Positions 1 to 64,000 of a stretch of DNA of 64,000 bases are shown here, piece after piece. The translations under genes were made by a program, and so were the position numbers. The notes below the pieces were generated by a model. It was given only the letters and a program-made list of their open reading frames with translations, was not told the DNA's origin and ran no database searches. Source of the stretch: Methanosarcina sp. (GTDB taxonomy: Archaea > Halobacteriota > Methanosarcinia > Methanosarcinales > Methanosarcinaceae); assembly GCF_028693135.1 (NCBI RefSeq), contig NZ_JAQUVZ010000001.1, positions 62,001 through 126,000 on the forward strand, in the 5' to 3' direction. Each line of letters opens with the position of its first letter. Positions within the stretch are counted from its first letter, which is position 1.

Positions 1-487
1 CATCCTCTGCACATTTTGCCTGTATCGAAGGGCAATCAGGACAGAAATAAGAGTAGAATGACTTGAGGGTTTTAGAGCTATAAAGTCTATCTTCCAGGTG
101 TTTTGGGAATTCAAAAAGGTGGTCCAGATCAGGCTCCTCCAAAGTACATTTTCCCAGCATGTCCATCTTCTGAATCAGGTGCTTTGGAATTGGAGACCTG
201 TCATGTTTTGACCAGTAATCCTTATTTCCATCAAAAACATCAAGAAGCGTATTAAGGGGAAGCATCTTCTCAACTATAACTTCTCCGATATCCGAGAGTT
301 CATAGGCACTTCCCTTCTGCACGATGAGATCCATATCTTTCAATTTTTTTATCTGCGGCATTACCGCACATGCCTTTACATTAAGGGTGTCCTTGATCTC
401 ATCAATATGCATTGGCCCACTAGCTAACTGGACAAGGAGATTTTTTCTTTTTTCAGAGAAGAAAATCAAGTCTATAAGAGTACTCAT
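1..487 (-). CDS. msrC: Msr-family wHTH regulator, C-terminus cut by window edge (probably MsrC)
   Basis: The minus-strand frame opens with ATG at 487-485 and runs off the left edge after 162 codons. The N-terminus (MSTLIDLIFFSEKRKNLL...) is a winged helix-turn-helix: residues about 8-60 cover the SEKRKNLL helix, the DEIKDTLNV turn and the MPQIKKLKDMDLIV recognition region. Then comes the start of the methanogenesis-regulatory domain (D-G-N-K-D-Y-W-S-K-H-D). It is a clear paralogue of the proteins at 18158 and 19361, which share SEKRKNLL, QIKxL, the YW motif and EPDLxHxxEFP. Msr proteins are known from M. acetivorans as activators or repressors of methanol and methyl-sulfide methyltransferase genes. 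This one is divergent from mtsF, which is why I call it MsrC; the letter is from memory. Family call firm, exact name less so. Confidence 0.85.
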   Translation of the reverse strand, partial: MSTLIDLIFFSEKRKNLLVQLASGPMHIDEIKDTLNVKACAVMPQIKKLKDMDLIVQKGSAYELSDIGEVIVEKMLPLNTLLDVFDGNKDYWSKHDRSPIPKHLIQKMDMLGKCTLEEPDLDHLFEFPKHLEDRLYSSKTLKSFYSYFCPDCPSIQAKCAED

Positions 488-1686
488 GTTTATCAGCTTC
501 CAAGCATGAACCTGTTATATTAAATTCAACCTACCGTTTTCCGGAGCCATACCCATAAACCCACCTCACTCCTCCGGGAAGGATAGCTTCAACATTTAGC
601 CAGGCATTACTGGAGAAATCCAGTACTTTACCAGGATGAATTATTATTAACACATATAATAAAGCGTTTTGAAATTTAATCTCTTGTTGTATACCCCTCT
701 GAGTTAAAGGAGTGAGCATCAACATACCTTCAATATGAAATTAGAATCTAAAAGTGGGGGGTCTCTTAGATTAAAATAATATTAATTATATTACAGATAT
801 AATATATGGATATAGCTTTATATGTAAATATAGATTATGATCAGCATAACATAAACTACAGATATGGATTATATTTACATTTTAATATTGAGCAGAATAA
901 CATTACAGATATTATATTTAAAGTATCATAATAAGTAAAGAATCAAAAAATATAAAGCCAACATCAGACATATTCTACTGTTTTCACAATATTGAAAAAC
1001 AAAATGTCTGTTTATTCACCGAATAATATAAATGTGATAGGCTCAAAAGGTCAGTTCAGAAGGTCAGTTGGCATAGGTGAGGTCAGAAAACCAGTTGAAA
1101 TCTGTGGTTTATCAGCCTGTATCTTCGAGATCATTACCTTCAAATTTTTAATGCCTTTGTTTTTTGCACCCCATCACAATTTCAAATAGTCTCTGTTTTT
1201 CAATAAGAAGGAATTTTCCATACTCCGACAAAAAATATCACGTTTGCAAAAAGGCTGTTAGTGCAAACTATAAAGAAACAACAAATTTTCCAGGACCTTA
1301 AAATAAGAAGCCAAATAAAAATCAGGCCCATCCAAAATATAAGGAGAACTATATTTCACAGGGATATAAAAAACTGCTTATAGATCAAAAAACATTGTCG
1401 GTTAAGCTATATACATTTACGTCAATCATTCATTAGTGACCAAAACCTGAAAGGAAAGAATAACCTGACTAAATTCAGGCGAAATTTCGGTCCTGTACCG
1501 CAGCCGAAAGATTCTGATTTTCAGGTGAATGGCCATCTTGTGAATTAAGGAGTATAATTAGTGGATTTAGGGAATTGACGGGCTGTGGAACCCGTTAACG
1601 ATCTAAGTAAAAAAAGATGGAGATCCGGAAGAGTAGGAAGAAAACTGGCTGTCTGGGTCCTTCACTAAAAAAAAGGAGATTTTTCA
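488..1686. promoter_or_regulatory. 1.2-kb divergent regulatory region and mtsF leader
   Basis: No convincing gene lies between the divergent msr gene and mtsF; short frames here are not protein-like. The part from 770 to 960 is extremely A+T-rich and carries three copies of TACAGATAT (792-800, 857-865, 904-912), which could be regulator sites. A ribosome-binding site, AAGGAG, lies just before the mtsF ATG. Long untranslated leaders are known for Methanosarcina methyltransferase operons, so much of 1000-1686 may be transcribed. The transcription start cannot be fixed from sequence. Confidence 0.5.
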
Positions 1687-3582
1687 ATGGCAAAAGAAGA
1701 CATTCTGAATGCTTTAATGGATGCTGTGGTTGAAGGCGACGAAGAAATTGCAGAAGAATTTGCACAAAAAGCCCTCGATGAAAACCTGGACGCATACGAA
1801 GCAATAGTTGAAGGCCTTGCAAAAGGCATGAAGATCATCAGTGATATGTACGAAAAAGGAGAAGCCTTTGTCCCCAGCCTTCTGCTCGCAGCAGATGCGA
1901 TGTATGCCGGAATGGACATCCTTACCCCTTACATTAAACTAGACGGAACCTCCGTCCCCAGAAATGTCATCATCGGTACCGTTGAAGGAGACGTGCACGA
2001 TATTGGCAAGAACCTTGTCAAGACCATGATGACTGCAGCCGGTTATAACATGATAGACCTTGGCTGTGACGTGCCTCTTGATAAATTTGTAGAAACCGCA
2101 AAGGAGAAGAAGGCAACTGCAATCTCAATGAGCACTCTGATGACCACAACAATGGGTGGTATGGAAACCGTTATTGAACAGCTTCAGGAAGAAGGCATCA
2201 GAGACTCCATGATTGTCATGATCGGTGGAGCGCCTATTTCCAAAACCTTTGCAGACAGCATTGGCGCAGACGGCACAGCCGGTGATGCAAGCATAGCAGT
2301 CGAAACTCTTAGTTCACTTGTAAGCGAGCTTCCTGCCGATTTATGGAGCGATTCCTCAATTGCAGCAAGCAAGATGAAGTACAAAGAATCCCTCGCACAG
2401 AAAGGCGGCAAGGAAAAGATCGATATCGGCCTCATAACTGCTGAGAAAGTCAAAGCCGAATTCGACTCCGTGGTCCCGAAGTTTAAGGAAACCATGACCA
2501 AAGCAGAGAGGTTTGGCTCTGCCTTCCAGGACAAGAAAGTCGACAGGCTCCCTGTAGCACCTCTCGCCTGCGGCGTTTCCAGGAAATTCGTGCCCTGCTC
2601 CTACAAAGACTACTCAACAAGTGCAGAAAAGTATGCAGACTGTGTCGAAGCGGGAATCAAGTACTTCAATATGGATACCTTCGTCGGCTTGACCGACCTT
2701 TGTGTTGATGCAGCAGATTTCGGCACAACTGTAAGATATCCTGAAGAAGACACCCCCGCAGCAATCGGCCACCTTGAAGACTACGAAAAAATGGAAGTCC
2801 CCGACCTTAAGGAAGGTACACGTGCCTACAACCTTATCCAGGGCAACAAGCTTGCAACAGAGAAGGCACACGCCCTCGGCGCACCCATGACCGCTCTGAT
2901 CGAAGGTCCAATGGTAGCCCTGACCCAGATTATGGGAGCAACCCGTGTCCTTTCCGACCTCAGGACCAACCCTGACGTTGTCCTCAAAGCCCTTGACAAG
3001 ACCACAACCTACGTAGAAGAAATCATGAAGGGCATGTTCGAAGAAGCCCAGCCCGACAACCTCTGTATAGTAAACCTCTGGACAAACAACGTCATCCTCA
3101 GCGCTGACGAATACATGAAGTCCGAAGGCCAGATCATGCAGAACAGGATTGCCCCGCTCTACAAGCAGTACAACAAGCCAGTCGTTATCCACAACTGTGC
3201 CGACGTCCCCCACTGGGATCTCATAAGCAAGTGGAACACGGAGTACTACAGCTACACCTTCTACCCCGACGAGGCCAATAAGGGATCCAAGGACCACAAG
3301 TACCTGATCAGCACCCACGGAAAAGAAACTATGTTCGGTGGAGAGGTCAGCCCAATATTGTTCCTAGACAACAGCCCTGAAGGTATCAGTAAGATGAAGG
3401 CAGATACCATGGCTCTCCAGGAAAGCGTCCTGAACACTCTCAAAGAGAACGGTATGCAGTCCAAGTACATGATTTCAACCGGCTGTGAAGTGCCACCAGG
3501 AGCACCCTGTGACACCATCACTGCCCAGACATATACCGTTGCAGAGAAGGGACCTGAACTCTACAAGAAAATCATCGGCTAA
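1687..3582 (+). CDS. mtsF: Fused corrinoid protein / methylcobalamin:coenzyme M methyltransferase (methyl-sulfide type)
   Basis: 631 residues. Residues 1-210 are a corrinoid-binding domain with the D102-x-H104-x-x-G107 motif, where His104 is the expected lower axial cobalt ligand. Residues 250-631 are a UroD-fold methyltransferase of the MtbA/MtsA type with the zinc ligands H502-x-C504 and C600. The fusion of carrier and methylase in one chain is the hallmark of MtsD/MtsF/MtsH of M. acetivorans, implicated in dimethyl sulfide and related methylated-sulfur metabolism. The reaction moves a methyl group from the sulfide via Co(I) corrinoid to coenzyme M in the cytoplasm. It sits divergent to an msr gene, as expected for MsrC control. 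F is assigned over D/H from the neighbourhood (mtaCB, msr pair), by memory; the family call is very secure. Confidence 0.9.
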   Translation: MAKEDILNALMDAVVEGDEEIAEEFAQKALDENLDAYEAIVEGLAKGMKIISDMYEKGEAFVPSLLLAADAMYAGMDILTPYIKLDGTSVPRNVIIGTVEGDVHDIGKNLVKTMMTAAGYNMIDLGCDVPLDKFVETAKEKKATAISMSTLMTTTMGGMETVIEQLQEEGIRDSMIVMIGGAPISKTFADSIGADGTAGDASIAVETLSSLVSELPADLWSDSSIAASKMKYKESLAQKGGKEKIDIGLITAEKVKAEFDSVVPKFKETMTKAERFGSAFQDKKVDRLPVAPLACGVSRKFVPCSYKDYSTSAEKYADCVEAGIKYFNMDTFVGLTDLCVDAADFGTTVRYPEEDTPAAIGHLEDYEKMEVPDLKEGTRAYNLIQGNKLATEKAHALGAPMTALIEGPMVALTQIMGATRVLSDLRTNPDVVLKALDKTTTYVEEIMKGMFEEAQPDNLCIVNLWTNNVILSADEYMKSEGQIMQNRIAPLYKQYNKPVVIHNCADVPHWDLISKWNTEYYSYTFYPDEANKGSKDHKYLISTHGKETMFGGEVSPILFLDNSPEGISKMKADTMALQESVLNTLKENGMQSKYMISTGCEVPPGAPCDTITAQTYTVAEKGPELYKKIIG

Positions 3583-3612
3583 ACCCGTTGAATTTCCGAA
3601 GAAAAAAGCAAG

Positions 3613-3660
3613 CCTGGATTGCCAGGTAAGGGATGGGATTCAAACCCATCCTCTCTTTAT
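3613..3660 (+). terminator. Two tandem hairpins after mtsF
   Basis: CCTGG/CCAGG (3613-3617 with 3622-3626) is followed by a perfect 7-bp stem GGATGGG/CCCATCC (3631-3637 with 3645-3651) and then a pyrimidine-rich TCTCTTTATT run. It lies about 30 nt after the mtsF stop, so it is probably a transcription terminator or 3'-end processing signal. Confidence 0.55.
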
Positions 3661-3690
3661 TAATCACAATAAAACCCGGGTTCTCACTAT

Positions 3691-4010
3691 TTTCTGCACC
3701 CTTTGCCTCAAAAAGTGCAAGCGAACCAAAAACGATAGAAAAGGCATTGGAAGGAAGAAAAAAATAGAAAAACAGGAAAAAAACGAGAATAAAAACGGGA
3801 ATAAAAAACGAAAGTATTTCCTGAACCCTTTACCTCAAAAATTGCAAGCAAACTAAAAACGATAAAAAAGGTATTGGAAGGAAGAAAAAAATAGAAAAAC
3901 AAGAAAAAAACGGGAATAAAAACGAAAGTATTTCCTGAACCCTTTACCTCAAAAAGTGCAAGCGAACTAAAAACGATAGAAAAAGCATTGTAAAGGAAGG
4001 AAAAAGAGAA
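3691..4010. repeat. Three-copy long tandem repeat, 127- and 114-bp periods
   Basis: The unit begins CCCTTTGCCTCAAAAAGTGC or a close variant at 3699, 3826 and 3940, and ends in an A-rich tract with AAAACG motifs. The first two copies are nearly complete and the third decays after about 60 bp. Open frames over it on both strands follow the base composition and are not protein-like. The start of each unit resembles TGCACCCTTT before a polypurine stretch; I see no transposase or inverted ends. Confidence 0.75.
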
Positions 4011-4113
4011 TAAAAAACGAATAAAAACACATTTGGGCCGAAAAACGAAATATTTCCCGCAGAAAATAGTAGTGGACCTTTTCAAATACCCCTGTTAAAA
4101 GAGGTGAAACTGG

Positions 4114-4470
4114 ATGAGACCTCAGAAAATACCCACCCCTGAGAATAAAATGTTTTATTCGAGCCCTTTACACCCTGCAATCTACAATCTGGAACTGAAC
4201 CATTCATCTCAGAAGTTCCTCTTCTGTTATTCAATTATTGAAACAAACCCTCTAAAATATGAATCAGACTTATCCCCCGGATCATTAGAATCTACAGATA
4301 TAGATACGGATTCCGGATCTTACAATATGTCCACAGAAAGAGAATATATAGATACATACACGGATTCCGGATGTTACGATATTCCCACAGAAGTAGACTT
4401 TACAATGGAAAATCTTGAGACCTACCTCGAATGCACAGAAAGGCTCTCCGAATCATCAGACATTCAGTAA
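4114..4470 (+). CDS. Small hypothetical protein with internal repeat
   Basis: I do not recognise this 118-residue protein. In favour of expression is a strong ribosome-binding site (GAGGTGA) 6 nt before the ATG. The second half carries a twofold repeat: IDTDSGSYNMSTE around residue 65 and YTDSGCYDIPTE around residue 88, both very acidic and rich in Ser, Thr and Tyr. There is no signal peptide or membrane segment. It lies alone between two repeat arrays, downstream of the mtsF terminator and upstream of the chaperonin gene. The acidic repeats could be a disordered binding region. It could also be a decaying frame; conservation in other Methanosarcina would decide. Confidence 0.5.
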   Translation: MRPQKIPTPENKMFYSSPLHPAIYNLELNHSSQKFLFCYSIIETNPLKYESDLSPGSLESTDIDTDSGSYNMSTEREYIDTYTDSGCYDIPTEVDFTMENLETYLECTERLSESSDIQ

Positions 4471-4514
4471 TAAGTTAAATAAAAAATAATCCGGTAAAAG
4501 TTTCAATCTTAAAT

Positions 4515-4752
4515 AAAAAAACGGCAAAACCTCCAAAAAGCCAACAAAAAACGGCAAAAACTCCAAAAAGCCAACAAAAAACGGCAAAACCTCCAAAAAG
4601 CCAACAAAAAACGGCAAAACCTCCAAAAAAGCCAATCAAAAAACGGCAAACACCCAAAAAAACCAATCAAAAACGGCAAACACCCAAAAAAAGCCAATCA
4701 AAAAACGGCAAACACCCCAAAAAAGCCAATCAAAAAACGGTAAAACCTCAAA
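4515..4752. repeat. Minisatellite, about 8 copies of a 30-32-bp unit
   Basis: The motif ACGGCAAA recurs at 4521, 4551, 4581, 4611, 4643, 4673 and 4705, with a degenerate copy (ACGGTAAA) at 4737, giving periods of 30, 30, 30, 32, 30, 32 and 32. Units read A-run, ACGGCAAAAC, CTCCAAAAAGCCAA. Minus-strand frames across it encode Phe/Gly/Cys/Trp-rich tandem peptides that only mirror the DNA repeat. There are no spacers, so it is not CRISPR. Confidence 0.9.
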
Positions 4753-4907
4753 CCCCCTTAATTTTTAGATTTATTAAAAACCCGGATAAAAAGCCTGAAA
4801 GAGATCAGAGATTCAGATTAAATTTTGGCTAAAGGAAGAATATCCGCCATAAATAAGACTTCCGGCAGGTCAAAAACAGCAGAAACAGCAGCAAATGAGG
4901 AAAGGAC

Positions 4908-6515
4908 ATGGCAAGCGAACTAAAAACACCAGCAAGCCCTAACAGAGAAAGCCAGGACGGAATGGCAAAACTAGCCCGGACGATTAGGGACAAGATCCTT
5001 ATCGACGAGCCGGTAAAAGAAGAAGAGCTTATCGACCAGCTTGAAAGGGCAGCCATAGAGATTGACGAGCTGCTGGGCTCATCCCTTGGGCCGAAGGGGA
5101 TGAACAAGATAATAGTAAACCCTGTTGGAGATATTTTCGTTACAAGCGACGGGAAAGTCATCTTAAAGGAAATGGATGTGCTTCACCCGATCGTAACTTC
5201 CCTTAAAAAACTTGCGGAATCGATGGATAAGGCCTGCGGAGACGGCACAAAAACAGCTGTGATTTTTGCAAGCAACCTGATTAAAAACGCTGTAAGACTT
5301 ATCAGGACAGGGGTACACCCGACAATCATTATAGAAGGATACGAACTTGCCATGCAAAAAGCGTATGAGATGCTGCAGTACAGTATAAAGCAGGCATCAG
5401 AAGAGGACATACGTACAACAATAATGTGCTCGGCAACAGGAAAAGGGATTGAAAGGCAGCAGGCAGAAGCTGTTACGGACATCGTCCTTCAAGTAATAAA
5501 GCACCTGAGCGAAAAGCAGGCAGGAAGACTCGACCTGAACAGGAACATCAAAATCCTCAAAAAGAAAGGTGGATCGGAAATCGTTGCAATAGAAGGCCTG
5601 ATCATGGATGAAAACCCGGCAAGGGAAGATATGCCGAAAAGTTTTCAGGACCCTGCAGTCCTTATCATAAATTATGACCTCAAGATAAAAAGCGGATACC
5701 TAAACCCCCAGCATAACCTCAAAATGGATTCTGTACAGACTTCCCTTCTTTTTGAGGAGAGAAAAAAGCAGATGTGCGGGGAAATTGCCCGAAAGATCAT
5801 TGATTCGGGAGCAAACGTGCTCTTCTGTGAAGGAGATATCGACCCTTACATAGAAACTCTGCTCAGGGACCATGAGATGCTGGCTTTCAAGAAGCTGAAA
5901 ACGAAAGACCTCGAAAAACTTTCGGAAGCTACAGGCACAACCCTGAAAGTATTTCAGGACGAGATTCGCCCCTGCGACCTCGGAAAAGCAGATAGTATAA
6001 GACTTGAAAAGAAAAACGGGGAAAACTTTGTTTTCATCACCGTGAAAGAGAAGGCAATAGCCACCATCATGATCTGGGAACCTATCAAATATGGACTTGA
6101 CAAGGTGGAAGAGGCTGTTGATGATGCCCTGAATAATGCGGCATTCCTTATGAAAAACAGGGAAATCGTGAATGGAGGAGGGGCAATAGAATTTGAACTG
6201 GCGCACATGGTCAGGCTGTTTGCGGCAACACAGGCCGGAAAGAAACAACTTGCAGTCCAGGCGTATGCAGAAGCCCTCGAAAAGATCCCCACGATTCTTG
6301 CCAGAAATATGGGAATGAATGCAATTGATGCAATGGCGCAGATGAAGAATTCATATTCAAGAGGAATAGAGGCAAGGATAGACCTCTCACGAAAGGTAAC
6401 TGATCAGGGGCCGAAAGTATACGATTCGGCAACTGTCAAGAAACTCGCCATAATAGCAGGCACGGAGACGGCAAAAAACGTGCTCAGGATTGATGAGATC
6501 GTCCCAAAGAGATAA
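4908..6515 (+). CDS. Divergent group II chaperonin (Hsp60-4-like thermosome paralogue)
   Basis: 535 residues, aligned throughout with the canonical thermosome at 38245 but strongly diverged. It keeps L-G-P-K-G-M (60-65), the GDG motif (111-113), the hydrolysis Asp region (V-D-D-A-L) and G-G-G-A-I-E. Oddities are a longer, charged N-terminus of about 14 extra residues, NDGAT changed to S80-D-G-K83-V, GDGTTT changed to GDGT-K115-T, and a C-terminus ending EIVPKR that lacks the Gly/Met tail. M. acetivorans is known to carry extra diverged chaperonins (Hsp60-4, Hsp60-5); I think this is Hsp60-4, from memory. It lies among methyltransferase genes, so a specialised client set is possible (inference). 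Start chosen at the ATG after GAGGAAAGG. Confidence 0.85.
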   Translation: MASELKTPASPNRESQDGMAKLARTIRDKILIDEPVKEEELIDQLERAAIEIDELLGSSLGPKGMNKIIVNPVGDIFVTSDGKVILKEMDVLHPIVTSLKKLAESMDKACGDGTKTAVIFASNLIKNAVRLIRTGVHPTIIIEGYELAMQKAYEMLQYSIKQASEEDIRTTIMCSATGKGIERQQAEAVTDIVLQVIKHLSEKQAGRLDLNRNIKILKKKGGSEIVAIEGLIMDENPAREDMPKSFQDPAVLIINYDLKIKSGYLNPQHNLKMDSVQTSLLFEERKKQMCGEIARKIIDSGANVLFCEGDIDPYIETLLRDHEMLAFKKLKTKDLEKLSEATGTTLKVFQDEIRPCDLGKADSIRLEKKNGENFVFITVKEKAIATIMIWEPIKYGLDKVEEAVDDALNNAAFLMKNREIVNGGGAIEFELAHMVRLFAATQAGKKQLAVQAYAEALEKIPTILARNMGMNAIDAMAQMKNSYSRGIEARIDLSRKVTDQGPKVYDSATVKKLAIIAGTETAKNVLRIDEIVPKR

Positions 6516-6580
6516 GCCAAAAATGCAAGCATAAATCCGGAACAAGGGAGAACCGGATAAATTCAAAAATATCACGCTGA

Positions 6581-6614
6581 TAACAATGCTACTCCCTCTC
6601 CGTGAGCATTGTTG
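6581..6614 (+). terminator. Perfect 9-bp hairpin after the chaperonin gene
   Basis: AACAATGCT (6582-6590) pairs with AGCATTGTT (6605-6613) around a 14-nt pyrimidine-rich loop, about 65 nt after the stop codon. There is no strong U-tract after it, so it may be a 3'-end stabiliser rather than a terminator. Confidence 0.4.
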
Positions 6615-7104
6615 TCATATTCACTGAAAAGTGAACTACCACCAGCTAAAGTTAGACCTACAATACTCTTCCCGGAAAGGTGCGGATTTGCCATTTAAAG
6701 GTGCCTTTCCGAGAGGGGGGCTGTGTCCATAAAAATTTTGTAAAGGTAAGATACTCCGGTTTTGCCATTTACCGGACGATTGCCAGACGGAAAAACGTCC
6801 CGGTACTCTAACCCTCAATCCCCTCACAAAAAGAGTATCAGAACACAGGTAAAAGGTACTTTTTAGACCCTGTTGCCATTTGAAGGGTTTAAAATGAAGG
6901 CTGGAAACCCGAATCAGGGATCTATACGCCCCTTTACTGCTGAAAACCTCCAGGCAGGAAAGGGTGCAGTACTCCTGCTTTGATCAATGCGTCAGGCAGG
7001 ACAATTAAACATTGTCGGACTATAATAATACTGCTGACAGTACAGAGATATTCCAGTAATAATGTCCAATCCTTAATTCAAGTCATGAGGAAGGTGGCAG
7101 AGCC
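6615..7104. other. Gene-free leader region before the COG0523 GTPase gene
   Basis: No protein-like frame. TTGCCATTT occurs three times (6688-6696, 6762-6770, 6873-6881). An 8-bp inverted repeat, CGGAAAGG/CCTTTCCG (6673-6680 with 6704-6711), encloses the first copy. A ribosome-binding AAGGTGG precedes the next gene. I cannot assign a function to the repeats. Confidence 0.4.
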
Positions 7105-8172
7105 ATGAAGTGTATGATAATCGGCGGCTTCCTCGGAAGCGGGAAGACTACTACAATAAGAAAACTGATCGAATACCTTGGAGCACAGGGGCAACGAATA
7201 GCAATTATTGTCAACGAGATCGGAGAGATAGGGATAGACGGTGACACTGTCTCGGAAGGGGGAGTGGAAACCAGAGAAATTACAAACGGATGCGTTTGCT
7301 GCACTCTTAGGATCAGTATGGAGTACACCATAAAAAACCTAATAACTTCCTACCGTCCGGATACTATTATAATAGAGCCTACAGGGATAGCCTTTCCAAG
7401 ACAGATTAAAAGTAATATAGAAAGCATGGGTATCCCGGATATGAGATTCACTCCAATAGTAAATCTTGTGGACCCCTGCCGTCTGGGCTCGGATGTAGGA
7501 GATCTGCAGAATTTTGTTAAAAATCAGATCGAAGATGCCGAGGTTCTGGGTATCAACAAAGTAGACCTCATAGGGCCTGAAAAACTTCTGGAGACATGCC
7601 TGCTTCTCCGCAAATTGAACCCAACAGCGCGGATAGTTCATTTCTCAGCCAGGCAAGGAGGAGAAGCCCTGGACAAACTGTTCTGTCTGATCAGGAGAAG
7701 CAGCCAGAATAAAACAATTAGTGAAGCGAGAAACTCAATTGAAATGTCCGGAGTTTCAGCTTACTCAACCGAGTTCGAGATAATTTCACAGGAAATACCT
7801 CTTGAAACAGCGGTTTCTGTTTCCGGGCAGATCCTGGACGGCATAAGAAATAGAGTAACAGAACTGAACCCTGAATTTACAGGACATATCAAACTTTCCT
7901 TTGCACACAAAGAGGATTTTGTAAAGGGAAGTGTGACTTCAGCATATGAAAAACCCGAAATTGAAATCCTTAAAAAAGAAAGGAATTCCCGATCAAGGAT
8001 TAAGATACTCTCTGCGGTAACATCCGTATCCAGGGAAGAACTTATCAAAACTGTGGACACGACGGTAACTGGACAGCTGGAAGACAGTCAACTTTCATAT
8101 ATAAAGGTGGAAAAAAACGACCACGTCTACCGTCAGGGCACAATAAGTCCCTTTCAACAGAAGAACTTTTGA
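7105..8172 (+). CDS. COG0523 (CobW/metallochaperone) GTPase
   Basis: 355 residues with a complete G3E GTPase core: Walker A G-G-F-L-G-S-G-K-T-T (7-16), E39/E41 in the NEIGEIGID stretch, the metal-binding G-C63-V-C65-C66 motif, I-E91-P-T-G and the base-recognition N151-K-V-D154. The C-terminal about 150 residues are the variable CobW_C-type part and lack a His-rich stretch. The family delivers zinc, nickel or cobalt to client enzymes or helps cobalamin synthesis, using GTP. It lies between the chaperonin paralogue and mtaC. MtaB and MtsF both need zinc and corrinoid, so a role in loading them is attractive but inferred. Family call secure; metal unknown. Confidence 0.9.
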   Translation: MKCMIIGGFLGSGKTTTIRKLIEYLGAQGQRIAIIVNEIGEIGIDGDTVSEGGVETREITNGCVCCTLRISMEYTIKNLITSYRPDTIIIEPTGIAFPRQIKSNIESMGIPDMRFTPIVNLVDPCRLGSDVGDLQNFVKNQIEDAEVLGINKVDLIGPEKLLETCLLLRKLNPTARIVHFSARQGGEALDKLFCLIRRSSQNKTISEARNSIEMSGVSAYSTEFEIISQEIPLETAVSVSGQILDGIRNRVTELNPEFTGHIKLSFAHKEDFVKGSVTSAYEKPEIEILKKERNSRSRIKILSAVTSVSREELIKTVDTTVTGQLEDSQLSYIKVEKNDHVYRQGTISPFQQKNF

Positions 8173-8179
8173 AGGAAAT

Positions 8180-8386
8180 ATGTTTCCGGTTCAGGAAAGC
8201 CTTGACCGGACATGCACAAACTTTATATATGATAAAATTGTCCTCGCACCTTGCCCAAAAGAGACCTGCATTAGAAAGGCAAAATGTTCTTTCAACCGTC
8301 CAGAAAAACCTGGCATCGGGATGGCAATAAATTTACGGGAAATAGAAGGAAGTTTGCATAAGAAGAAATTTAAAGCAGAGATGTAA
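8180..8386 (+). CDS. Possible small Cys-containing protein downstream of the GTPase
   Basis: A 68-codon frame starts 7 nt after the GTPase stop with a fair ribosome-binding site (GAAGGAA, 4 nt before ATG). It has four cysteines: one near residue 12 and three in C-P-K-E-T-C-I-R-K-A-K-C. The C-terminus is basic. The tight spacing suggests translational coupling, and the cysteines could suit metal handling next to a metallochaperone (inference). I recognise no family. It could equally be chance coding in the 3' region; conservation must decide. Confidence 0.35.
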   Translation: MFPVQESLDRTCTNFIYDKIVLAPCPKETCIRKAKCSFNRPEKPGIGMAINLREIEGSLHKKKFKAEM

Positions 8387-9248
8387 TAACTTATTAAGGA
8401 AAAGTTTGCCCACATTTTAAAAAACGGCACAAAAAAGGCAAAAAATAGGATTTAAACAGAATCAGGGACAATTTAAATACCCCAACTTTAAAAATCTCGA
8501 TAATATAATAGGGAGAAAATAAAAGTTCTGGAAATACAGAAAAAAATAATGGGGAATGTAAAACTTACTTGCATCCTTTCAAGAAAATATCCAGATGCAC
8601 ATTATTTTGTCTTCATAAAAATTCCAGATAAAACAAATCTACTTGATAATCCCCATAGCTCAAATAAAAACCTTTCATACCTTCAATATCCGCAATCAGA
8701 GATATCCCTTAAAAGGGGATAAGCGCCCCATAAATTTTGATACCATTGATCAAATCAATGGGGACGAAAAAACACTTCTTTTTTATAAAATCATTTGCGG
8801 AAAAAAATAGAGCGGGAATTATAAAATAATAGCTGCGCAAAAATTAGCACAGGTGAGGGTATATGCGAGGAAATCCAACTTTAATCTGCAAGTGAATTCC
8901 CGAATAGTAAGGGAGTGCACCTTTCATGAGTTAACTGGGAAGAAAAGGTCTATTGGCACCTAAAAAGAGGAATTGGAAATCCTGAACTCCAGGATATAAG
9001 TAAAATTCCTAAGGAGCCTGAAAAACAGGAATTAGACTGTAATTCAGCACTTTTGTGTAAACCAGTACATATTAAGAGGTTATCCATACCCCTACAATGG
9101 AACGAATTCGGCCTGGAGGTTTTCGAATTCATTTACATTGTTTCAGAAAGTATTTCGGAAGAAATACCTGAAAGTTCAGGGAGATGCAACTTGCAGGATC
9201 AAGGATCTGAGCAATCCGAGATCTCTTCATTAAAATGGAGGTTAAAAT
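8387..9248 (+). promoter_or_regulatory. mtaC upstream region and probable long 5' leader with two hairpins
   Basis: 860 nt without a convincing gene. A TATA-like TTTAAATA lies near 8470. Two hairpins follow: 8703-8721 (8 bp, AAA loop, one G-U) and 8743-8761 (CCATTGAT/ATCAATGG, perfect 8 bp with loop CAA), the second followed within 15 nt by a T-rich ACTTCTTTTTT. Such a hairpin plus T-run inside a leader could act as an attenuator. Methanosarcina mtaCB transcripts are known for long leaders. The gene itself has an ideal GGAGGT site. Confidence 0.5.
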
Positions 9249-10025
9249 ATGTTGGATTTGAAACTGGAAGACATCGATGGCATATTAGTACGCTACAACG
9301 TCGCCCTCGAAAAGGAAATGACTCCTGACGAAGCAGCAGAAGAGCTTTACCCGAAGGATGAACTCATCTACCCGATTGCAAAATCAATCTATGAGGGAGA
9401 AGAAGACGACGTGGTTGACGGACTCAAAGCCGCAATCGCTGCAGGCAAAAAGCCAATCGACCTTATCAATGATGCTCTGATGGTAGGCATGGGTGTAGTA
9501 TCCAAGCTCTACGACGATGGTATCATTTTCCTCCCCAATGTTATGATGTCTGCTGACGCAATGCTGAATGGTATTGAATTCTGCAAATCCCAGACAACCG
9601 AAGTACCCGAGCCCAAGGGCACTGTTGTCTGCCATGTTGCAGAAGGTGACGTGCACGACATCGGAAAGAACATTGTTGCTGCCCTCCTTAGAGCAGCCGG
9701 CTATGACGTAACTGACCTGGGCAGAGATGTCCCTGTTGACGAAGTCATTGAGGCTGTTGTAAAAGAGAAACCAATTATGCTTACAGGTACTGCTCTCATG
9801 ACAACCACCATGTATGCATTCAAGGAAATCAATGACAAGCTCCTTGAAAAGGGATTAAAATTACCCTTTGCATGTGGTGGCGGTGCTGTAAACCAGGACT
9901 TCGTTGCACAGTATGACCTCGGAGTTTATGGTGAAGAAGCTTCAGACGCAGTGAAGATTGCTGATGCAATCCTTGCCAGCGGGAACGACATTGAGAAGTT
10001 AAGAGCAGAATTCCACAAGCACTAA
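9249..10025 (+). CDS. mtaC: Methanol-specific corrinoid protein MtaC
   Basis: 258 residues. A helical N-terminal cap domain (about 1-120) is followed by a B12-binding Rossmann domain with D134-x-H136-x-x-G139. The base-off cobalt ligand His136 has the same number as in M. barkeri MtaC. It accepts the methyl group of methanol from MtaB on Co(I) and passes it to MtaA, which is not in this window, to make methyl-CoM in the cytoplasm. GGAGGT sits 8 nt before the ATG, and mtaB follows after 12 nt, so the two form one operon. The Msr pair at 18-20 kb and the surroundings suggest the third isozyme of M. acetivorans (mtaC3). The isozyme number is from memory; identity as MtaC is near certain. Confidence 0.97.
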   Translation: MLDLKLEDIDGILVRYNVALEKEMTPDEAAEELYPKDELIYPIAKSIYEGEEDDVVDGLKAAIAAGKKPIDLINDALMVGMGVVSKLYDDGIIFLPNVMMSADAMLNGIEFCKSQTTEVPEPKGTVVCHVAEGDVHDIGKNIVAALLRAAGYDVTDLGRDVPVDEVIEAVVKEKPIMLTGTALMTTTMYAFKEINDKLLEKGLKLPFACGGGAVNQDFVAQYDLGVYGEEASDAVKIADAILASGNDIEKLRAEFHKH

Positions 10026-10037
10026 GGAGGTAGCAAA

Positions 10038-11423
10038 ATGGTAAAGAAATACACTTCAATGGCTTACGCTAAAGCAGATGACATGCTTTTCGGAAACGCA
10101 AAGTTCCCCGTAAAGGCAGGGCTTGGCCTCGAGATCGGTGCTGGCTTCACAACTCCTGAAATTAACTACGCCCCAAGACCTCAGGCAGGCAAGTCAAAAG
10201 ACAAACTCATTAAGGAATACGAAAGGATTACCACCGATGTAATGGCAAGAATGGTCCAGATCGGTGCTCCTTCCATAGTACTCGAAACCGAACACGTCGA
10301 ACAGATGTCCAACAACCCCGAATGGGGAGGCGCTGTTGCACATGCCCAGAAGACCATCATGGAAGAATACCACGATGAATACGGCATAAAGTGCGCACTC
10401 CGCCACACAATCGGTGACATCCGTGAAGACCGTGACTACCTCCAGCTCAGAGGAGACAAGTATTCAGTCTTCCTCGAAGCCTTTGAAGAATGTGCCAAGA
10501 GCGGCGCAGACATGCTTTCCGTAGAGAGCATGGGTGGTAAGGAAGTATTCGACTACTCCATCCTCAGAAACGACACTGCAGGTATCCTCTTCGGCATCGG
10601 TGTGCTCGGCTCCATGGACATGGAAATGATCTGGACCGACATTGCAAAGATTGCAAAGAAGACAGGAACTGTTGCAGCCGGTGACACAGACTGTGCCCAG
10701 GCAAACACTGCAATGTTCATCGCAGGCGGTCTGCTTGACAAGAACCTTGCCCACACAACTGCAATCGTTGCAAGGGCAATCTCTGCAGGAAGGACCCTCT
10801 GTGGATTTGAATCAGGTGCAACTGGCCCAGGAAAGGACTGCGGATACGAAAACACCATCATAAAATCCATCTCCGGTGTGCCAATTGCTCAGGAAGGTAA
10901 GTCCTCAACCTGTGCCCACTCTGACCTGATGGGTAACGTGACCATGCAGTGCTGTGACCTCTGGTCCAACGAATCCGTTGAATACCACGGTGAATTCGGT
11001 GGTACCACTGTTCAGTGCTGGTCCGAGTCCCTTGCATACGACTGTGCAATGATGAACACCTCTCTGAAACTCGGAAAGGGAAAGGACCTCAGGGACATCC
11101 TCGCACTCTCTGACAAGTACAGAGACCCACAGGGATATGTTGTCTCCTATGAAAATGCCTACAAGGTAGGACAGGCAATTGCAAAGGACGGAAACAACAA
11201 CTACCTCCGTGCCAAGAATGCTGCAATTGAGAGCTGTAACATTGTAGAAGAAGGCATCAACTCCGGCAAGCTCAGACTTACAAGGTTCGAAACCAATGCT
11301 CTTGCAAAGGTTAAAGCCGACCTTGTGGCTCTTACCGATGATGCTGACAAGTTCATGAGTGAAAGCCTGACAAAATACAAACAAGAAGTTGCAGTTTTCA
11401 GACCTGAAAACTACGGGCTCTAA
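10038..11423 (+). CDS. mtaB: Methanol:corrinoid methyltransferase MtaB
   Basis: 461 residues, full length for the family. The zinc ligands are E163, C219 and C268, exactly one less than the E164/C220/C269 reported for M. barkeri MtaB. The TIM-barrel zinc enzyme activates methanol and methylates the Co(I) corrinoid of MtaC, with which it forms a tight complex. It is translated from its own GGAGGT site 12 nt after mtaC. Codon use is highly biased, as in strongly expressed genes. A long T-tract follows the stop. Probably the mtaB3 isozyme (inference from neighbours). Confidence 0.97.
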   Translation: MVKKYTSMAYAKADDMLFGNAKFPVKAGLGLEIGAGFTTPEINYAPRPQAGKSKDKLIKEYERITTDVMARMVQIGAPSIVLETEHVEQMSNNPEWGGAVAHAQKTIMEEYHDEYGIKCALRHTIGDIREDRDYLQLRGDKYSVFLEAFEECAKSGADMLSVESMGGKEVFDYSILRNDTAGILFGIGVLGSMDMEMIWTDIAKIAKKTGTVAAGDTDCAQANTAMFIAGGLLDKNLAHTTAIVARAISAGRTLCGFESGATGPGKDCGYENTIIKSISGVPIAQEGKSSTCAHSDLMGNVTMQCCDLWSNESVEYHGEFGGTTVQCWSESLAYDCAMMNTSLKLGKGKDLRDILALSDKYRDPQGYVVSYENAYKVGQAIAKDGNNNYLRAKNAAIESCNIVEEGINSGKLRLTRFETNALAKVKADLVALTDDADKFMSESLTKYKQEVAVFRPENYGL

Positions 11424-11432
11424 GCCCTAAAC

Positions 11433-11454
11433 TTCTTTTTTTTTAATTTTTTTT
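11433..11454 (+). terminator. T-tract terminator after mtaCB
   Basis: Two runs of eight or more T, separated by AA, start about 10 nt after the mtaB stop. Oligo-T is the usual archaeal termination signal; no hairpin is needed. Confidence 0.7.
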
Positions 11455-11477
11455 AAAACGGCTTCAGGGGAATAATC

Positions 11478-12062
11478 ATGAGCGAAAACGTAGGAACTTC
11501 TACCACAATAGTCGACAAAACTGCAAATGCTGCCCCTCTTGGCTTTACCGGCCTGGGCCTCGCTGCAGTTCTGTTGAGTCTGAGCTACATAGGCGTATAC
11601 CCAGTGGAGTCAATGATTGTCTCCATGGCAATATTCCTGGGAGGATTTGCCCAGGTGTTTGCAGGAATCATGTGCTGGAAGAAAGGAGATGTTTTTGCAG
11701 GAACTGCATTTTCCGCATTCGGCCTTTTCTGGTTCTCACTGGCAGGACTGCTTGTAATGCCTGCAATAGGCTGGGCTGAAGCCTCTTCTGGAATCGCTAT
11801 GGCCGCATATCTTTCCGTCTGGGGTATGTACACCTTTGTTATGTTAATCATTACAATGAAGATAGGAGTCAGAGCCCTTCAGTTTGTATTTGCAACATTA
11901 TTTATATTATTTATGCTGCTGGCCGTTGTAAACGCAACCGGAAGTACCGGGCTGCTTGTAGTGGCTGGATATGTCGGACTTATTATGGGTCTTGGATCTC
12001 TGTATACGGCTCTTGCCATGGTAATGAATGAAATCCATGGAAAGACAGTTGCTCCACTCTGA
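11478..12062 (+). CDS. GPR1/FUN34/YaaH (acetate uptake transporter) family membrane protein
   Basis: 194 residues with six hydrophobic segments and the family start motif N-A-A-P-L-G-F-T (about 17-24), a variant of NPAPLGL. Family members (SatP, yeast Ady2/Ato1, Methanosarcina AceP) move acetate or acetic acid across the cytoplasmic membrane. It begins 54 nt after mtaB with a T-tract between, so it may be read through from mtaCB or transcribed alone. Linking an acetate-type carrier to a methanol methyltransferase is notable; it might move acetate, or another small neutral or acidic solute (inference). Start chosen after AGGGGAA. Confidence 0.85.
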   Translation: MSENVGTSTTIVDKTANAAPLGFTGLGLAAVLLSLSYIGVYPVESMIVSMAIFLGGFAQVFAGIMCWKKGDVFAGTAFSAFGLFWFSLAGLLVMPAIGWAEASSGIAMAAYLSVWGMYTFVMLIITMKIGVRALQFVFATLFILFMLLAVVNATGSTGLLVVAGYVGLIMGLGSLYTALAMVMNEIHGKTVAPL

Positions 12063-12105
12063 AGATAAAGTAATGACAGCATTACACCCTCAGTAAAAAG
12101 GAAAA

Positions 12106-12216
12106 CGGAATTAAAAAACGGAATTAAAAAACGGAATTAAAAAACGGAATTAAAAAACGGAATTAAAAAACGGAATTAAAAAACGGAATTAAAAAACGGA
12201 ATTAAAAAACGGAATT
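12106..12216. repeat. Perfect 13-bp tandem array, 8 units plus a partial
   Basis: CGGAATTAAAAAA repeats without error from 12106 (starts 12106, 12119, 12132, 12145, 12158, 12171, 12184, 12197, 12210). Perfect identity points to recent slippage expansion. It lies in the 3' region of the transporter gene. No spacers, no inverted ends. Confidence 0.95.
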
Positions 12217-12312
12217 TGAGAGAAACCTACACCAACCTAAAAGACCTACGAAATCCCATAAAAACAGCAGGGCAAAAACAGGACAGAAAGCCCAAAAAAA
12301 AATTCAACCCTC

Positions 12313-12341
12313 GAAAACACAGGTTATAAATCTGTGTTTTC
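12313..12341 (+). terminator. Perfect 10-bp hairpin
   Basis: GAAAACACAG (12313-12322) pairs with CTGTGTTTTC (12332-12341) around a 9-nt loop. The descending arm supplies TTTT. It lies between the transporter gene and the CDF-like gene and could end the upstream transcript, or be an operator. Confidence 0.4.
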
Positions 12342-12543
12342 AAGATACATACCCTCTCCAAGATCTATTGATATTAGTGGCTGAAAATGCTGCGTTATGT
12401 ACCACATAAGGGAAAATGTAGGCTTTCAAGGTCTTATTAAATTTTTAAAATAACTTAAATAATAAAGTAATCACTTTTCGATCCGGTCAAATGGGCCCGC
12501 TTTATGAAGGAGGATTAAAAGAATCAATAACGGTGAGTTTCGG

Positions 12544-13407
12544 ATGAAAGCGGACAAAAATTTGAATAAAACCCGGAACATATCATATACAGGGCTTTTT
12601 TTTGGTCTTGCACTAACTCTCTTCAAATTGGTTGCGGGACTGTTGGGACACAGCACAGCACTTATCGCGGATGCAGTTCGTTCCTTTTCAGAGTTAATCG
12701 GTGAATCCGTAAAGCTTCTTGACCTTTTTATCTCCAGCAAACCCGAAGACTGGAGCCATAATTATGGGCATGGAAAAGTTGTGACCCTCTTTACGGGAGC
12801 CGGAGCATGTATGCTCCTTTTTGCCGGAGTACAATCATTTACTCTAGCTTCAGGAGAACTACTTATATTTATGCAGGGAAGAGAGGCTGAAACCCCTGAA
12901 ATGTTTGCACTCTACGCTGCTGCTTTCACCCTTATATCAAAAGAAATTGTTCCTTTTTTTAACAGGAGAACCTGGAATCAAAATGAAGGGATTTCATCAG
13001 AAATTGACTCTTATACAAGAAACGCTCATATCAGAAGTTTATTTATTTCCTGTTTTGTTACTCTGGGCATAGGATGTACGTTTCTCCCCGGAAAAAACGG
13101 GGTTATAGCTGATTCTTTAATTGCAGTTCTTTTAAGCCTTTACCTTATCGGAGCCTCGGGCAAGCTCCTCTACGGCACTGCCAACGAGCTCATAGAAGCT
13201 TCCCTTGATGAAGAAAATAATCGGAAGATCAGAGAGATAATAAACAGAACCGAAGGAGTACTGGGTTCTGGAGAGCTTAAAACAAGGAGAATAGGAAACG
13301 GGATTGCAATCAATGCTTGTATTACTGTAAATAACTCTCTGAACATTCAGGAAGTTACGGAGATTGCGGACCTGGTGGAAATGAGACTTAAAACAACCTA
13401 TGGGTAG
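12544..13407 (+). CDS. CDF-family (cation diffusion facilitator) membrane protein with altered metal site
   Basis: 287 residues, five or six membrane segments, then a cytoplasmic C-terminal domain (about 205-287). Family hallmarks are HSTALIADA (36-44) and the loop H-N-Y-G-H-G-K (72-78). The transport site looks degenerate: the transmembrane-2 H/DxxxD pair reads R46-S-F-S-E50, and the transmembrane-5 HxxxD reads H162-I-R-S-L166. CDF proteins normally export Zn, Fe, Mn or Co by proton antiport. Here substrate or activity may differ. A weak ribosome-binding site, GGTGAG, precedes the ATG. It stands alone, 480 nt after the transporter gene and 490 nt before the hydantoinase-type gene. Confidence 0.8.
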   Translation: MKADKNLNKTRNISYTGLFFGLALTLFKLVAGLLGHSTALIADAVRSFSELIGESVKLLDLFISSKPEDWSHNYGHGKVVTLFTGAGACMLLFAGVQSFTLASGELLIFMQGREAETPEMFALYAAAFTLISKEIVPFFNRRTWNQNEGISSEIDSYTRNAHIRSLFISCFVTLGIGCTFLPGKNGVIADSLIAVLLSLYLIGASGKLLYGTANELIEASLDEENNRKIREIINRTEGVLGSGELKTRRIGNGIAINACITVNNSLNIQEVTEIADLVEMRLKTTYG

Positions 13408-13901
13408 GGTATATACACCCTTATAAAAGCAGAACCTGCCCTTGAGAGAAATTGTTCTTTCCAGAAAAAGATCAACGTTTCTGAGAAAGGAAGAAAAAAG
13501 ATAGTGGTATAAATGACCAATAACAAAACAGCCAATAAATAAGCGAGAAAATAACGTTCGACAATTAACGTTTTGATACCTTAGACTTTGAACTTTAGTC
13601 CAATTAATTACCTGCTGTTCGGACCTGGATCAGAGAAAATCCGTTTAAATTTTACAGGCTTTAAAAAATATCTTTAATTACTCAGGTTTCATCAGATATC
13701 CATTTAGCTACTACATGTTTAACAACTATTCAGACTTTAACAATAATAACAGGCTTTAACCAGTAACGAAATCTAACGAGAAACCAGAGTCAGAAAACTG
13801 ACCAGGTTATTAATAGCAATTACTAAACATTACCGGAAACTAATAACTCCGGAAAACCTGAAGAAGCCACTATCCAATTTATAAGAGAGGTAAGTAAGAA
13901 A
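13408..13901. other. Gene-free upstream region
   Basis: About 490 nt, A+T-rich, with no protein-like frame. Short words such as ACTTTAAC and GCTTTAAC recur between 13715 and 13790. A TTTATAAG box (about 13878) lies too near the ATG to be its promoter. The GAGAGGTAAG site serves the next gene. Confidence 0.3.
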
Positions 13902-15917
13902 ATGCACTTCAGTCTTGGAATCGATGCAGGAGGCACCTATACTGATGCCGTTATCATAAGGGATTCTGATGGAAAAGTAGTTGAGTCGAGCAAAGCCCTG
14001 ACGACCTACCCCGACCCCCTGCAGGGAATGAAAAATGCAATCGATAAACTGGATTTCGACTATCTCAAGGATATAAAGCTCGTATCCGTATCCACCACTC
14101 TGTCCACAAATACGATTCTGGAAAGCACCGGATTTCCGGTAGGGCTGATCATGGTCGGAGACTATGTGATCCCGGAGAAACTTCCAACAGACTACTGGAT
14201 AGCAATCTCCGGCGGGCATAACAGCGACGGAGAAGAACTAAAAGCCCTGGACCTTGATTCAGTAGAGGAATTCGCTCTCAAAGTACAGGACAAAGTTTCT
14301 GCGTTTGCGGTTTCTTCGTACTTCAGCAACCGAAATCCCGAGCACGAGCTCGCCGTCAAAAAAGCCGTAAAGAAACTTACCAGGCACCCGGTTGTTTGCG
14401 GGCATGAGCTGTCCCAGGATCTTGGAGCCTATGAAAGGGCTATAACTGCTTTTCTCAACGCTCAACTGATCCCAATTACCCATAAGTTTATCCAGTCAAT
14501 AATCAAAGAATTTGAAAGCCGCGGGATCAACGCAAACATGCTGATGCTAAAGTGCGACGGGTCAGTAGTTGGAATAGAAGAAGCTCTGGAAAAACCCATC
14601 GAAACTATCTTTTCAGGGCCCGCTGCAAGCCTTGTGGGTGCATCTCACCTCAGCAGGCTTGAAACATGCGCTATGATTGATGTTGGCGGTACGAGTACGG
14701 ACGTAGCCATGATGCAAAACGGGCTCCCACAGCTTAGCAGCTCAGGTGCGGTCGTCGGCGGCTGGCAGACCCGCGTAAAAGCTCTCCGTATGGAGACCTC
14801 AGCAACCGGCGGAGACAGCCACATATGGCTTAAGGGTGACCGGATCAACTTAGGCCCCCGCCGGGTGATTCCTCTCTGCAGGGCCTCTGTCACATATCCC
14901 GAATTCAGGGAGAAACTTAAGCATAACAGGGTAGCAAAAGGTTATCTCTGTGAAAACATCCAGGTAACGAAATTTTTTGTCCGTACAGATTTCAGGCCTA
15001 TTGAGCTGAAAGCAGGAGAACAAGAGATATACAGGCATATAGGAAAAGAGCCTGTTTCCTTCGGAGACCTGCTAATAGCACTGAAAAAACGCCCCTCGCC
15101 TTTACTACTCGAGTCACTGATACAGAAAAGGCTGATTCAGGCTATAGGTTTTACACCCACCGATGCCCTGCATGTCCTTGGAGAATATACCGAGTGGGAT
15201 GTGGAAGCTGCAAGGTTGGGGGCTTACATACTTGGAAGGTCCCTGAAGCTAAGCCCGGAGGCTTTTAGTGCTGAAGTAAAGAGCAGGGTTGCGCGCAACA
15301 TTGCCGAAGACCTTATCGCATATTTGATAGAGGGAATGCCCAGAAACGAGATTGACAGAGTACTTATGGGAAAGAACTTTACGCGCTTTAGCGTGGAAAT
15401 TCCTGTTGTCCTTCTCGGAGGACCCGTCGGAGCATATGGTGAAGACCTGAGAAGACTGATTAATGCAGAGTTCATAGTTCCTGAACACGCTGATGTTGGC
15501 AATGCAGTTGGCGCCCTTGTTGGAAAAGGAATTAAAAGGGTAGAGATTCTCATAAAAACAAGACTTGTTCCCAAATCCAGGGAAGAAAAACCTGAAGATG
15601 AGGGGGAATACAACATAGCTCCAGAGAATGAAGTTATAGAAAGTACCCTTCAACAGGAAAAGAAAAACGAATTTATTGTGTTTTCCCCTTCAGAAAGGAA
15701 GAAATTTGACATATACAGCGATGCCCTGGAATATGCAGAAAAGATGGGAAGACAGCTTGTCATGGATTATATGGTAAGTGCAGGGCTTGAAAAAGAGGAC
15801 ATAAAGATAGATGTCAGCAGGAAGCACCTGGCACCCACCGGCTGGACAGACGTGCCTATGGAAACAAAACTTATCTATGTAGGAGTCGGTGTTCCGAAGA
15901 ATACCCTGAAAGTCTAA
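13902..15917 (+). CDS. Hydantoinase/oxoprolinase-family (ASKHA) ATPase, paralogue 1
   Basis: 671 residues of the HyuA/OplA type. The N-terminal phosphate-1 motif G-I-D-A-G-G-T-Y-T-D (6-15) and the second motif D260-V-G-G-T-S-T-D form the actin-like ATP site; a Gly-rich L-L-G-G-P-V lies later. Family enzymes hydrolyse 5-oxoproline or hydantoins, or serve as the ATP-using subunit of acetone carboxylase; no partner HyuB-like subunit is present here. A tandem paralogue follows at 16080. An acidic insert (about 560-590) is absent from the second copy. The setting suggests a link to corrinoid methyltransferases, perhaps ATP-driven reactivation, but that is inference; the known activase RamA is a different family. 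Confidence 0.85.
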   Translation: MHFSLGIDAGGTYTDAVIIRDSDGKVVESSKALTTYPDPLQGMKNAIDKLDFDYLKDIKLVSVSTTLSTNTILESTGFPVGLIMVGDYVIPEKLPTDYWIAISGGHNSDGEELKALDLDSVEEFALKVQDKVSAFAVSSYFSNRNPEHELAVKKAVKKLTRHPVVCGHELSQDLGAYERAITAFLNAQLIPITHKFIQSIIKEFESRGINANMLMLKCDGSVVGIEEALEKPIETIFSGPAASLVGASHLSRLETCAMIDVGGTSTDVAMMQNGLPQLSSSGAVVGGWQTRVKALRMETSATGGDSHIWLKGDRINLGPRRVIPLCRASVTYPEFREKLKHNRVAKGYLCENIQVTKFFVRTDFRPIELKAGEQEIYRHIGKEPVSFGDLLIALKKRPSPLLLESLIQKRLIQAIGFTPTDALHVLGEYTEWDVEAARLGAYILGRSLKLSPEAFSAEVKSRVARNIAEDLIAYLIEGMPRNEIDRVLMGKNFTRFSVEIPVVLLGGPVGAYGEDLRRLINAEFIVPEHADVGNAVGALVGKGIKRVEILIKTRLVPKSREEKPEDEGEYNIAPENEVIESTLQQEKKNEFIVFSPSERKKFDIYSDALEYAEKMGRQLVMDYMVSAGLEKEDIKIDVSRKHLAPTGWTDVPMETKLIYVGVGVPKNTLKV

Positions 15918-15956
15918 AAGAAAAGGCAGGAAGAAATGGAAATTACAGTTACACAT

Positions 15957-15985
15957 TATAAATAGAAATATATATATATTGTGAC
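15957..15985 (+). promoter_or_regulatory. TATA-like promoter for the second ASKHA ATPase gene
   Basis: TTATAAAT followed by a run of alternating TA lies about 120 nt before the ATG, giving a leader of roughly 95 nt if used. Position and composition only. Confidence 0.4.
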
Positions 15986-16079
15986 ATAACTCCACAAATC
16001 CGATAAGAAGGATAATGAATAAAGCTAAAAGAAGATATAGATCGCCTAAAATTGAGTAAAAAATGGGGCTGTTTTGACA

Positions 16080-18008
16080 ATGCAATATAGTCTGGGTATT
16101 GACGCAGGTGGAACATATACTGATGTAGTTATCTTAAGGGATTCAGACAGCAGTATCCTTGATACAGGCAAAGCAGTTACCACCTATCCAAACCTTATGA
16201 CCGGAATTCGGAACGCAATTGACAAGTTGAACCCGGAATATCTTAAGAAAGTAAAACTTGTGTCGGTTTCCACAACTCTTTCAACAAATACCATAATGGA
16301 AAGGACAGGGTATCCTGTTGGACTGATCCTTGTAGGGGACTACACCATTCCAAAGGAGCTCCCAGCCGACTACTGTATTACAGTGAATGGGGGACATGAC
16401 AGCAATGGAAACGAACTCCACCCCCTTGACATCACAGCTGTAGAGCAGTTTGCAATAAGTCTAAAAAATAAAGTATCTGCATTTGCCGTTTCTTCCTATT
16501 TTAGCACCAGAAACCCGGAACACGAACTGAAGGTAAAGAACATAATCCTCAAACTTACAGGGCATCCTGTAGTTTGCGGGTATGAACTCTCCCAGGAACT
16601 TGGAGCTTACGAAAGGGCAACAACCGCGGTTTTAAATGCTCAACTAATTCCCATAACATACCAGTTTATCCATTCCATCATGGCTGAAGTAAAGGAAAGA
16701 AAGCTTGATGCGACGGTTCTTATGTTAAAATGTGACGGCTCAGTTATAGATATCAAAGGAGCAAAACTGCGCCCGATTGAGACTATTTTTTCCGGTCCCG
16801 CTGCAAGTATTATGGGGGCGTCACACCTTTCAGGGCTTGACACATGTGCTGTGATCGATGTTGGAGGGACGAGCACAGATGTGTCTATAATTAAAAACGG
16901 CGTGCCAGAACTATGTGAGAAAGGGGCAATTGTTGGAGGCTGGCAAACCCACGTAAAAGCTATAAAAATGGAAAGCTCCGCAAACGGAGGAGATAGCCAT
17001 GTGTGGTTCAAGAAATGCATAAGGATAGGACCAAGAAGAGTCATGCCCCTCTGTTTTGCTGCGGTAAACTACCCTAACTTCAAAGAAAAACTTGAAAAAA
17101 ATCCTATACCTTTAAGGACCATGCTCAATGAGCATATCCAGCCCACCAAGTTTTTTGTAAGAACCGGAGTAACACCCATCAACCCCACAGAGAGGGAGAA
17201 AAAGCTGCTGGAAGTTATAGGAGACGAACCTATTTCCATCCATGAAATATTAAATAAAATGAAGCGTGTTCCTTCTCCTGCAATCCTTGATTCCCTGCTC
17301 AACCAGCGGGTGATCCAGGCAATAGGCTTTACGCCCACTGATGCCCTGCACGTCCTTGGGGAATACACGGAATGGGATGTAGAAACTGCCCTGATAGGAG
17401 CCAAAAAACTTTCCCGCTTTACTCAAATGGGAGTGCATGTCTTCTGTAAAAAAGTAAAGCAGCAGGTTGCCAGAAATATGGCTTACAGCCTGATGTCCTT
17501 TATAATGGAAGGAAAGGGAAAAGATGGAATAAAAATGATGCTGGAAGAAGAAGTTCCTGTCCAGTACAAAGTAAAGATTCCCATCGTTCTGCTGGGAGGA
17601 CCGGTAAAAGCCTACTATGGAGAGCTAAAAGCTCTCATTGATGCAGATATTATTGTCCCCGAGCAGGCAAGAGTAGGCAACGCTGTCGGAGCTCTCGTAG
17701 GAAAAGGAATTAAAAGAATTGAGATAACTATCAAGCCATACTCGATGGAAAATCCGGATCAGAATTTCCTTGTATTTACGCCGATTGGAAGAAAAAAGTT
17801 TGAACAATATCGGGCTGCGGTGGAATACTCCCAAAAAACCGGGGAAGAGATGATCCTGGATTCGATGAAAGATTTCGGGCTTCCGGAAAGTTCAATAAAG
17901 ATAGATACCAGCATAGAGTATCTCGTCCCCCCAGGATGGAAGCAGACCCCAATGGAAACAAAGATGACGTTTGTAGGAGTCTGCGCCCCTGGTTATTCAA
18001 CAGACTGA
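16080..18008 (+). CDS. Hydantoinase/oxoprolinase-family (ASKHA) ATPase, paralogue 2
   Basis: 642 residues from the ATG at 16080. This start aligns M-Q-Y-S-L-G-I-D-A-G-G exactly with the first paralogue; an in-frame TTG at 16074 is the alternative. The same two ATP-site motifs are present (G-I-D-A-G-G-T-Y-T-D at the N-terminus and D260-V-G-G-T-S-T-D). The two proteins match along almost their whole length, so this is a tandem duplication with later divergence, mainly loss of the acidic linker. It ends 149 nt before an msr gene. Substrate unknown; the pair may be a hetero-oligomer (inference). Confidence 0.85.
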   Translation: MQYSLGIDAGGTYTDVVILRDSDSSILDTGKAVTTYPNLMTGIRNAIDKLNPEYLKKVKLVSVSTTLSTNTIMERTGYPVGLILVGDYTIPKELPADYCITVNGGHDSNGNELHPLDITAVEQFAISLKNKVSAFAVSSYFSTRNPEHELKVKNIILKLTGHPVVCGYELSQELGAYERATTAVLNAQLIPITYQFIHSIMAEVKERKLDATVLMLKCDGSVIDIKGAKLRPIETIFSGPAASIMGASHLSGLDTCAVIDVGGTSTDVSIIKNGVPELCEKGAIVGGWQTHVKAIKMESSANGGDSHVWFKKCIRIGPRRVMPLCFAAVNYPNFKEKLEKNPIPLRTMLNEHIQPTKFFVRTGVTPINPTEREKKLLEVIGDEPISIHEILNKMKRVPSPAILDSLLNQRVIQAIGFTPTDALHVLGEYTEWDVETALIGAKKLSRFTQMGVHVFCKKVKQQVARNMAYSLMSFIMEGKGKDGIKMMLEEEVPVQYKVKIPIVLLGGPVKAYYGELKALIDADIIVPEQARVGNAVGALVGKGIKRIEITIKPYSMENPDQNFLVFTPIGRKKFEQYRAAVEYSQKTGEEMILDSMKDFGLPESSIKIDTSIEYLVPPGWKQTPMETKMTFVGVCAPGYSTD

Positions 18009-18157
18009 AGTCTACAGTTGTATTCCCCAGAAACAGGTATTTCGAAAAAGTGCCGGAGAATCTTTGACTTTGAAAAAGAACAGCATAAGAACCCCCCTGC
18101 CGGAAAGAAGGACCGGCAGCATATCGCAGCATTTTATACTGTAGGAAGTAGGGAGAT

Positions 18158-18943
18158 ATGGAATCCTCACTTATTGATCTTGTTTTTCGCTCCGATAAAA
18201 GAAAAAACCTTCTTATACTGCTGGATAGCGGCTCAAAAAACATTGATGAAATCAAGAATGAACTAGATGTTACTGCCACGTCAATTCTTCCACAGATAAA
18301 AAAATTGATAGATAGCGATCTCATCGTCCAGGAAGACCGAATGTATAAGCTCACGGTGCTGGGAGAGTTCATAATCAAAAAGGTAAAACCGCTGATCAGT
18401 GCCCTTCAGGTGGTAGAAAAAAACAACTGTTACTGGACAGGTCATGATCTGAATTCAATCCCCCACCACCTTCTGGAAAGAATCTCAGAGCTGGGAGATT
18501 GCATTCTCGTAGAGCCGGACCTGAACCACATTTATGAACCCTCTCAGAAGATTATTGATAGCATGGCAAATGCAAAGATGGCTTCAACCCTTGCTTCATA
18601 TTTCAATCCTGCCTATCTGCCCCTATATGTTGAGCTTGGCAGAAAAGAAGCTGAACTTTCCCTTAATTTTACACAGTCGGTCTGGGATCATCTTTCAAAA
18701 GAACACTCAAATATGATAAAAGAGCTAATGAGCATGGATAATGTGAGCCTTTACATCTCTAAAGAGGGAATAAAAATTTCTGAAATTACAGTAACTGATA
18801 AAATAATGCTCCTTGGGCTCTTTGACAAAAATGGAAAGTTTGACCAGCAGTTTATTCTGAGTTTTGAACCTTCTGCCCTGCGGTGGGGCCAGGAATTGTT
18901 TGACTATTTCAAGAGACTGTCCAAACAGGTAAATAAGATATAA
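18158..18943 (+). CDS. msrD: Msr-family regulator of methyltransferase genes (probably MsrD)
   Basis: 261 residues. The winged helix-turn-helix is at about 8-65 (SDKRKNLLILL, DEIKNELDV, LPQIKKLIDSDLIV), followed by the methanogenesis-regulatory domain with the N-C-Y-W motif, E-P-D-L-N-H-I-Y-E and the closing L-R-W-G-Q-E-L-F-D-Y. No signal peptide or membrane segment. In M. acetivorans paired Msr proteins next to mtaCB operons control them; this pair is expected to act on mtaCB3. The letter comes from memory. The start is the ATG after GTAGGGAGAT. Confidence 0.85.
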   Translation: MESSLIDLVFRSDKRKNLLILLDSGSKNIDEIKNELDVTATSILPQIKKLIDSDLIVQEDRMYKLTVLGEFIIKKVKPLISALQVVEKNNCYWTGHDLNSIPHHLLERISELGDCILVEPDLNHIYEPSQKIIDSMANAKMASTLASYFNPAYLPLYVELGRKEAELSLNFTQSVWDHLSKEHSNMIKELMSMDNVSLYISKEGIKISEITVTDKIMLLGLFDKNGKFDQQFILSFEPSALRWGQELFDYFKRLSKQVNKI

Positions 18944-18983
18944 CTTAAAAAGGGTCATAAAAGAGGAAAAGTGCAGGACAATA

Positions 18984-19028
18984 CCTCTGAGCTAAAGACT
19001 CAGTGGTTTCCTGTTGAGGTTTTATGAA
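18984..19028 (+). repeat. Solo IS200/IS605-like hairpin end
   Basis: CTGAG-CTAAAGA-CTCAG with the trailing TTTCCTGTTGAGG...TTTATGAA matches the right end of the elements at 24557 and 52759. Nothing else of the element is here, so it is a relic or minimal copy between the two msr genes. Confidence 0.65.
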
Positions 19029-19360
19029 TCCACCAACTGATTTTAAATATATACTTATTCGCTTTTCCGGCGGGGGAAAAGAAGATGGATCAAAGTTTTG
19101 CCGTATAAGACTTGGATATGGGGACACCAGAAACAAAAATAATGAAAAATAATTATATATATTATAGTAGTAGTTGTTACACATAAAAATGGCAATTTTC
19201 AGAATGTCCTCATAATTCTTAACCTTAAGGTACTTTTCCCATAAAAAATGATAATGGCAAGGTAGAAAGGTTAGAGAAGTGTATAAACTTCTGGTATAGA
19301 CATATATAGAGATATATACAATGTTAGATATGATAGGATAAAAATAAGAGAGGGAATTAG

Positions 19361-20149
19361 ATGGAATCATCATTGCTGGATGTTCTCTTTCTTTCAGAAA
19401 AAAGGAAAAACCTCCTTCTGCTGCTTCTGGACGGACCCAGGACCATCGAAGAAATTAAAAACACACTCGATGTACGCTCAAGCCCTATAATGACCCAGAT
19501 AAAGATCATGATGAAACAGGACTTGATTGTCGAAAACAACAGGCTCTACAAACTTTCCAGTATCGGAGAGGTTCTTGTCCCCAAGATGAGAGCAATCCTT
19601 GAGACTTTTAATGTATTCGATAAAAACCACGATTACTGGATTAACCAGGATATGACATCAATTCCTCCTGAATTCCTGGATAATATCGGACAGCTTGGAG
19701 ACTATAATGAAGTAAACCCTGATCGAAACCATGTGTTCGAGTACCCAAAAGAAGTCGTAAACCACCTTTCCGAATCCGATAAGGTAATGATCTCATCTTC
19801 ATTTTTCCTCCCGATCTATCCTTCGCTCTGTATAGAACTTGCAGCAAAGGGTACGGATATTACACTTGTATTCACGGAGTATGTTTATGACAGGATGCTC
19901 AACGACTACAAAAAAGAGCTTGAACACTTCCTGAACTTAAAATACACTAAACTCTATGTCTGCAACAACAATAATATGAAAATTGCATCAAGCATAGTTA
20001 CAGAGAAATTTATGGCTTTATCCCTCTTTTGCAATAGTGGAATCTATTACAATCATAACCTTGTGAGTTTTGACGAAAGCGCACTTAAATGGGGAAAAGA
20101 ACTTTTTGACCATTATAAAGGTATGTCAAGGCCGATTACAAGGGTCTGA
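19361..20149 (+). CDS. msrE: Msr-family regulator of methyltransferase genes (probably MsrE)
   Basis: 262 residues, same domain order as its neighbour: helix-turn-helix (SEKRKNLLLLL, EEIKNTLDV, MTQIKIMMKQDLIV) and regulatory domain (H-D-Y-W-I-N-Q-D, N-P-D-R-N-H-V-F-E-Y-P, L-K-W-G-K-E-L-F-D-H). The preceding 417 nt hold the solo hairpin at 18984 and strong TATA-like runs near 19310, so the gene probably has its own promoter. It likely works with MsrD on mtaCB (established for such pairs in the genus; the pairing here is inferred). Confidence 0.85.
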   Translation: MESSLLDVLFLSEKRKNLLLLLLDGPRTIEEIKNTLDVRSSPIMTQIKIMMKQDLIVENNRLYKLSSIGEVLVPKMRAILETFNVFDKNHDYWINQDMTSIPPEFLDNIGQLGDYNEVNPDRNHVFEYPKEVVNHLSESDKVMISSSFFLPIYPSLCIELAAKGTDITLVFTEYVYDRMLNDYKKELEHFLNLKYTKLYVCNNNNMKIASSIVTEKFMALSLFCNSGIYYNHNLVSFDESALKWGKELFDHYKGMSRPITRV

Positions 20150-20683
20150 GAGAAATTCTCTCCTCCATAAAATTCCAGATTACAAATAACTTTTAAACAG
20201 ATTAGCCTTAAAAAGATCAACTCTTAAGAGGCGCTGCCCGGCAAACAGTAGAAGGCTCCTTTTCCGCAGAGAGCTTTAAGAGAACTTTATTACAACAATC
20301 CTAACGCTTTTTTTCGTAGAGGCTCATAGAGAGCCTGAAATTTATGCATGTGAACGGGTAGTATGGCAGGCAGGCATCTTTAATCCGTATTACTTTTTAA
20401 CCCTAATTTGACATATTCGGCTAATTAATACAGTATTTTATTACACAAAACACGTTGTATAGACACATTACATTTTGATAAAATGAAAAATGTCTAAAAA
20501 TCATACGATGCAAGAAAAAACTTTGAATTATATAAAGAAAACAGAAGCATGAAGCCCATTTAGACATTATAAAATGTGTGCTTCTGTCAAATGGGTTTTA
20601 ACTGAAACTCTGCCCGACCACGCAGAAGTCTGAGATCAGTAGAAAAAAGCAGTGGTTTTTAAAAAATTTGAGAACAGAGGTTC
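20150..20683. other. Gene-free region with two structured segments
   Basis: CTCTTAA (20221-20227) pairs with TTAAGAG (20276-20282), followed by a T7 run near 20308: a possible terminator for msrE. At 20542-20595 two 7-bp helices interleave in H-pseudoknot order. No protein-like frame. The minus-strand lipoprotein gene converges on this region. Confidence 0.4.
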
Positions 20684-21106
20684 TCAGTTCACCCTGATCG
20701 TAACATTCATTTCCGGAACGTCTTTTACAGTGAAAAGGTATGTCCCTGGAGTATTAAATGTGTAGCTATAAGGGACACTGTAAGCCATTTCCTGATCCGA
20801 AAAGAGCCCTTCTTCACTTACCAGGACATAATTTCCCTGCCTTTTACCACTCCACCAGGAGACGGTATCCCCTGCCTGGACATCCAGTTCTGAAGGTCTT
20901 ATTACATTATAATACTCAAGACGGACAATATGGTCCTTTCCAGACCCTGAAGCAACATTTTCCTGCGGTACGTTTTCTTGCGATTCTGTTACTGCGGCTT
21001 CTGAAGCATCGGATTCTTCAGTCGCAGTCCCCGCATCTTCCTCAGCACAACCGGAGGCAAATAAGAACACAAACACCAGAAGAAAAACCAGAATTTTTCC
21101 TTTCAT
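20684..21106 (-). CDS. Cupredoxin-like lipoprotein
   Basis: 140 residues from the ATG at 21106; an in-frame GTG at 21115 is possible, but the signal peptide is natural from MKGK. Residues 2-20 are a lipoprotein signal with F-A-S-G-C20 as the lipobox. An acidic, Ser-rich linker (about 21-55) follows, then a beta-sandwich of plastocyanin/azurin type (P-S-E-L-D-V-Q-A-G-D-T-V-S-W-W, closing Y-L-F-T-V-K-D-V-P-E-M-N-V-T-I). The usual copper ligands (His, Cys, His) are absent; one Met remains. It is probably anchored outside the membrane as a binding or structural domain. The fold call rests on pattern only. Confidence 0.65.
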   Translation of the reverse strand: MKGKILVFLLVFVFLFASGCAEEDAGTATEESDASEAAVTESQENVPQENVASGSGKDHIVRLEYYNVIRPSELDVQAGDTVSWWSGKRQGNYVLVSEEGLFSDQEMAYSVPYSYTFNTPGTYLFTVKDVPEMNVTIRVN

Positions 21107-21345
21107 AGATATCACTATCTTTCAACCTTTATAAAACAAGTTCGTTTACATTCATAATATTGTAAAGATATTTAAAACAAACAACAAAATTAAAACAAAC
21201 AAAAAAATAAAAAAACAGAGATAAAAGGAGAAATAAGGCAACAGAGAGGAAAAAAGGAAAAGAAATAAGCAAAAATAAAGAAAAAATAAAGAAATAAGCA
21301 AAAATAAAGAAAAAATAAAGAAAATAGAAAATAAAGAAAAATTGA

Positions 21346-21417
21346 CGTCCCGACTGAGACTTGAACTCAGGTCTAAGGCTCCGCAGGCCTCAAGGATATC
21401 CACTACCCTATCGGGAC
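21346..21417 (-). tRNA. tRNA-Arg (anticodon GCG)
   Basis: Reading the minus strand, GTCCCGA and TCGGGAC form the 7-bp acceptor stem. The anticodon arm is GAGGC-CTGCGGA-GCCTT, putting GCG at 34-36 (reads CGC/CGU). The T arm is CTGAG-TTCAAGT-CTCAG. Length is 72 nt with discriminator G; no intron, no encoded CCA. T-rich sequence follows the 3' end on this strand. Confidence 0.95.
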
Positions 21418-21449
21418 GCAAGCGAGTAACTCTGATAAGCACATTCTAT

Positions 21450-21457
21450 GATATAAA
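21450..21457 (-). promoter_or_regulatory. TATA box for tRNA-Arg
   Basis: TTTATATC on the minus strand lies 33 nt before the mature 5' end, with a purine-rich BRE-like stretch just upstream. Confidence 0.6.
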
Positions 21458-21588
21458 CTTTATCACTCAACAGCCGGATGAACCTGCAGCGCATCTGTCT
21501 GTTTTCCCTGAAAAAGGAGGAAAAAAACCTGTTTCTACGGCTTTGATATCAATAAAGATTAAATGCAATATGTTCGTTTTTATAATTT

Positions 21589-22773
21589 ATGTCGATGACC
21601 ATAGGCCTTGCAGGAAAGCCCAATGCGGGTAAATCCACCTTCTTCAAAGCAGTTACCCTTGCAGACGTTGAAATTGCGAATTATCCCTTCACAACCATCA
21701 ACGCCAATCACGGTGTCACATATGTTCAGGCTGAGTGCCCCTGTAAAGAGAAGGAAAAAACTTGTGGGAAGTGTGTGGATGGCGTCAGACTTGTCCCGAT
21801 TGATATTATTGACGTTGCGGGGCTTGTGCCGGATGCATGCAAAGGGAGAGGACTTGGAAACACTTTCCTGGACGAACTCCGGCAGGCTCAGGCAATAATT
21901 CATGTTGTAGATGCCTCAGGCGGGACAGATGCTGAGGGCAACCCTGTAGAAATAGGAGACCATGACCCTCTTGAGGATGTGGTTTTCCTGAACAGGGAAA
22001 TTACCATGTGGCTCTATGGAATTCTGGAGAGGAACTGGGTGAAGCTTTCCAGAAAAATCCAGGCAGAAGGGTTAAAGCTTGAAGTCGTCATTTCAGAACA
22101 GCTTGCAGGGGCAGGGATAAATGAATATCACGTAAACGCTGCCTTAGTTGACACGGGGCTTGTAAGGGTGGATCACATAAAATGGACTGAAGAAGATATG
22201 ATCCAGCTCTGTGATACTATGAGAGAGATAAGCAAACCCCTGCTTATAGCTGCAAATAAGGCAGATATTGCCCCAAGAGATAACTTGAATAAACTCAAAG
22301 AACTTGACAGGATAGTAGTACCTACGAGTGCAGCAGCCGAACTAGCTTTGAAATCAGCGGCAAAAAATGAGATAATCAAGTATAAGCCAGGAAATGGATA
22401 CTTCGAGATGCTTACAGAAGATCTTACAAAAGCCCAGAAAAAAGGGCTTGAAGCCATCCATAAAGTAGTTGAACGGCTTGGCACCACCGGTGTTCAGGAG
22501 TGCATAAACAGAACTGTCTTTGAACTTCTGGACCTCATTGTAGTATATCCCGTAGAAGACGAAGGTAAATGGTCCGACAAAGTAGGAAATATGCTGCCAG
22601 ATGCTTACCTTATGAAAAAAGGTTCTAACTGCCACGACCTTGCATACCAGATCCATACCGAGATAGGAGATCGTTTCCTGTATGCGGTGGATGCAAGGAC
22701 AAGACTCAGACTTGGGGAAAAACACGAGCTGAAAAATGGGGATGTAATCAAGATCGTATCTACTGCAAAATAA
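21589..22773 (+). CDS. YchF/Obg-class GTP-binding protein with TGS domain
   Basis: 394 residues. G1 is G-K-P-N-A-G-K-S-T (9-17), G3 is D-V-A-G-L-V-P-D-A, and G4 reads A-N-K-A-D, the guanine-type signature rather than bacterial YchF's ATP-type. A Cys-rich stretch ([13 protein letters not shown]) sits around residues 48-62, and a C-terminal TGS domain closes the protein (about 310-394). Members bind ribosomes and act in translation or stress. Start options are ATG at 21589 and 21595 with no ribosome-binding site, so the mRNA may be nearly leaderless. Housekeeping gene, divergent from tRNA-Arg. Confidence 0.88.
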
Positions 22774-22885
22774 TCTGCTGTAAAATAGCCGAAAAAACCC
22801 GCATGCCTGAGAAAAACCGGAACCCGGATTAAACAATGAGAAATAAATACCAGGCCATTTAAGGCTGTTTTAGAAGGAATACTCG

Positions 22886-23557
22886 ATGGACCTGCTTTTT
22901 GGTTATCTCCTCTATGAGAGGTACCTGACCTGGCAAATAACCAGGTCAACTACAAAGACCCCGGCGCATGTGGCTATCATACTCAAGGAAACCGATCTCC
23001 TTGACATTAAAGGGATGGAAAAACTCCTGAGCGCGCTCCTCGCATTCAAAAAGTTTAAGGTAGAACTCGTGAGCATTTATGTGGACATTCTTAAGACGGA
23101 TCAGCTGGTGAAAACCGAGCTTGCGTCAACGATTGGAACCCTATTGGAAGAAAGTTTCAGAGATATTCTTTCCGGAACAGGTTATGAAATATATGGCCTT
23201 GAAGGGGAAGTAAAGAGCAGCCGGCAGGGCAGGGATTTTTTTGTATATGTATCACTTGGTTTTGGAGGAAGAGGAGAAATCACCAGGGCTGTACTTTCAC
23301 TTCTTGAGGAGGTTAAGGCAGGACATCTCAAGCCGGAAGAAGTGGACGAAAAAATGCTTGAATCACACCTCCTTGTCAAACATGAACCTGATATAATGAT
23401 CCGTTCGGGAGGGCAGAAACTTTCAGATTTTCTTGTATGGCAGTCCGTATATTCGGAACTCTATTTTACTGACATCAACTGGAAAGATGTGCGAAAAATA
23501 GACATTCTGAGAGTAATCAGGGATTTCCAAAAGAGACAGAGAAGATACGGAAAGTGA
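22886..23557 (+). CDS. Degenerate cis-prenyltransferase homologue (possible non-catalytic subunit)
   Basis: 223 residues, shorter than the usual 240-260. The UPPS fold is clear from G-G-R-G-E-I (127-132) and the C-terminal R173-S-G-G-Q177-K-L-S-D-F-L-V-W-Q-S-V-Y-S-E-L-Y-F. The catalytic pieces are damaged: the N-terminal MDGNxRW motif is replaced by H-V-A-I-I-L-K (28-34), and the RTSGExRxS loop has Glu changed to Gln and one residue missing. Heteromeric cis-prenyltransferases with a defective partner are known (yeast Nus1; I recall one described from Methanosarcina mazei). So this is likely the accessory subunit for the dolichol-like glycosyl carrier. SD GAAGGAA precedes the ATG; 6 nt to the next gene. 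Confidence 0.8.
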   Translation: MDLLFGYLLYERYLTWQITRSTTKTPAHVAIILKETDLLDIKGMEKLLSALLAFKKFKVELVSIYVDILKTDQLVKTELASTIGTLLEESFRDILSGTGYEIYGLEGEVKSSRQGRDFFVYVSLGFGGRGEITRAVLSLLEEVKAGHLKPEEVDEKMLESHLLVKHEPDIMIRSGGQKLSDFLVWQSVYSELYFTDINWKDVRKIDILRVIRDFQKRQRRYGK

Positions 23558-23563
23558 GAAGCG

Positions 23564-24097
23564 ATGGAGTTTGGAGAAAACCCCGGAAGCTCTTGTTATG
23601 TGGTGGTAGTTTGCCCAAAATGCAGGCAGCATGCCCAGATAACAGAGCCCGGGAAGAAAACCCTTAGATGCCAGCACTGCGGAGCCATTCTGCAGGTGCG
23701 AAAACTCAGAATATTAGGCTCTTTTGAAGAATTATCCGAAGCTGTGAAATTCAGAACTCGCTTGCAGGCTGACCTTTCAGGGAAAGGAAAAGAAACGTTT
23801 TCCCTGAAACCCTTTCCGAAAGAAGCCGCAAACTCAAACCCCGGAGGTCAAGCCATAAAAGGAAAGGCTCAACCGGGGTCCGGAACTACTTCCAGAAGCA
23901 CAGCCGCTAAAAAAGACCAGAAATCAATCCTCAATGAGATCCTCAGGGTTTCGGATGGGAAAATAGGAATTGAAGAGTTTCGTGAGAAGGCTGTGGAAAA
24001 AGGGATAAGTCAGGAGAAATTTGATGCAATTTTGAAGAAACTTCTGGAAACAGGAGAGCTTTACTCTCCCGAACCTGGAATTGTAAAGCTTGTATAA
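23564..24097 (+). CDS. Zinc-ribbon protein (DUF1922-like) with C-terminal winged helix
   Basis: 177 residues. The N-terminal zinc ribbon has C17-P-K-C20 and C36-Q-H-C39, followed by the L-Q-V-R-K-L-R-I strand typical of DUF1922-type domains. A low-complexity linker (about 85-118) leads to a helical winged-helix-like end (I-L-N-E-I-L-R-V ... L-L-E-T-G-E-L-Y-S-P) resembling the C-terminal helix-turn-helix of archaeal replication and repair factors. It is separated by 6 nt from the cis-prenyltransferase-like gene, so co-translated. Function unknown; nucleic-acid binding is likely from the domains. Confidence 0.7.
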   Translation: MEFGENPGSSCYVVVVCPKCRQHAQITEPGKKTLRCQHCGAILQVRKLRILGSFEELSEAVKFRTRLQADLSGKGKETFSLKPFPKEAANSNPGGQAIKGKAQPGSGTTSRSTAAKKDQKSILNEILRVSDGKIGIEEFREKAVEKGISQEKFDAILKKLLETGELYSPEPGIVKLV

Positions 24098-24330
24098 TAT
24101 ACAAGTAACCAGATAGGCTATTCGCTGCTGATGCCTGTTATTGAGAATTCACGATTCAGAAATTCACATTTGAGACTGCCAATATAACTGGCTACCACTT
24201 TAAAATGACTGCGGGTGCCATAAAGGAAAAAGTTAATAAGAAGCTGGAAAAGAAAAAGTTAATAAAGAGACGAAACAGAATTTTTTGTTATCCAAAAAAT
24301 TCTCTTTTCCGAGATTATAAGTAGCAGTTA

Positions 24331-24386
24331 TTGTCAACTACCCCCTGAGCTAAAGACTCAGAGGTTTTCTGCTGAGGGTTTATGAA
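24331..24386 (+). repeat. Solo 56-bp IS200/IS605-like hairpin element
   Basis: TTGTCAACTACC (left-end consensus) runs into CTGAG-CTAAAGA-CTCAG and then TTTTCTGCTGAGGGTTTATGAA (right-end consensus). Left- and right-end features are fused with no interior: either a minimal mobile unit or an internal deletion of the element 170 bp downstream. Confidence 0.7.
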
Positions 24387-24556
24387 GTTGAATAAGACAA
24401 ACTTATATTAAGTACGAAAATATTTACTATAATTGAGTATTTAAAATCAGGATTGAATCCGTTTGGAGCAATCGAAAAATAGCCAATTATATTAAAAAAT
24501 AGTTATACTGACCCGGAACTCATTGAAAAACTCGTTGAGGCGTCCCGGCAAACTAC

Positions 24557-25047
24557 TTGTCAACTACCCCTGAGCTAAAGACTCAGGGGCTTGTCTAACA
24601 AGCCCTGGTTGACCAGATCACCGATTAGAAGCTTTGGAAAATCGGTAAACGATAGGAAAGAAATAGTTACCCTTGAATGTCGCCTCAGTTTAAGGCTCTA
24701 AGGATGCAGGTTAAACAGTCCTGAGAGGTAGGGGCAGTGCTTGCATCGTTAAACCTTTCCATATCAGATCGAGAGGAGGACGGATTCCGGAATTGACTGG
24801 TTCCAGCTACGCTGTAACACTCCAACTTCACGAAGTTGGAGTCCTTTCAGCTTTGCTGCAACACTCCAACTTCACGAAGTTGGAGTCCACAATTCAGATA
24901 CGCATTACCCTACGTATGTAGGTGGAGGGTGATTTATTCGCCCTCATTACATTAATAAAAAACGAATTCAACAGAGCAGGACGGAGAAGTTTACGCATTC
25001 CTCCCCTGAGCTAAAGACTCAGGGGTTTCCTGCTGAGAATTTATGAA
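24557..25047 (+). mobile_element. ORF-less structured element A (IS200/IS605-like ends, candidate ncRNA)
   Basis: No coding frame in about 490 bp. The left end is GTCAAC...GTTGAC (24559-24564 with 24608-24613) enclosing the hairpins CCCCTGAG/CTCAGGGG with loop CTAAAGA and CTTGT-CTA-ACAAG. Then come CCGATT/AATCGG, a conserved core (GTCGCCTCAG ... GCTCTAAGGATGC ... TGCTTGCATC ... ATATCAGATCGAGAGGAGG), two copies 44 bp apart of a CTCCAACTT/AAGTTGGAG hairpin (24820 and 24864), two variable hairpins, and the right end with a second CTAAAGA hairpin and TTTATGAA. Element B at 52759 shares all of this. The ends fit single-stranded-DNA hairpins of IS200/IS605 elements; the interior looks like a folded RNA, possibly omega-RNA-related. 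tnpA and tnpB are absent. Confidence 0.7.
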
Positions 25048-25177
25048 ACTCTACTGAAACCACTTAAATTTACTCATTGAGACACACACAAAATGATTCA
25101 ATGTGTGGTCTTTGTGGTTTTATCACGATTATCCGTAAAGATCACGGAATTGATACAGGGTATAACGGTGTTATAAC

Positions 25178-26152
25178 ATGATGGATCCGCAAATAGAGAG
25201 AAAACTCATTGAAATCATGAGGGTGATTCACGAAAGTGACAAACCTATAGGTGCCCGGGCGATAGCTGACGAATTGAACAACCGGGGCTATGATATAGGA
25301 GAGAGGGCTGTCCGCTACCACCTGAGGATCCTGGATGAGAGAGGGTTTACACACAAACACGGATATGCCGGGCGTACGCTTACGGATCTTGGAGAAAACG
25401 AAATGAATGATGCCCTTATAGGGGATCGTTTTGGGTTTGTGATATCCAGAATCGAAGAAATGGCATTCAAAACCACTTATAACCCTGAAACAGACAAAGG
25501 GGATGTCGTGGTAAATATTTCTTATTTTGACAAAGACGATTTCGAAACTGTTGTTGATTTGATTTCGTATACAGCCCACTCAGGGTACATGATAAGCCCT
25601 AAAGTAAGAGTCTTCGAAGAGGATTCCGAACCTGAAATACCCCTTCCCCCTGGAAAAATTGGAATAGCTACCGTATGTAGCGTCACTTTTGATGGGCTTC
25701 TCCTGAAAGCAGGTATTCCTGTAGAACCCGCATATGGAGGGATCCTCCAGATCGAAAACAGGAAACCAGCACGTTTTCTTGATCTAATCTCCTACAGCGG
25801 GACTTCCATTGACCCTATAAAGATTTTCATGAATAGGGCCCATACCTCAGTCCTTGAGGTACTTGAGAAAGGGGAAGGAAAAATCCTTGCCAATATGCGG
25901 CAGATAAATGCCTCTGCTTATGATATGACAGGAGAGCTTTTGAAAAGGGTAGCAAAGGTGGGTTTGGCCGGCTGTATCACTACAGGAGAAATTGATGAGT
26001 TTTTACTTGGAGCTCCGGTTGACATCGGAAAGTTCGGAGTTGCGGTAGTGGGAGGAATTAACGGGGTCTGTGCCCTTGAAGAGACAGGAATAAAGATTGA
26101 AACAAACCCGCTTTCCACGATGCTTGAATACCGGACAATGTCAGAACTGTAA
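25178..26152 (+). CDS. nrpR1: Nitrogen-assimilation repressor NrpR (NrpRI type, single NrpR domain)
   Basis: 324 residues: N-terminal helix-turn-helix (about 8-75: I-G-A-R-A-I-A-D-E-L and R-A-V-R-Y-H-L-R-I-L) and one NrpR domain (about 80-320: P-L-P-P-G-K-I-G-I-A-T-V-C-S-V, A-V-V-G-G-I-N-G). In methanogens NrpR represses nif, glnK and glnA promoters and is released by 2-oxoglutarate; in Methanosarcina the two NrpR domains are on separate proteins, the HTH-bearing NrpRI and NrpRII. NrpRII is not in this window. The gene begins 130 nt after structured element A, with no strong ribosome-binding site; a second ATG follows the first directly. Confidence 0.88.
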   Translation: MMDPQIERKLIEIMRVIHESDKPIGARAIADELNNRGYDIGERAVRYHLRILDERGFTHKHGYAGRTLTDLGENEMNDALIGDRFGFVISRIEEMAFKTTYNPETDKGDVVVNISYFDKDDFETVVDLISYTAHSGYMISPKVRVFEEDSEPEIPLPPGKIGIATVCSVTFDGLLLKAGIPVEPAYGGILQIENRKPARFLDLISYSGTSIDPIKIFMNRAHTSVLEVLEKGEGKILANMRQINASAYDMTGELLKRVAKVGLAGCITTGEIDEFLLGAPVDIGKFGVAVVGGINGVCALEETGIKIETNPLSTMLEYRTMSEL

Positions 26153-26206
26153 ATCAGATACGTTTAGAGACAAAGACGGAAAATGTTGAAAATGCGAGGC
26201 AGGCAG

Positions 26207-26869
26207 ATGCTCAAGCTGACAGTGCTGTATGATAACGAAGCGTGCCCCGGTTTTACAGGAAGCTGGGGATTTTCGGCTCTACTAGAAACAGACAACGAAA
26301 TCCTTCTTTTCGATACTGGATGGGATGGGACTCTACTTCTCAAGAATATGGAAAAAATTGGCATTGACCCTCCCTGTATAAGTAAACTGGTCCTTTCCCA
26401 TCAGCACTGGGACCATATAGGGGGTCTGCCCGAGATCCTTCACGCAAATCCCGGACTCACTGTATATGTCCCTTCATCTTTTTCAGAGAATCTCAAAAGG
26501 GAAATTAAGAAGAGGGCTACCCTTGTAGAGATAAAGGAAGCCGTAGAGATATCTAATGGGATCTGGAGCACAGGAGAACTGGGAGATAAAATAAAAGAAC
26601 AATCCCTTGTTCTGGGTACAGAAAACGGGTCCTATGTGCTTACAGGCTGCGCTCATCCGGGAATTGATGCAATAATGGATGCTGCTCTTTGCCATGGGGA
26701 TATTAAAGGGATTATTGGAGGGCTGCATGATGGGGATAGGTTTGAGAGGCTTAAAGAGATGGAACTGATAGCAGCCGGACACTGCACAGTCCATAAAGAA
26801 AAAATAAAGGCTGCTTTCCCCTCAAAATATAAGGAAACTAGAGCTGGAATGCGCTTTGAACTCCGATAA
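26207..26869 (+). CDS. Metallo-beta-lactamase-fold hydrolase (COG1237 type)
   Basis: 220 residues from the ATG at 26207, chosen because the family begins M-L-K-L-T-V-L-Y-D-N and GAGG lies upstream; ATG 26183 is the longer option. The metal-site motif is H-Q-H-W-D-H-I-G-G, with a later T-G-C-A-H-P-G and G-G-L-H-D-G. COG1237 includes the archaeal protein tied to 7,8-dihydropterin-6-methyl-4-(beta-D-ribofuranosyl)aminobenzene 5'-phosphate (methanopterin precursor) synthesis, so a pterin role is possible; true RFAP synthase is another family. It lies 54 nt after nrpR and may share its transcript. Confidence 0.75.
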   Translation: MLKLTVLYDNEACPGFTGSWGFSALLETDNEILLFDTGWDGTLLLKNMEKIGIDPPCISKLVLSHQHWDHIGGLPEILHANPGLTVYVPSSFSENLKREIKKRATLVEIKEAVEISNGIWSTGELGDKIKEQSLVLGTENGSYVLTGCAHPGIDAIMDAALCHGDIKGIIGGLHDGDRFERLKEMELIAAGHCTVHKEKIKAAFPSKYKETRAGMRFELR

Positions 26870-27303
26870 ATTAAAAAAGAACATAATTCTTTTTCGAAAA
26901 AGATTTTGTTTCCAAACAATTACTGTCTTTTCAAAAAACCATTTATTTCCAAACAATAATTTTTCCCCAAAACCCATTTCTGCTTAGAGAAATTACTTTC
27001 GTTTCAATCCCTATAGTAATTCCAATTTATTACAGAATCCTAACTTAGTGTTTTAATTTAAAAAGAGGAAAGGAAACCCCTGAAAGGGAACGTATGGTTA
27101 GAAATACAATGTTCTCCAACAGGAATAAAGGAATATAGTGCAGATAACTGGAAATCAGATAGAAATGGCAAAACAGTCTGATTTTAGAATTATTTCTGCC
27201 AGAATATAATTTAAATAAAAGAACTTCGAACTGCTACTTCTCAAGATACGGAGAAAGGAATAGGGGAAACCGCATCTAAAACGAGATTAAGGGAGAAACA
27301 TCG
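26870..27303. other. Gene-free region upstream of sufC
   Basis: A+T-rich with TTTCCAAACAAT twice (about 26909 and 26948) and no protein-like frame. Promoter elements of sufCB are presumably here (TATTTAAT-like runs near 27210). Confidence 0.3.
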
Positions 27304-28047
27304 ATGCTGAAAATAGAAGACCTGACTGTAGAGGTCAACGGGAAAATTTTGCTTCATGACGTGAACCTCGAGGTTGAAAAAGGGTATACAAATGTGCTTT
27401 TCGGACCAAATGGAGCCGGAAAGTCGGCCCTTATGAGGACAATCATGGGCTTTAGCGAGTACAGTATTGTGAAAGGCAACATACTGTTCAATGGAGAAGA
27501 TATTACCAATCTTCCAGTAGATGAAAGAGCCCGCCGCGGGCTGGGTATTATGATGCAGCGTCCACCGGATATGTCCGGAATTAAACTGAGGGACCTTGTA
27601 AAAGTAGCATCGAAAGGAAAAAAGGACCCTGAAGCCCTTGCAGAAAACCTTGACATGAGGCGCTTTCTGGACAGGGATGTAAATGTGGGTTTTTCAGGCG
27701 GAGAGATCAAACGCTCTGAGCTTCTGCAGCTTGCAGCCCAGAATCCGAGCCTCTACCTTCTGGACGAGCCAGAGTCCGGAGTGGATCTTGTAAGCATCGA
27801 ACAGGTCGGGATGACAATAAAAGGACTTCTCGAAGAAGGTCTGAAATGTCCAGGTGAAAGGTGCAAAAAGGGAAAATCCGCCCTTATCATTACCCATACA
27901 GGCCAGGTTCTGGATTATGTCCAGGCAGATAGAGGGTATATTCTGTGTAATGGAACGGTCATGTGTTCAGGAAATCCCCTTAAAATGCTGGAAGAAATAA
28001 AAAACAAAGGGTACCAGGAGTGTATAACATGCAGACTGATGAAGTGA
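27304..28047 (+). CDS. sufC: Fe-S assembly ATPase SufC (minimal SUF/SMS type)
   Basis: 247 residues, ABC-type ATPase: Walker A G34-P-N-G-A-G-K-S41, Q-loop M-M-Q-R-P, signature F-S-G-G-E (130-134), Walker B Y-L-L-D-E-P-E-S-G, H-switch H198. Extra cysteines stand out: C182-x4-C187 in a small insert before the H-switch, and C240-x-x-C243 near the C-terminus. SufC powers the SufBC scaffold that builds Fe-S clusters. Its end overlaps the sufB start by 19 nt, so the two are coupled. No SufS, SufU or SufE lies here, as in other methanogens with a minimal two-gene system. Confidence 0.9.
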   Translation: MLKIEDLTVEVNGKILLHDVNLEVEKGYTNVLFGPNGAGKSALMRTIMGFSEYSIVKGNILFNGEDITNLPVDERARRGLGIMMQRPPDMSGIKLRDLVKVASKGKKDPEALAENLDMRRFLDRDVNVGFSGGEIKRSELLQLAAQNPSLYLLDEPESGVDLVSIEQVGMTIKGLLEEGLKCPGERCKKGKSALIITHTGQVLDYVQADRGYILCNGTVMCSGNPLKMLEEIKNKGYQECITCRLMK

Positions 28048-29252
28048 GCCTGAAAAAGAGAGCCAAGAGCGCAGCTGAAAAAAAGGCGACTTACGGAGAG
28101 GATTTTGAACTGGCAAAATATGAGGAGGGCTCTAAGGTCAGCAAACCTGTTGAAGATCTTCAAACTCTTGACGAGGAAAGCAAAAAAACCCTGCTTCAGG
28201 TAGGGATAATCCCAAGCGAAGAGGGCAGATCCGGCAGTTTTCTGGTACTGGATAATGCAGTCTCACACTCTTCGCAGAAAGATGATAACGTGGAACTGAT
28301 GTCCACGCATGAAGCCCTTGAAAAGTATGAATGGCTCAAAGATTACTCCTGGAACCTTGTGCAGGTGGATACTGACAAGTACACGGCAAAGACCTACCTT
28401 GAAAACGCGGACGGTTACTTTATCCGTGCGCCTGCGGGAAAGAAATCCTCCATGCCTGTCCAGACCTGCCTTATGCTGGACAGCAAAAAGGTATCCCAGA
28501 CAGTGCATAATATCATAGTCGTCGAGGAAGGGGCAAGTCTCGACATTATCACAGGCTGTACCGCCAAAAAGGGAGTTGAAGAAGGCCTGCACCTTGGAAT
28601 ATCCGAGATATATGTAAAAAAAGGAGCCACCCTGAATTTCACAATGATCCACAACTGGGCTGAACAAATAGGAGTCCGCCCGAGGACAGTTGTGCAGGTG
28701 GAAGAAGGCGGGACTTACGTGAGCAATTACATTTGCCTGAAACCGGTGCGCTCCGTACAGACCTACCCGACTGTCAGGCTCGAAGGAAAGGGAGCAGTTA
28801 CAAGGCTCAATACCATAGCAATTGCCCACCCAGGCTCCGTACTTGACCTTGGAAGCAGGGCTATTTTCAACGCCCCGGATACAAGAGCGGAACTGATTTC
28901 GAGGACAATCACAATCGGCGGGAGACTAATTGCACGAGGAGAAATGATAGGCAATGCAAAAGGTGCAAAAGGGCACCTGGAATGCAAAGGGCTTGTCCTT
29001 ACCGACAAAGGCAGTCAGCTAGCAATCCCTATCCTTGAGGCAAATGTAGACGATATCGAGCTTACTCATGAGGCAGCCGTGGGGAAAATTGCTAAAGACC
29101 AGGTAGAGTACCTGATGGCAAGAGGGCTTACCGAAGAAGAAGCTATAGGAATGATCATAAGAGGTTTCCTGGATGTTGGGATAAAGGGAATCCCGGAAGA
29201 ACTGAAGAACGAAATAGAAAATACGATTACACAGACGGCTTTCGGGATGTAA
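28029..29252 (+). CDS. sufB: Fe-S scaffold protein SufB (SufB/SufD family)
   Basis: 407 residues from the ATG at 28029. AGGAG lies at 28016-28020, 8 nt before it; the in-frame GTG at 28020 overlaps the AGGAG itself and is unlikely. The central part is the beta-helix SufBD core (G-A-S-L-D-I-I-T-G-C, G-A-T-L-N-F-T-M-I-H-N-W, G-K-G-A-V-T-R-L-N-T-I-A, E-A-N-V-D-D-I-E-L-T-H-E-A-A-V-G-K-I). E-L-T-H-E-A-A corresponds to the functional D/E-x-x-H-x-A region. It probably forms homodimers with SufC and assembles Fe-S clusters, heavily needed in methanogens. A strong terminator follows at 29416. Confidence 0.9.
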   Translation: MQTDEVSLKKRAKSAAEKKATYGEDFELAKYEEGSKVSKPVEDLQTLDEESKKTLLQVGIIPSEEGRSGSFLVLDNAVSHSSQKDDNVELMSTHEALEKYEWLKDYSWNLVQVDTDKYTAKTYLENADGYFIRAPAGKKSSMPVQTCLMLDSKKVSQTVHNIIVVEEGASLDIITGCTAKKGVEEGLHLGISEIYVKKGATLNFTMIHNWAEQIGVRPRTVVQVEEGGTYVSNYICLKPVRSVQTYPTVRLEGKGAVTRLNTIAIAHPGSVLDLGSRAIFNAPDTRAELISRTITIGGRLIARGEMIGNAKGAKGHLECKGLVLTDKGSQLAIPILEANVDDIELTHEAAVGKIAKDQVEYLMARGLTEEEAIGMIIRGFLDVGIKGIPEELKNEIENTITQTAFGM

Positions 29253-29415
29253 GTACCGGCAACCGGGAAACTTTAGGGTTTCTCCGGTGTAAACACCTGA
29301 TCCGGAAAAGATCTGCCTTCCGAAGGGAAAACAGGGAACCTGTGGGGGAGACCTGAAGAAGAAGACAGAATTTTTCGGATCAAGTAAACTTTAATTGAAA
29401 AAAGGATGTTTGTAT

Positions 29416-29450
29416 CCGGCAGGATAAAAGGAGAAACCTGCCGGCTTTTT
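29416..29450 (+). terminator. Hairpin terminator after sufCB
   Basis: CCGGCAGG (29416-29423) pairs perfectly with CCTGCCGG (29437-29444), followed by CTTTTTG. It lies about 165 nt after the sufB stop. Confidence 0.65.
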
Positions 29451-29627
29451 GTGGAGTATATGTGGATATTAATGAGCAGAAAGCATATTCAAGATCGGAT
29501 TTCTCTGTGGAAAAGAAACCTCAAATCAAGCAAGCTCATTAAACCGCAATTTGCAGATTGGAGGGGGAGTATAAAAATCTATCTCTATGGAGCAGTGAGT
29601 GGACACTTCAGCAGGCAATTGGGATAA

Positions 29628-30025
29628 AAATCGGGGGAGAAACAGAGAAAATTATACAAAAGGGCAAAAGCACAAATGTTCGGGGAAGCGGAATATTATA
29701 TGAAAGAACATATCTCAAAACATAAAACAGAAATTAAAATAGAAATAGAGTTATTTTAAATCAGGCAAATTTGTTTTAATGAGCTACCCCCGCCTGTCGC
29801 TTCGCTCCGAGGAAGGGGATTTCTCACTGTGCCTCCGCGCGCCCAAAGTTAAAGAATCTGGCTTATGCTGGGGACATGAGCTTGAGTGGCTGGAAACCAC
29901 TGAGAAAAACAAACAGATCAATGAAACAGAGTGAAAAAATTAATGTACTTCGTATTTTTGCCTTTAGTGTGCCGTACTTGCCAGTATATATATACGCCGG
30001 ACGGAATATAACAGTACTGTAGAAG
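29628..30025. other. Gene-free region with a G+C-rich hairpin patch
   Basis: At 29780-29830 a G+C-rich patch (GAGCTACCCC ... GAGGAAGGGGATTTCTC) stands out in A+T-rich DNA. Its CTACCCC start, GGGG closing arm and TTTCTC tail resemble the solo hairpin elements with a replaced stem-loop. A TATATATA box near 29984 probably serves the next gene. Nothing else seen. Confidence 0.35.
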
Positions 30026-30079
30026 AGAGGAGGGATTGGAATAATAGACTTTGCCTGCAAGGAATTCAAAGTAGAAGAT

Positions 30080-30400
30080 GTGATCAAGTGCGCTCTCAGT
30101 CTTACAAAAGCTGACCTGAATGTTATGAAGCACTTCTTAAATGAACCCGAAAAATGGGTTGATACTGACACCCTTTCCAGATCTCTGGATCTGGATATTT
30201 CTACGGTCCAGCGTTCCGTAAAAAAGCTGCACGAAAAAGGGATTCTCCAGAGGTCACAGCAAAACCTTGACGGGGGGGGTTACGTGTTCATTTATAAAAT
30301 CCATTCAAGAAACCAGATTAAAAATGTCATTCAAAAAATTGTACACTCCTGGGCCGACAGACTCGGACAGGAACTTGAACAATGGGAAAACGGCGGTTAA
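30080..30400 (+). CDS. Winged-helix transcriptional regulator (TrmB/MarR-like)
   Basis: 106 residues from the GTG at 30080. The body is a winged helix: L-T-K-A-D-L-N-V-M-K-H-F, W-V-D-T-D-T-L-S-R-S-L-D-L-D-I-S-T-V-Q-R-S-V-K-K-L-H-E-K-G-I-L-Q-R. The true start may be upstream: an excellent GGAGGG (30029-30034) precedes open, protein-like codons (I-I-D-F-A-C-K-E-F-K-V-E-D-V) that begin with ATA at 30041 or 30044, and no ATG, GTG or TTG is in frame there. The end overlaps the next gene by 19 nt, so it likely regulates or is co-expressed with the NapH-like protein. Confidence 0.75.
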   Translation: MIKCALSLTKADLNVMKHFLNEPEKWVDTDTLSRSLDLDISTVQRSVKKLHEKGILQRSQQNLDGGGYVFIYKIHSRNQIKNVIQKIVHSWADRLGQELEQWENGG

Positions 30401-31023
30401 ATAAAATGCTAAAAATTACTCCCTACCTGGGAATCCTTGTACTTATTGTTTCCATAGGAGGACTCTGGTATCCCGCACTCGGATACTTTGTGTTGCTTAT
30501 TTTTGCAGCAATCTTCCTTATCAGCCCCTTCAGAGGCAGATGGTTCTGCGGAAACCTCTGTCCCAGGGGAAGCTTTGCTGATTTCTGGGTCAGCAAAATT
30601 TCAAAGAAAAAAAAGATCCCCGGCATTTTAAGGAGCCTGTGGGTGCGCCTTCCGGTCTTTCTCCTGATGATGGGGTTCATGGGCTACAGGATTTCAAGCA
30701 TCGTCGGAACCCTGAACACCTTTGAGAAGATAGGGATGGTCCTTGTCACCATGTGCATTGTGACAACTGCAATTGCAGTCCTTCTCGGCAGCTACCTGAG
30801 CCCGAGAACCTGGTGTTCCTTCTGCCCTATGGGGACAGCCCAGAGCCTGCTCGGGGGAAAACGACACCAGCTGCAGCTTGAAAAAGACAAATGCATCAGC
30901 TGCAAGAAATGCGAAAAAGTTTGCCCCATGCAGCTAAAGGTCTGCCAGAATGAGACAAAACCCGACTGTATCAAATGCGGACGTTGTGTGAGTGTCTGTC
31001 CCAAAGATGCCCTTCATTTTTAA
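30382..31023 (+). CDS. NapH/NosR-like membrane polyferredoxin
   Basis: 213 residues with about four membrane segments. The membrane-side motifs C56-G-N-L-C60-P and C145-S-F-C148-P are those of NapH/NosR/CcoG-type proteins. Two C-terminal [4Fe-4S] sites follow: C171-x-x-C174-x-x-C177-x3-C181-P and C196-x-x-C199-x-x-C202-x3-C206-P. Such proteins pass electrons between the membrane pool and soluble or periplasmic reductases; the acceptor here is unknown. ATG 30406, behind GGCGGTT, is an alternative start. It overlaps the wHTH gene and precedes a large FAD/Fe-S oxidoreductase gene, a possible redox partner. Confidence 0.85.
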   Translation: MGKRRLNKMLKITPYLGILVLIVSIGGLWYPALGYFVLLIFAAIFLISPFRGRWFCGNLCPRGSFADFWVSKISKKKKIPGILRSLWVRLPVFLLMMGFMGYRISSIVGTLNTFEKIGMVLVTMCIVTTAIAVLLGSYLSPRTWCSFCPMGTAQSLLGGKRHQLQLEKDKCISCKKCEKVCPMQLKVCQNETKPDCIKCGRCVSVCPKDALHF

Positions 31024-31316
31024 TTTTTTCATTTTATAAGATTACTCTAAAGTTTGTAAGAGTACAATAAAAAGAGCTTCGAAAAAGCCGAACAGTAGAA
31101 AAACGAGCAGAAAAACGAGCAGAAAAAAATAATTTTGCAGAAAAAAGAATTCTGGCTCAGATCACAAAGACGAATATATTTAATTTAGAAATATATAATA
31201 TATAGTATATGGAAGCCAGAAAAACATTTCCAGAACCTAACTTAACCTGACTGAACAAGAACACCTGCGCACACTGCAAAGTATCCACAAATAAACCATA
31301 ACCCAGGAGAAAAAAA

Positions 31317-34300
31317 ATGACAGCAAGAAGTGTACCGGAACTTTCACCAACCCAAAAAACAGAACTTTCCGAACTCTTCGGAGAATACGTCAATCTTGAC
31401 AAGCGTGATCGCCACTATTACAACCACGATATAGGAGCCTTACCCCCTCTTGTCAAGAAGGTGATAGGAAACACTGACCCCGCGGCTGTTGTAAAAATCC
31501 GGACGGAAGAAGACGCCTTAAAGCTTCTGGAATTTGCAAACAGGTACAAGATTCCGGTTGTCCCCCGTGCAGGAGCCTCCTCAGGGTACGGCGGGGTAAT
31601 CCCTACAAAGGGGGGTATAGTTGCCGATGTCACATTACTGAATAAGATAATCAGCATCGACCCCGAAGGGCAGAAAGCAGTGGTTCAGAGCGGGCTTATC
31701 TGGGAAAAGTTAGAGAGGAAACTGAAAGAAGAGGGCCTCTCGGTCAGGGCAATTCCTTCAAGCGCTCCGTCCTCGACCATCGGAGGCTGGCTGGCTCAGA
31801 GTGGAGCCGGGTATGGGAGTTATGAGTTCGGCTGGGGCTATGAGAGTATGGAAAACGCCCGGGTTGTTCTCCCCAACGGGAAAATAAGGGACTTTTCCGG
31901 CCCCGAACTCAAGAAGTTAATAGGGACAATGGGGACCACGGGGATCATCACCGAAATTACCCTGAATGTCCAGAAACTCGAAGAAAGAAAAGCCGTTTCC
32001 GCCAGTTTCCCTGACGCTTCAGCCATGAAAAAAACGGTAGAAACCATAAGGAAAAAGAACATACCCCTCTGGTCGATCTCCTTCCTTAACCCCGAATGGG
32101 CGGACATGAAGAATAAATCGCCCCAAAAACTTCACTATGGGAAAGTTGTGGACAAAAACAGGCCAGTACTGCCTGTTGCTTACGTCTGTACCTTTATGTA
32201 CCCTGCTTCAAGGGACGTCTCCGGCTTAAAAGAAGCAATTGAAAATGCAGGCGGTACGGTCCTTCCCGAAGAGATTGCGAAGCACGAGACCGAGGAATGG
32301 TTCAAGTCCATGAAGGTTAAAAGGCTCGGCCCCTCCTTCATCCCTGCTGAGATCCTGGTGCCGCTTGAAAAAATGGACAGTGCTTTTAAAGAAATTGAAA
32401 AGAGGATTAAACTCCCGGTGCTAACAGAAGGGATGGTTATCAGTGACGGAAATGTTGTACTCCTCTGCTTCATGCGCCACTCCGAACGCTCCTTACTCTT
32501 CAATACGGCCTTTGCCCTTTCCCTGAGCATCCTGAAAATTGCAGAAGAAAACGGAGGCAGAGCCTATTCTTCCGGCCTATTCTTTGCCTCGAAGAAAAAG
32601 AGCGTCTTTGGAGCCCGACTTTCGGAAATAGAAGCCCTCCGGAAAGAATTCGACCCCAACGGAATAATGAATCCTGAGACCCTGGAAGGAAAAAGTCTCC
32701 TGAACACAGCCGTGTCCCTTGGCTCTTCCTTCGAACCCATGGGAAGGCTTGTTGGGAATATGTCCGGGATAGGGAAAATTACCTTCAAAGACGAAAAGGA
32801 CATCCCTGCAGACATTGCCGAACTTGCTTACTCCTGTTCCCAGTGCGGATACTGTGTGAGCGAGTGCGACCAGTACTACGGCAGGGGCTGGGAGTCCCAG
32901 TCGCCCCGGGGAAAATGGTTCTTCATCAAGGAATACCTGGCAGGCCGGGAAAAACTTGACCAGAGGCAGACGAACACCTTCCTTGCCTGCACCACCTGCC
33001 AGATGTGCGACGCCCGCTGTGAGCTGGACATGCCAATCGAACATGCCTGGATGACAATGCGCGGAAAGCTAGTTGATGAAGAGAAAAAGATGACCTTCCC
33101 GCCTTTCGAGATCATGGCTGCAAGCCTCCTGAAAGAGAGAAACATCTGGGCAAACCTCAGCAAAGACAGGGATAAATGGATTCCTGACGACATCAGGGCA
33201 AAAATGAAAGACAAAGCCGAGTACGCCTACTTTGCAGGCTGCACCGCCTCCTATGTGGAAAAAGACGTGGCTATAGGGGCTGTACGTATGCTCGACGATG
33301 CGGGGGTCGAGTTTACAGGGCTGGGAGACAAGGAAGCCTGCTGTGGAATTCCCATGCTCGTTGCCGGAAAGTGGGATGTCTTTGAAACGATCATGCGGAT
33401 GAACATCTCCAACATGAAAAAGAGGGGCGTAAAAACCGTGATAACCTCCTGTCCTGCATGCTGGCTCATGTGGCACACAGTCTATCCTCAGTGGGCAGAA
33501 AAACTGGGAATCGAATACGGGTTTGAGACAAAACACTATTCAGAAATCCTGGTTGAGCGCCTGGACGTGCTGAAGCCCAAATTCAAGGTACCCCTGAATA
33601 AAGTGGTTGCCTGGCACGACTCCTGCCACCTGGGAAGAGCCGGAGGCGAGATATACGACCCCCCAAGGGAACTTTTGAAAGCCATACCTGGCATCCAGTT
33701 TAAAGAACTTGAACACAACAGGGAAAAGGCCCACTGCTGTGGTTCGGTGGTGAGCCTTATTGCCGAGCCTCCTGTTGCATATAAACTTGGAGGGATGCGG
33801 CTTCAGGAGGCGGTAGATGTAAACGCAGACATCATTGCGGCTCTGTGTCCCTGCTGTACGGTTCAGTTCCGTGTCGCAGCCGAGAAAAACAACATGAACA
33901 TAGAGTCCCAGGACCTCGGCGCCCTTGTGGCAAGAAGCCTCGGCTATGACATCCCGGACACGACAAACTACGCCCTGCAGTCATGGGTGCCCTTTGAGAA
34001 GATGATCGCCCTCCTGCAGCCAGAAAACATGACCGACCTGATGGTAGAACTCCTGCCCCAGATGATGGCCGCAATGCCAGCTCCCCTTCAGGCCATGATG
34101 AAGATGGTCAAGTATGTGCCCGGAATGGATGCCATGATGAAGCCTATGATGCCCATAATGATGCCGATGCTCATGCCGAAGGTCATGCCAAAGGTCATGC
34201 CTGATATGCTCAAAGCTGTTGAGAGGCGGGTCCCGATGCCTGATTACATGAGAGAGATGCTCCCGGACCTCATGCCAAAGGCAATGGAGAACCTGATGCC

Positions 34301-34367
34301 TAACATGCTACCCGAAATCATCCCTCTGCTGACCCCGCGGATGATAGAGTACATAAAAACACACTAA
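31317..34367 (+). CDS. FAD-linked oxidase / Fe-S / CCG-domain fusion oxidoreductase with Met/Pro-rich tail
   Basis: 1016 residues. The order is FAD-binding type 4 domain (about 50-230: P-R-A-G-A-S-S-G-Y-G-G), FAD-linked oxidase C-terminal domain (about 235-460), two [4Fe-4S] sites (C507, C510, C513, C517 and C558, C561, C564, C568), and two HdrD/GlpC-like CCG repeats (G-C-T-A-S-Y ... A-C-C-G-I-P and D-S-C-H-L-G-R-A ... A-H-C-C-G-S). This matches GlcD-GlcF or D-lactate dehydrogenase-type enzymes fused to a heterodisulfide-reductase-like module. The last 112 residues (905-1016) hold 28 Met and 18 Pro in M-P repeats, which is unusual. Substrate unknown; D-lactate or another 2-hydroxy acid is plausible. 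TATA-rich promoter at 31170-31215. Confidence 0.88.
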   Translation: MTARSVPELSPTQKTELSELFGEYVNLDKRDRHYYNHDIGALPPLVKKVIGNTDPAAVVKIRTEEDALKLLEFANRYKIPVVPRAGASSGYGGVIPTKGGIVADVTLLNKIISIDPEGQKAVVQSGLIWEKLERKLKEEGLSVRAIPSSAPSSTIGGWLAQSGAGYGSYEFGWGYESMENARVVLPNGKIRDFSGPELKKLIGTMGTTGIITEITLNVQKLEERKAVSASFPDASAMKKTVETIRKKNIPLWSISFLNPEWADMKNKSPQKLHYGKVVDKNRPVLPVAYVCTFMYPASRDVSGLKEAIENAGGTVLPEEIAKHETEEWFKSMKVKRLGPSFIPAEILVPLEKMDSAFKEIEKRIKLPVLTEGMVISDGNVVLLCFMRHSERSLLFNTAFALSLSILKIAEENGGRAYSSGLFFASKKKSVFGARLSEIEALRKEFDPNGIMNPETLEGKSLLNTAVSLGSSFEPMGRLVGNMSGIGKITFKDEKDIPADIAELAYSCSQCGYCVSECDQYYGRGWESQSPRGKWFFIKEYLAGREKLDQRQTNTFLACTTCQMCDARCELDMPIEHAWMTMRGKLVDEEKKMTFPPFEIMAASLLKERNIWANLSKDRDKWIPDDIRAKMKDKAEYAYFAGCTASYVEKDVAIGAVRMLDDAGVEFTGLGDKEACCGIPMLVAGKWDVFETIMRMNISNMKKRGVKTVITSCPACWLMWHTVYPQWAEKLGIEYGFETKHYSEILVERLDVLKPKFKVPLNKVVAWHDSCHLGRAGGEIYDPPRELLKAIPGIQFKELEHNREKAHCCGSVVSLIAEPPVAYKLGGMRLQEAVDVNADIIAALCPCCTVQFRVAAEKNNMNIESQDLGALVARSLGYDIPDTTNYALQSWVPFEKMIALLQPENMTDLMVELLPQMMAAMPAPLQAMMKMVKYVPGMDAMMKPMMPIMMPMLMPKVMPKVMPDMLKAVERRVPMPDYMREMLPDLMPKAMENLMPNMLPEIIPLLTPRMIEYIKTH

Positions 34368-34450
34368 TTCTTCGCATACAGCGTGCAAATAAGTCGAAGG
34401 TGAAATGGGAGTATTCCTTCGACTTGACTTTTTAAAAAGCTTTTATTATA

Positions 34451-34567
34451 TAGGACTTACATGGTTGAGATATCAACATAGCATTGAACCTTTAAGTGTT
34501 TAAAAATTCAAATTTAAACAGAAGTGCCTATTGCACTTGATTTTATACTTCAACGGCGTAAGTCCTA
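34451..34567. repeat. Left boundary of the accessory locus: inverted repeat and direct repeat copy L
   Basis: TAGGACTTAC (34451-34460) is perfectly inverted as GTAAGTCCTA (34558-34567), with an inner hairpin AAGTGC/GCACTT (34522-34538). The segment 34531-34564 matches 37886-37919 at 26 of 34 positions without gaps, so the SEFIR gene is bracketed by direct repeats. Confidence 0.6.
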
Positions 34568-34654
34568 TTTTTTATACGTTCTTTTAATTGATCCCAATCT
34601 TTGAGGTCAATTTTGGACAGGCTCTCTGCGCTCGATATCAGTAATAAATTTAGC

Positions 34655-37582
34655 TCACTTTTTACTTCCTTTTTCAATTTTCGAACGAATCCATTTAGCA
34701 CGATTATGTTTTGTCGTAGCGTCCCTATTCCTTTTCATCTTAGCTAATAAAGAGGCATAACCTTCTAAGAGTCTAGCAACTTCAAGACTATTTTCTCCCC
34801 TAGTTTTTTCCGTAACTTTAATTGCTCGCTCATAATATGATTTGGACTTGAAATACTTGTTGCGATCCTTGAAAAATACTGCTAGATTGCTAAGGCTAAT
34901 ACCTACATCTGGATGTTCAGAACCAAGTGCTTTTTCAGCAATTTCCAAAGCACGAATTAATAGAGTTTCGGCTTCAGAATACTTACCAAAATTTCTATAG
35001 GCCTCGGCTAAAGTGGTAAGGCGATTACTCATATAAGGATGTTCAGGACCAAGCGCGTCCTCTGTGATCTTTAATGCGCGAATGCACAGAGTTTCGGCTT
35101 CTGAAGATCTGCCTAAATTGTTATAAACTCCAGCTAAATTATTGAGGCTGACACCTACTGCTGGATGTTCAGGACCAAGTGCTTTTTCTGAAATATTCAA
35201 TGAGCGAATCAATAGAGTTTTGGCTTCTGAAAACCGACCTAAAACGTTATAAACTCCAGCTAAATTGTTGAGGCAGGCAGCTACATCTGGATGTTCAAAA
35301 CCGAATGCTTTTTCCGTAATATCTAATGCACGAATACGTAGAGATTCGGCTTCAGAGAATCTATCTAAATGAATGTATATTCCAGCTAGATTGTCTAGAC
35401 TATCTGCTATAGCCGGATCATCTGGATTTAAAGTGTTTTCTCGAATATCTAACGCATGTAGATGTAGTGATTCAGCTTCAGAATACCTACCAAAATCGTT
35501 ATAAAGTTCCCCTAAGTTATTGAGACTTTCTGCTATAGCCGGATCATCTGGCTCTAAAGTATTCTCTCGGATTTCTAATGCGCGCACATACAGAGGCTCA
35601 ACTTCAGAATACCTACCTAAATCTATATAAAGTTCCCCTAAGTTATTGAGGCTCTCAGAGAGGTCATAATGTTCGGGCTCCAATATTTTTTTTCGAATTT
35701 CCAATGAGCTCTTCAAGAGTGACTCGCTTTCCTTAAAACGTGCACGTTTATGCAGGTAATTACCGGTTGCATTTAGCAGTTTTGCGGATTCTTCAGTCTC
35801 TATATTCAACAGCCTAATATATTCTGCACAGGTCTGAACATGTGGAAGAAGTTTATCACAAAGCTCCCAATTTTTATACTCAACTTTAGGAAATGCACGA
35901 TTTAAGGCTTTAACAACACTTTCAGCCCAGCGTTGCTGTTCATTTTTTTCAATTCCATCTCTAAGAACTACCTGTACAAGTCGATGGATATCAAATGTAT
36001 TCTTATCATAATAAGTAGAAATAAGTGAAAATTGCCGAAGTGGTTCAATAGCTTCTTTAAAAACTAGCCTATCATCTTCGATATCATGCAGCATCGAATA
36101 AATATTTTCACCTAATTCTCCTGATCCCTTAATAAAAACTTCAAATGGAATATTATTACAATTAAGGAAAGCACTTGCAGATAATATATCAGTGGAAGTT
36201 TTAGAAGTTTGTTTCACCTGTTCGAAATTTAACAACCAAGTTGTAGCCACAGAATCAGAATACTTAGTATTCTGAACCTGAGACTTTTCTAGTAATTCCA
36301 AACCATGCTTACGATAGCTAGAAAGATATTCTGCAAAACTGCACTTCAGCTTATGGATATAAGCTCCAGCTTGCTCCATAGCAAGTGGCAAGCAATCAAG
36401 TTCCCTTATGAGTTCTTCAAGTGAAGCAATCTCTGATTGATCAAGGTTTTTGTGCCCAGTACGTACGAGAAAAAACTCCTTAGCCTCTTCAGGCAACATT
36501 TTTTTAACTTCGATAGGATTCGTGATCCCTAGATTATCAAATGTTGGAGCTCTCGAAGTTAGTAGGACATGGCCCTGAATATTTGAAGGTAAAAAATATT
36601 CAATAAGGTATGGATAATCAGCATTATCAAGAACTAACAGCCAGTTATTGTTAGTTCTCAACCAGTTCTTTACGGCAGAAACCACAAGATTCTGGTCGGA
36701 GTCATCTTTTACAGGTAAGTTAAGTAATTTTGCAATAGAAACGTAATCTGAGACTATTGAATCTATTGAGTCCGCCTTAACCCAAAATACTGACTCATAT
36801 TCGTCCCGATAGCGGTACGCATATTCAATTGCAGTTTGGGTTTTTCCAATACCTCCAAGTCCACAGATCGCCATTGGCTGAGAAAGAGCTGCCGCATTTC
36901 TAGATTTAAGTTCATCATAAAGTTGTGCTAGAGTTTCTTCGCGACCTGTAAAAAAAGAGTTCTGTCGGTATGGAACATTGAATTTGGCGTCTAGATATTG
37001 AGACTTTGTTGATGACTGTATTATTTCTAAGTTTTCAGCCGCAGTAATCGGTTTTTGTAGATTATCTCCCACAACAGGAGGCAACTGTCTTATATTTCCA
37101 ATTTTAGGCTTGGGAATTAGTCTCTGATCAGTAAGATGTGCGTAAAGATCGTCATAACCCTGATCTGTATCAAGAACATAGTGAGTTACCCCTTTAAGCA
37201 CTACAGGAATATAATGTACATCTTTGGAGTAAAATACCACTGGAATGAACTTTTTATTTTTAGCTTCAGCGTCGTAGAGCTCTTGAGTTAAGATCGATGT
37301 TTCCCACTTAACTCCATGACCTTTTCCCGGTTCATCCTGACCTTTAAATCTCTTCTCATAGCTTTCCGTACAGACTACAAGTACATAATTTGCATTATCT
37401 ATCTGCTTATTCATCCATCTTGGCCAGCCTTCAACAGGAGACCTCTCATATTGATCGATGTTACAGTCTATCCCATCGTCGCACAGACTATTTGAAAGGC
37501 TCAACACGCGCCCTTTGTGATCGAGAGAATCGTGGCTATAACTGATAAAAACCTTAATATTTCCATGTTCTTGAGAGGTCAT
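34655..37582 (-). CDS. SEFIR - NB-ARC (STAND NTPase) - TPR protein, probable antiviral defence
   Basis: 975 residues in three parts. (1) A SEFIR domain, TIR-related (about 9-155: V-F-I-S-Y-S-H-D, W-P-R-W-M-N-K-Q-I, A-N-Y-V-L-V-V-C-T-E-S-Y). (2) An NB-ARC-type STAND ATPase: P-loop G241-L-G-G-I-G-K-T248, Walker B L-L-V-L-D-N-A-D (315-322), L-T-S-R (341-344) and C-L-P-L-A (397-401). (3) About nine 42-residue tetratricopeptide repeats from about 600 to 960 (S-L-N-N-L-A-G-V-Y pattern). Bacterial SEFIR proteins are known single-gene defence systems, and NLR-like STAND proteins sense phage proteins through their repeats. So it likely oligomerises on a viral trigger and its SEFIR domain then acts, perhaps on NAD+ (inference). 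It is alone, oriented opposite to its neighbours, with A+T-rich flanks. Confidence 0.88.
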   Translation of the reverse strand: MTSQEHGNIKVFISYSHDSLDHKGRVLSLSNSLCDDGIDCNIDQYERSPVEGWPRWMNKQIDNANYVLVVCTESYEKRFKGQDEPGKGHGVKWETSILTQELYDAEAKNKKFIPVVFYSKDVHYIPVVLKGVTHYVLDTDQGYDDLYAHLTDQRLIPKPKIGNIRQLPPVVGDNLQKPITAAENLEIIQSSTKSQYLDAKFNVPYRQNSFFTGREETLAQLYDELKSRNAAALSQPMAICGLGGIGKTQTAIEYAYRYRDEYESVFWVKADSIDSIVSDYVSIAKLLNLPVKDDSDQNLVVSAVKNWLRTNNNWLLVLDNADYPYLIEYFLPSNIQGHVLLTSRAPTFDNLGITNPIEVKKMLPEEAKEFFLVRTGHKNLDQSEIASLEELIRELDCLPLAMEQAGAYIHKLKCSFAEYLSSYRKHGLELLEKSQVQNTKYSDSVATTWLLNFEQVKQTSKTSTDILSASAFLNCNNIPFEVFIKGSGELGENIYSMLHDIEDDRLVFKEAIEPLRQFSLISTYYDKNTFDIHRLVQVVLRDGIEKNEQQRWAESVVKALNRAFPKVEYKNWELCDKLLPHVQTCAEYIRLLNIETEESAKLLNATGNYLHKRARFKESESLLKSSLEIRKKILEPEHYDLSESLNNLGELYIDLGRYSEVEPLYVRALEIRENTLEPDDPAIAESLNNLGELYNDFGRYSEAESLHLHALDIRENTLNPDDPAIADSLDNLAGIYIHLDRFSEAESLRIRALDITEKAFGFEHPDVAACLNNLAGVYNVLGRFSEAKTLLIRSLNISEKALGPEHPAVGVSLNNLAGVYNNLGRSSEAETLCIRALKITEDALGPEHPYMSNRLTTLAEAYRNFGKYSEAETLLIRALEIAEKALGSEHPDVGISLSNLAVFFKDRNKYFKSKSYYERAIKVTEKTRGENSLEVARLLEGYASLLAKMKRNRDATTKHNRAKWIRSKIEKGSKK

Positions 37583-38244
37583 CTGTAGCCCTTACGCACC
37601 AATATTTTTCAATTTAGTTTGATCACGCTTTATCTCATGTCGAAATGAGCTATTGATAAATGGAAAAAATATTGTAAATTAATTGATTACTTTCTATAGT
37701 TAGGCAGCTAATACATTAAATTTTTGTTTTGAGTAAAATTGGAGTAAGAGTAAAGATGTAACTTAAACATATAAAATAAATTATCCAACCGACTGTCAAA
37801 AGCTCCTTGTGTCTTATTATTTCTTACAAAACCAATATCATTGAACATTTAACAATCTAAATTTTGAGTTTGATTACAAAGTATATTGTACTTGAATATA
37901 CGCCTCAAGTGCGTAAGTCGTCTGTAAGTCGTCTTATAGTGCACTATTTTCTGAGAGTTGAAATTTTCTCCTTAATTCACAAAGAACAGATTTTTTACAA
38001 CCAGCGATCCTAGTTTAAGGAGTGAGATTGTTGGACTTTATTTACCATCTAAACCAACCAAATAAATGTATTAAAAGGACCAGAAGACCCAATTTTCAAG
38101 ATTAAGAACCTGACCTCCAGAGGAATTCTTATATAGAAGTGCTTGCATTAAGAATATGAAAAATTACGCACAAAAATAACGTGCTCAGAAATACTACTGA
38201 TAAAAATTCATAGAAATTCATATCATTATAAAGGAGATTAAATT
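37583..38244. other. A+T-rich right flank of the SEFIR locus and thermosome leader
   Basis: No protein-like frame. Direct repeat copy R lies at 37886-37919, followed by a second GTAAGTC (37924-37930) and the palindrome TAGTGCACTA (37937-37946). The thermosome promoter should lie in 38100-38220. An ideal AAGGAGATT precedes its TTG start. Confidence 0.5.
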
Positions 38245-39867
38245 TTGGCAGCACAACCGATTTTTATTTTAAGAGAAGGCAGCAAGAGAACCCACGGTTC
38301 CGACGCCCAGCACAACAACATCATGGCCGCAAAGGCAGTAGCTGAGGCAGTTAGGACCACTCTTGGGCCGAAGGGTATGGACAAGATGCTTGTAGACTCC
38401 ATGGGAGACGTCGTCATCACCAACGACGGAGCAACTATCCTTAAAGAAATGGACATCGAGCACCCAGGTGCAAAGATGATCGTAGAAGTCGCCAAGACCC
38501 AGGACGCCGAAGTAGGCGACGGGACAACCACTGCAGCCGTACTCGCAGGAGAATTCCTGACAAAGGCAGAAGACCTGCTGGAAAGCGGCGTTCACCCCAC
38601 TGTGATTGCAAGTGGTTACAGGCTTGCAGCAGACCAGGCTACAAAGATCCTGGAGACCATCACTATCAGCACAACTCCGGAAGATACCGAAACCCTCGAA
38701 AAAATTGCAGCCACAGCCATTACAGGTAAAGGCGCAGAGGCTAACAAGGACCACCTTTCCAGGCTTGCAGTTCAGGCCGTTAAATCGGTTGTTGAGGTAA
38801 GTGAAGATGGGAAGATCACTGTGGACATCGAGGACATCAAGATCGAAAAGAGACCCGGTGGAAGCATCGCAGACTCCGAGATTATCGAAGGTGTAATCGT
38901 TGATAAAGAACGTGTCCACAGCGGAATGCCGGAAATAGTGAAAGATGCAAAAGTCCTGCTCCTGAGCGTGCCAATCGAGCTCAAGAAGACCGAAACAAAA
39001 GCCGAGATAAAGATCACCTCCCCTGACCAGATGCAGCTTTTCCTTGACCAGGAAGAATCCATGCTCAGGGAAATTGTGGAAAAGGTAATCAGGACAGGCG
39101 CAAATGTAGTCTTCTGCCAGAAGGGCATGGATGACCTCGCCCAGTACTACCTGACAAAGGCAGGAATTTTCGCAATGCGCAGAGTCAAGAAGAGTGACAT
39201 GGACAAACTCTCCAGGGCAACAGGTGCAAAGGTTATCACAAGCATGGATGAAATCGAGGAGTCCGACCTCGGCTACGCAGGCCTTGTGGAAGAGAAAGAC
39301 GTCACAGGTTCCAGAATGACCTTCGTAACAGGTTGCAAGGACAGCAAGACCACCTCAATTCTGCTTCGCGGCGGAACCGAGCATGTAGTTGAAGGGATTG
39401 AGAGAGCCCTCGAAGATGCCCTCAGAGTTGTGGGCGTTGCTCTCGAAGATCAGAAGATTGTTGTGGGCGGCGGCTCCCCTGAAATCGAATTGTCCCTCAG
39501 ACTCCGGGAATACGCAGCAACCCTTAAGGGCAGAGAACAGCTTGCAGTTAAGGCCTATGCCGAAGCTCTCGAAGTCATTCCTCAGACCCTTGCAGAAAAT
39601 GCAGGGCTTGACCCTATCGACATGCTTGTGGAAATGCGCTCCCAGCACGAAAAGGGCAACAAGAGGGCTGGACTCAATGTATACACAGGCAAGATCGAAG
39701 ACATGTTCGAAAACAATGTTGTCGAACCTCTCAGGATCAAGACCCAGGCAATCAACGCAGCTACAGAAGCCGCAATTATGATCCTCAGGATCGATGACGT
39801 AATCGCCTCAGCCGGCGGTGGAAGAGCAGGCCCAGGGATGGGCGGCGAAATGCCTGAAGATATGTGA
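38245..39867 (+). CDS. thsA: Thermosome (group II chaperonin) subunit
   Basis: 540 residues with intact signatures: [37 protein letters not shown] and the Gly/Met-rich tail ([12 protein letters not shown]). It forms the double-ring ATP-driven folding chamber in the cytoplasm. The start is TTG at 38245, 5 nt after AAGGAGATT, and gives the standard MAAQP N-terminus. Codon bias is strong, as expected for high expression. It serves as the reference for the diverged paralogue at 4908. The subunit letter is uncertain. Confidence 0.95.
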
Positions 39868-39895
39868 ATAATTCAAAAATATGAATCCAGGGTTA

Positions 39896-39946
39896 CCGGA
39901 GAGAATTCCACCTTTCCGGAACCTTTCTTTTCCGTTCTTTTTTCCA
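39896..39946 (+). terminator. Hairpin plus T-rich tract after the thermosome gene
   Basis: CCGGA (39896-39900) pairs with TCCGG (39915-39919), followed by a long T/C-rich tract. Just beyond, TTTTTCAGAACAGTGG occurs twice in tandem (about 39980-40015). Confidence 0.5.
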
Positions 39947-40194
39947 ACTCTCAAAAGTGTCTTCTTTCAGGGCAGAAATATTTTTCAGAACAGTGGGATT
40001 TTTCAGAACAGTGGTGTTTTATTAAGAAGAGAATGAACATTTTCTAGAAAAGAAGCATCAGAGACCAGAAAATTAGAGTCTCTTTAAGATTCTCTTTAAA
40101 ACACATGGGCATCGTCTGACATTGGGATGCCAGGAAACTAAGAAAAGCCGTTTTTGAAGCCGTTTTTAGAAAATTAACGTAATTAACGAGATTA

Positions 40195-40584
40195 TTATCT
40201 GGCTTCGTAGCAGGAAATTTCTCTTGCGTCCACCCTCACTGGTTTTCCGAGTTCGTTTGAAACGACGCTTTTCACCCGTGCCATGCTCCTGCATTCAAGC
40301 TGAATACGAGCTGACATGGCTTCTCGTTCTTCACAATAGATATCGTTTGAACTGACAATAGAATGAACAGAGATCTGCATCTGCACAATCTTTGCTATAA
40401 GGGCTGAAGTCCCATCTGTAAGGTCCTGAAGGCTCGTAGAAGTTAGGAGAACATTATCTCCTGCATTGAGCCCGAGTATTCCGAAGAAGTTCTGCAGATT
40501 CCGAATCTCAAGAGTCCTTAGCTCGTGTTTCTTCAGGACCTCGATCACAGAATCAGCAATTCCTGTTAACGTTATATACTCCAT
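40195..40584 (-). CDS. DUF473-like conserved archaeal protein
   Basis: 129 residues, soluble, no signal. The start M-E-Y-I-T-L-T-G-I-A and the body (N-L-Q-N-F-F-G-I-L, G-D-N-V-L-L-T-S, C-R-S-M-A-R-V-K-S-V) resemble the methanogen-specific DUF473 family, function unknown. It lies 4 nt downstream of the proteasome-chaperone-like gene on the same strand and so is co-transcribed with it. The family name is from memory of pattern; that it is a real gene is well supported by the spacing. Confidence 0.7.
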   Translation of the reverse strand: MEYITLTGIADSVIEVLKKHELRTLEIRNLQNFFGILGLNAGDNVLLTSTSLQDLTDGTSALIAKIVQMQISVHSIVSSNDIYCEEREAMSARIQLECRSMARVKSVVSNELGKPVRVDAREISCYEAR

Positions 40585-40588
40585 GGAA

Positions 40589-41338
40589 TCACCCGTACAT
40601 TGGGAATTCCTTCTTTACTTCTCCTTTCTGCTCGGTAGTCTGAACATCTTCAGCAAGCTTATGGAGCTCGATTTCTATGCGTTCAGCCTGCTCTATAAGC
40701 CTATCAGTGCTGACCGAAAGTCCATACAGTTCATTAAGAACTCCAATCACAGCAGAAGCGGCTCTTGGATCCGGATTCTGGGTTTTTGTAGCCCCTAGAA
40801 GGCTAATTGCAGGAATCCCGCGCAGCAGGCATTCGGCCATTACGCTGCCTGAAATCCCGGAAATAGTCCCCATCTGGAAAATTTCTACCTTTTCCTTGAT
40901 TTTATCCAGCATTTCCGACGTGGTAGCTGCCCCGAAAACCTTATGTTCCCCGTCCATAATGGCAATTCCTGCAATGGAAGCAACCTCCCTGACATTGATA
41001 GATTCAGCCCAGTCCACGAGAGCATTGCTTACATCGTAAGATACCGAGTGGCTGATCGGAATATCGGAGATGACTACAACGATGTTGTGCTCCACGTTTT
41101 CGTAGATTCTTACAGGCATGTTTATAAGCCCCTCATAAAGCACTGCAATTGAAGGGAAATACCTGGACTCAATGGAGCCTATATACTCCATGTTCATCTC
41201 TTCGATCATGTGCTGACTTGCTATATTCCCCACAAGCCCGATTCCTGGAAAACCTTCAATCAAAACAGGGTTTTTTGACTGCACAGGTTTAGTAATAATC
41301 TTCACGTCGTTGTTATCATAATCTGTAGTAGTTGACAA
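40589..41338 (-). CDS. Proteasome assembly chaperone / activator family protein (PbaA/PAC2, COG2047)
   Basis: 249 residues. The PAC2 core is clear: P-V-L-I-E-G-F-P-G-I-G-L-V-G-N-I-A (about 24-40), I-S-D-I-P, and P-A-I-S-L-L-G-A-T. The C-terminal part is a charged helix. The last residues, F-P-M-Y-G, end in hydrophobic-Tyr-X, the HbYX motif by which proteasome activators dock on the 20S alpha ring; archaeal PbaA proteins are known to carry it. The start is TTG at 41338 behind GAGGTGG. It forms a two-gene operon with the DUF473-like gene. Confidence 0.85.
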   Translation of the reverse strand: MSTTTDYDNNDVKIITKPVQSKNPVLIEGFPGIGLVGNIASQHMIEEMNMEYIGSIESRYFPSIAVLYEGLINMPVRIYENVEHNIVVVISDIPISHSVSYDVSNALVDWAESINVREVASIAGIAIMDGEHKVFGAATTSEMLDKIKEKVEIFQMGTISGISGSVMAECLLRGIPAISLLGATKTQNPDPRAASAVIGVLNELYGLSVSTDRLIEQAERIEIELHKLAEDVQTTEQKGEVKKEFPMYG

Positions 41339-41665
41339 AAAACCACCTCAATGAAATAAAACCCCTAGATAATATATGCTAATCCTAAATAAACAAGTTT
41401 CTCAGCAGCCCGGGTCTGTGTTACCTTCTGCACAGACATCAATAGAAAAACATCGATGAATCCGGGATTCCGAAAGCCATAACCCTCTTTTTTATTAAAA
41501 GAGACTCCTTTTAATATATATCTTTTCTCATGACAGAGAAAAAATAATTCAGATCAGAAGCGTTTATTCTAATTACGATGCATTCTCCACCCAATGTTTG
41601 CTAAATGCAAACTGCGTTGTTGAAGGATAAGAAAAGGAGAGGGAAAAGAGTTTCATAGAAAAGAA

Positions 41666-41716
41666 GGAAGATAACAGGAAAGGGAAGATAACAGGAAAGG
41701 GAAGATAACAGGAAAG
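41666..41716. repeat. Three perfect 17-bp tandem repeats
   Basis: GGAAGATAACAGGAAAG starts at 41666, 41683 and 41700, in the gap before the pyruvate-kinase-domain gene. Simple slippage array; no other feature in 41339-41810 except promoter-like A+T-rich runs near 41515. Confidence 0.9.
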
Positions 41717-41810
41717 AAATCAAAGAACTGCAGAATAGGAACTGGAAAAACAGTCCACAAAAACAGTTTGTAAAAAAAGATAAAAAACCGAATACAGGAG
41801 GAATTAATTC

Positions 41811-42398
41811 ATGGAAAAACCAATTCTTTATCTGGACAAAGTAGGGGAAGAAAACACAGACGCAGTTGTTGAGGCTGCAGCAAAAAGGGCAGCAGAACTT
41901 GGAATATCCCATATTGTAGTTGCCAGTACCAGTGGAAAAACCGCTCTTAAAATGGCAGAGGCAGTAAAAGGCAGCAACATCAAAGTAATTGGAGTAAGCC
42001 ACCAGTACGGCCAGAAGGAAAAAGGCGAGTGGGAAGTAGAAGAAGAGTACAAAAAGAAACTCGAAGAACTTGGAGCAATAATCACTACTCAGTCACATAT
42101 GTTTTCCGGAATAGAGCGTTCGGTCACAAAGAAGTTCGGAGGCTATTCAAGGATCGAAGTAATTGCGGATACCCTGCGCTCCCTTTTCGGAAAAGGCTTC
42201 AAGGTAGCTATAGAGGTTGCCATTATGGCAGCAGACTCAGGCCATATTCCGATCTCAGAAGATACCGAAATCATAGCCATCGGAGGTACAAGGTGGGGTG
42301 CAGATGTAGCTCTTGTGCTAAGACCGGCTCATAGCAACGACTTCTTCTCCCTTCAGGTAAGGGAAATCATCGCAATGCCGCGAGCAAAAGAAGACTGA
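41811..42398 (+). CDS. Stand-alone pyruvate kinase C-terminal (alpha/beta) domain protein
   Basis: 195 residues that correspond only to the regulatory C-terminal domain of pyruvate kinase (A-A-A-K-R-A-A-E-L-G-I-S-H-I-V-V-A-S-T-S-G-K-T-A). The catalytic barrel is absent. Such single-domain proteins are common in methanogens and have no proven activity; a small-molecule sensing role is possible (inference). Start at the ATG after GGAGGAATT. It is monocistronic by spacing. Confidence 0.85.
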   Translation: MEKPILYLDKVGEENTDAVVEAAAKRAAELGISHIVVASTSGKTALKMAEAVKGSNIKVIGVSHQYGQKEKGEWEVEEEYKKKLEELGAIITTQSHMFSGIERSVTKKFGGYSRIEVIADTLRSLFGKGFKVAIEVAIMAADSGHIPISEDTEIIAIGGTRWGADVALVLRPAHSNDFFSLQVREIIAMPRAKED

Positions 42399-42603
42399 TC
42401 CAGGAAAAGGAGATTGAGGGGAAGAAAAAATGGAGAGAGGGGAACTATAATTTAGACGTAAATATACACCTGACGTAAATATACACCTGACTCGCTCAGA
42501 CTTTGTAACCACAAAAAACGGAAGGCACGGAAAACAGAAAAAGGTCAACAATATTTGTAACTCAGTCCTCTTGATTGAAGCTCACTGTTATAACTCAGCA
42601 ATT

Positions 42604-42656
42604 AGTCCTCTTGAGCGCAGCGAAAAGGACCGCGTACTCCCGAGGCGCAATTCGGG
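42604..42656 (+). repeat. Dispersed 53-bp repeat, copy 1
   Basis: Exact match to 57088-57140. It contains two hairpins: GTCCT/AGGAC and CCCGA/TCGGG. It sits directly upstream of tgtA in this copy and is G+C-rich relative to its surroundings. Confidence 0.85.
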
Positions 42657-42700
42657 GTCCCCAAAGATAAATATATCTGATAGGCATCTATACCCCCGGC

Positions 42701-44173
42701 ATGTCAGCGATATTTGAAATTCTCGACAAGGACGCAGGCGGCAGGATAGGTAAACTCAAGACCCCTCACGGGACTGTTGAGACTCCTACTGTCATGCCTG
42801 TAGTAAATCCGAACATCCAGCTTATCCCCCCGAATGAGATGAAAAGCTTCGGGGCAGAGATTCTGATCACAAATTCCTATATTATCTACCGGAAGGAAGA
42901 ACTGCGAAATGTCGCCCTTGAAAAAGGGCTGCATGGGCTCCTTGGTTTTGACGGGCCAATTATGACAGATTCAGGCTCTTTTCAACTTTCAGTATACGGG
43001 TCTGTGGAAGTTACAAACGAGGAGATCCTCGCGTTCCAGCAGGAAATCGGGAGTGACATCATAGTCCCACTTGATATTCCGACTCCTCCGGACGTCCACT
43101 ACAGGAGAGCAGAAGAAGAACTTGCGATCACTGCCGAACGCCTGGAAGCTGCCCGCAAATTCATTAAGGGCGAACAGCTCCTGGCAGGCCCGGTCCAGGG
43201 ATCAACCTATCCTGAACTCAGGGAAAAGGCTGCATCCCACCTGAGAGACCTGAACTTTGATGTTTATCCCCTGGGAGCCGTTGTCCCGCTAATGGAATCC
43301 TATCGTTACGCAGAGCTTGTGGATGTAATTGCCGCAGCCAAAAAAGGCCTGTCTCCAACCTCACCGGTACACCTTTTCGGGGCAGGGCACCCTATGATGT
43401 TTGCTCTTGCAGTCGCTCTTGGCTGTGATCTTTTTGACTCGGCAGCTTATGCCCTCTATGCCAAGGACGGGCGTTATATTACTGTAAACGGGACGTATCA
43501 CATAGAAAAACTGAACTACCTGCCCTGTTCCTGTCCTATCTGTACTAAATATACTGCCGACGAGTTGAAAAAAGCCAAAAATAAGGAAGAACTTCTCGCA
43601 AGGCATAACCTTTATGCAACCTTTGCAGAAATCCGGCTGATCAAGCAGTCCATCAAGGACGGAAAACTGCTCGAGCTTGTTGAACAACGCTGCCGTGCCC
43701 ATCCGAAACTTCTTGACGGGCTGAAAAAGCTCTACACCCATTCCCCCTGGCTGGAACAGTTAGACCCTGCAACCAAAAGCACATACTTTTACTGCGGGCC
43801 GGAATCCGCCTCCAGACCGGAAGTCCTGCGTTTCGGAAAGCGGCTGGAAAGATTCAGCCTTGAGGGGTCGGCAATTATCCGCACAACTCCAGTGAAAGGG
43901 GAGAAAAGCTATGACCAGCTCCTTATCTTCAAAGCACCTTTCGGGGCATTCCCTGCAGAAATGGAAGAGGTATACCCATTCAATGCCGAGGTCTCAAAGT
44001 TTCCGGATTACGAAGCCCTCAGCACCGCATTTTCAAATATCCTTAAACTGATAGAGCTTAACCCGAAAGCGAAGTTTACCTTTGTCTGTGAGCGGGAGTT
44101 CGAGCACCCCTTGCTCGAAAAAATAAAAGAAAAGGCTGAACTGGTCTACAGGGACGCCTGGAAAAAAGAATAA
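42701..44173 (+). CDS. tgtA: Archaeosine tRNA-guanine transglycosylase
   Basis: 490 residues. The TGT barrel has the active-site M-T-D90-S-G-S-F-Q and G-P-V-Q-G-S-T, and a zinc-site segment P-C-S-C-P-I-C. An archaeal-type C-terminal extension (about 370-490) is present. It swaps guanine-15 of tRNAs for preQ0, the first step to archaeosine. No ribosome-binding site is present; a TATA-like AAATATAT lies about 30 nt before the ATG, so the mRNA is probably leaderless. The 53-bp dispersed repeat lies just upstream of that promoter. Confidence 0.93.
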   Translation: MSAIFEILDKDAGGRIGKLKTPHGTVETPTVMPVVNPNIQLIPPNEMKSFGAEILITNSYIIYRKEELRNVALEKGLHGLLGFDGPIMTDSGSFQLSVYGSVEVTNEEILAFQQEIGSDIIVPLDIPTPPDVHYRRAEEELAITAERLEAARKFIKGEQLLAGPVQGSTYPELREKAASHLRDLNFDVYPLGAVVPLMESYRYAELVDVIAAAKKGLSPTSPVHLFGAGHPMMFALAVALGCDLFDSAAYALYAKDGRYITVNGTYHIEKLNYLPCSCPICTKYTADELKKAKNKEELLARHNLYATFAEIRLIKQSIKDGKLLELVEQRCRAHPKLLDGLKKLYTHSPWLEQLDPATKSTYFYCGPESASRPEVLRFGKRLERFSLEGSAIIRTTPVKGEKSYDQLLIFKAPFGAFPAEMEEVYPFNAEVSKFPDYEALSTAFSNILKLIELNPKAKFTFVCEREFEHPLLEKIKEKAELVYRDAWKKE

Positions 44174-44417
44174 GCTCCCCATACCCCCCAAGGGGCCTGG
44201 ATTTTTTACAGCTTCTTTAATGGTTCCAGGGGTTCTCCTGCATCTCATAAACCCCTCCGCTACCTTCTCAAGGCAAGATTCTCCTGAAAAAGAGAAAAAG
44301 GAAACTTTTTTGAGATGCCAATGTTTATAGGACTAACTGTAAAAACCCCTGATAACACTAAAAACCTGACAGTTTCCGAAATACAACCAACCCCCAATAA
44401 AAACCAGAAAAGAACAG

Positions 44418-45368
44418 GTGAAAAGATTGTCCCTTACAGCAAGAATCGGGGAACTCAGCCCCTACCTCCGATTGCTGAGACCCGAACTCTACTACATGGA
44501 CCTGACCCTCCCAGCCGCCAGTGCGATCCTTGCTTCATACCTGGCAACCGGAGGACTGCCCTTACTTGTCCCGTTCCTGATTGCCGTGATAGGAGGATTT
44601 GCGGCCATAACCAGTTCATACGTTTTCAATGACTGCTGCGATGTCGATATCGACACCATCAATATCCCGGACCGCCCCCTGCCCGCCTCGAGAGTCTCGA
44701 AAAATTCGGCGATGATTTATGCTCTCTTGCTTTTGCTTATCGCAGGTGCGGCAGCCACGTACCTGAACCCGGAATCCCTTGCCGTCCTATTTATCGCAGC
44801 TGCAACTATCACCATTTACTCAATCTTTGCAAAGCGCAGCACCTTCCTGAGCTTCCTGCCTGTCGGCATCTCCTACGGGCTTGTGCCTATCGGCATCTGG
44901 CTTGCCTTTGATCCTGCAGGGATTCTGAAAGGCAGCGACGGAGTGATCCTGCCCCTGCCCGCAATCTGCTTCGGGCTCATGATGTGCGTTACGGACTGGG
45001 CTTTTACTCTGGGAGGCGTTGCCAGAGATGTGGAAGGAGACCGGCTAAAAGGTGCCCCCACAATGCCCGTAACCTTCGGAATTCCTTTTACCGCCAGGTT
45101 TGTGACATTCTGGTGGATTGTCGGAGTTATTGCTTCAGTAATAATAGGCTGGTCAGCCAAACTCGGACCGGTGTTTTTTGCGGGAACTCTTGCCTCAGGG
45201 CTCTGGATGCTTGCCCAGTGCCTTGATTTTATCAAACATCCAACTCCTGAGAGGGGGGGGGCGCTTTTCCTTAACGGCTCAAACTACAGAGCAATAATGT
45301 TCGGGTCAATGATCCTGGACGTGGTGCTCTGCATATATCTTGGATCTTATACCTCCATTCTCTGGTGA
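44418..45368 (+). CDS. UbiA-family membrane prenyltransferase
   Basis: 316 residues, eight or nine membrane segments. The first Asp-rich motif is N71-D-C-C-D75-V-D-I-D79 and the second D204-V-E-G-D208. Family enzymes attach a polyprenyl chain to an aromatic or lipid acceptor. The start is GTG at 44418; TTG at 44427 fits a GGTGA site better and cannot be excluded. It is followed after 16 nt by a geranylgeranyl-reductase-like gene. Possible products are methanophenazine, whose side chain needs both a prenyl transfer and reduction of one double bond, or an archaeol intermediate. Methanophenazine is an inference from the pairing. Confidence 0.88.
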   Translation: MKRLSLTARIGELSPYLRLLRPELYYMDLTLPAASAILASYLATGGLPLLVPFLIAVIGGFAAITSSYVFNDCCDVDIDTINIPDRPLPASRVSKNSAMIYALLLLLIAGAAATYLNPESLAVLFIAAATITIYSIFAKRSTFLSFLPVGISYGLVPIGIWLAFDPAGILKGSDGVILPLPAICFGLMMCVTDWAFTLGGVARDVEGDRLKGAPTMPVTFGIPFTARFVTFWWIVGVIASVIIGWSAKLGPVFFAGTLASGLWMLAQCLDFIKHPTPERGGALFLNGSNYRAIMFGSMILDVVLCIYLGSYTSILW

Positions 45369-45384
45369 AAAAGGATAGAAAAAA

Positions 45385-46542
45385 ATGGATGCGGACATTA
45401 TTGTAATTGGGGCGTCCCCTGCAGGGCTCATGGCTGCCAGAAATGCCTGTGAAAAGGGTGCAGATGTACTTTTGCTGGAAAAAAAGGAAGAGATAGGAAA
45501 TCCTCCACACCCCGCGAACTCTTTTTTTAAGGGGATGCTTGACAGGTGCGGAGAAAAGGTAGACCCATCTTATGTCGTGCATTACCTCAAGGGGATGAAG
45601 CTCATCTCCCCGGAAGGACGCGAAGTCATAGTAGAAACACCCGGTTATTCTATCGATAAAACGAGATTTGACCGGTTTTATGCTGAAAAAGTGATGAAAA
45701 CCGGGGTTGACCTCAGGACAGGAATAGAAGTAAAAAGTATCCGGAAAGAGGGAGGGGAATTTGCCATCAGTACTTCGGCAGGGGTGTTCAGGTCGAAACT
45801 CGTAGTAATTTCCGACGGCATAAATTCAAAAATGGCCTCCCTTCTGGGCCTGAAAACAATGAAACATCCGGAGGATATTGCCTGGGGAATTGAGCTGGAT
45901 GTCAGAGCCCCTGGTCTCGGGAAGCCTGAAATGTTTGAGTACTATGTGGGAAACCATGCTCCCGGCTGGAAGACCACATATGCCCCCAGAGGAGGCGATA
46001 ATGCCGCGATTGGAGCTTATGTGCGCAGATGTGGCAAGGATGCCACACCTTACCTGAATGCCTGGGTGGAGCGTTTCAAAAAGCTTAAAGGGCTCGAAGA
46101 ACTTGAGGTTGTAAGAAAACTTTCCGGGGGAGACCCTATTGTTACCATACCTGGTGAATACATAACGGATGGGGTAATGGTAGTTGGAGGAGCTGCAGGG
46201 CAGTCCGGAATAGGCTATGCTATGAGGGCAGGCCAGATATGCGGAGACGTGGCGGCAGATGCTGTGAAAAAGGGAGATGTCTCAAAAAGTGCTCTTTTGG
46301 AATTCCGGAAAACCTGGGAAAAGGAGTTTAAGGTCGAGCATTACCTGGGCCGTATAGGGCTTGAGACCCTCAGGAAGATGACGGACAGAGAAATAGATGA
46401 AATGGTAAGGGTATTTGAAAAAGAGGACCTGTCCTTTATCCACGGCAGCTCCTTTGAACAGGCTATGCAGGTATTTATCTTCACGTTGAAGAAGAAACCC
46501 TCAGCCCTACTGAAATACAGGGCATTCCTGAGGGATAAGTAA
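45385..46542 (+). CDS. Geranylgeranyl reductase family flavoprotein
   Basis: 385 residues. The FAD dinucleotide fold is at the start (I-I-V-I-G9-A-S-P-A-G14), followed by a second FAD contact M-V-V-G-G-A-A-G-Q-S-G-I-G-Y-A and the substrate region. The family saturates isoprenoid double bonds of archaeal lipids, chlorophyll or quinone side chains. It begins 16 nt after the UbiA gene and so belongs to the same operon, suggesting it acts on that enzyme's product. Archaeol-saturating reductase of Methanosarcina is, as I recall, encoded elsewhere, which leaves a dedicated role open. Confidence 0.9.
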   Translation: MDADIIVIGASPAGLMAARNACEKGADVLLLEKKEEIGNPPHPANSFFKGMLDRCGEKVDPSYVVHYLKGMKLISPEGREVIVETPGYSIDKTRFDRFYAEKVMKTGVDLRTGIEVKSIRKEGGEFAISTSAGVFRSKLVVISDGINSKMASLLGLKTMKHPEDIAWGIELDVRAPGLGKPEMFEYYVGNHAPGWKTTYAPRGGDNAAIGAYVRRCGKDATPYLNAWVERFKKLKGLEELEVVRKLSGGDPIVTIPGEYITDGVMVVGGAAGQSGIGYAMRAGQICGDVAADAVKKGDVSKSALLEFRKTWEKEFKVEHYLGRIGLETLRKMTDREIDEMVRVFEKEDLSFIHGSSFEQAMQVFIFTLKKKPSALLKYRAFLRDK

Positions 46543-46666
46543 ACTGGAGACGAAAGGCAAGCTGGAAAAGATAAAACGGAAAAAACGGAAAAAGACAAAA
46601 CCGGAAAAAATAGAACGGAAAATACATAAAGGAAAAAACCACCAGAAAGCCAGATGCAGGGAAAAT

Positions 46667-47806
46667 ATGCAGTACGAGTTTTATAAAAACCCCCTTTTTA
46701 GGGTTTATGCTGAAATTGAAGATGGGTGCTTGAAGATGAAAACAGGTGGATTAGCATCTCCACTCATGAAAAAAGTCCTTACGGCAAACATCTCGATATT
46801 TGACGGCGAAAAGCCTGCAAATGTAGAAGCTGACCGCCTGATCTATTCTACCTGGATGCCTCCAATTCCGAGTCCGGGCTTTGACCGGCTTGTGAAGAGC
46901 CAGCTATCATCAATGTTCGGGAAAAATATACCTGACCAGGTAACAATTTCAATTACAGAGGACTGCCCCAACAACTGCATCCACTGTGCCCTCCCTGATA
47001 CAAAGAACAGGACAAAGCTTACACCCGAAACTGTTAAAGATGTAATCGACCAGGTGCTCGAAATGGGCACAACATTTATTATTTTCGATGGAGGAGAACC
47101 CCTTACCTATTCGGGTCTTGAAACCCTGATAAGTTACGTTGACCCTGATAAAGCCATTGCCGGCATGTTCACCTCAGGAGTGGGCCTGACAGAAGAACGC
47201 GCTCGAAGCCTTAAAGCTGCAGGGTTGTATTCCCTTACAGTTAGCTTTGACAGCGCATATGAGGAAAAGCACGATTATGTGAGGGGCAGGAAAGGGGTTT
47301 TCAAAAGCGCAGTTGAAGCGGTCAAAAACGGACTTGAGGCAGGGCTGCTTGTAAACATATATGTGGTGCTTTCAAGGGATAATGTCAATGAGCTTAATGA
47401 ACTCTATACTCTTGCAACGGAGCTTGGAGTCCATGAACTCTCTTTCTATGAGATAGTGCCAACCGGCAGGTGGATGGACCATGCTTCCGAGATCATGACC
47501 CCAAAAGACCTCCGGAAATTTGACAATTTTGTGTCCCGGGCCCAGGAGAAAGAAGGACCCAGGGTTTTTCCAATTCCGCAGGTTATGAAGACCACAGGCT
47601 GCATGGCAGGAAAAAAGTGGCTGCACATCACACCTGAAGGAAATATCCTCCCCTGTGCCTGCATTCCTATCCCCTATGGAAATGTTCACATGGATAAAGT
47701 AAAAGATGTCTGGAAAAAAATCAGGGACGATCCCGTATATAACGCAAAATGCTGCCTTATGAGAAACCCCGAGTTCAGGGAAAAATACCTGAAGATTCTG
47801 GAGTGA
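46667..47806 (+). CDS. Radical SAM protein with SPASM-like Cys-rich C-terminus
   Basis: 379 residues. The radical SAM motif C100-P-N-N-C104-I-H-C107 and G-G-E-P (142-145) are intact. After the barrel, cysteines in T-T-G-C-M-A-G-K, L-P-C-A-C-I-P and A-K-C-C-L-M-R-N suit an extra Fe-S cluster. Substrate unknown. The gap after the reductase gene is 124 nt and A-rich (CGGAAAA repeats), so co-transcription with the UbiA/GGR pair is possible. As a third member it could act in the same prenyl-product pathway, or be independent. Confidence 0.85.
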   Translation: MQYEFYKNPLFRVYAEIEDGCLKMKTGGLASPLMKKVLTANISIFDGEKPANVEADRLIYSTWMPPIPSPGFDRLVKSQLSSMFGKNIPDQVTISITEDCPNNCIHCALPDTKNRTKLTPETVKDVIDQVLEMGTTFIIFDGGEPLTYSGLETLISYVDPDKAIAGMFTSGVGLTEERARSLKAAGLYSLTVSFDSAYEEKHDYVRGRKGVFKSAVEAVKNGLEAGLLVNIYVVLSRDNVNELNELYTLATELGVHELSFYEIVPTGRWMDHASEIMTPKDLRKFDNFVSRAQEKEGPRVFPIPQVMKTTGCMAGKKWLHITPEGNILPCACIPIPYGNVHMDKVKDVWKKIRDDPVYNAKCCLMRNPEFREKYLKILE

Positions 47807-48220
47807 GCTTCGGGTTTTTAAAGTAAATTTCAGATTTTTGAAGCAGGCAGACCTTAAAAATCATAACAGTTCTTTTTTTCCGCATCCTCTGTGCGGTCTG
47901 AGCTTGCCTGCACAGCAGACAAAAGCGAAAGCACAGCCGTGCGAAAGTACACTGCACGAAAGTAAACTGCGCGAAAGTACACTAACAGAATATCAACCGT
48001 GAGCTGGGAGCAGCGAAAAGTGAACAGGGGATATAAACAGGCAGTAAACAGGCAACATTAAACAAGCAGCAGATTCCAGTACTGCTCTGATAACAGAAAA
48101 CTAAGCTAGCAACAGGAAAATAAGCAGGTAATAGAAAAATGAGTGCAGGTAAAGGTTTGAAACCTTCACTTGCAACGAAAATTAAAAATTTCAACGAACA
48201 AATTGATTCTATGTGATTGA
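47807..48220. other. Gene-free region between converging genes, with a short tandem array
   Basis: The motif CGAAAGTAMACT starts at 47942, 47957 and 47972 (15-bp period, three copies). Words such as AAACAGGCA recur at 48036-48056. No protein-like frame. Confidence 0.5.
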
Positions 48221-49078
48221 TTAGACTAAACCAGACCGCTGAAGAGTCATCAGGTCTTCGGTAGTGAGTTTTGCTCCGCCCTTGAACTTATCGAAAATGG
48301 ATTTTGCATCCTTCTGAAGTTCGGACTTAACAACGCGGGACTTCCCGTCTTTGTCTTTCTTCTTAAGCTTGAAGATTTCTTTATCGAGATCTCTGATTTC
48401 CTTCTGGGCATTGATGAAAATCTTATGTTGTTCGTCAGCTGCTTCCTGGGCTTTTACAAACTCCCTGTGTGCAATGTCTGAATCTGCCCGGGTTCTGTCA
48501 GCTTCCTTGAAGGCGTTAATCATCTTCTCGTGGAATTCCTGGGCCTGCCTGGCGTATTCTGCAAGCTCATTGTGGAACTCTGAAGCTTCGTCCCTGATTT
48601 GCTGGGCTTCATCCAGGATATCTTTCAGTTCGAGGTTGCCCTCAAGCTGGATTTTTTTCTCATGGTATTGTTTCTGAAGCTCTGCAATCTTGCCAACAAG
48701 TTCTCTTTCCTTGCTTGTGCTCAGAACTTCGGTCTGCTGGGTGAATTCAAGGCGATCGATATCTTTCCTTAAGGCTTTGATTGAGGGCCCGCCAAGGTTG
48801 TTCTGCTTCCTGATGGAATCTGCCTTTGCAAACAGATCATTGGCTCTGGCATTGGTTTCATCGCGCTTGTTCTTGTATTCACTGACCTTCTCGTTAATCT
48901 CGTCCCTGAGAACTTTTAGTTCCTGGGCTTCGTTGATAAGGTCTTTTGTCTTCTTGTTCAGGTCGTTGCGCTTTGCGGCAAGCGCGCTGGCCTCAGCGTT
49001 TAAAGTATTTCTTTTATCTTTGGATTCTTCAGAAATGTCCTTCAAATCTGATCTTTTTTTCTGTAATTCCTTTAGCAT
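48221..49078 (-). CDS. Archaeal coiled-coil protein (COG1340 type)
   Basis: 285 residues, almost wholly predicted coiled coil: charged heptads from about 1 to 250 with very few aromatic residues, broken by N-N-L-G-G-P-S near 95. The C-terminal F-K-G-G-A-K-L-T-T-E-D-L-M-T-L-Q is a short conserved tail. The family is widespread in archaea and often sits beside serB, as here, 40 nt downstream of serB on the same strand. Function not known to me. Confidence 0.8.
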   Translation of the reverse strand: MLKELQKKRSDLKDISEESKDKRNTLNAEASALAAKRNDLNKKTKDLINEAQELKVLRDEINEKVSEYKNKRDETNARANDLFAKADSIRKQNNLGGPSIKALRKDIDRLEFTQQTEVLSTSKERELVGKIAELQKQYHEKKIQLEGNLELKDILDEAQQIRDEASEFHNELAEYARQAQEFHEKMINAFKEADRTRADSDIAHREFVKAQEAADEQHKIFINAQKEIRDLDKEIFKLKKKDKDGKSRVVKSELQKDAKSIFDKFKGGAKLTTEDLMTLQRSGLV

Positions 49079-49118
49079 CTCTTATTGTGCCTCCCGATCC
49101 AGCAAAAAAGCTGGCATT

Positions 49119-49826
49119 TTAGTAGTGTTCGATGTCGACATGCTGTGCCTGATTACAAAATTGATAAGAAAGAGATTCAAGAACAGGGATCACGGCTCTC
49201 AGGTCTTTTATTGTTATGACCACGTCCGCATATTCCCTAAGTATGGGCTTTGGATTGAAAGCTATGGAAAAACCTGCTACCTCAAAAATACAGGCATCAT
49301 TTGCGCCGTCCCCGACAACCACACACTGCTCGGGCCTGACATTGTAAAGCCGAGCCAATTCCTCGAACACCTTTGCTTTGGAATCGCTTTGTGTGACAGG
49401 ACCGACAACTTCGCCCGTGAGGCAGCCATCTTCAACAAGCAGTTCGTTGGAAACGACGAAATCAATACCAAGCGTTTTACCTACTCTCTCGGCAGCTATG
49501 GTAAATCCACCGGAAATCATCGCAGTCTTATAACCCCGATTTTTAACATACAGGACAAGTTCGGCTGCTCCCGGCATAAGATTTATCTGATTTACAGCAT
49601 CAAGGGCAGTTTCAAGGGGAAGTCCCTTAAGAAGTCTGACCCTTTCTGCAAGCGCTTGCTCGAAATCGAGGTCTCCATACATTGCCCTCTTCGTAATCTC
49701 CTCTACTTTGCTTACAACACCTGCGGCTCTGGCGAGCTCATCGATGGTCTCAGCATCTATAAGGGTACTATCCATATCAAAAACAATGAGTTTGTTTTCA
49801 GTAGAATTATGTATAGGACAGTTCAC
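49119..49826 (-). CDS. serB: Phosphoserine phosphatase
   Basis: 235 residues, HAD superfamily: motif I D17-M-D19-S-T21, motif II S-G-G-F, a conserved Lys (S-K-A-K), and motif III G-D-G-A-N-D. It makes serine from phosphoserine. The start is GTG at 49826. A TATA palindrome at 49851-49864 lies about 25 nt upstream, so the mRNA is leaderless or nearly so. The usual ACT domain is absent, as in the short archaeal form. Confidence 0.93.
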   Translation of the reverse strand: MNCPIHNSTENKLIVFDMDSTLIDAETIDELARAAGVVSKVEEITKRAMYGDLDFEQALAERVRLLKGLPLETALDAVNQINLMPGAAELVLYVKNRGYKTAMISGGFTIAAERVGKTLGIDFVVSNELLVEDGCLTGEVVGPVTQSDSKAKVFEELARLYNVRPEQCVVVGDGANDACIFEVAGFSIAFNPKPILREYADVVITIKDLRAVIPVLESLSYQFCNQAQHVDIEHY

Positions 49827-49850
49827 TCAATCAAAACCTGGACCTGAATA

Positions 49851-49864
49851 GCTATATATATAGC
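49851..49864 (-). promoter_or_regulatory. serB TATA box within a perfect palindrome
   Basis: GCTATATATATAGC is a 14-bp perfect palindrome placed 24 nt before the serB GTG. The TATATATA core fits the archaeal TATA position for a leaderless transcript. Confidence 0.6.
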
Positions 49865-50230
49865 GGGGCAATTCCCGAAAAAGGGCATGCCGCCCGAAGT
49901 ACCGTTTTCAGGGTACCCCCGCAGCTTGATAGAATATATGTGCCCTGACATTAAAAGCCCACCAACGGATAAAGTTCTTCAAATTATAATGCGGGTTTCG
50001 CGAAAACAAAACCACAAAACAACAGCATTGATGTCAACGTTTTTGAGTGAAATAAATCACATCCCTTTTAAGCTTTTCGGAGGATCGATAAATGATACCG
50101 AATAATAATTATAAATAGGGCAGATATATATAAAATAAGAGGGATAAGAAAGAGAGATTGCCAAAAGGATTATAAACCCTTTAGGAATTCCACTATTGAA
50201 GAAAAAGGTTAACACAGGATTTTGAGAAAA

Positions 50231-51061
50231 ATGGTCAACATAGGTTTTATAAAAATGGGCAACCTGGGAATGAGCCAGGTTATCAATCTGATCCAGGATG
50301 AAATTGCAGCGCGAGAGGGAATTACTGTAAGATCATTCGGTACTGGTGCCAAAATGGGCCCTGCAGAAGCGGCAGACACCGAAAGCTTCAAGCAGTGGAA
50401 TGCTGACTTCGTGGTAATAATCAGTCCGAATGCAGCAGCTCCAGGCCCGACCGCAGCCCGTGAACTCTGGAAAGATGTACCCTGTATCGTAGTTTCAGAC
50501 GGTCCTACTAAAAAGGAAGCCCGTGAGGCTTTTGAACAGGACGGTTTTGGATACATTATCCTCCCGGTAGACCCCCTTATCGGAGCAAAGAGGGAATTCC
50601 TCGACTCCGTCGAAATGGCGTCCTTCAATTCCGATGCAATGAAAGTCCTCTCCATCTGTGGTGTTGTAAGACTTATCCAGGAGGAACTCGACAGGGTAAC
50701 CGACCAGGTTGCTTCCGGAAGGACAGGAAAGGAGCTTGAACTCCCGCATATCTTCGCAAAACCCGAAAAATGTGTAGAACACGCAGGCTTTGCAAACCCT
50801 TACGCAAAAGCAAAAGCTCTTGCAGCCCTTCACATGGCTGAGAAAGTTGCACAGGTTAATTTCCCTGCTTGCTTCATGTTAAAGGAACTCGACCAGGTAT
50901 GCCTCACAGCCGCAGCCGGGCACGAGATAATGGGAGCTGCAGCAATACTCGCAACTCAAGCAAGAGAAATCGAAAAGTCCAACGATACAGTCTTCAGACA
51001 GCCCCACGCAAAGAGCGGAGTCCTGTTGAAAAAGGTCAAGTTATACGAAAAACCACAGTAA
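50231..51061 (+). CDS. mtd: F420-dependent methylene-tetrahydromethanopterin dehydrogenase
   Basis: 276 residues from the ATG at 50231, which gives the family N-terminus M-V-N-I-G-F-I-K-M-G-N-L-G; an in-frame TTG at 50222 would add three residues. It interconverts methylene- and methenyl-H4SPT with F420, in the oxidative branch of methylotrophic growth. Features include F-G-T-G-A-K-M-G-P, I-I-S-P-N-A-A-A-P-G-P and the C-terminal A-N-P-Y-A-K-A-K-A-L-A-A. TATA-rich sequence at 50100-50140 should be the promoter. Confidence 0.96.
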   Translation: MVNIGFIKMGNLGMSQVINLIQDEIAAREGITVRSFGTGAKMGPAEAADTESFKQWNADFVVIISPNAAAPGPTAARELWKDVPCIVVSDGPTKKEAREAFEQDGFGYIILPVDPLIGAKREFLDSVEMASFNSDAMKVLSICGVVRLIQEELDRVTDQVASGRTGKELELPHIFAKPEKCVEHAGFANPYAKAKALAALHMAEKVAQVNFPACFMLKELDQVCLTAAAGHEIMGAAAILATQAREIEKSNDTVFRQPHAKSGVLLKKVKLYEKPQ

Positions 51062-51190
51062 ACACCAGAAAACTTTTCCTGGTTTAAAAATCAGGATCCT
51101 GGATTTCAATAAAGACTGGAGGAATTGGATAAATGTCCTCTCAAACCTTGAAAAAGAGAGGGGACAAAATCCTCCAATAAAATCCAATTA

Positions 51191-51207
51191 GTTTTTTCCT
51201 TTTTTAT
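51191..51207. terminator. T-rich tract between converging mtd and DUF2111 genes
   Basis: GTTTTTTCC followed by a T6-7 run, about 130 nt after mtd. It suits oligo-T termination of the plus-strand transcript. Confidence 0.5.
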
Positions 51208-51235
51208 AGAATGGTTCTCGGAACCTGTTTCAGCT

Positions 51236-51661
51236 TCATTTTTTTGCATCTTCTACTTCTTGCAGCACAGAGGTATATTCCTGAAAGACAGAAGGAAGAT
51301 CAATTGTAGCCAGAAGGTCCACAACCCCGAGAACCGCAACAACCTTCCCATCCTTTGAACGGATAGGAGCAACTACCACATGTTTTCCGCGGTACATGCC
51401 TTCTGCGGGAACTTCATGGGCAATTTTGTTGGTCTTTAACACCTCTTCGAGAACGGGTCCTGTATAGTCCCGGTCAAGGATTTTTCCCTTTTCCAGACGA
51501 AGCCCTTTTCGTTTGAGGCTTCTAATGGTGGTAGGGAGTCCCATTAGTGAATGCACTGCAAATGCTATTGGCTCAAGGTCTTCAGGCCCTGAGTCTTCTG
51601 ATATAGATAGGGAAATAATATTTTCACCCCCAAAAAGATACTTGGCAATCAGTACAGGCAA
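51236..51661 (-). CDS. DUF2111 family protein
   Basis: 141 residues. The body (P-E-D-L-E-P-I-A-F-A-V-H-S-L-M-G-L-P, G-P-V-L-E-E-V-L-K, V-A-P-I-R-S-K-D-G-K-V-V-A-V-L-G-V-V-D) has the roadblock/GAF-like small-molecule-binding pattern of methanogen DUF2111 proteins. The start is TTG at 51661; an in-frame stop lies five codons upstream, so the start cannot be much earlier. A TATA-like ATATAA lies about 45 nt before it. Function unknown. Confidence 0.75.
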   Translation of the reverse strand: MPVLIAKYLFGGENIISLSISEDSGPEDLEPIAFAVHSLMGLPTTIRSLKRKGLRLEKGKILDRDYTGPVLEEVLKTNKIAHEVPAEGMYRGKHVVVAPIRSKDGKVVAVLGVVDLLATIDLPSVFQEYTSVLQEVEDAKK

Positions 51662-51741
51662 AAAACAGGAATTTCAGAAAATAAAAAATGGGTCCCATTC
51701 TTCTGCCATATTTAGATTATATTTTTCCAAGGAATATATAA

Positions 51742-52404
51742 TCACTCCTCATTCTCAAGCGCTGTTATGAGCGCCTGCTTGTGAAGTTCTGCAGACTCAT
51801 GAATCCCCCCCATTTCACCCCTGATCGCCCGGCATGGATATTGCTGGACCAGCAACCCGGCTTTTGGGGGAGCATCTTTTACCGGCACTCCGACAAGTTC
51901 CTTAGCCATATGCCAGGTACTCCCGCAGGGGGCACCTTTTATGACCTCAACTTTAGCGATTTTTCCGTTTTCGGTCTTAACTTTCAAAACTGGGGACCCG
52001 AAAATATCAGCAAATGGACGGTTGAATGAGTTGGGTTCAAGGGTACAGCAAGTTTCATCCACCTCTATATCCATTCCGGAAGCTTCGGAAATCTGTTTAA
52101 GTTCGGGAACCGATGCCCTGGAAGACCCTCCCGGTATAATCAAAGAGCGTACCCCGGCTTCTGCGGCAAGCTTTGCAATTGCTGAGGTCAGGTCAGGGTG
52201 CAGGGAATAGGTAACCACGAGATCGGCAGAAAAGACACGCAGGTCGAAATTCAGGTTTTCCAAAAACTCATCGGGTTCCTCAATAAATATGGGCACGAAC
52301 TCGGGCAGGTCGACAGTTACAACTGAGAAATCACTGTGCTCCTTTACAACGTCAACAAGGCGATGCCCGTACTTGCCCCGTGTGATAACTCCTATTACGG
52401 TCAT
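51742..52404 (-). CDS. DUF166 family protein
   Basis: 220 residues, soluble. The Rossmann-like start (M-T-V-I-G-V-I-T-R-G-K-Y-G) and the Cys-bearing P-G-G-S-S-R-A, D-E-T-C-C-T-L and G-A-P-C-G-S-T-W motifs are those of the archaeal DUF166 family, sometimes labelled thymidylate-synthase-like without proof. Conserved cysteines could bind metal or act catalytically. Separated by 80 nt from DUF2111 on the same strand; co-transcription possible. Confidence 0.75.
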   Translation of the reverse strand: MTVIGVITRGKYGHRLVDVVKEHSDFSVVTVDLPEFVPIFIEEPDEFLENLNFDLRVFSADLVVTYSLHPDLTSAIAKLAAEAGVRSLIIPGGSSRASVPELKQISEASGMDIEVDETCCTLEPNSFNRPFADIFGSPVLKVKTENGKIAKVEVIKGAPCGSTWHMAKELVGVPVKDAPPKAGLLVQQYPCRAIRGEMGGIHESAELHKQALITALENEE

Positions 52405-52447
52405 TACTTTAAGCTATTTTTAATGTTTACATAAATAGATACTCATT

Positions 52448-52635
52448 CATGCGTCTTCGGTTAAGTGAGGAATCGTGATAAATTACCTCCATTCCCACAA
52501 CAGTTATCAAATATTTTTAGAAATTGAGAACTGGACACGGTATCGATTTCATGTAATCAGGCCAAAATTTAAGGTAGACTTCTAATGCAAAATCGATACT
52601 TTCAGGCAAGAAAATTCCTTAACCGAAGACCAATG
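52448..52635. mobile_element. 188-bp MITE with 18-bp inverted ends and 10-bp target duplication
   Basis: The left end CATGCGTCTTCGGTTAAG (52448-52465) and the right end, read inverted, CATTGGTCTTCGGTTAAG (52635-52618) agree at 16 of 18 positions. GATACTCATT flanks both sides exactly (52438-52447 and 52636-52645). The interior has no coding frame. Ends beginning CAT with a 10-bp duplication recall IS4-family (ISH8-like) transposons, which would have moved it in trans; that family call is from memory. Confidence 0.8.
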
Positions 52636-52758
52636 GATACTCATTTCATCTGAAACTGCTGCCCTGACCTGCCAGCTACCCGAGGCTCTCTGGAGAGTAT
52701 AAATACAGCTAATGCATTTGAATGAAAACCTGTAAAGAAAAAAATAAAAAGGCGGTCC

Positions 52759-53251
52759 TTGTCAACTACCCGCCACTAAAGTGGCAGGCATGTTATAGTG
52801 CCTAGGTTGACCAGATCACCGATTGGAGTAAACAAAATCGGTAACCGATATGCAAGAATACAACAATAGTTACCTTCGAATGTCGCCTCAGTTTGAAGCT
52901 CTAAGGATGCCGGTTAAAAGCCCTAAAGGGTTGTGGGCGGTGCTTGCATCAAACAAACCTTGCAATATCAGATCGAGAGGAGGTCGGATTCCTTGATTGA
53001 CTGGTTCCAGCTTTGCTGCAACACTCCAACTTCACGAAGTTGAAGTCCTTCCATCTACGCTGCAACACTCCAACTTCACGAAGTTGGAGTCCACAATCGG
53101 GATACGCATTACTCTACGAAAGTAGAGGGGAGCTAGTTTTTAGCTCCCGTCCAACTTATAAAATATAATCTAAAGGAGGGATGAAAGCAAGTACGGGGAT
53201 GTTTACGCATTCCTCCCATGTCTAAAGACACGGGTATCCTGCTTATTTTAT
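52759..53251 (+). mobile_element. ORF-less structured element B (partner of element A)
   Basis: Same architecture as element A: outer stem GTCAAC/GTTGAC (52761-52766 with 52806-52811) around GCCAC-TAAA-GTGGC and AGGCA/TGCCT, ACCGATT/AATCGGT, the same core sentences, two CTCCAACTT hairpins 44 bp apart (53024 and 53068; the first has one changed base), then CTCTAC-GAAA-GTAGAG and a long GGGAGCTA/TAGCTCCC stem. The right-end hairpin holds the TGTC-TAAA-GACA core. Several stems differ completely from element A in sequence yet still pair. The right end runs into the tmk start codon. No transposase. Confidence 0.7.
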
Positions 53252-53252
53252 T

Positions 53253-53870
53253 ATGAGAGGCAAACTGATCACACTTGAGGGGATTGATGGTTCAGGTAAA
53301 AGTACGGTTGCAAAAAAACTTCAGGAAAATCATGAAATTCGTGTTTTTGAGCCTATCTTTACCAGAGAGCCTACAAGAGGCACCCTTACTGGAAATGCTG
53401 TCGAAAAAGCAATCCAGTCGGATACCGACCAGCTTGCCGAACTATTCCTTTTTACAGCTGACCATGCTGAGCATCTGGCAAAGCTTGTAAAACCTGCACT
53501 TGAAAACGGGAAAACCGTGATTTCTGACCGTTATTCCGACAGCCGCTATGCATACCAGGGAATAACCCTTAAAAACCGCATAGAGAACCCGCTTGAGTGG
53601 GTGAGAGGCCTGCACAGAGGCTGGACCGTTGTTCCGGACCTTACTATTCTATTTGACATTGAACCTGAAATCGCAGTTAAGCGATGCGGGAAGCGAGGAG
53701 AACAAACCAAATTCGAAAAGATAGAATTTCTACGAGGAGTCAGAGAAATTTTCCTCAGACTCGCCGCAGAAGAGCCGGGACGGTTTATAGTAGTTGATGC
53801 TTCTTGCTCTCCAGAAAATGTGGAAAAAACAGTCGTGCAAAAAATTCTCGAGTTTGTTCAAAGGGATTGA
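53253..53870 (+). CDS. tmk: Thymidylate kinase
   Basis: 205 residues. P-loop G-I-D-G-S-G-K-S-T (10-18), the TMP-binding P-T-R-G region, and D-R-Y-S-D-S-R-Y-A-Y-Q-G (DRY/H motif). It phosphorylates dTMP to dTDP. The ATG lies within the right end of element B (TTTTATTATGAG) with no ribosome-binding site in front, so its leader is element-derived or its mRNA is leaderless. Confidence 0.95.
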   Translation: MRGKLITLEGIDGSGKSTVAKKLQENHEIRVFEPIFTREPTRGTLTGNAVEKAIQSDTDQLAELFLFTADHAEHLAKLVKPALENGKTVISDRYSDSRYAYQGITLKNRIENPLEWVRGLHRGWTVVPDLTILFDIEPEIAVKRCGKRGEQTKFEKIEFLRGVREIFLRLAAEEPGRFIVVDASCSPENVEKTVVQKILEFVQRD

Positions 53871-53899
53871 ATTGGAGATTTACTGGCCGTCTACTGGCC

Positions 53900-53952
53900 A
53901 TCAACTGTCCCTGAACTAAAGACCCAGGGGTTTTCTGCTAAGGGTTTATGAA
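53900..53952 (+). repeat. Solo IS200/IS605-like hairpin end, degenerate
   Basis: TCAACTGTCCCTG-AACTAAAGACC-CAGGGG followed by TTTTCTGCTAAGGGTTTATGAA matches the end consensus, with mismatches in the stem. It sits just after tmk, about 650 bp from element B. Confidence 0.6.
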
Positions 53953-54079
53953 AACAAGTTTTAAATTGAAATCAAAGAGTAAGGCAGGAAATTAACCTGA
54001 AAATTGATCCAGACGATTAAATTCGAGAAATAAACCTCGAAAATAAATAAAAAAATAAAAAAAGAAAGTGAAAGCCCGG

Positions 54080-54376
54080 TTAGAGCTTGTTATCATCCGC
54101 AAACTTGACCAGGGCTTCCGCCAGCATCCGGACGTGCGAGGGGTTGAGATTGAAGCGGGACTTTTTCACTCCCCCACGCTCTTTTGCGAGCTCTACATAC
54201 TCCTTTTCAAAACGGTCGCTGTGCGCCAGAGAGATGGTCATGTACCAGCCGCCCCCCATCTTAATTTCAGTATACCCGTCTCCGTTGTTTTCTCCTGTAC
54301 GCTCCTCTACGGGCTCTTCAATGCGCTCCTCTACAGGCTCTTCAATGCTCTCCTCAGTTACCTTTCTTGTTGCCAT
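54080..54376 (-). CDS. Small hypothetical protein with acidic repeat and conserved-looking C-terminus
   Basis: 98 residues, not recognised. GAGGT 6 nt before the ATG supports expression. Residues 10-30 are a tandem E-E-P-V-E-E-R repeat (mirrored in the DNA), likely disordered. The rest (G-G-G-W-Y-M-T-I-S-L, S-R-F-N-L-N-P-S-H-V-R-M-L-A-E-A-L-V-K-F) looks like a small folded domain of strands followed by a helix. Overlapping plus-strand frames are less protein-like and lack such a site. Confidence 0.6.
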   Translation of the reverse strand: MATRKVTEESIEEPVEERIEEPVEERTGENNGDGYTEIKMGGGWYMTISLAHSDRFEKEYVELAKERGGVKKSRFNLNPSHVRMLAEALVKFADDNKL

Positions 54377-54515
54377 ACTGTAACCTCGTAAACTCTTTGT
54401 TTTGATGGTGACATCCGATGAACTGGATATAAATCTGCCAATTGGGTTATAAAGATACTCAATGCCTTCTATATCAGAGGCATAAGGCAGAGTATAAATC
54501 TTTCCCGGAAATTCA

Positions 54516-55253
54516 TTAATTGCTTTTCTTTAGATTTTCAAGTCCCCGGCTCATCACTTCCGGAGGAACCAACCCTGAGTGGATTGCAGTTGCCACCAGA
54601 GCGCCCTTTATACCAAGCCTGTTAAGAGCAAAAAGATCCTCCATACATCTGACCCCACCTGCAAGCAGTACATCGTGTAATGAGCCCTCAGCCAGTTTGC
54701 GCAGAAACTCCGGGTCAAACCCAGAAGCTGTGCCGACCCTGTCAAGGTCGAGAAAAATCAGGTCTTTTAAGGGAAGCTCGTTTAGAAGCTTTACAATTTC
54801 AAAAGGATCTTCAGGGATCTCAGGGTCCAGTTTCAGAACCTTTCCATATTTAACATCAATACTGACACTGATACGTCCCGGGTTTTTGAAAGCTGCGTCT
54901 TTGATTACTGCAAGCTTGCCGGTCTCCGTGCCTATAACCGCAGTTCCTGCAATAGAAAGTGCTTTTTCAACATCCGTTAGAAAAGAGACCCCGAAATCAA
55001 GCATTGTATCCGCCTTTAAACTAACTTCCCGGATAATCTCCGCATTAATATCGAGAGGACCTTTGACCTGCAGTGCGTTAAGGTCGGCAATGTAAACTTC
55101 TCTAGGGCGTAAAGCCCCAACTATTTCCAGGGGAGCTGAGGTCCGGCACACCACACTTGAATCCGAAACCGGGCGGTAATTTTCCCTTACTCCGCCTTTT
55201 GCAAGAACCACGTTACGGTTAAATATATCCATTACAAAAATTACACGGAACAT
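54516..55253 (-). CDS. HisA-related TIM-barrel protein (COG1411 type)
   Basis: 245 residues. The barrel resembles HisA (V-Y-I-A-D-L-N-A-L, D-L-I-F-L-D-L-D-R-V-G-T-A-S-G, V-L-L-A-G-G-V-R-C-M-E-D-L) but is not a normal HisA: the N-terminal catalytic-Asp motif reads V-M-D-I-F-N-R-N-V-V-L-A. Related proteins co-occur with methanofuran or tetrahydromethanopterin genes in methanogens and methylotrophs. It is divergent from mfnB across 114 nt, so a shared promoter region and a shared pathway are plausible. Reaction not known to me. Confidence 0.78.
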   Translation of the reverse strand: MFRVIFVMDIFNRNVVLAKGGVRENYRPVSDSSVVCRTSAPLEIVGALRPREVYIADLNALQVKGPLDINAEIIREVSLKADTMLDFGVSFLTDVEKALSIAGTAVIGTETGKLAVIKDAAFKNPGRISVSIDVKYGKVLKLDPEIPEDPFEIVKLLNELPLKDLIFLDLDRVGTASGFDPEFLRKLAEGSLHDVLLAGGVRCMEDLFALNRLGIKGALVATAIHSGLVPPEVMSRGLENLKKSN

Positions 55254-55367
55254 ACTTATTCCATAGCTGCATCATCCTATAAAAAAATATAAAATAAGAT
55301 TACTTATATAAAAAAGCGTAATATACATCATTGAATATTTAACTTCATTCTTAATAAGAGGCTTTTT

Positions 55368-56072
55368 ATGAAACTGCTTGTAAGTCCAATAAATCGAGAG
55401 GAAGCAATTCTCGCTTCCAGAGGCGGCGCAGACATTGTAGATGTCAAAAACCCAAAAGAAGGTTCCCTTGGAGCCAATTTCCCCTGGGTAATCAGGGACG
55501 TTAAGGAGGTTGTAAACGGCAGGCAGCCGATAAGCGCAACAATAGGAGATTTCAACTACAAACCCGGAACTGCCGCACTTGCAGCCCTTGGAGCAGCAGC
55601 AGCAGGAGCGGATTACATTAAAGTAGGCCTTTACGATATCCAGACCGAAGCACAGGCCCTTGAGCTGCTCACAAAGATTACAAGAGCCGTAAAAGACTAT
55701 GACCCATCAAAAAAGGTTGTTGCCGCAGGATATTCGGACTACAAACGCATTAATTCGATTTCTCCTATTTTACTCCCCGCAGTTGCTGCAGAGGCCGGAG
55801 TAGATGTTGTCATGGTAGACACTGGCATCAAGGACGGGAAATCTACCTTTGAATTCATGGATGAAAAAGAGCTGATAGAGTTTACTGACCTTGCTCATGA
55901 GCACGGGCTTGAGAGTGCAATTGCTGGTTCCCTGAAATTCGAAGACCTTCCGGTCCTCGAAAGGATAGGACCCGACATAATTGGTGTTCGGGGTATGGTA
56001 TGCGGCGGAGACCGAATGACTACGATCAGGCAGGAGCTAGTAGAAAAACTCGTGTCTGAGTGCCAAATCTGA
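55368..56072 (+). CDS. mfnB: (5-formylfuran-3-yl)methyl phosphate synthase
   Basis: 234 residues, TIM barrel. D25, K27 and K85 match the catalytic residues described for the Methanocaldococcus enzyme (A-D-I-V-D25-V-K27-N-P and D-Y-I-K85-V-G-L). It joins two glyceraldehyde-3-phosphate molecules to form the furan of methanofuran, the carrier for CO2/formyl at the start or end of methanogenesis. A TTATATAA-type box at 55301-55310 and no strong ribosome-binding site precede it. Confidence 0.93.
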   Translation: MKLLVSPINREEAILASRGGADIVDVKNPKEGSLGANFPWVIRDVKEVVNGRQPISATIGDFNYKPGTAALAALGAAAAGADYIKVGLYDIQTEAQALELLTKITRAVKDYDPSKKVVAAGYSDYKRINSISPILLPAVAAEAGVDVVMVDTGIKDGKSTFEFMDEKELIEFTDLAHEHGLESAIAGSLKFEDLPVLERIGPDIIGVRGMVCGGDRMTTIRQELVEKLVSECQI

Positions 56073-56103
56073 AAAGTTCTGTACACAGTAGAATATAAAA
56101 ACG

Positions 56104-56167
56104 GCGGAAACCTGTAAAAGGGGGAAACCTGTAAAAGGGGAAAACCTGCAAACAGGGGAAACCTGTG
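56104..56167. repeat. Four imperfect 17-bp tandem repeats
   Basis: CCTGTAAAAGGGGGAAA-like units start at 56111, 56128, 56145 and 56162, just after mfnB. No hairpin or spacer logic; simple array. Confidence 0.8.
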
Positions 56168-56230
56168 CTGGCATGTCTTTCAGGCAAGCCAGCCAAAAAA
56201 TAATTATATGTTATCAACTTTTTTAATCTG

Positions 56231-56800
56231 ATGTTTATTCTCGGGCATATAGGCATTACTCTGGGGATCTTCTATTCCCTGAACCGGTTATTGCCGAAAA
56301 AGAATATTCCAGTAGACTTTAAATGGATCGCTTTTGGGTCTCTCCTTCCGGACTTTATCGACAAACCCCTTGGCAGGATAATTCTTGCAGAAACTATAGG
56401 AAGTGGGAGAATCTTTGCCCATACCCTCCTCTTCGGAGTCCTGCTGGGACTGGTTGCAGCTTATGCCTTCGACCGAAAAGGCTGGATGATACCCCTTGTT
56501 GTTGCAGGTGCATCGTTCTGCCACCTGCTTGAGGACCAGATGTGGAATTCACCTGACGTCCTTTTCTGGCCGCTTCTGGGATGGAAGTTTCCAAAAGATA
56601 CATTTTACGGAGGTTTTATTGAGTACTTCATGAAAATCCTGACAAATTCATACAATCCGGCTCATATAGGCGTATTTATCCCGGAAATAATAGGGTTGGG
56701 TATTATTCTCCTTTTTACAGCCAATTACATAAGATCAAAAATAGAAGGAAAAAAGATCAGCTCTCAAACAATGAAAGAGGAAGCAAAAGGACATAAATGA
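56231..56800 (+). CDS. DUF457-like membrane metal-dependent hydrolase
   Basis: 189 residues, four or five membrane segments. Conserved polar residues in or near membranes: G-H-I-G-I-T-L-G at the N-terminus, L-L-P-D-F-I-D-K, F-A-H-T-L-L-F-G, and H-L-L-E-D-Q-M-W. This His/Asp pattern is that of the YdjM/DUF457 putative hydrolases of phospholipase C-like fold. No ribosome-binding site; a TATA-like box about 25-30 nt upstream suggests a leaderless mRNA. Substrate unknown. Confidence 0.75.
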   Translation: MFILGHIGITLGIFYSLNRLLPKKNIPVDFKWIAFGSLLPDFIDKPLGRIILAETIGSGRIFAHTLLFGVLLGLVAAYAFDRKGWMIPLVVAGASFCHLLEDQMWNSPDVLFWPLLGWKFPKDTFYGGFIEYFMKILTNSYNPAHIGVFIPEIIGLGIILLFTANYIRSKIEGKKISSQTMKEEAKGHK

Positions 56801-57033
56801 TGAAAAAATCAGCCCCTGAGTAATCGGTTTATGTATTCCAGAATCAGAGGCTGAAATCTTTTGTATTTCAGTCCTAACCTTGCAAGGATAAAGCCATATC
56901 ATAAGGCATATAAAAAAAATCGCCGGGTTTTTCTGCGAGTTCTAATATTTATCATTCCTCTATCGCTTTTATTTTGAACTTATCTCTTCTTTGTTGTCTG
57001 AAAGTCGCTCTCCTGCGTCGAGCATGACAAATC

Positions 57034-57078
57034 AAAGTTGCGCTGGCGCACCCCGCAGCAAGCTAGCGGGGTATTCGA
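57034..57078 (+). repeat. Dispersed repeat AAAGTTGC...ATTCGA, copy 1
   Basis: Resembles 60219-60262: both read AAAGTTGC, GCGCACC, a GC-rich CGCAGCAAGCT or variant, then TATTCGA. In this copy CCCCGC...GCGGGG forms a strong hairpin; in the second the hairpin is lost. Confidence 0.65.
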
Positions 57079-57087
57079 CTGAAAATA

Positions 57088-57140
57088 AGTCCTCTTGAGC
57101 GCAGCGAAAAGGACCGCGTACTCCCGAGGCGCAATTCGGG
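57088..57140 (+). repeat. Dispersed 53-bp repeat, copy 2
   Basis: Exact copy of 42604-42656, 14.5 kb away. Followed here by two further GGTGCAATTCGGGT-like partial copies (57141-57170). It lies 3' of the minus-strand membrane protein gene. Confidence 0.85.
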
Positions 57141-57195
57141 TGGTGCAATTCGGGTGGTGTAACTCGGGAAAGTAAAATAAATAAAAAAAGCAGAC

Positions 57196-59013
57196 TCAAG
57201 GAGTATGCCTGTAGATTTTTATGTTAAGAGAGTCATAAATCTTGTACAGAGGCTTATTGTCCTGAGTTTCAGAGCTGTTTCCGGCTGAAGAATATCCCAT
57301 ATCGGGTCCTGATTTTTCCAGGTTCACCTCTGAGAAAGTTGTTACTACAAGGTAAAAGGGTCCGTTCGTGCCATAATTATTCAAAAAAGTTACATCCTCA
57401 GGACGGTTTGCAGGGGCTGACCTGGATATGGTAGATCTCTCAGGAAATGCATCATATTGTCCTGGACTGTCGGCAGAGTTTCCTGAATAGGTATAACCCA
57501 CTTTTTCTCCAGAAGACATAACATAAGGGTCTGATGCTTTAGCTCCTACTAGCCACTGTATTCCTTCAACCTCATTTTGTGCGATAGCTTCCGAGATTCC
57601 ACCGGCATACGGGGAACTAAAACAACTGAAAAACCCTAAAGTCCAGAGAAGACCCAGAACCAGGATTGTAGCGCCAAGACCAGTTGTATATCCCTTCCTG
57701 AGAAGAACAATATAGAGAGAGTACCCCAGAAGCGGAATCTGGGCAAAGATGATGAAACTTAAGTTTGCAAATCTATCCGGTGGGTAAGGGATGAAGGGGT
57801 TTAAGAGAAAGCCCAGTTCCAGGAAGAACGAGGCTATGTACAGGAATAAAAAGCGGGGGTACCTGCGGACAAAGTGGTGACAGAAACGTTTGCGATTCTG
57901 CCATACTATTACTGTATTGATAACAACAAAAATTAACGGAATATAGTACTTGCCGTAATAGAGGTTGAAAAGGTGCATGAACTCGAAAATTCCGGGTTCC
58001 ATGCTTGGAATTGTGGCAAAACCCTCAGATGTAAGAGTCTCAATACGCCAGGCAAGCACCGGGAGAAAAATATCAAAAAAACCTGAAGCGTACTTTGCGC
58101 AGAGCAAGAAGCTGCCCGAAGTAAATGACAGGAAGATAAATAGAGGAACTATTCTTCCCGAAGAGATGGAAAGGGAGTCTTGAGTAAGGTCTTTAAAACT
58201 GACAATTTTTCTAAGGAGCCCTGACTGCATGGCTTTACCTGCAAAAGTGAGCAACAGAGCGAAACATACCAGATACGTGAAGATAAAAGGATGAGCTAAC
58301 GGAAGCAAAGGTACCATAAAGAGCAGACAAACAACCATCATCTTCTTGTTTTTATCAGAGATTGTATTCCACAGCAAAAGGAGATAGATAGGAACAAGGC
58401 AGAAAGTGAGGTAGTAGGGAACCGTTGATACCTGGAAATGCCCGAAATATGGAATAACCGAAGAGAGAAAAGTTATCGAGACCAGCTTTTCCCGGTTCAT
58501 AAAGCCCCGGTAGAACAGAAACATGCCGGTAATAAATATAATCGAAAAGAAAACCGGTAAAAAGTAAGATAGTGCCTGTGTCTTCATTCCTGAGACCAGA
58601 GCCAGAGCTGAGACCAGTAGAGGGCCGGTCGGAGAGAGATCTGAAAGGACAGAAAAACCTGGAGAACCGAAAATCCCTGCATTTCCTGCAAGAACCAGGT
58701 ATGAAAATTCATCTCCTCTGCCCACTGAAGCATAACCAAGCATATACGGGATTATCAATACAATAATATGAACAAGTATCAGTGTGAAGACTGCATTAAT
58801 CCTTTTATATGCAAGAAGCAGAAAGCAGGAAGAAAGGTAACATAAGAGCAAGATCAGATAAAAATGGAAAGGAAGCTGTTCATAGATATTAACTACGTAT
58901 CCTTCAGGCTGGATTTCCCTGAGAACAAAGAGATTGTAAACAAGTAGTAACAGAGAAAACACTGATATCAAATTTAAGATATTATTGTTGAGTTTAGACA
59001 ATATGTCCCCCAT
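57196..59013 (-). CDS. Multi-spanning membrane protein, possible GT-C glycosyltransferase
   Basis: 605 residues with about 12 membrane segments and a C-terminal soluble part (about 500-605). The first long external loop has G-R-G-D-E-F-S-Y-L, like the acidic D-E motif of GT-C glycosyltransferases that use lipid-linked sugars. This suggests surface glycan or S-layer glycosylation, in line with the polysaccharide deacetylase 1.4 kb away, but the family is not firmly recognised. GGAAGG directly abuts the ATG, so a TTG at 59001 is a possible alternative start. Confidence 0.6.
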   Translation of the reverse strand: MGDILSKLNNNILNLISVFSLLLLVYNLFVLREIQPEGYVVNIYEQLPFHFYLILLLCYLSSCFLLLAYKRINAVFTLILVHIIVLIIPYMLGYASVGRGDEFSYLVLAGNAGIFGSPGFSVLSDLSPTGPLLVSALALVSGMKTQALSYFLPVFFSIIFITGMFLFYRGFMNREKLVSITFLSSVIPYFGHFQVSTVPYYLTFCLVPIYLLLLWNTISDKNKKMMVVCLLFMVPLLPLAHPFIFTYLVCFALLLTFAGKAMQSGLLRKIVSFKDLTQDSLSISSGRIVPLFIFLSFTSGSFLLCAKYASGFFDIFLPVLAWRIETLTSEGFATIPSMEPGIFEFMHLFNLYYGKYYIPLIFVVINTVIVWQNRKRFCHHFVRRYPRFLFLYIASFFLELGFLLNPFIPYPPDRFANLSFIIFAQIPLLGYSLYIVLLRKGYTTGLGATILVLGLLWTLGFFSCFSSPYAGGISEAIAQNEVEGIQWLVGAKASDPYVMSSGEKVGYTYSGNSADSPGQYDAFPERSTISRSAPANRPEDVTFLNNYGTNGPFYLVVTTFSEVNLEKSGPDMGYSSAGNSSETQDNKPLYKIYDSLNIKIYRHTP

Positions 59014-60207
59014 CCTTCCGGAAAGTTACAGAGTCCAGTTTCCGCACCTTTATATAAGAACTTTCCTGAAACAGTGCCTCTACTCCCATAGAGTCTGCTT
59101 TAACAGGCAGCTTGCGGCAGGTAAACTTCCGTTCTAAAAAGTTCATTTTATATAAAAATTTCGTATCCCTGTTTCTCCTTTTTAAATTCCGTGTACCCAA
59201 TTGCTCAACAAATAATTAATTGTTGTGCCTGATACACAAGTTGAGATTCTGGTTTTCAAGAGAATTGATGTTCACAGATTGTAAGGACGGAAACCCCTTT
59301 GCTTTAGATTGGAGAGGAATTCCATTAACTGCACCAGCATTCGTTTTGCGATCCGTGATCATTAAATCAGACCTCATTTTCCCATTATCTGCCATCTCAG
59401 GCCCTTTTCTGGGAGGAAAAGCACCGGTTAGGTAGTAAAGGCTGTTATCAACCCGCCTATAGTGTTCTGCCCTGTTAGCAATTAAGCAAAGAATTTGAAG
59501 CGAAAACTCTATGCTTTTAGCTTGGAGTAGTTAACATAAAGTAAAAATCCCCAGGAATTAAAGGCTTTCGAACTTTGACATAGAACTTTGACATATAATA
59601 TATATATTTGAACATATTACCATTATTTTTGACCGAAGCATATAAGAGATTAGAAATGTCAGGCGATTGTTATGGATGTTATGCAAATATCATAAAAATG
59701 AATCAAGTTCCAACCCTGTTTAGTTCATTTTTAACGTCATCACATATTGAATTAGTCCACCGAGTGGTATTTATATGGTTTCCACCGTCCCCATAATAAA
59801 AACCATTTTATGGCGTCTTGTTATAGAGATTATGTGTTAGATCCTACATAGTGGGAAATTAGTTATTTTTGTTACACATTAATTTAGTAGATATATATAT
59901 TCCTCATATTTATATAAAAATGCTTTGAGTATAACTTTCCGCAGGTGTTCTCCAGGAAAGAACCATTTTCACACCATCGTTTTTTTGGGAATTACTCCAA
60001 AATATGCAATTATTGTCTCAACTGAATCTTCAGAAATGAAAGTTGGAAGTTTTCAATGGAGACAAGAGGTCGAAAAGTGTGGGACATTTCAAAAATACAC
60101 ATTTGAATTCCCAAAGAAATTATAAGAAAAAACGAATGCGTGGAAATTGAAAAAACATCTATGGGAAGGGGGTTGAATTGTTGCCCAATAGAATTAATTT
60201 TTTGTAA
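59014..60207. other. Long gene-free region
   Basis: About 1.2 kb without a protein-like frame on either strand. TATA-type runs lie at 59590 and 59890. Short frames here have no ribosome-binding site and unnatural composition. It may hold decayed sequence. Confidence 0.4.
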
Positions 60208-60468
60208 ATGACGTGGGAAAAGTTGCCCTCGCGCACCCTGCGGCAAGCTGAAAGATATTCGAAGAAAGAAAACAGGCATCCGAAAATAATATTTAAAGGG
60301 CAGGAGTTCAGTTTCTTTAAGAATCCTGACGCCTTTAGATTTCCTGGCTATGTACCTTTGTATGATGATGTATTCAGAAAGATCTATTCAGAAAACAGCA
60401 AAATCCTGCCTGACTTTTCTGCTGAGCATCAGGAAGTTCCCTTTCAAACACATGATACTCCTGAATAA
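60208..60468 (+). pseudogene. Possible gene fragment (C-terminal part) after a dispersed repeat
   Basis: The frame's first 20 codons are just the dispersed repeat at 60219-60262, but from about codon 26 it looks like real protein (F-K-G-Q-E-F-S-F-F-K-N-P-D-A-F-R-F-P-G-Y-V-P-L-Y-D-D-V-F-R-K-I-Y). I do not recognise the family. It may be the tail of a gene truncated by repeat insertion. It overlaps the end of the deacetylase gene tail to tail by 25 bp. Confidence 0.3.
60219..60262 (+). repeat. Dispersed repeat AAAGTTGC...ATTCGA, copy 2 (degenerate)
   Basis: See 57034-57078. Same beginning and end words, middle hairpin lost. Confidence 0.6.
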
Positions 60469-61349
60469 TCCCTCAAGCATGTTTTATCAACGTCTCTCAG
60501 TTTGCTAAGGATATGCCTAACCCTCTGTTCAACAAGCCTCCCTTTTATGCACCAGTAAAAAGGCCTGTTATTGCCAAGAGATGGGAATCTGGCACAGGAG
60601 ATATCCAGTGGATGGAAATAAAAAATGGTGTGCCCTCTTTTAAGGCTCTGCATAAGCCCATCCAGTATAAATGATGATCCAAGGAATCGAAGCATAGGAC
60701 CCCCTGATGCAGGAAATTTAAATCCATGTTGACAATAAGCCCATGGGAACTCAATAAAGTTCCGGTCACTGCCTGCTTCAAGATCAGTCTTCACAGGATA
60801 ATAGGGGAAGGACGAAACCGTACTAAGAGCTGAATCAGTTTTGTTGTAAAAGGAATTTACTGAAACAGATGAATCATACTTAAATCCCAGCTTTTCGAGG
60901 GAATCAACCATCCACCCGCCTACCAGGGCATTTGGTGCCCTGTAGCCAACCAGCTTTTCTCCACTGATTTTTTCAAGCATTTTCTTTGCAACCAGAGTTC
61001 TTTGCTCAAAATCCTCCACACTCATTAACTGTTTTTTTGTAGCAGGGTCGATTTTACAGGCATGATTTAGCCCATGGCAGGCTAGCTCGTGCCCCCTATC
61101 TGCAATTGACTCTACTAATCCGGGATAGTGCTCAATGGTGTCTGCAACGACAAAGAAAGTAGCATTTATGTTGAATTCATCAAGAAGATCCAGAACCCTT
61201 TTTGTGGGCTCACTCAAGAAATCATACCTACCGGTCCAATTCTTGAAGAATTCATCTACGTTCCTGTAAACCGAAAATGGAGAACTGCAGACAGAAGGAA
61301 TATGATACCAATCTTCAAGATCTACCGTAACTGAAAGACTACCGGTCAT
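60444..61349 (-). CDS. Polysaccharide deacetylase (NodB/CE4 family)
   Basis: 301 residues from the ATG at 61349, behind GAGGGG; an ATG ten codons earlier lacks a site. The CE4 motifs are V-D-L-E-D-W-Y-H (catalytic and metal Asp), C-H-G-L-N-H (metal His pair), and G-Y-R-A-P-N. No signal peptide, so it is cytoplasmic or membrane-associated. Members remove N-acetyl groups from glycans; in archaea many lie in exopolysaccharide or surface-glycan clusters. It may work with the membrane protein at 57196 (inference). Confidence 0.88.
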   Translation of the reverse strand: MTGSLSVTVDLEDWYHIPSVCSSPFSVYRNVDEFFKNWTGRYDFLSEPTKRVLDLLDEFNINATFFVVADTIEHYPGLVESIADRGHELACHGLNHACKIDPATKKQLMSVEDFEQRTLVAKKMLEKISGEKLVGYRAPNALVGGWMVDSLEKLGFKYDSSVSVNSFYNKTDSALSTVSSFPYYPVKTDLEAGSDRNFIEFPWAYCQHGFKFPASGGPMLRFLGSSFILDGLMQSLKRGHTIFYFHPLDISCARFPSLGNNRPFYWCIKGRLVEQRVRHILSKLRDVDKTCLRDYSGVSCV

Positions 61350-62900
61350 TAAACCCCTCACTCCGAGATGTATTTCCAAATATCGTGAAACTAGACTGAA
61401 AGTTTCATTAAGAAGGAAAATTTCGCAACTATGTTACTCCCTCTTAGAAAGCCTCCCTACATAAACTAACACCCCAAGAGTATAAAAGATTTTTTGATAC
61501 ACCAGAAGAAAAAAAGAGTTAAAAAATACTCAATTAAGTAAAAGGGACTTTAACGGCGAAAACAAGATAAATAAATTTTACAAAGAGGATACAGATAAAT
61601 AGAATTAAATAGAATTAAATAAAATATATTCCCATAAATCAACTAGTTGAGCACTCACTGAAATGTTGGGACTCGAAATAAAGCAAATAACTTTATTAAT
61701 TAAATTTTTTTCCTGGAAAAAAGAAATTTGGATTTCCCATAAGTAAACAGAATGACGTTTTTTTGGAAGATGGTTTTTAGAGAGAGTTTACTTATGCAGA
61801 GCTATAATAAAACGGTATAAAGTACTGGTTTTAAAGAAGCTGGCAGCAAGAAAGCTGATTTTATGGAAAAGGTATTCGGGAGAAAATATTCTGCTCCCGC
61901 TATGAGGCCAAGAATAAGGAATAATTCCATGAGAATGATCGCATTTAAACCTGTTTTTTAGAGTAAAAATCAGACTAATTGCCCGCAATATACGTTCCAG
62001 GTTTCGGGCCTGTAGGGCAATAAAAAACCCTTAGTAACACTTAGTATTTGTATCGAAATAACTTAGGCAAAGAATAATTTAGTTGAAGATAAATCATTCA
62101 GCTTGATAGTGAAAGTTATTTAATCATTCCAAAATATTGCCTATATTATTTCGCCGCAGATTTAGTTAAAGCAAAAATAAGTTATAATGGTTACCTTTCC
62201 GCGTGTGAGGCTGGCAGGATGCAGGCGTTTCATAAATCCAGCCCGGATGAGAAAATAGCATTAGAATCACCTCGTATTTCGCCAGAGAAAAAAGAAAAGA
62301 AAACTGCAAATAATTTATCCCAAACACTGCTGCCAAATAATTCAGTCAAAAAGATAACAATATAAGATTTTTATAAATAGATCCCATGGATTGTAAAGAG
62401 AACTTGATGCGAATCTCAAAAGTTCATAGATATAGAAAAACAGGATGAGTGAACTATCACAATCATCAATCATAAAGGTTCAACCCTGAAAATTCAGGTA
62501 ACTTGTTCTATAAAAACTGCTTTTATTCATCTAGAGATGCGTACAAGAATATAAAGTGTCCCGAAAACATTATAAAAATATATAAAAAAAATAACAAAAA
62601 TAATTTATAATAGAACTACATAACCTCCAAAGATAACTCAGTATTACATAAGTAAACAAAAGTTTCGCAGATGAGTTGACCGGGCTAAAAGCCATGGCTT
62701 ATAAGAACAGGAAATATTTTTCAGAAAGGAGAAATAACCTGTAGTTATAACAAATTTTGAATAAAAATTCAGAGCCAGAGCTTCTAACGTCCGACAACCT
62801 CAGAAAAACCATCCACTCATACAGTGAAAATGAAGAGTGGAAAATCCTCTGCACCGTGTCCGCCCCACAAAAACGCAGAGAACCAAATTGAAAAGGTTCA
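61350..62900. other. Long gene-free region upstream of a surface-protein gene
   Basis: About 1.5 kb, strongly A+T-rich, with no protein-like frame longer than 60 codons on either strand apart from a weak one at 61788-61988 on the minus strand, which lacks a ribosome-binding site. No RNA gene recognised. Confidence 0.4.
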
Positions 62901-62905
62901 AAAAT

Positions 62906-63019
62906 ATTACGAAGACGTAATTAAAATTTTTGAATTACCGTATAGACCCGACATAATTAGATGTTTGAGATAAACTCGGTCTAATTAGATAGTTTAGGAA
63001 AAAATTACGAATACGTAAT
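62906..63019 (+). promoter_or_regulatory. Two operator-like palindromes upstream of the secreted-protein gene
   Basis: ATTACGAAGACGTAAT (62906-62921) and ATTACGAATACGTAAT (63004-63019) are near-identical 16-bp dyads with 6-bp arms, 98 bp apart. Both are followed by A/T-rich sequence with AATTTT. Dimeric-regulator sites are the simplest reading. Confidence 0.45.
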
Positions 63020-63111
63020 ATGGAATTTTGAGAAATATCTGGGAAAAAGTATACGATTATCCTGGGTTTTTTGAGTTTACTCAAATTCTAAATCCAATCA
63101 GAGGCGATACG

Positions 63112-63198
63112 ATGCTAAAAAGACAGATCGGACCCCTATTCCTGATAATGTGTCTTAGTTTAACGGCCGTATGTGCTTTGGGAAAAAATATACTATAA
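63112..63198 (+). pseudogene. Orphan signal-peptide minigene, duplicate of the next gene's start
   Basis: A 28-codon frame (M-L-K-R-Q-I-G-P-L-F-L-I-M-C-L ...) behind GAGGCGA stops at TAA 63196-63198. Its leader and signal sequence closely match 63254 onward, offset by 142 bp. It is probably a truncated copy left by duplication or recombination; it could also be translated as a short peptide. Confidence 0.6.
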
Positions 63199-63253
63199 CC
63201 CTACAAATTTTTTGGATTTACTCAAATTCCAAATCCAACCCAAAGGTGATACG

Positions 63254-64000
63254 ATGCTAAGAAGACAGATAGGAACCCTATTCCTAGTAATATGCCTTAT
63301 TTTAACAACCGTACCCGCTGTGTTAGGCGCACAGAATACAATAACTGTAAATGCTCCATCTGGATCAGATGCCCAGACTGCAATTAATAATGCAATAAAT
63401 TCTGCAGCATCAGGTGCAACATCAAGTAACCCGGGATATGTTCTCCTTGGTGCTGGAACTTATAAGATAAATGCACCTATAATTTTGAAATCTAATGTAA
63501 TACTAAAAGGTGCAGGCGACAGTACAATAATCTTTGCTACTAGTTCAGTTTGTAACTCCGAGGGGTCACCTGCATATGTATTTGGGTTAGAAGTTTCTAA
63601 CGTTGAAGTATCTAACCTTCAATTCAAAAGTGAAGCAACTGGACCGAGTGACGGAGGACATGGAGACTATCGAAACTGCATAAAACTCACGTCTTCGACT
63701 AATAGCAAAGTACATGACATTTTATTCACCCGCTATCTGTATGGTGACGGTGTCAGAATCGGTGACAGTTCTGGAATAGAGGTATATAATTGCAGAATGA
63801 AGTCCTCAGGACACGATGGCGTGGCATTTTTGTCCGGCACCAGGGATTCCAGAATGTATAACTGCTATGTTGAGGTTCAGACCAACACAGGGGTCAGGGT
63901 AGACAACTGTGCAAATATTGAAGTAGACCATAATACCTTCACAGGTAGTGCCGGGTCTGGCTGGTGCTGTGTTGAACTGGAAAATACACTGACAAATGTG
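63254..64000 (+). CDS. Secreted right-handed beta-helix protein (partial, cut by window edge)
   Basis: 249 codons are visible. It starts at the ATG behind GGTGA, with a cleavable signal peptide (about 1-26, ending V-L-G-A-Q). Mature repeats follow the pectate-lyase-like parallel beta-helix pattern: A-G-T-Y-K-I-N-A-P-I-I-L-K-S-N-V-I-L-K-G-A-G, then V-S-N-V-E-V-S-N-L-Q-F-K, S-G-I-E-V-Y-N-C-R-M-K, N-I-E-V-D-H-N-T-F. Such proteins are abundant on Methanosarcina surfaces and may bind or cleave polysaccharides. The 3' end lies outside the window. Confidence 0.85.
   Translation, partial: MLRRQIGTLFLVICLILTTVPAVLGAQNTITVNAPSGSDAQTAINNAINSAASGATSSNPGYVLLGAGTYKINAPIILKSNVILKGAGDSTIIFATSSVCNSEGSPAYVFGLEVSNVEVSNLQFKSEATGPSDGGHGDYRNCIKLTSSTNSKVHDILFTRYLYGDGVRIGDSSGIEVYNCRMKSSGHDGVAFLSGTRDSRMYNCYVEVQTNTGVRVDNCANIEVDHNTFTGSAGSGWCCVELENTLTNV

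Follow-up and report, generated by a model that had tools for sequence, protein, structure and literature searches.

Elements A and B, two stretches without open reading frames (ORFs) in the 64,000-nt piece of Methanosarcina DNA analysed here (the window), are best explained as non-autonomous IscB (OMEGA) elements that a Y1 transposase moves and that IscB probably retains, both proteins presumably acting in trans; we give this reading a probability of about 0.7. The 5' half of both elements belongs to a known RNA family, the omega-RNA of IscB, the nuclease from which Cas9 probably descends. What goes beyond the known family is located in the 3' half: a double-hairpin module, an array of zero to four 44-nt units and a remnant of the iscB 3' end.

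Element A occupies positions 24559-25046 of the window (488 nt) and element B positions 52761-53256 (496 nt), the terminal ATGA being counted in both cases. Both elements were re-read and aligned, and they are similar along nearly 490 nt. No ORF of at least 75 amino acids was found in A or B, so that both are devoid of the iscB ORF that lies immediately 3' of the RNA in a complete IscB (OMEGA) element. The limits are backed by empty sites in relatives, which were detected by searching the genus with the joined flanks of each element. The junction of A is uncertain by 1-2 nt, the relatives reading CTTA[C/T]TGAAAC where A has CTT followed by ATGAAAC. The empty allele of B (GGCGGTCCTT directly joined to ATGAGAGG) is gap-free in G008 and contiguous in 10 more genomes, two of them with ATGC; the insertion of B is recent, its site being empty in 11 relatives. 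Comparison with empty sites reveals that the target is not duplicated, in keeping with Y1 transposition. Both ends of each element carry hairpins; at the right end, hairpin and terminus together cover 25003-25046 in A, ending in ATGA, and 53215-53256 in B, where the empty sites of relatives read GGTCCTT followed by ATGAGAGG (all features of A and B given here are on the forward strand). Subterminal palindromes without terminal inverted repeats or target duplication, as seen in A and B, are the anatomy of non-autonomous elements of the IS200/IS605 type. The sequence-only reading had described A and B as ORF-less elements on IS200/IS605-like ends, a description that stands, with exact bounds that the empty sites support; the mobilisation in trans that it suggested is also probably right.

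That reading also placed both copies just upstream of a gene, and the identities of the downstream genes (tmk and NrpR) hold. The start of tmk coincides with the terminal ATGA of B, the last four bases of B being the first four of tmk, and nrpR starts 132 nt after A. The stretch containing B (52740-53256) parts tmk, which is presumably essential, from its native upstream sequence AGGCGGTCCTT. Translation of tmk must now begin from sequence supplied by B, in which a TATA-like TTATAAAATATAA and GGAGGGATG are located approximately 70-100 nt upstream.

Other traces of the same ends are present in the window. A 53-nt solo remnant at 24333-24385 (forward strand), 173 nt upstream of A, joins the left end GTCAACTACC to the hairpin and terminus of the right end (GGTTTATGA, ending in GGGTTTATGA); it looks like the product of recombination or slippage between near-identical end hairpins, in the manner of a solo LTR. 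More right-end-like remnants with no clear left end nearby were found at 18992-19030, at 53916-53960 and, on the minus strand, at about 59260-59307 (for instance, CTAAAGACTCAG and GGTTTCCTG followed by a terminal TTTATGA). The window also contains, at 12102-12216, 8.8 perfect copies of a 13-bp unit, AAAACGGAATTAA.

The Rfam family HEARO (RF02033) covers the 5' half of both elements over the full model (1-211), with 128.6 bits at 24559-24781 in A (E 2.6e-26) and 95.5 bits at 52761-52988 in B (E 2.9e-18), against a cut-off of 83; the core of A begins exactly at its left end, GTCAACTACC. HEARO is the RNA found 5' of IscB genes, that is, the single guide (omega) RNA of the Cas9-ancestor nuclease (PMC9755519, PMC9640706). 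ORF-less copies reach HEARO scores as high as those of iscB-bearing ones. The pseudoknot of this RNA is formed by a CCUC loop and the GAGG after the nexus stem, and its role has been described (PMC9640706); all 42 ORF-less copies keep the loop (CCTC in DNA), and most of them also have a GAGG-like partner. Folded as RNA, element A reaches -171 kcal/mol (z = -6.5 relative to dinucleotide-shuffled sequences). The conservation of the parts that face IscB, together with the absence of the coding parts, fits the use of IscB in trans, although it does not prove it.

The proposal of an omega-RNA-like guide or a new RNA, made together with a call for comparison with Rfam, was therefore right as to an omega-RNA but not as to a new class, which is ruled out for the first ~225 nt, nor as to TnpB, since the RNA is HEARO and 13 iscB genes or fragments are present in the genome. 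TnpB elements of the IS605/IS607 groups also carry a guide RNA on an element of the IS200/IS605 type. However, their omega-RNA lies at the right end and overlaps the 3' end of tnpB, and the guide is taken from the right flank, whereas A and B have a HEARO RNA at the left end, with the predicted guide on that side, and a coding remnant of iscB. A TnpB origin is thus ruled out, and the suggested tie to a tnpB element falls: the full relatives that share these ends carry iscB.

The host genome contains 45 HEARO copies, 12 located before iscB (some of them cut by contig ends) and 33 without it, together with 13 matches to the IscB N-terminal family PF14239 (genes or fragments) and three Y1 transposases (Y1_Tnp). 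One IscB was confirmed by NCBIfam guided_IscB (348 bits), the Pfam domains RRXRR and HNH, and matches to solved IscB structures. The iscB-bearing elements, mostly 1.56-1.73 kb long and with intact copies in this or sister genomes, are ISC/IscB transposons (IS200/IS605-related) whose nearest named relatives are in Methanosarcina sp. 2.H.T.1A.6 and then Ktedonobacter; A and B share their ends, RTGA site and omega-RNA but are 488 and 496 nt long, with a double hairpin in place of the deleted iscB. Across the genus, HEARO was detected in 11 of 31 genomes and IscB in nine, and genomes rich in iscB are also rich in HEARO, the richest being G008, where IscB has 59 matches and HEARO at least 53 copies.

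With respect to the transposase, the Y1_Tnp loci of seven genomes were examined for a cognate enzyme, and the best candidate matches the hairpin of A/B-type elements but not their terminus or target motif. One of the TnpA of the host genome (L033) and 139-aa copies of the IS605 type in G010 share with those elements the right hairpin CCCCTGAGCTAAAGACTCAGGGG and GTTGACGC; both differ from them in terminus and target (TTTAT-like). G010 carries about 25 or more near-identical copies of this 139-aa tnpA (L156-L163), with a terminus ending in CATATAAA; the element is expanding in that genome.

The target was defined with 67 distinct insertions from seven genomes, bounded by pattern. Almost all of them begin with GTCAACTACC or a one-base variant (the left end of L068 is mis-set). 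They share the same right end, which is RTGA in 67 of 67 and is followed by A in 60, and the left flank is random, with no consensus. In IscB omega-RNAs, the 5' segment of ~17 nt is the guide (PMC9640706). By analogy, the 17-nt left flanks at 24542-24558 and 52744-52760 are the predicted guides of A and B, respectively, derived from the target. The 14 TAM-proximal bases of the predicted guide of B recur unchanged in the empty alleles of three relatives (G008, G011 and G001), and about 14 guide bases matter in OgeuIscB (PMC9640706). As sequence anatomy, this is the layout of IscB: a 5' guide from the left flank, a 3' TAM, and empty sites in which N17 is followed by ATGA. Clear ORF starts adjoin 10 of the 67 insertions, as against nine of the 190 ATGAA sites of the window (4.7%), an excess that is sufficiently explained by the overlap of the ATGAA motif with start codons and by the removal of intragenic insertions by selection. 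The same ORF-less insertion is found before a leuD-like gene in this genome (L034) and in G008 (L115), so that it is either older than their split or the result of a transfer. In two iscB elements (L028 and L048) the open frame continues across the hairpin of the right end as far as the TGA within the terminal ATGA; thus, the insertion site supplies the stop codon. Stand-alone HEARO or omega-RNA copies, and insertion at ATGA/GTGA, were reportedly noted before, by Weinberg in 2009 and by Altae-Tran in 2021.

Like the HEARO/IscB omega-RNA, A and B have a full-length covariance match that starts at the left end, the pseudoknot loop, and a position 5' of iscB in intact relatives. However, they lack iscB and run ~260 nt past the Rfam model. 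The first structure there is a hairpin (GGATTCCGGAATTG pairing with CAATTCGGAT) common to ORF-less and iscB-bearing elements, which covers 24782-24902 in A and 52986-53105 in B; its arms differ among relatives and still pair, as judged by comparison of relatives rather than by a formal pair count. The spacing of the arms in intact cases is 21, 65, 109, 153 or 197 nt, that is, 21 + 44n (n = 0-4), because the loop contains zero to four copies of a 44-nt hairpin unit. A and B have two each, with hairpins at 24820-24841 (CTCCAACTTCACGAAGTTGGAG) and 24864-24885 in A, and at 53024-53045 and 53068-53089 in B. The duplicated CTCCAACTT hairpin, which had been taken for a constant feature, is therefore present with a 44-nt period but is not constant, since relatives carry 0, 1, 2, 3 or 4. 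The number of units differs between near-identical omega-RNAs and therefore changes fast. The unit is found in three of 31 congeneric genomes (G000, G008 and G010), at HEARO loci where checked, and no exact match to its hairpin was found in named genomes. Rfam microRNA matches on these repeats are far under the gathering score and were rejected as chance.

In iscB-bearing copies this hairpin is followed by CTC-TTCG-GAG, then or overlapping with it the ribosome-binding site GGAGG, and then iscB. ORF-less copies of the A/B group carry two adjacent hairpins in place of the ribosome-binding site and iscB: 24908-24945 in A (hairpins 24908-24924 and 24925-24945) and 53112-53148 in B (53112-53127 and 53128-53148). 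This double-hairpin module is limited to ORF-less copies, in G000, G008, G010 and G011 and, in diverged form, in G009 and G012. Among 14 distinct sequences from several genomes, gathered by DNA search, 97.4% of the pair cells are standard and seven of the 14 pairs are changed on both sides; none of 500 shuffles scored as high, and slid controls reached 45-60%. The earlier claims of compensatory change are upheld by these data: each of the four stems named is paired in both elements despite differing in sequence; two lie inside HEARO (the left-end hairpin and its neighbour) and two in the 3' module, and for the latter two selection on structure is borne out by the 14 sequences. A second ORF-less group, composed of 14 L001-like copies and of L011-like copies, has another 3' part and lies outside this detailed comparison. 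A literature search, with the founding HEARO, ISC, IscB and homing papers outside it, returned no description of the double hairpin or the 44-nt array, which is a weak sign of novelty.

The 3' structures can be matched by position to the OgeuIscB omega-RNA, which has a guide-adaptor hairpin, a nexus stem, the CCUC/GAGG pseudoknot and two terminal hairpins (as inferred from PMC9640706). The first 3' hairpin would correspond to terminal hairpin 1 and the next one to terminal hairpin 2. In contrast to OgeuIscB, the terminal-hairpin-1-like stem bears zero to four additional 44-nt hairpins; in ORF-less copies the hairpin after it is longer and has another one behind it. The PLMP domain of OgeuIscB binds both terminal hairpins, for the most part without specificity for their sequence (PMC9640706).

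Directly ahead of the right hairpin of A, some 40 nt (24965-25002) match the iscB 3' end of L028, L048 and L076 (AATTCAACAGAGCAGGA to TTTACGCATTCC), and are a remnant of it. In the tree, ORF-less copies with the double hairpin stand on deep branches and in several genomes, and therefore represent long-lived lineages rather than one-off deletions. Taken together, the remnant and the deep-branch spread indicate that A and B arose by internal deletion and that the ORF-less form then became a lineage of its own. The possibility that they are deletion products with a decayed coding interior, which the sequence-only reading named as what would overturn it, is thus correct for these ~40 nt but not for the remaining interior, which is conserved RNA.

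The strongest alternative, though an unlikely one, is that A and B are plain deletion derivatives of the PATE or MITE type, whose ends are moved by TnpA and whose omega-RNA is a passive cargo, still recognisable because the copies are young. PATEs are palindrome-associated, transposase-free elements of the IS605 type that are moved in trans in archaea and bacteria and that can be internal transposon deletions (PMC3119063, PMC7290912). A and B resemble them in the absence of a transposase, the palindromes near the ends, the lack of target duplication and the likely movement in trans, and the iscB remnant points to the same kind of origin. Two mini-elements, L043 (174 nt) and L091 (244 nt), keep the ends and the double hairpin although little or nothing of the HEARO core is left in them, so that mobility does not strictly require a complete omega-RNA. 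As in ordinary PATEs, TnpA alone could account for the copy number with no need of IscB. However, PATEs in the narrow sense consist essentially of terminal palindromes, whereas A and B, equally too short to code, have as interior a structured and conserved guide RNA with covariation. Compensatory changes maintain its structure across deep branches and several genomes, neither the pseudoknot loop nor the HEARO scores have decayed, and a simple deletion would not conserve a double-hairpin module that is missing from iscB elements.

It is less probable still that the double hairpin and the 44-nt units, instead of being features of an RNA, serve the transposase as DNA structures or result from replication slippage. 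IS200/IS605 transposases read hairpins in single-stranded DNA, the double hairpin persists in the mini-elements that lack most of the omega-RNA, and the number of 44-nt units varies as slippage products do. However, iscB-bearing elements with similar ends have no double hairpin, which is therefore not needed for transposition, and its position fits the terminal-hairpin region of the omega-RNA. That the elements are domesticated 5' leaders, now mainly regulating tmk and nrpR through a new promoter or an IscB-bound RNA, is very improbable: it could draw on the excess at ORF starts, on the separation of tmk from its upstream region and on the TATA-like stretch and the GGAGG that precede tmk by about 70-100 nt, but that excess requires no function, most copies lie away from gene starts, and B is recent, its site being empty in 11 relatives.

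On the reading that we consider probable, A and B are non-autonomous members of a Methanosarcina IscB transposon family, and they have kept both ends and the whole omega-RNA while losing iscB. TnpA (Y1) acting in trans would bind the end hairpins and move the element as single-stranded DNA into the junction between N17 and RTGAA. Transcription over the left junction would then yield an omega-RNA with flanking genomic sequence as its 5' guide. IscB from related full elements could bind this ORF-less omega-RNA and cut sister or incoming chromosomes that still have the empty site, and repair would copy the element back, so that it is retained. Along with iscB, the ORF-less lineage would have lost the ribosome-binding site beside the small 3' terminal hairpin; this hairpin would have been lengthened and a second one added, resulting in the 3' domain of a stand-alone RNA. 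The 44-nt units expand and contract freely, so that the loop holding them probably points away from the protein. More tentatively, and at somewhat less than even odds, these would be long-lived and abundant stand-alone omega-RNA transposons that parasitise IscB: elements that encode a homing guide RNA and nothing else, with a 3' domain adapted to existence in the absence of iscB and a hairpin array able to expand, whose retention is driven in trans by the nuclease of full elements, as in an RNA-only gene drive.

The leading idea about guided nucleases carried by transposons is that they serve for homing into lost sites. In one genome, guide-RNA-only elements exceed nuclease-bearing ones by a ratio of almost 3 to 1, and they would be a natural test of this idea: if it holds, they should last only where IscB is present. 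A/B-type elements illustrate, moreover, the way in which a guide RNA can become separated from the gene of its nuclease, which is a step in the direction of CRISPR-like guides that act in trans; the 44-nt array marks a place where the omega-RNA accommodates as many as four additional hairpins. If nuclease and transposase are borrowed from relatives, as they probably are, these gene-less elements would be natural parasites of an RNA-guided system.

Follow-up and report, generated by a model that had tools for sequence, protein, structure and literature searches.

Related systems

The bSEFIR defense proteins, represented in PADLOC by model PDLC03957, are credited to Millman et al. 2022 where PMC12926258 cites them, and bacterial SEFIR systems work through NAD+ depletion (PMC12322248, PMC12774641). 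Avs5, of SIR2-STAND-repeat type, recognizes a protein of the phage and brings about NAD+ loss (PMC12931631), and resting autoinhibition has been described for the archaeal STAND-TPR protein PH0952 (PMC6468293). Experimental studies of methanogen antiviral systems beyond CRISPR and restriction are few.

The window analyzed here, a stretch of 64,000 nucleotides from a Methanosarcina sp. contig, encodes a 975 amino acid protein that shares features with each of these systems and differs from each in others. It resembles bSEFIR in its SEFIR effector and in predicted NAD+ depletion, but here a full NB-ARC-TPR receptor follows the SEFIR domain and the profile is matched only in part. The NB-ARC-DUF7779-TPR chassis is that of the TIR-NB-ARC-TPR or fxsT-type STAND proteins (NF040586), 31-64% identical across phyla, whereas SEFIR stands in place of TIR and no FxSxx-COOH peptide locus was recognizable among the ORFs at 28-44 kb. 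With Avs5 it shares the tripartite plan of effector, STAND and repeats, and a putative effector of NADase type; Avs5, however, has another effector fold (SIR2) and an nSTAND3 NTPase in place of NB-ARC. A STAND core joined to a TPR sensor is also found in PH0952, the closest full-length solved fold (6mfv), and in MalT (PMC6468293), but these lack a SEFIR effector and MalT serves to activate transcription. Fungal NLRs (PMC4986451) likewise exchange effectors on a NOD-repeat chassis and have repeats of the TPR_10 or kinesin-light-chain type; their TPRs, unlike those described here, are highly conserved internally.

Domain organization

The gene and its parts, all on the minus strand, are as follows.

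34655-37582 (-), SEFIR-NB-ARC-DUF7779-TPR protein, 975 aa, ATG start, uninterrupted ORF
37169..37558 (-), SEFIR effector domain, residues 9-138, Pfam SEFIR (PF08357)
37301..37303 (-), codon of Glu94, at the N-terminal end of helix 91-104, a candidate catalytic residue
36992..37126 (-), disordered linker modeled at low confidence, residues 153-197, pLDDT < 50; the boundary of effector and chassis lies just downstream
36248..36937 (-), NB-ARC (STAND) ATPase, residues 216-445, Pfam
36839..36862 (-), Walker A GLGGIGKT, residues 241-248
36623..36640 (-), Walker B LLVLDN, residues 315-320
36551..36565 (-), LLTSR sensor motif, residues 340-344
35939..36217 (-), DUF7779 winged-helix-like region, residues 456-548, Pfam
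34658..35785 (-), nine 42-aa TPR units, the predicted sensor, residues 600-975

Pfam matches to SEFIR (55.4 bits, gathering cut-off 23) and NB-ARC (45 bits, cut-off 23.5) place the protein in both the SEFIR and the STAND families, and DUF7779 and the repeats, the latter as TPR_12 and eight TPR_10 stretches, were likewise recognized above curated cut-offs. One chain thus carries an effector, a NOD with Walker A and B motifs, arginine sensor and winged helix, and a repeat superstructure. The sequence-only reading had described just such an NLR-like chain of SEFIR effector, full STAND ATPase and nine TPRs, and on this Pfam, the motifs and an AlphaFold2 model agree. The whole-chain model, built with 28 homologues as input, has a mean pLDDT of 85 and all three modules are visible in it. 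In a Foldseek search with it, PH0952 of Pyrococcus horikoshii ranks first (6mfv, E 1e-12); the rows of the VIA table for the full model are TPR matches, so that table does not probe the NB-ARC part. A PADLOC search, which the same reading had put forward as a check, returned bSEFIR as the best model (186 bits, E 4.5e-55, protein residues 3-224), with the match covering only profile positions 37-249 of 412. The bSEFIR and TPR profiles were the only PADLOC matches at E <= 0.1, and none was to an Avs profile.

The chassis also scores 415 bits on the NCBIfam model FxSxx_TPR (NF040586), whose cut-off is 300, and some of its relatives bear a wHTH or HTH domain. Both facts are consistent with a role outside immunity, as a regulator resembling MalT or AfsR or as part of an FxSxx-COOH peptide system. 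We consider such a role very unlikely: the N-terminus is a SEFIR domain and not a DNA-binding one, and the patchy presence and exchanged effectors described below also speak against it. No FxSxx-COOH maturase was recognizable by eye in the list of ORFs from 28 to 44 kb, in which the gene is flanked by an FAD/Fe-S oxidase gene (31317-34367) and a thermosome gene (38245-39867), and by its context the gene does not belong to an FxSxx-COOH locus.

The SEFIR domain and a candidate NADase site

The model of the SEFIR domain is of moderate confidence (pLDDT 76). It matches the prokaryotic SEFIR structure 5y8e (Z 14.4, Foldseek E 1.9e-7), the SPARTA TIR (Z 13) and, likewise, the NAD+-consuming TIR of SARM1; by Z its closest match is Act1 in the helical IL-17RA/RB/ACT1 assembly 9ot1 (Z 17.3). 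Glu94 is invariant in all eight SEFIR-NB-ARC proteins aligned, and aligns with a glutamate in bacterial 5y8e and with a lysine in the human adaptor Act1. In a plain MAFFT alignment, where the register is ambiguous, it falls one residue off the TIR catalytic glutamate. From these alignments Glu94 is a candidate for the catalytic glutamate at the start of the helix.

The resemblance to 9ot1 raises the alternative that the domain is a scaffold rather than an enzyme, such that oligomerized SEFIR domains would recruit a separate partner by homotypic contacts, as Act1 and the IL-17 receptors do. Proteins of congeneric genomes in which SEFIR is joined to FGE or to PNP-FGE could serve as partners of this kind elsewhere. 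This genome, however, holds a single SEFIR gene and hence offers no SEFIR partner for recruitment; all prokaryotic SEFIR domains examined retain Glu94, where Act1 has a lysine; and published bacterial SEFIR systems deplete NAD+. We therefore regard a scaffold as unlikely.

The ATPase core and the TPR array

Among the 28 homologues, drawn from many phyla, Walker A Lys247 and Walker B Asp319 are invariant, and Arg344 and His533 are at least 90% conserved. DIHRLVQ (531-537), in the DUF7779 region, is the likely equivalent of the MHD motif.

The TPR array is of the 42-residue kinesin-light-chain type (KLC1 match E 2.5e-59). Its repeats had been described as near-identical, a description that does not hold: the nine units have a mean pairwise identity of 37% in amino acids and 52% in nucleotides. 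The central six (units 2-7) are 43-76% identical in amino acids, the best pair reaching 76% (81% in nucleotides), while units 1, 8 and 9 are divergent. Between adjacent repeats the median identity, where repeats are detectable, is 60%, and the best 42-aa stretch is 79% identical. For fungal NLRs, high internal conservation has been defined as repeats that exceed 85% identity over 100 aa or more (PMC4986451), and this array, with its best stretch at 79%, falls short of that level. The earlier suggestion that recombination among repeats would let the sensor change does not hold for this gene in its present form, because its repeats are not near-identical. It could fit relatives, several of which have adjacent repeats 86-90% identical (90% in L040 and L113), and in some of these repeat shuffling is plausible. 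A paralogue with an HD-CE effector (L040:6419-9919), whose TPRs are about 90% identical to one another, would be the better place to seek it.

Exchange of effectors on one chassis

Of the new results, the strongest is that close methanogen relatives carry different effectors on one chassis. Chassis 60-64% identical to this one bear a metallophosphoesterase (in the same genome), an HD-CE domain or a helical domain, and homology to these paralogues starts at about residue 201. In the paralogue of the same genome (L039:8546-12094, plus strand; G000:C54), a calcineurin-like metallophosphoesterase replaces SEFIR; identity to the SEFIR protein is 62% in NB-ARC and 68% in the TPR region, and the PADLOC model PDC-S60 is matched at 142 bits. 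In congeneric genomes the chassis carries HD-CE at L040 and L042, and at L041 a helical N-terminus with no assigned family. SEFIR is itself found on other modules: at about 60-64% identity it precedes FGE (L033) or PNP-FGE (L032) in congeneric genomes.

The six Methanosarcinaceae chassis group together as a clade of the NB-ARC tree (100/99), within which this protein pairs with a SEFIR orthologue from another genus (90/90), and the nearest outgroup is the SEFIR proteins of Methanoperedens (81/91). Read by parsimony, this topology suggests that SEFIR was ancestral on the Methanosarcinaceae chassis and was followed by about three effector replacements. The SEFIR tree is too short to be resolved, and a single clade of the four archaeal SEFIR-NB-ARC sequences is not rejected by it (p-AU 0.127); discordance between SEFIR and chassis trees is accordingly not claimed for SEFIR itself.

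It is possible, though we would not call it probable, that the NLR repertoire of Methanosarcinaceae is modular, a single STAND-TPR chassis having been repeatedly refitted with SEFIR, metallophosphoesterase, HD-CE and helical killing domains. Since this genome holds two such chassis, 65% identical, with different effectors, a single archaeal cell could answer related triggers in two different ways. Close relatives with nearly the same sensor chassis and four effectors offer a natural comparison for studying the signal that the chassis recognizes and the way in which effectors are swapped.

Other genes of related make-up were seen in these genomes. The metallophosphoesterase paralogue sits among housekeeping genes, beside Dph6-like and RNase HII-like genes as assigned by eye. 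Another AAA/STAND-like protein, which has nine TPR_10 units, is encoded in this genome, on the same contig as the SEFIR gene (L036:7604-10339; G000:C58). The proteins L032:4361-6538 (SEFIR, PNP_UDP_1 and FGE-sulfatase) and L033:6977-8356 (SEFIR and FGE alone) represent another architecture of SEFIR receptor. The FGE fold, which is C-type-lectin-like, is a known target of diversity-generating retroelements.

Distribution of the architecture

The genome groups with 29 congeners, and its gene content and kin are consistent with Methanosarcina. The full-length protein was found in only one of 30 genomes of the genus. The two genes that flank it occur together in 17 congeneric genomes, and in all 17 the gene is absent between them. 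Universal presence with vertical inheritance, which the sequence-only reading had named as the observation that would count against it, is ruled out by these counts. SEFIR of any kind was found in 10 of 111 genomes of the family and 8 of 392 of the phylum.

Nor is the arrangement special to Methanosarcina: a full orthologue, 50% identical over its whole length, is present in another genus of Methanosarcinaceae (L182), and the arrangement occurs in Candidatus Methanoperedens and several bacterial phyla as well. Genome contigs were scanned with the NB-ARC profile, yielding 79 loci (L091 being the same contig as L042). Among the N-termini examined, SEFIR was found at seven, two of them from Candidatus Methanoperedens (L092, L093) and five bacterial (Nitrospirota, Armatimonadota, Planctomycetota and Nitrospinota); the other 27 members of the 34-member TIR/SEFIR cluster matched TIR but not SEFIR. 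Further N-termini on the chassis are CHAT, EAD1, PNP, wHTH and NNH5, and some have no assignment. The SEFIR-STAND-TPR arrangement is thus rare in archaea, yet not new, and the chassis more often carries TIR.

The chassis is abundant in filamentous cyanobacteria, Ktedonobacteria and Planctomycetes, and this brings in a second alternative, that the protein is not antiviral but a receptor for conflict or self-recognition in multicellular aggregates, a role proposed for related effector-swapping systems of multicellular prokaryotes and for fungal NLRs. Related conflict systems are found in few archaea, Methanosarcina mazei being one example (PMC7159879), and fungal NLRs with the same TPR type govern non-self recognition (PMC4986451). 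On the other hand, relatives are found in Methanothrix, ANME and groundwater bacteria, which are not known for aggregate self-recognition, and no partner genes adjoin the gene. A role of this kind seems to us improbable.

SEFIR genes are also carried in prophages of Klebsiella and Escherichia; one SEFIR domain gene lies at 9317-9793 of Klebsiella phage ST15-OXA48phi14.1 (MK433578), a prophage genome. A peptide-pattern search found no viral contig with a close relative of the protein. In genome G002, a broken SEFIR gene whose N-terminus is 75% identical lies between transposase-like ORFs (L034:8477-9690).

Proposed mode of action

We think it fairly probable that the protein is a single-protein, NLR-like STAND immune sensor of the abortive-infection type, triggered by a virus and having NAD+ hydrolysis by SEFIR as its output. 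In favor of an immune sensor we count the domains and motifs, the PADLOC bSEFIR score, the SEFIR fold, Glu94, the PH0952 match, the patchy presence and low GC, the exchange of effectors, the SEFIR genes of prophages and the published work on SEFIR systems and Avs5. At rest the NB-ARC core would hold ADP, and the winged helix and TPR superhelix, in contact with it, would keep it closed; both this autoinhibition and later multimerization are suggested by PH0952 and MalT (PMC6468293). A protein or peptide ligand, most likely one made in viral infection, would bind the concave face of the nine-TPR array, much as the C-terminal TPR-type domain of Avs5 senses its ligand (PMC12931631). Binding would free the block and ADP would be exchanged for ATP, whereupon the NB-ARC core would oligomerize and bring several SEFIR domains together. 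Once clustered, these would hydrolyze NAD+, an activity predicted from the bacterial SEFIR systems, and the infected cell would be stopped. If the protein works in this way, single-protein NLR-like immunity with a SEFIR effector would extend to methanogens.

Insertion and flanking repeats

Against an immune sensor count the one-residue offset of Glu94, the moderate confidence of the SEFIR model and the setting of the gene, which lies outside any defense island. The oxidase and thermosome genes on either side are conserved housekeeping genes between which it stands alone, and a defense-island setting is thereby ruled out. The gene is an accessory insert between these two conserved genes. Compared with the closest relative (97% flanking protein identity), homology ends some 70 nt beyond the stop codon of the oxidase gene and returns at about 38068; the corresponding site in other species is occupied by unrelated genes, among them MFS transporters, a permease and an isochorismatase-like gene. 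The GC content of the gene is 38.0% (GC3 28%), against 51% (GC3 57-61%) for the flanking genes. A dispersed repeat lies on each side.

34451..34567 (+), on the gene's 3' side, dispersed MITE-like repeat whose terminal inverted repeats are TAGGACTTAC..GTAAGTCCTA
37819..37922 (+), on the gene's 5' side, a second, degenerate copy of the MITE-like repeat in direct orientation

The repeat is about 117 bp long with inverted ends, and about nine degenerate copies were found in the genome. It is possible that the flanking copies moved the gene. The repeats, the low GC and the unique location, together with the broken SEFIR gene of G002, would also be in keeping with a recently acquired gene that has no current function in this host. 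This appears extremely improbable, however, as all 975 codons are open, every ATPase motif is intact, and the orthologues of other genera are intact as well. Elsewhere in the window, at 12102-12216, is a perfect tandem array of 8.8 copies of AAAACGGAATTAA.
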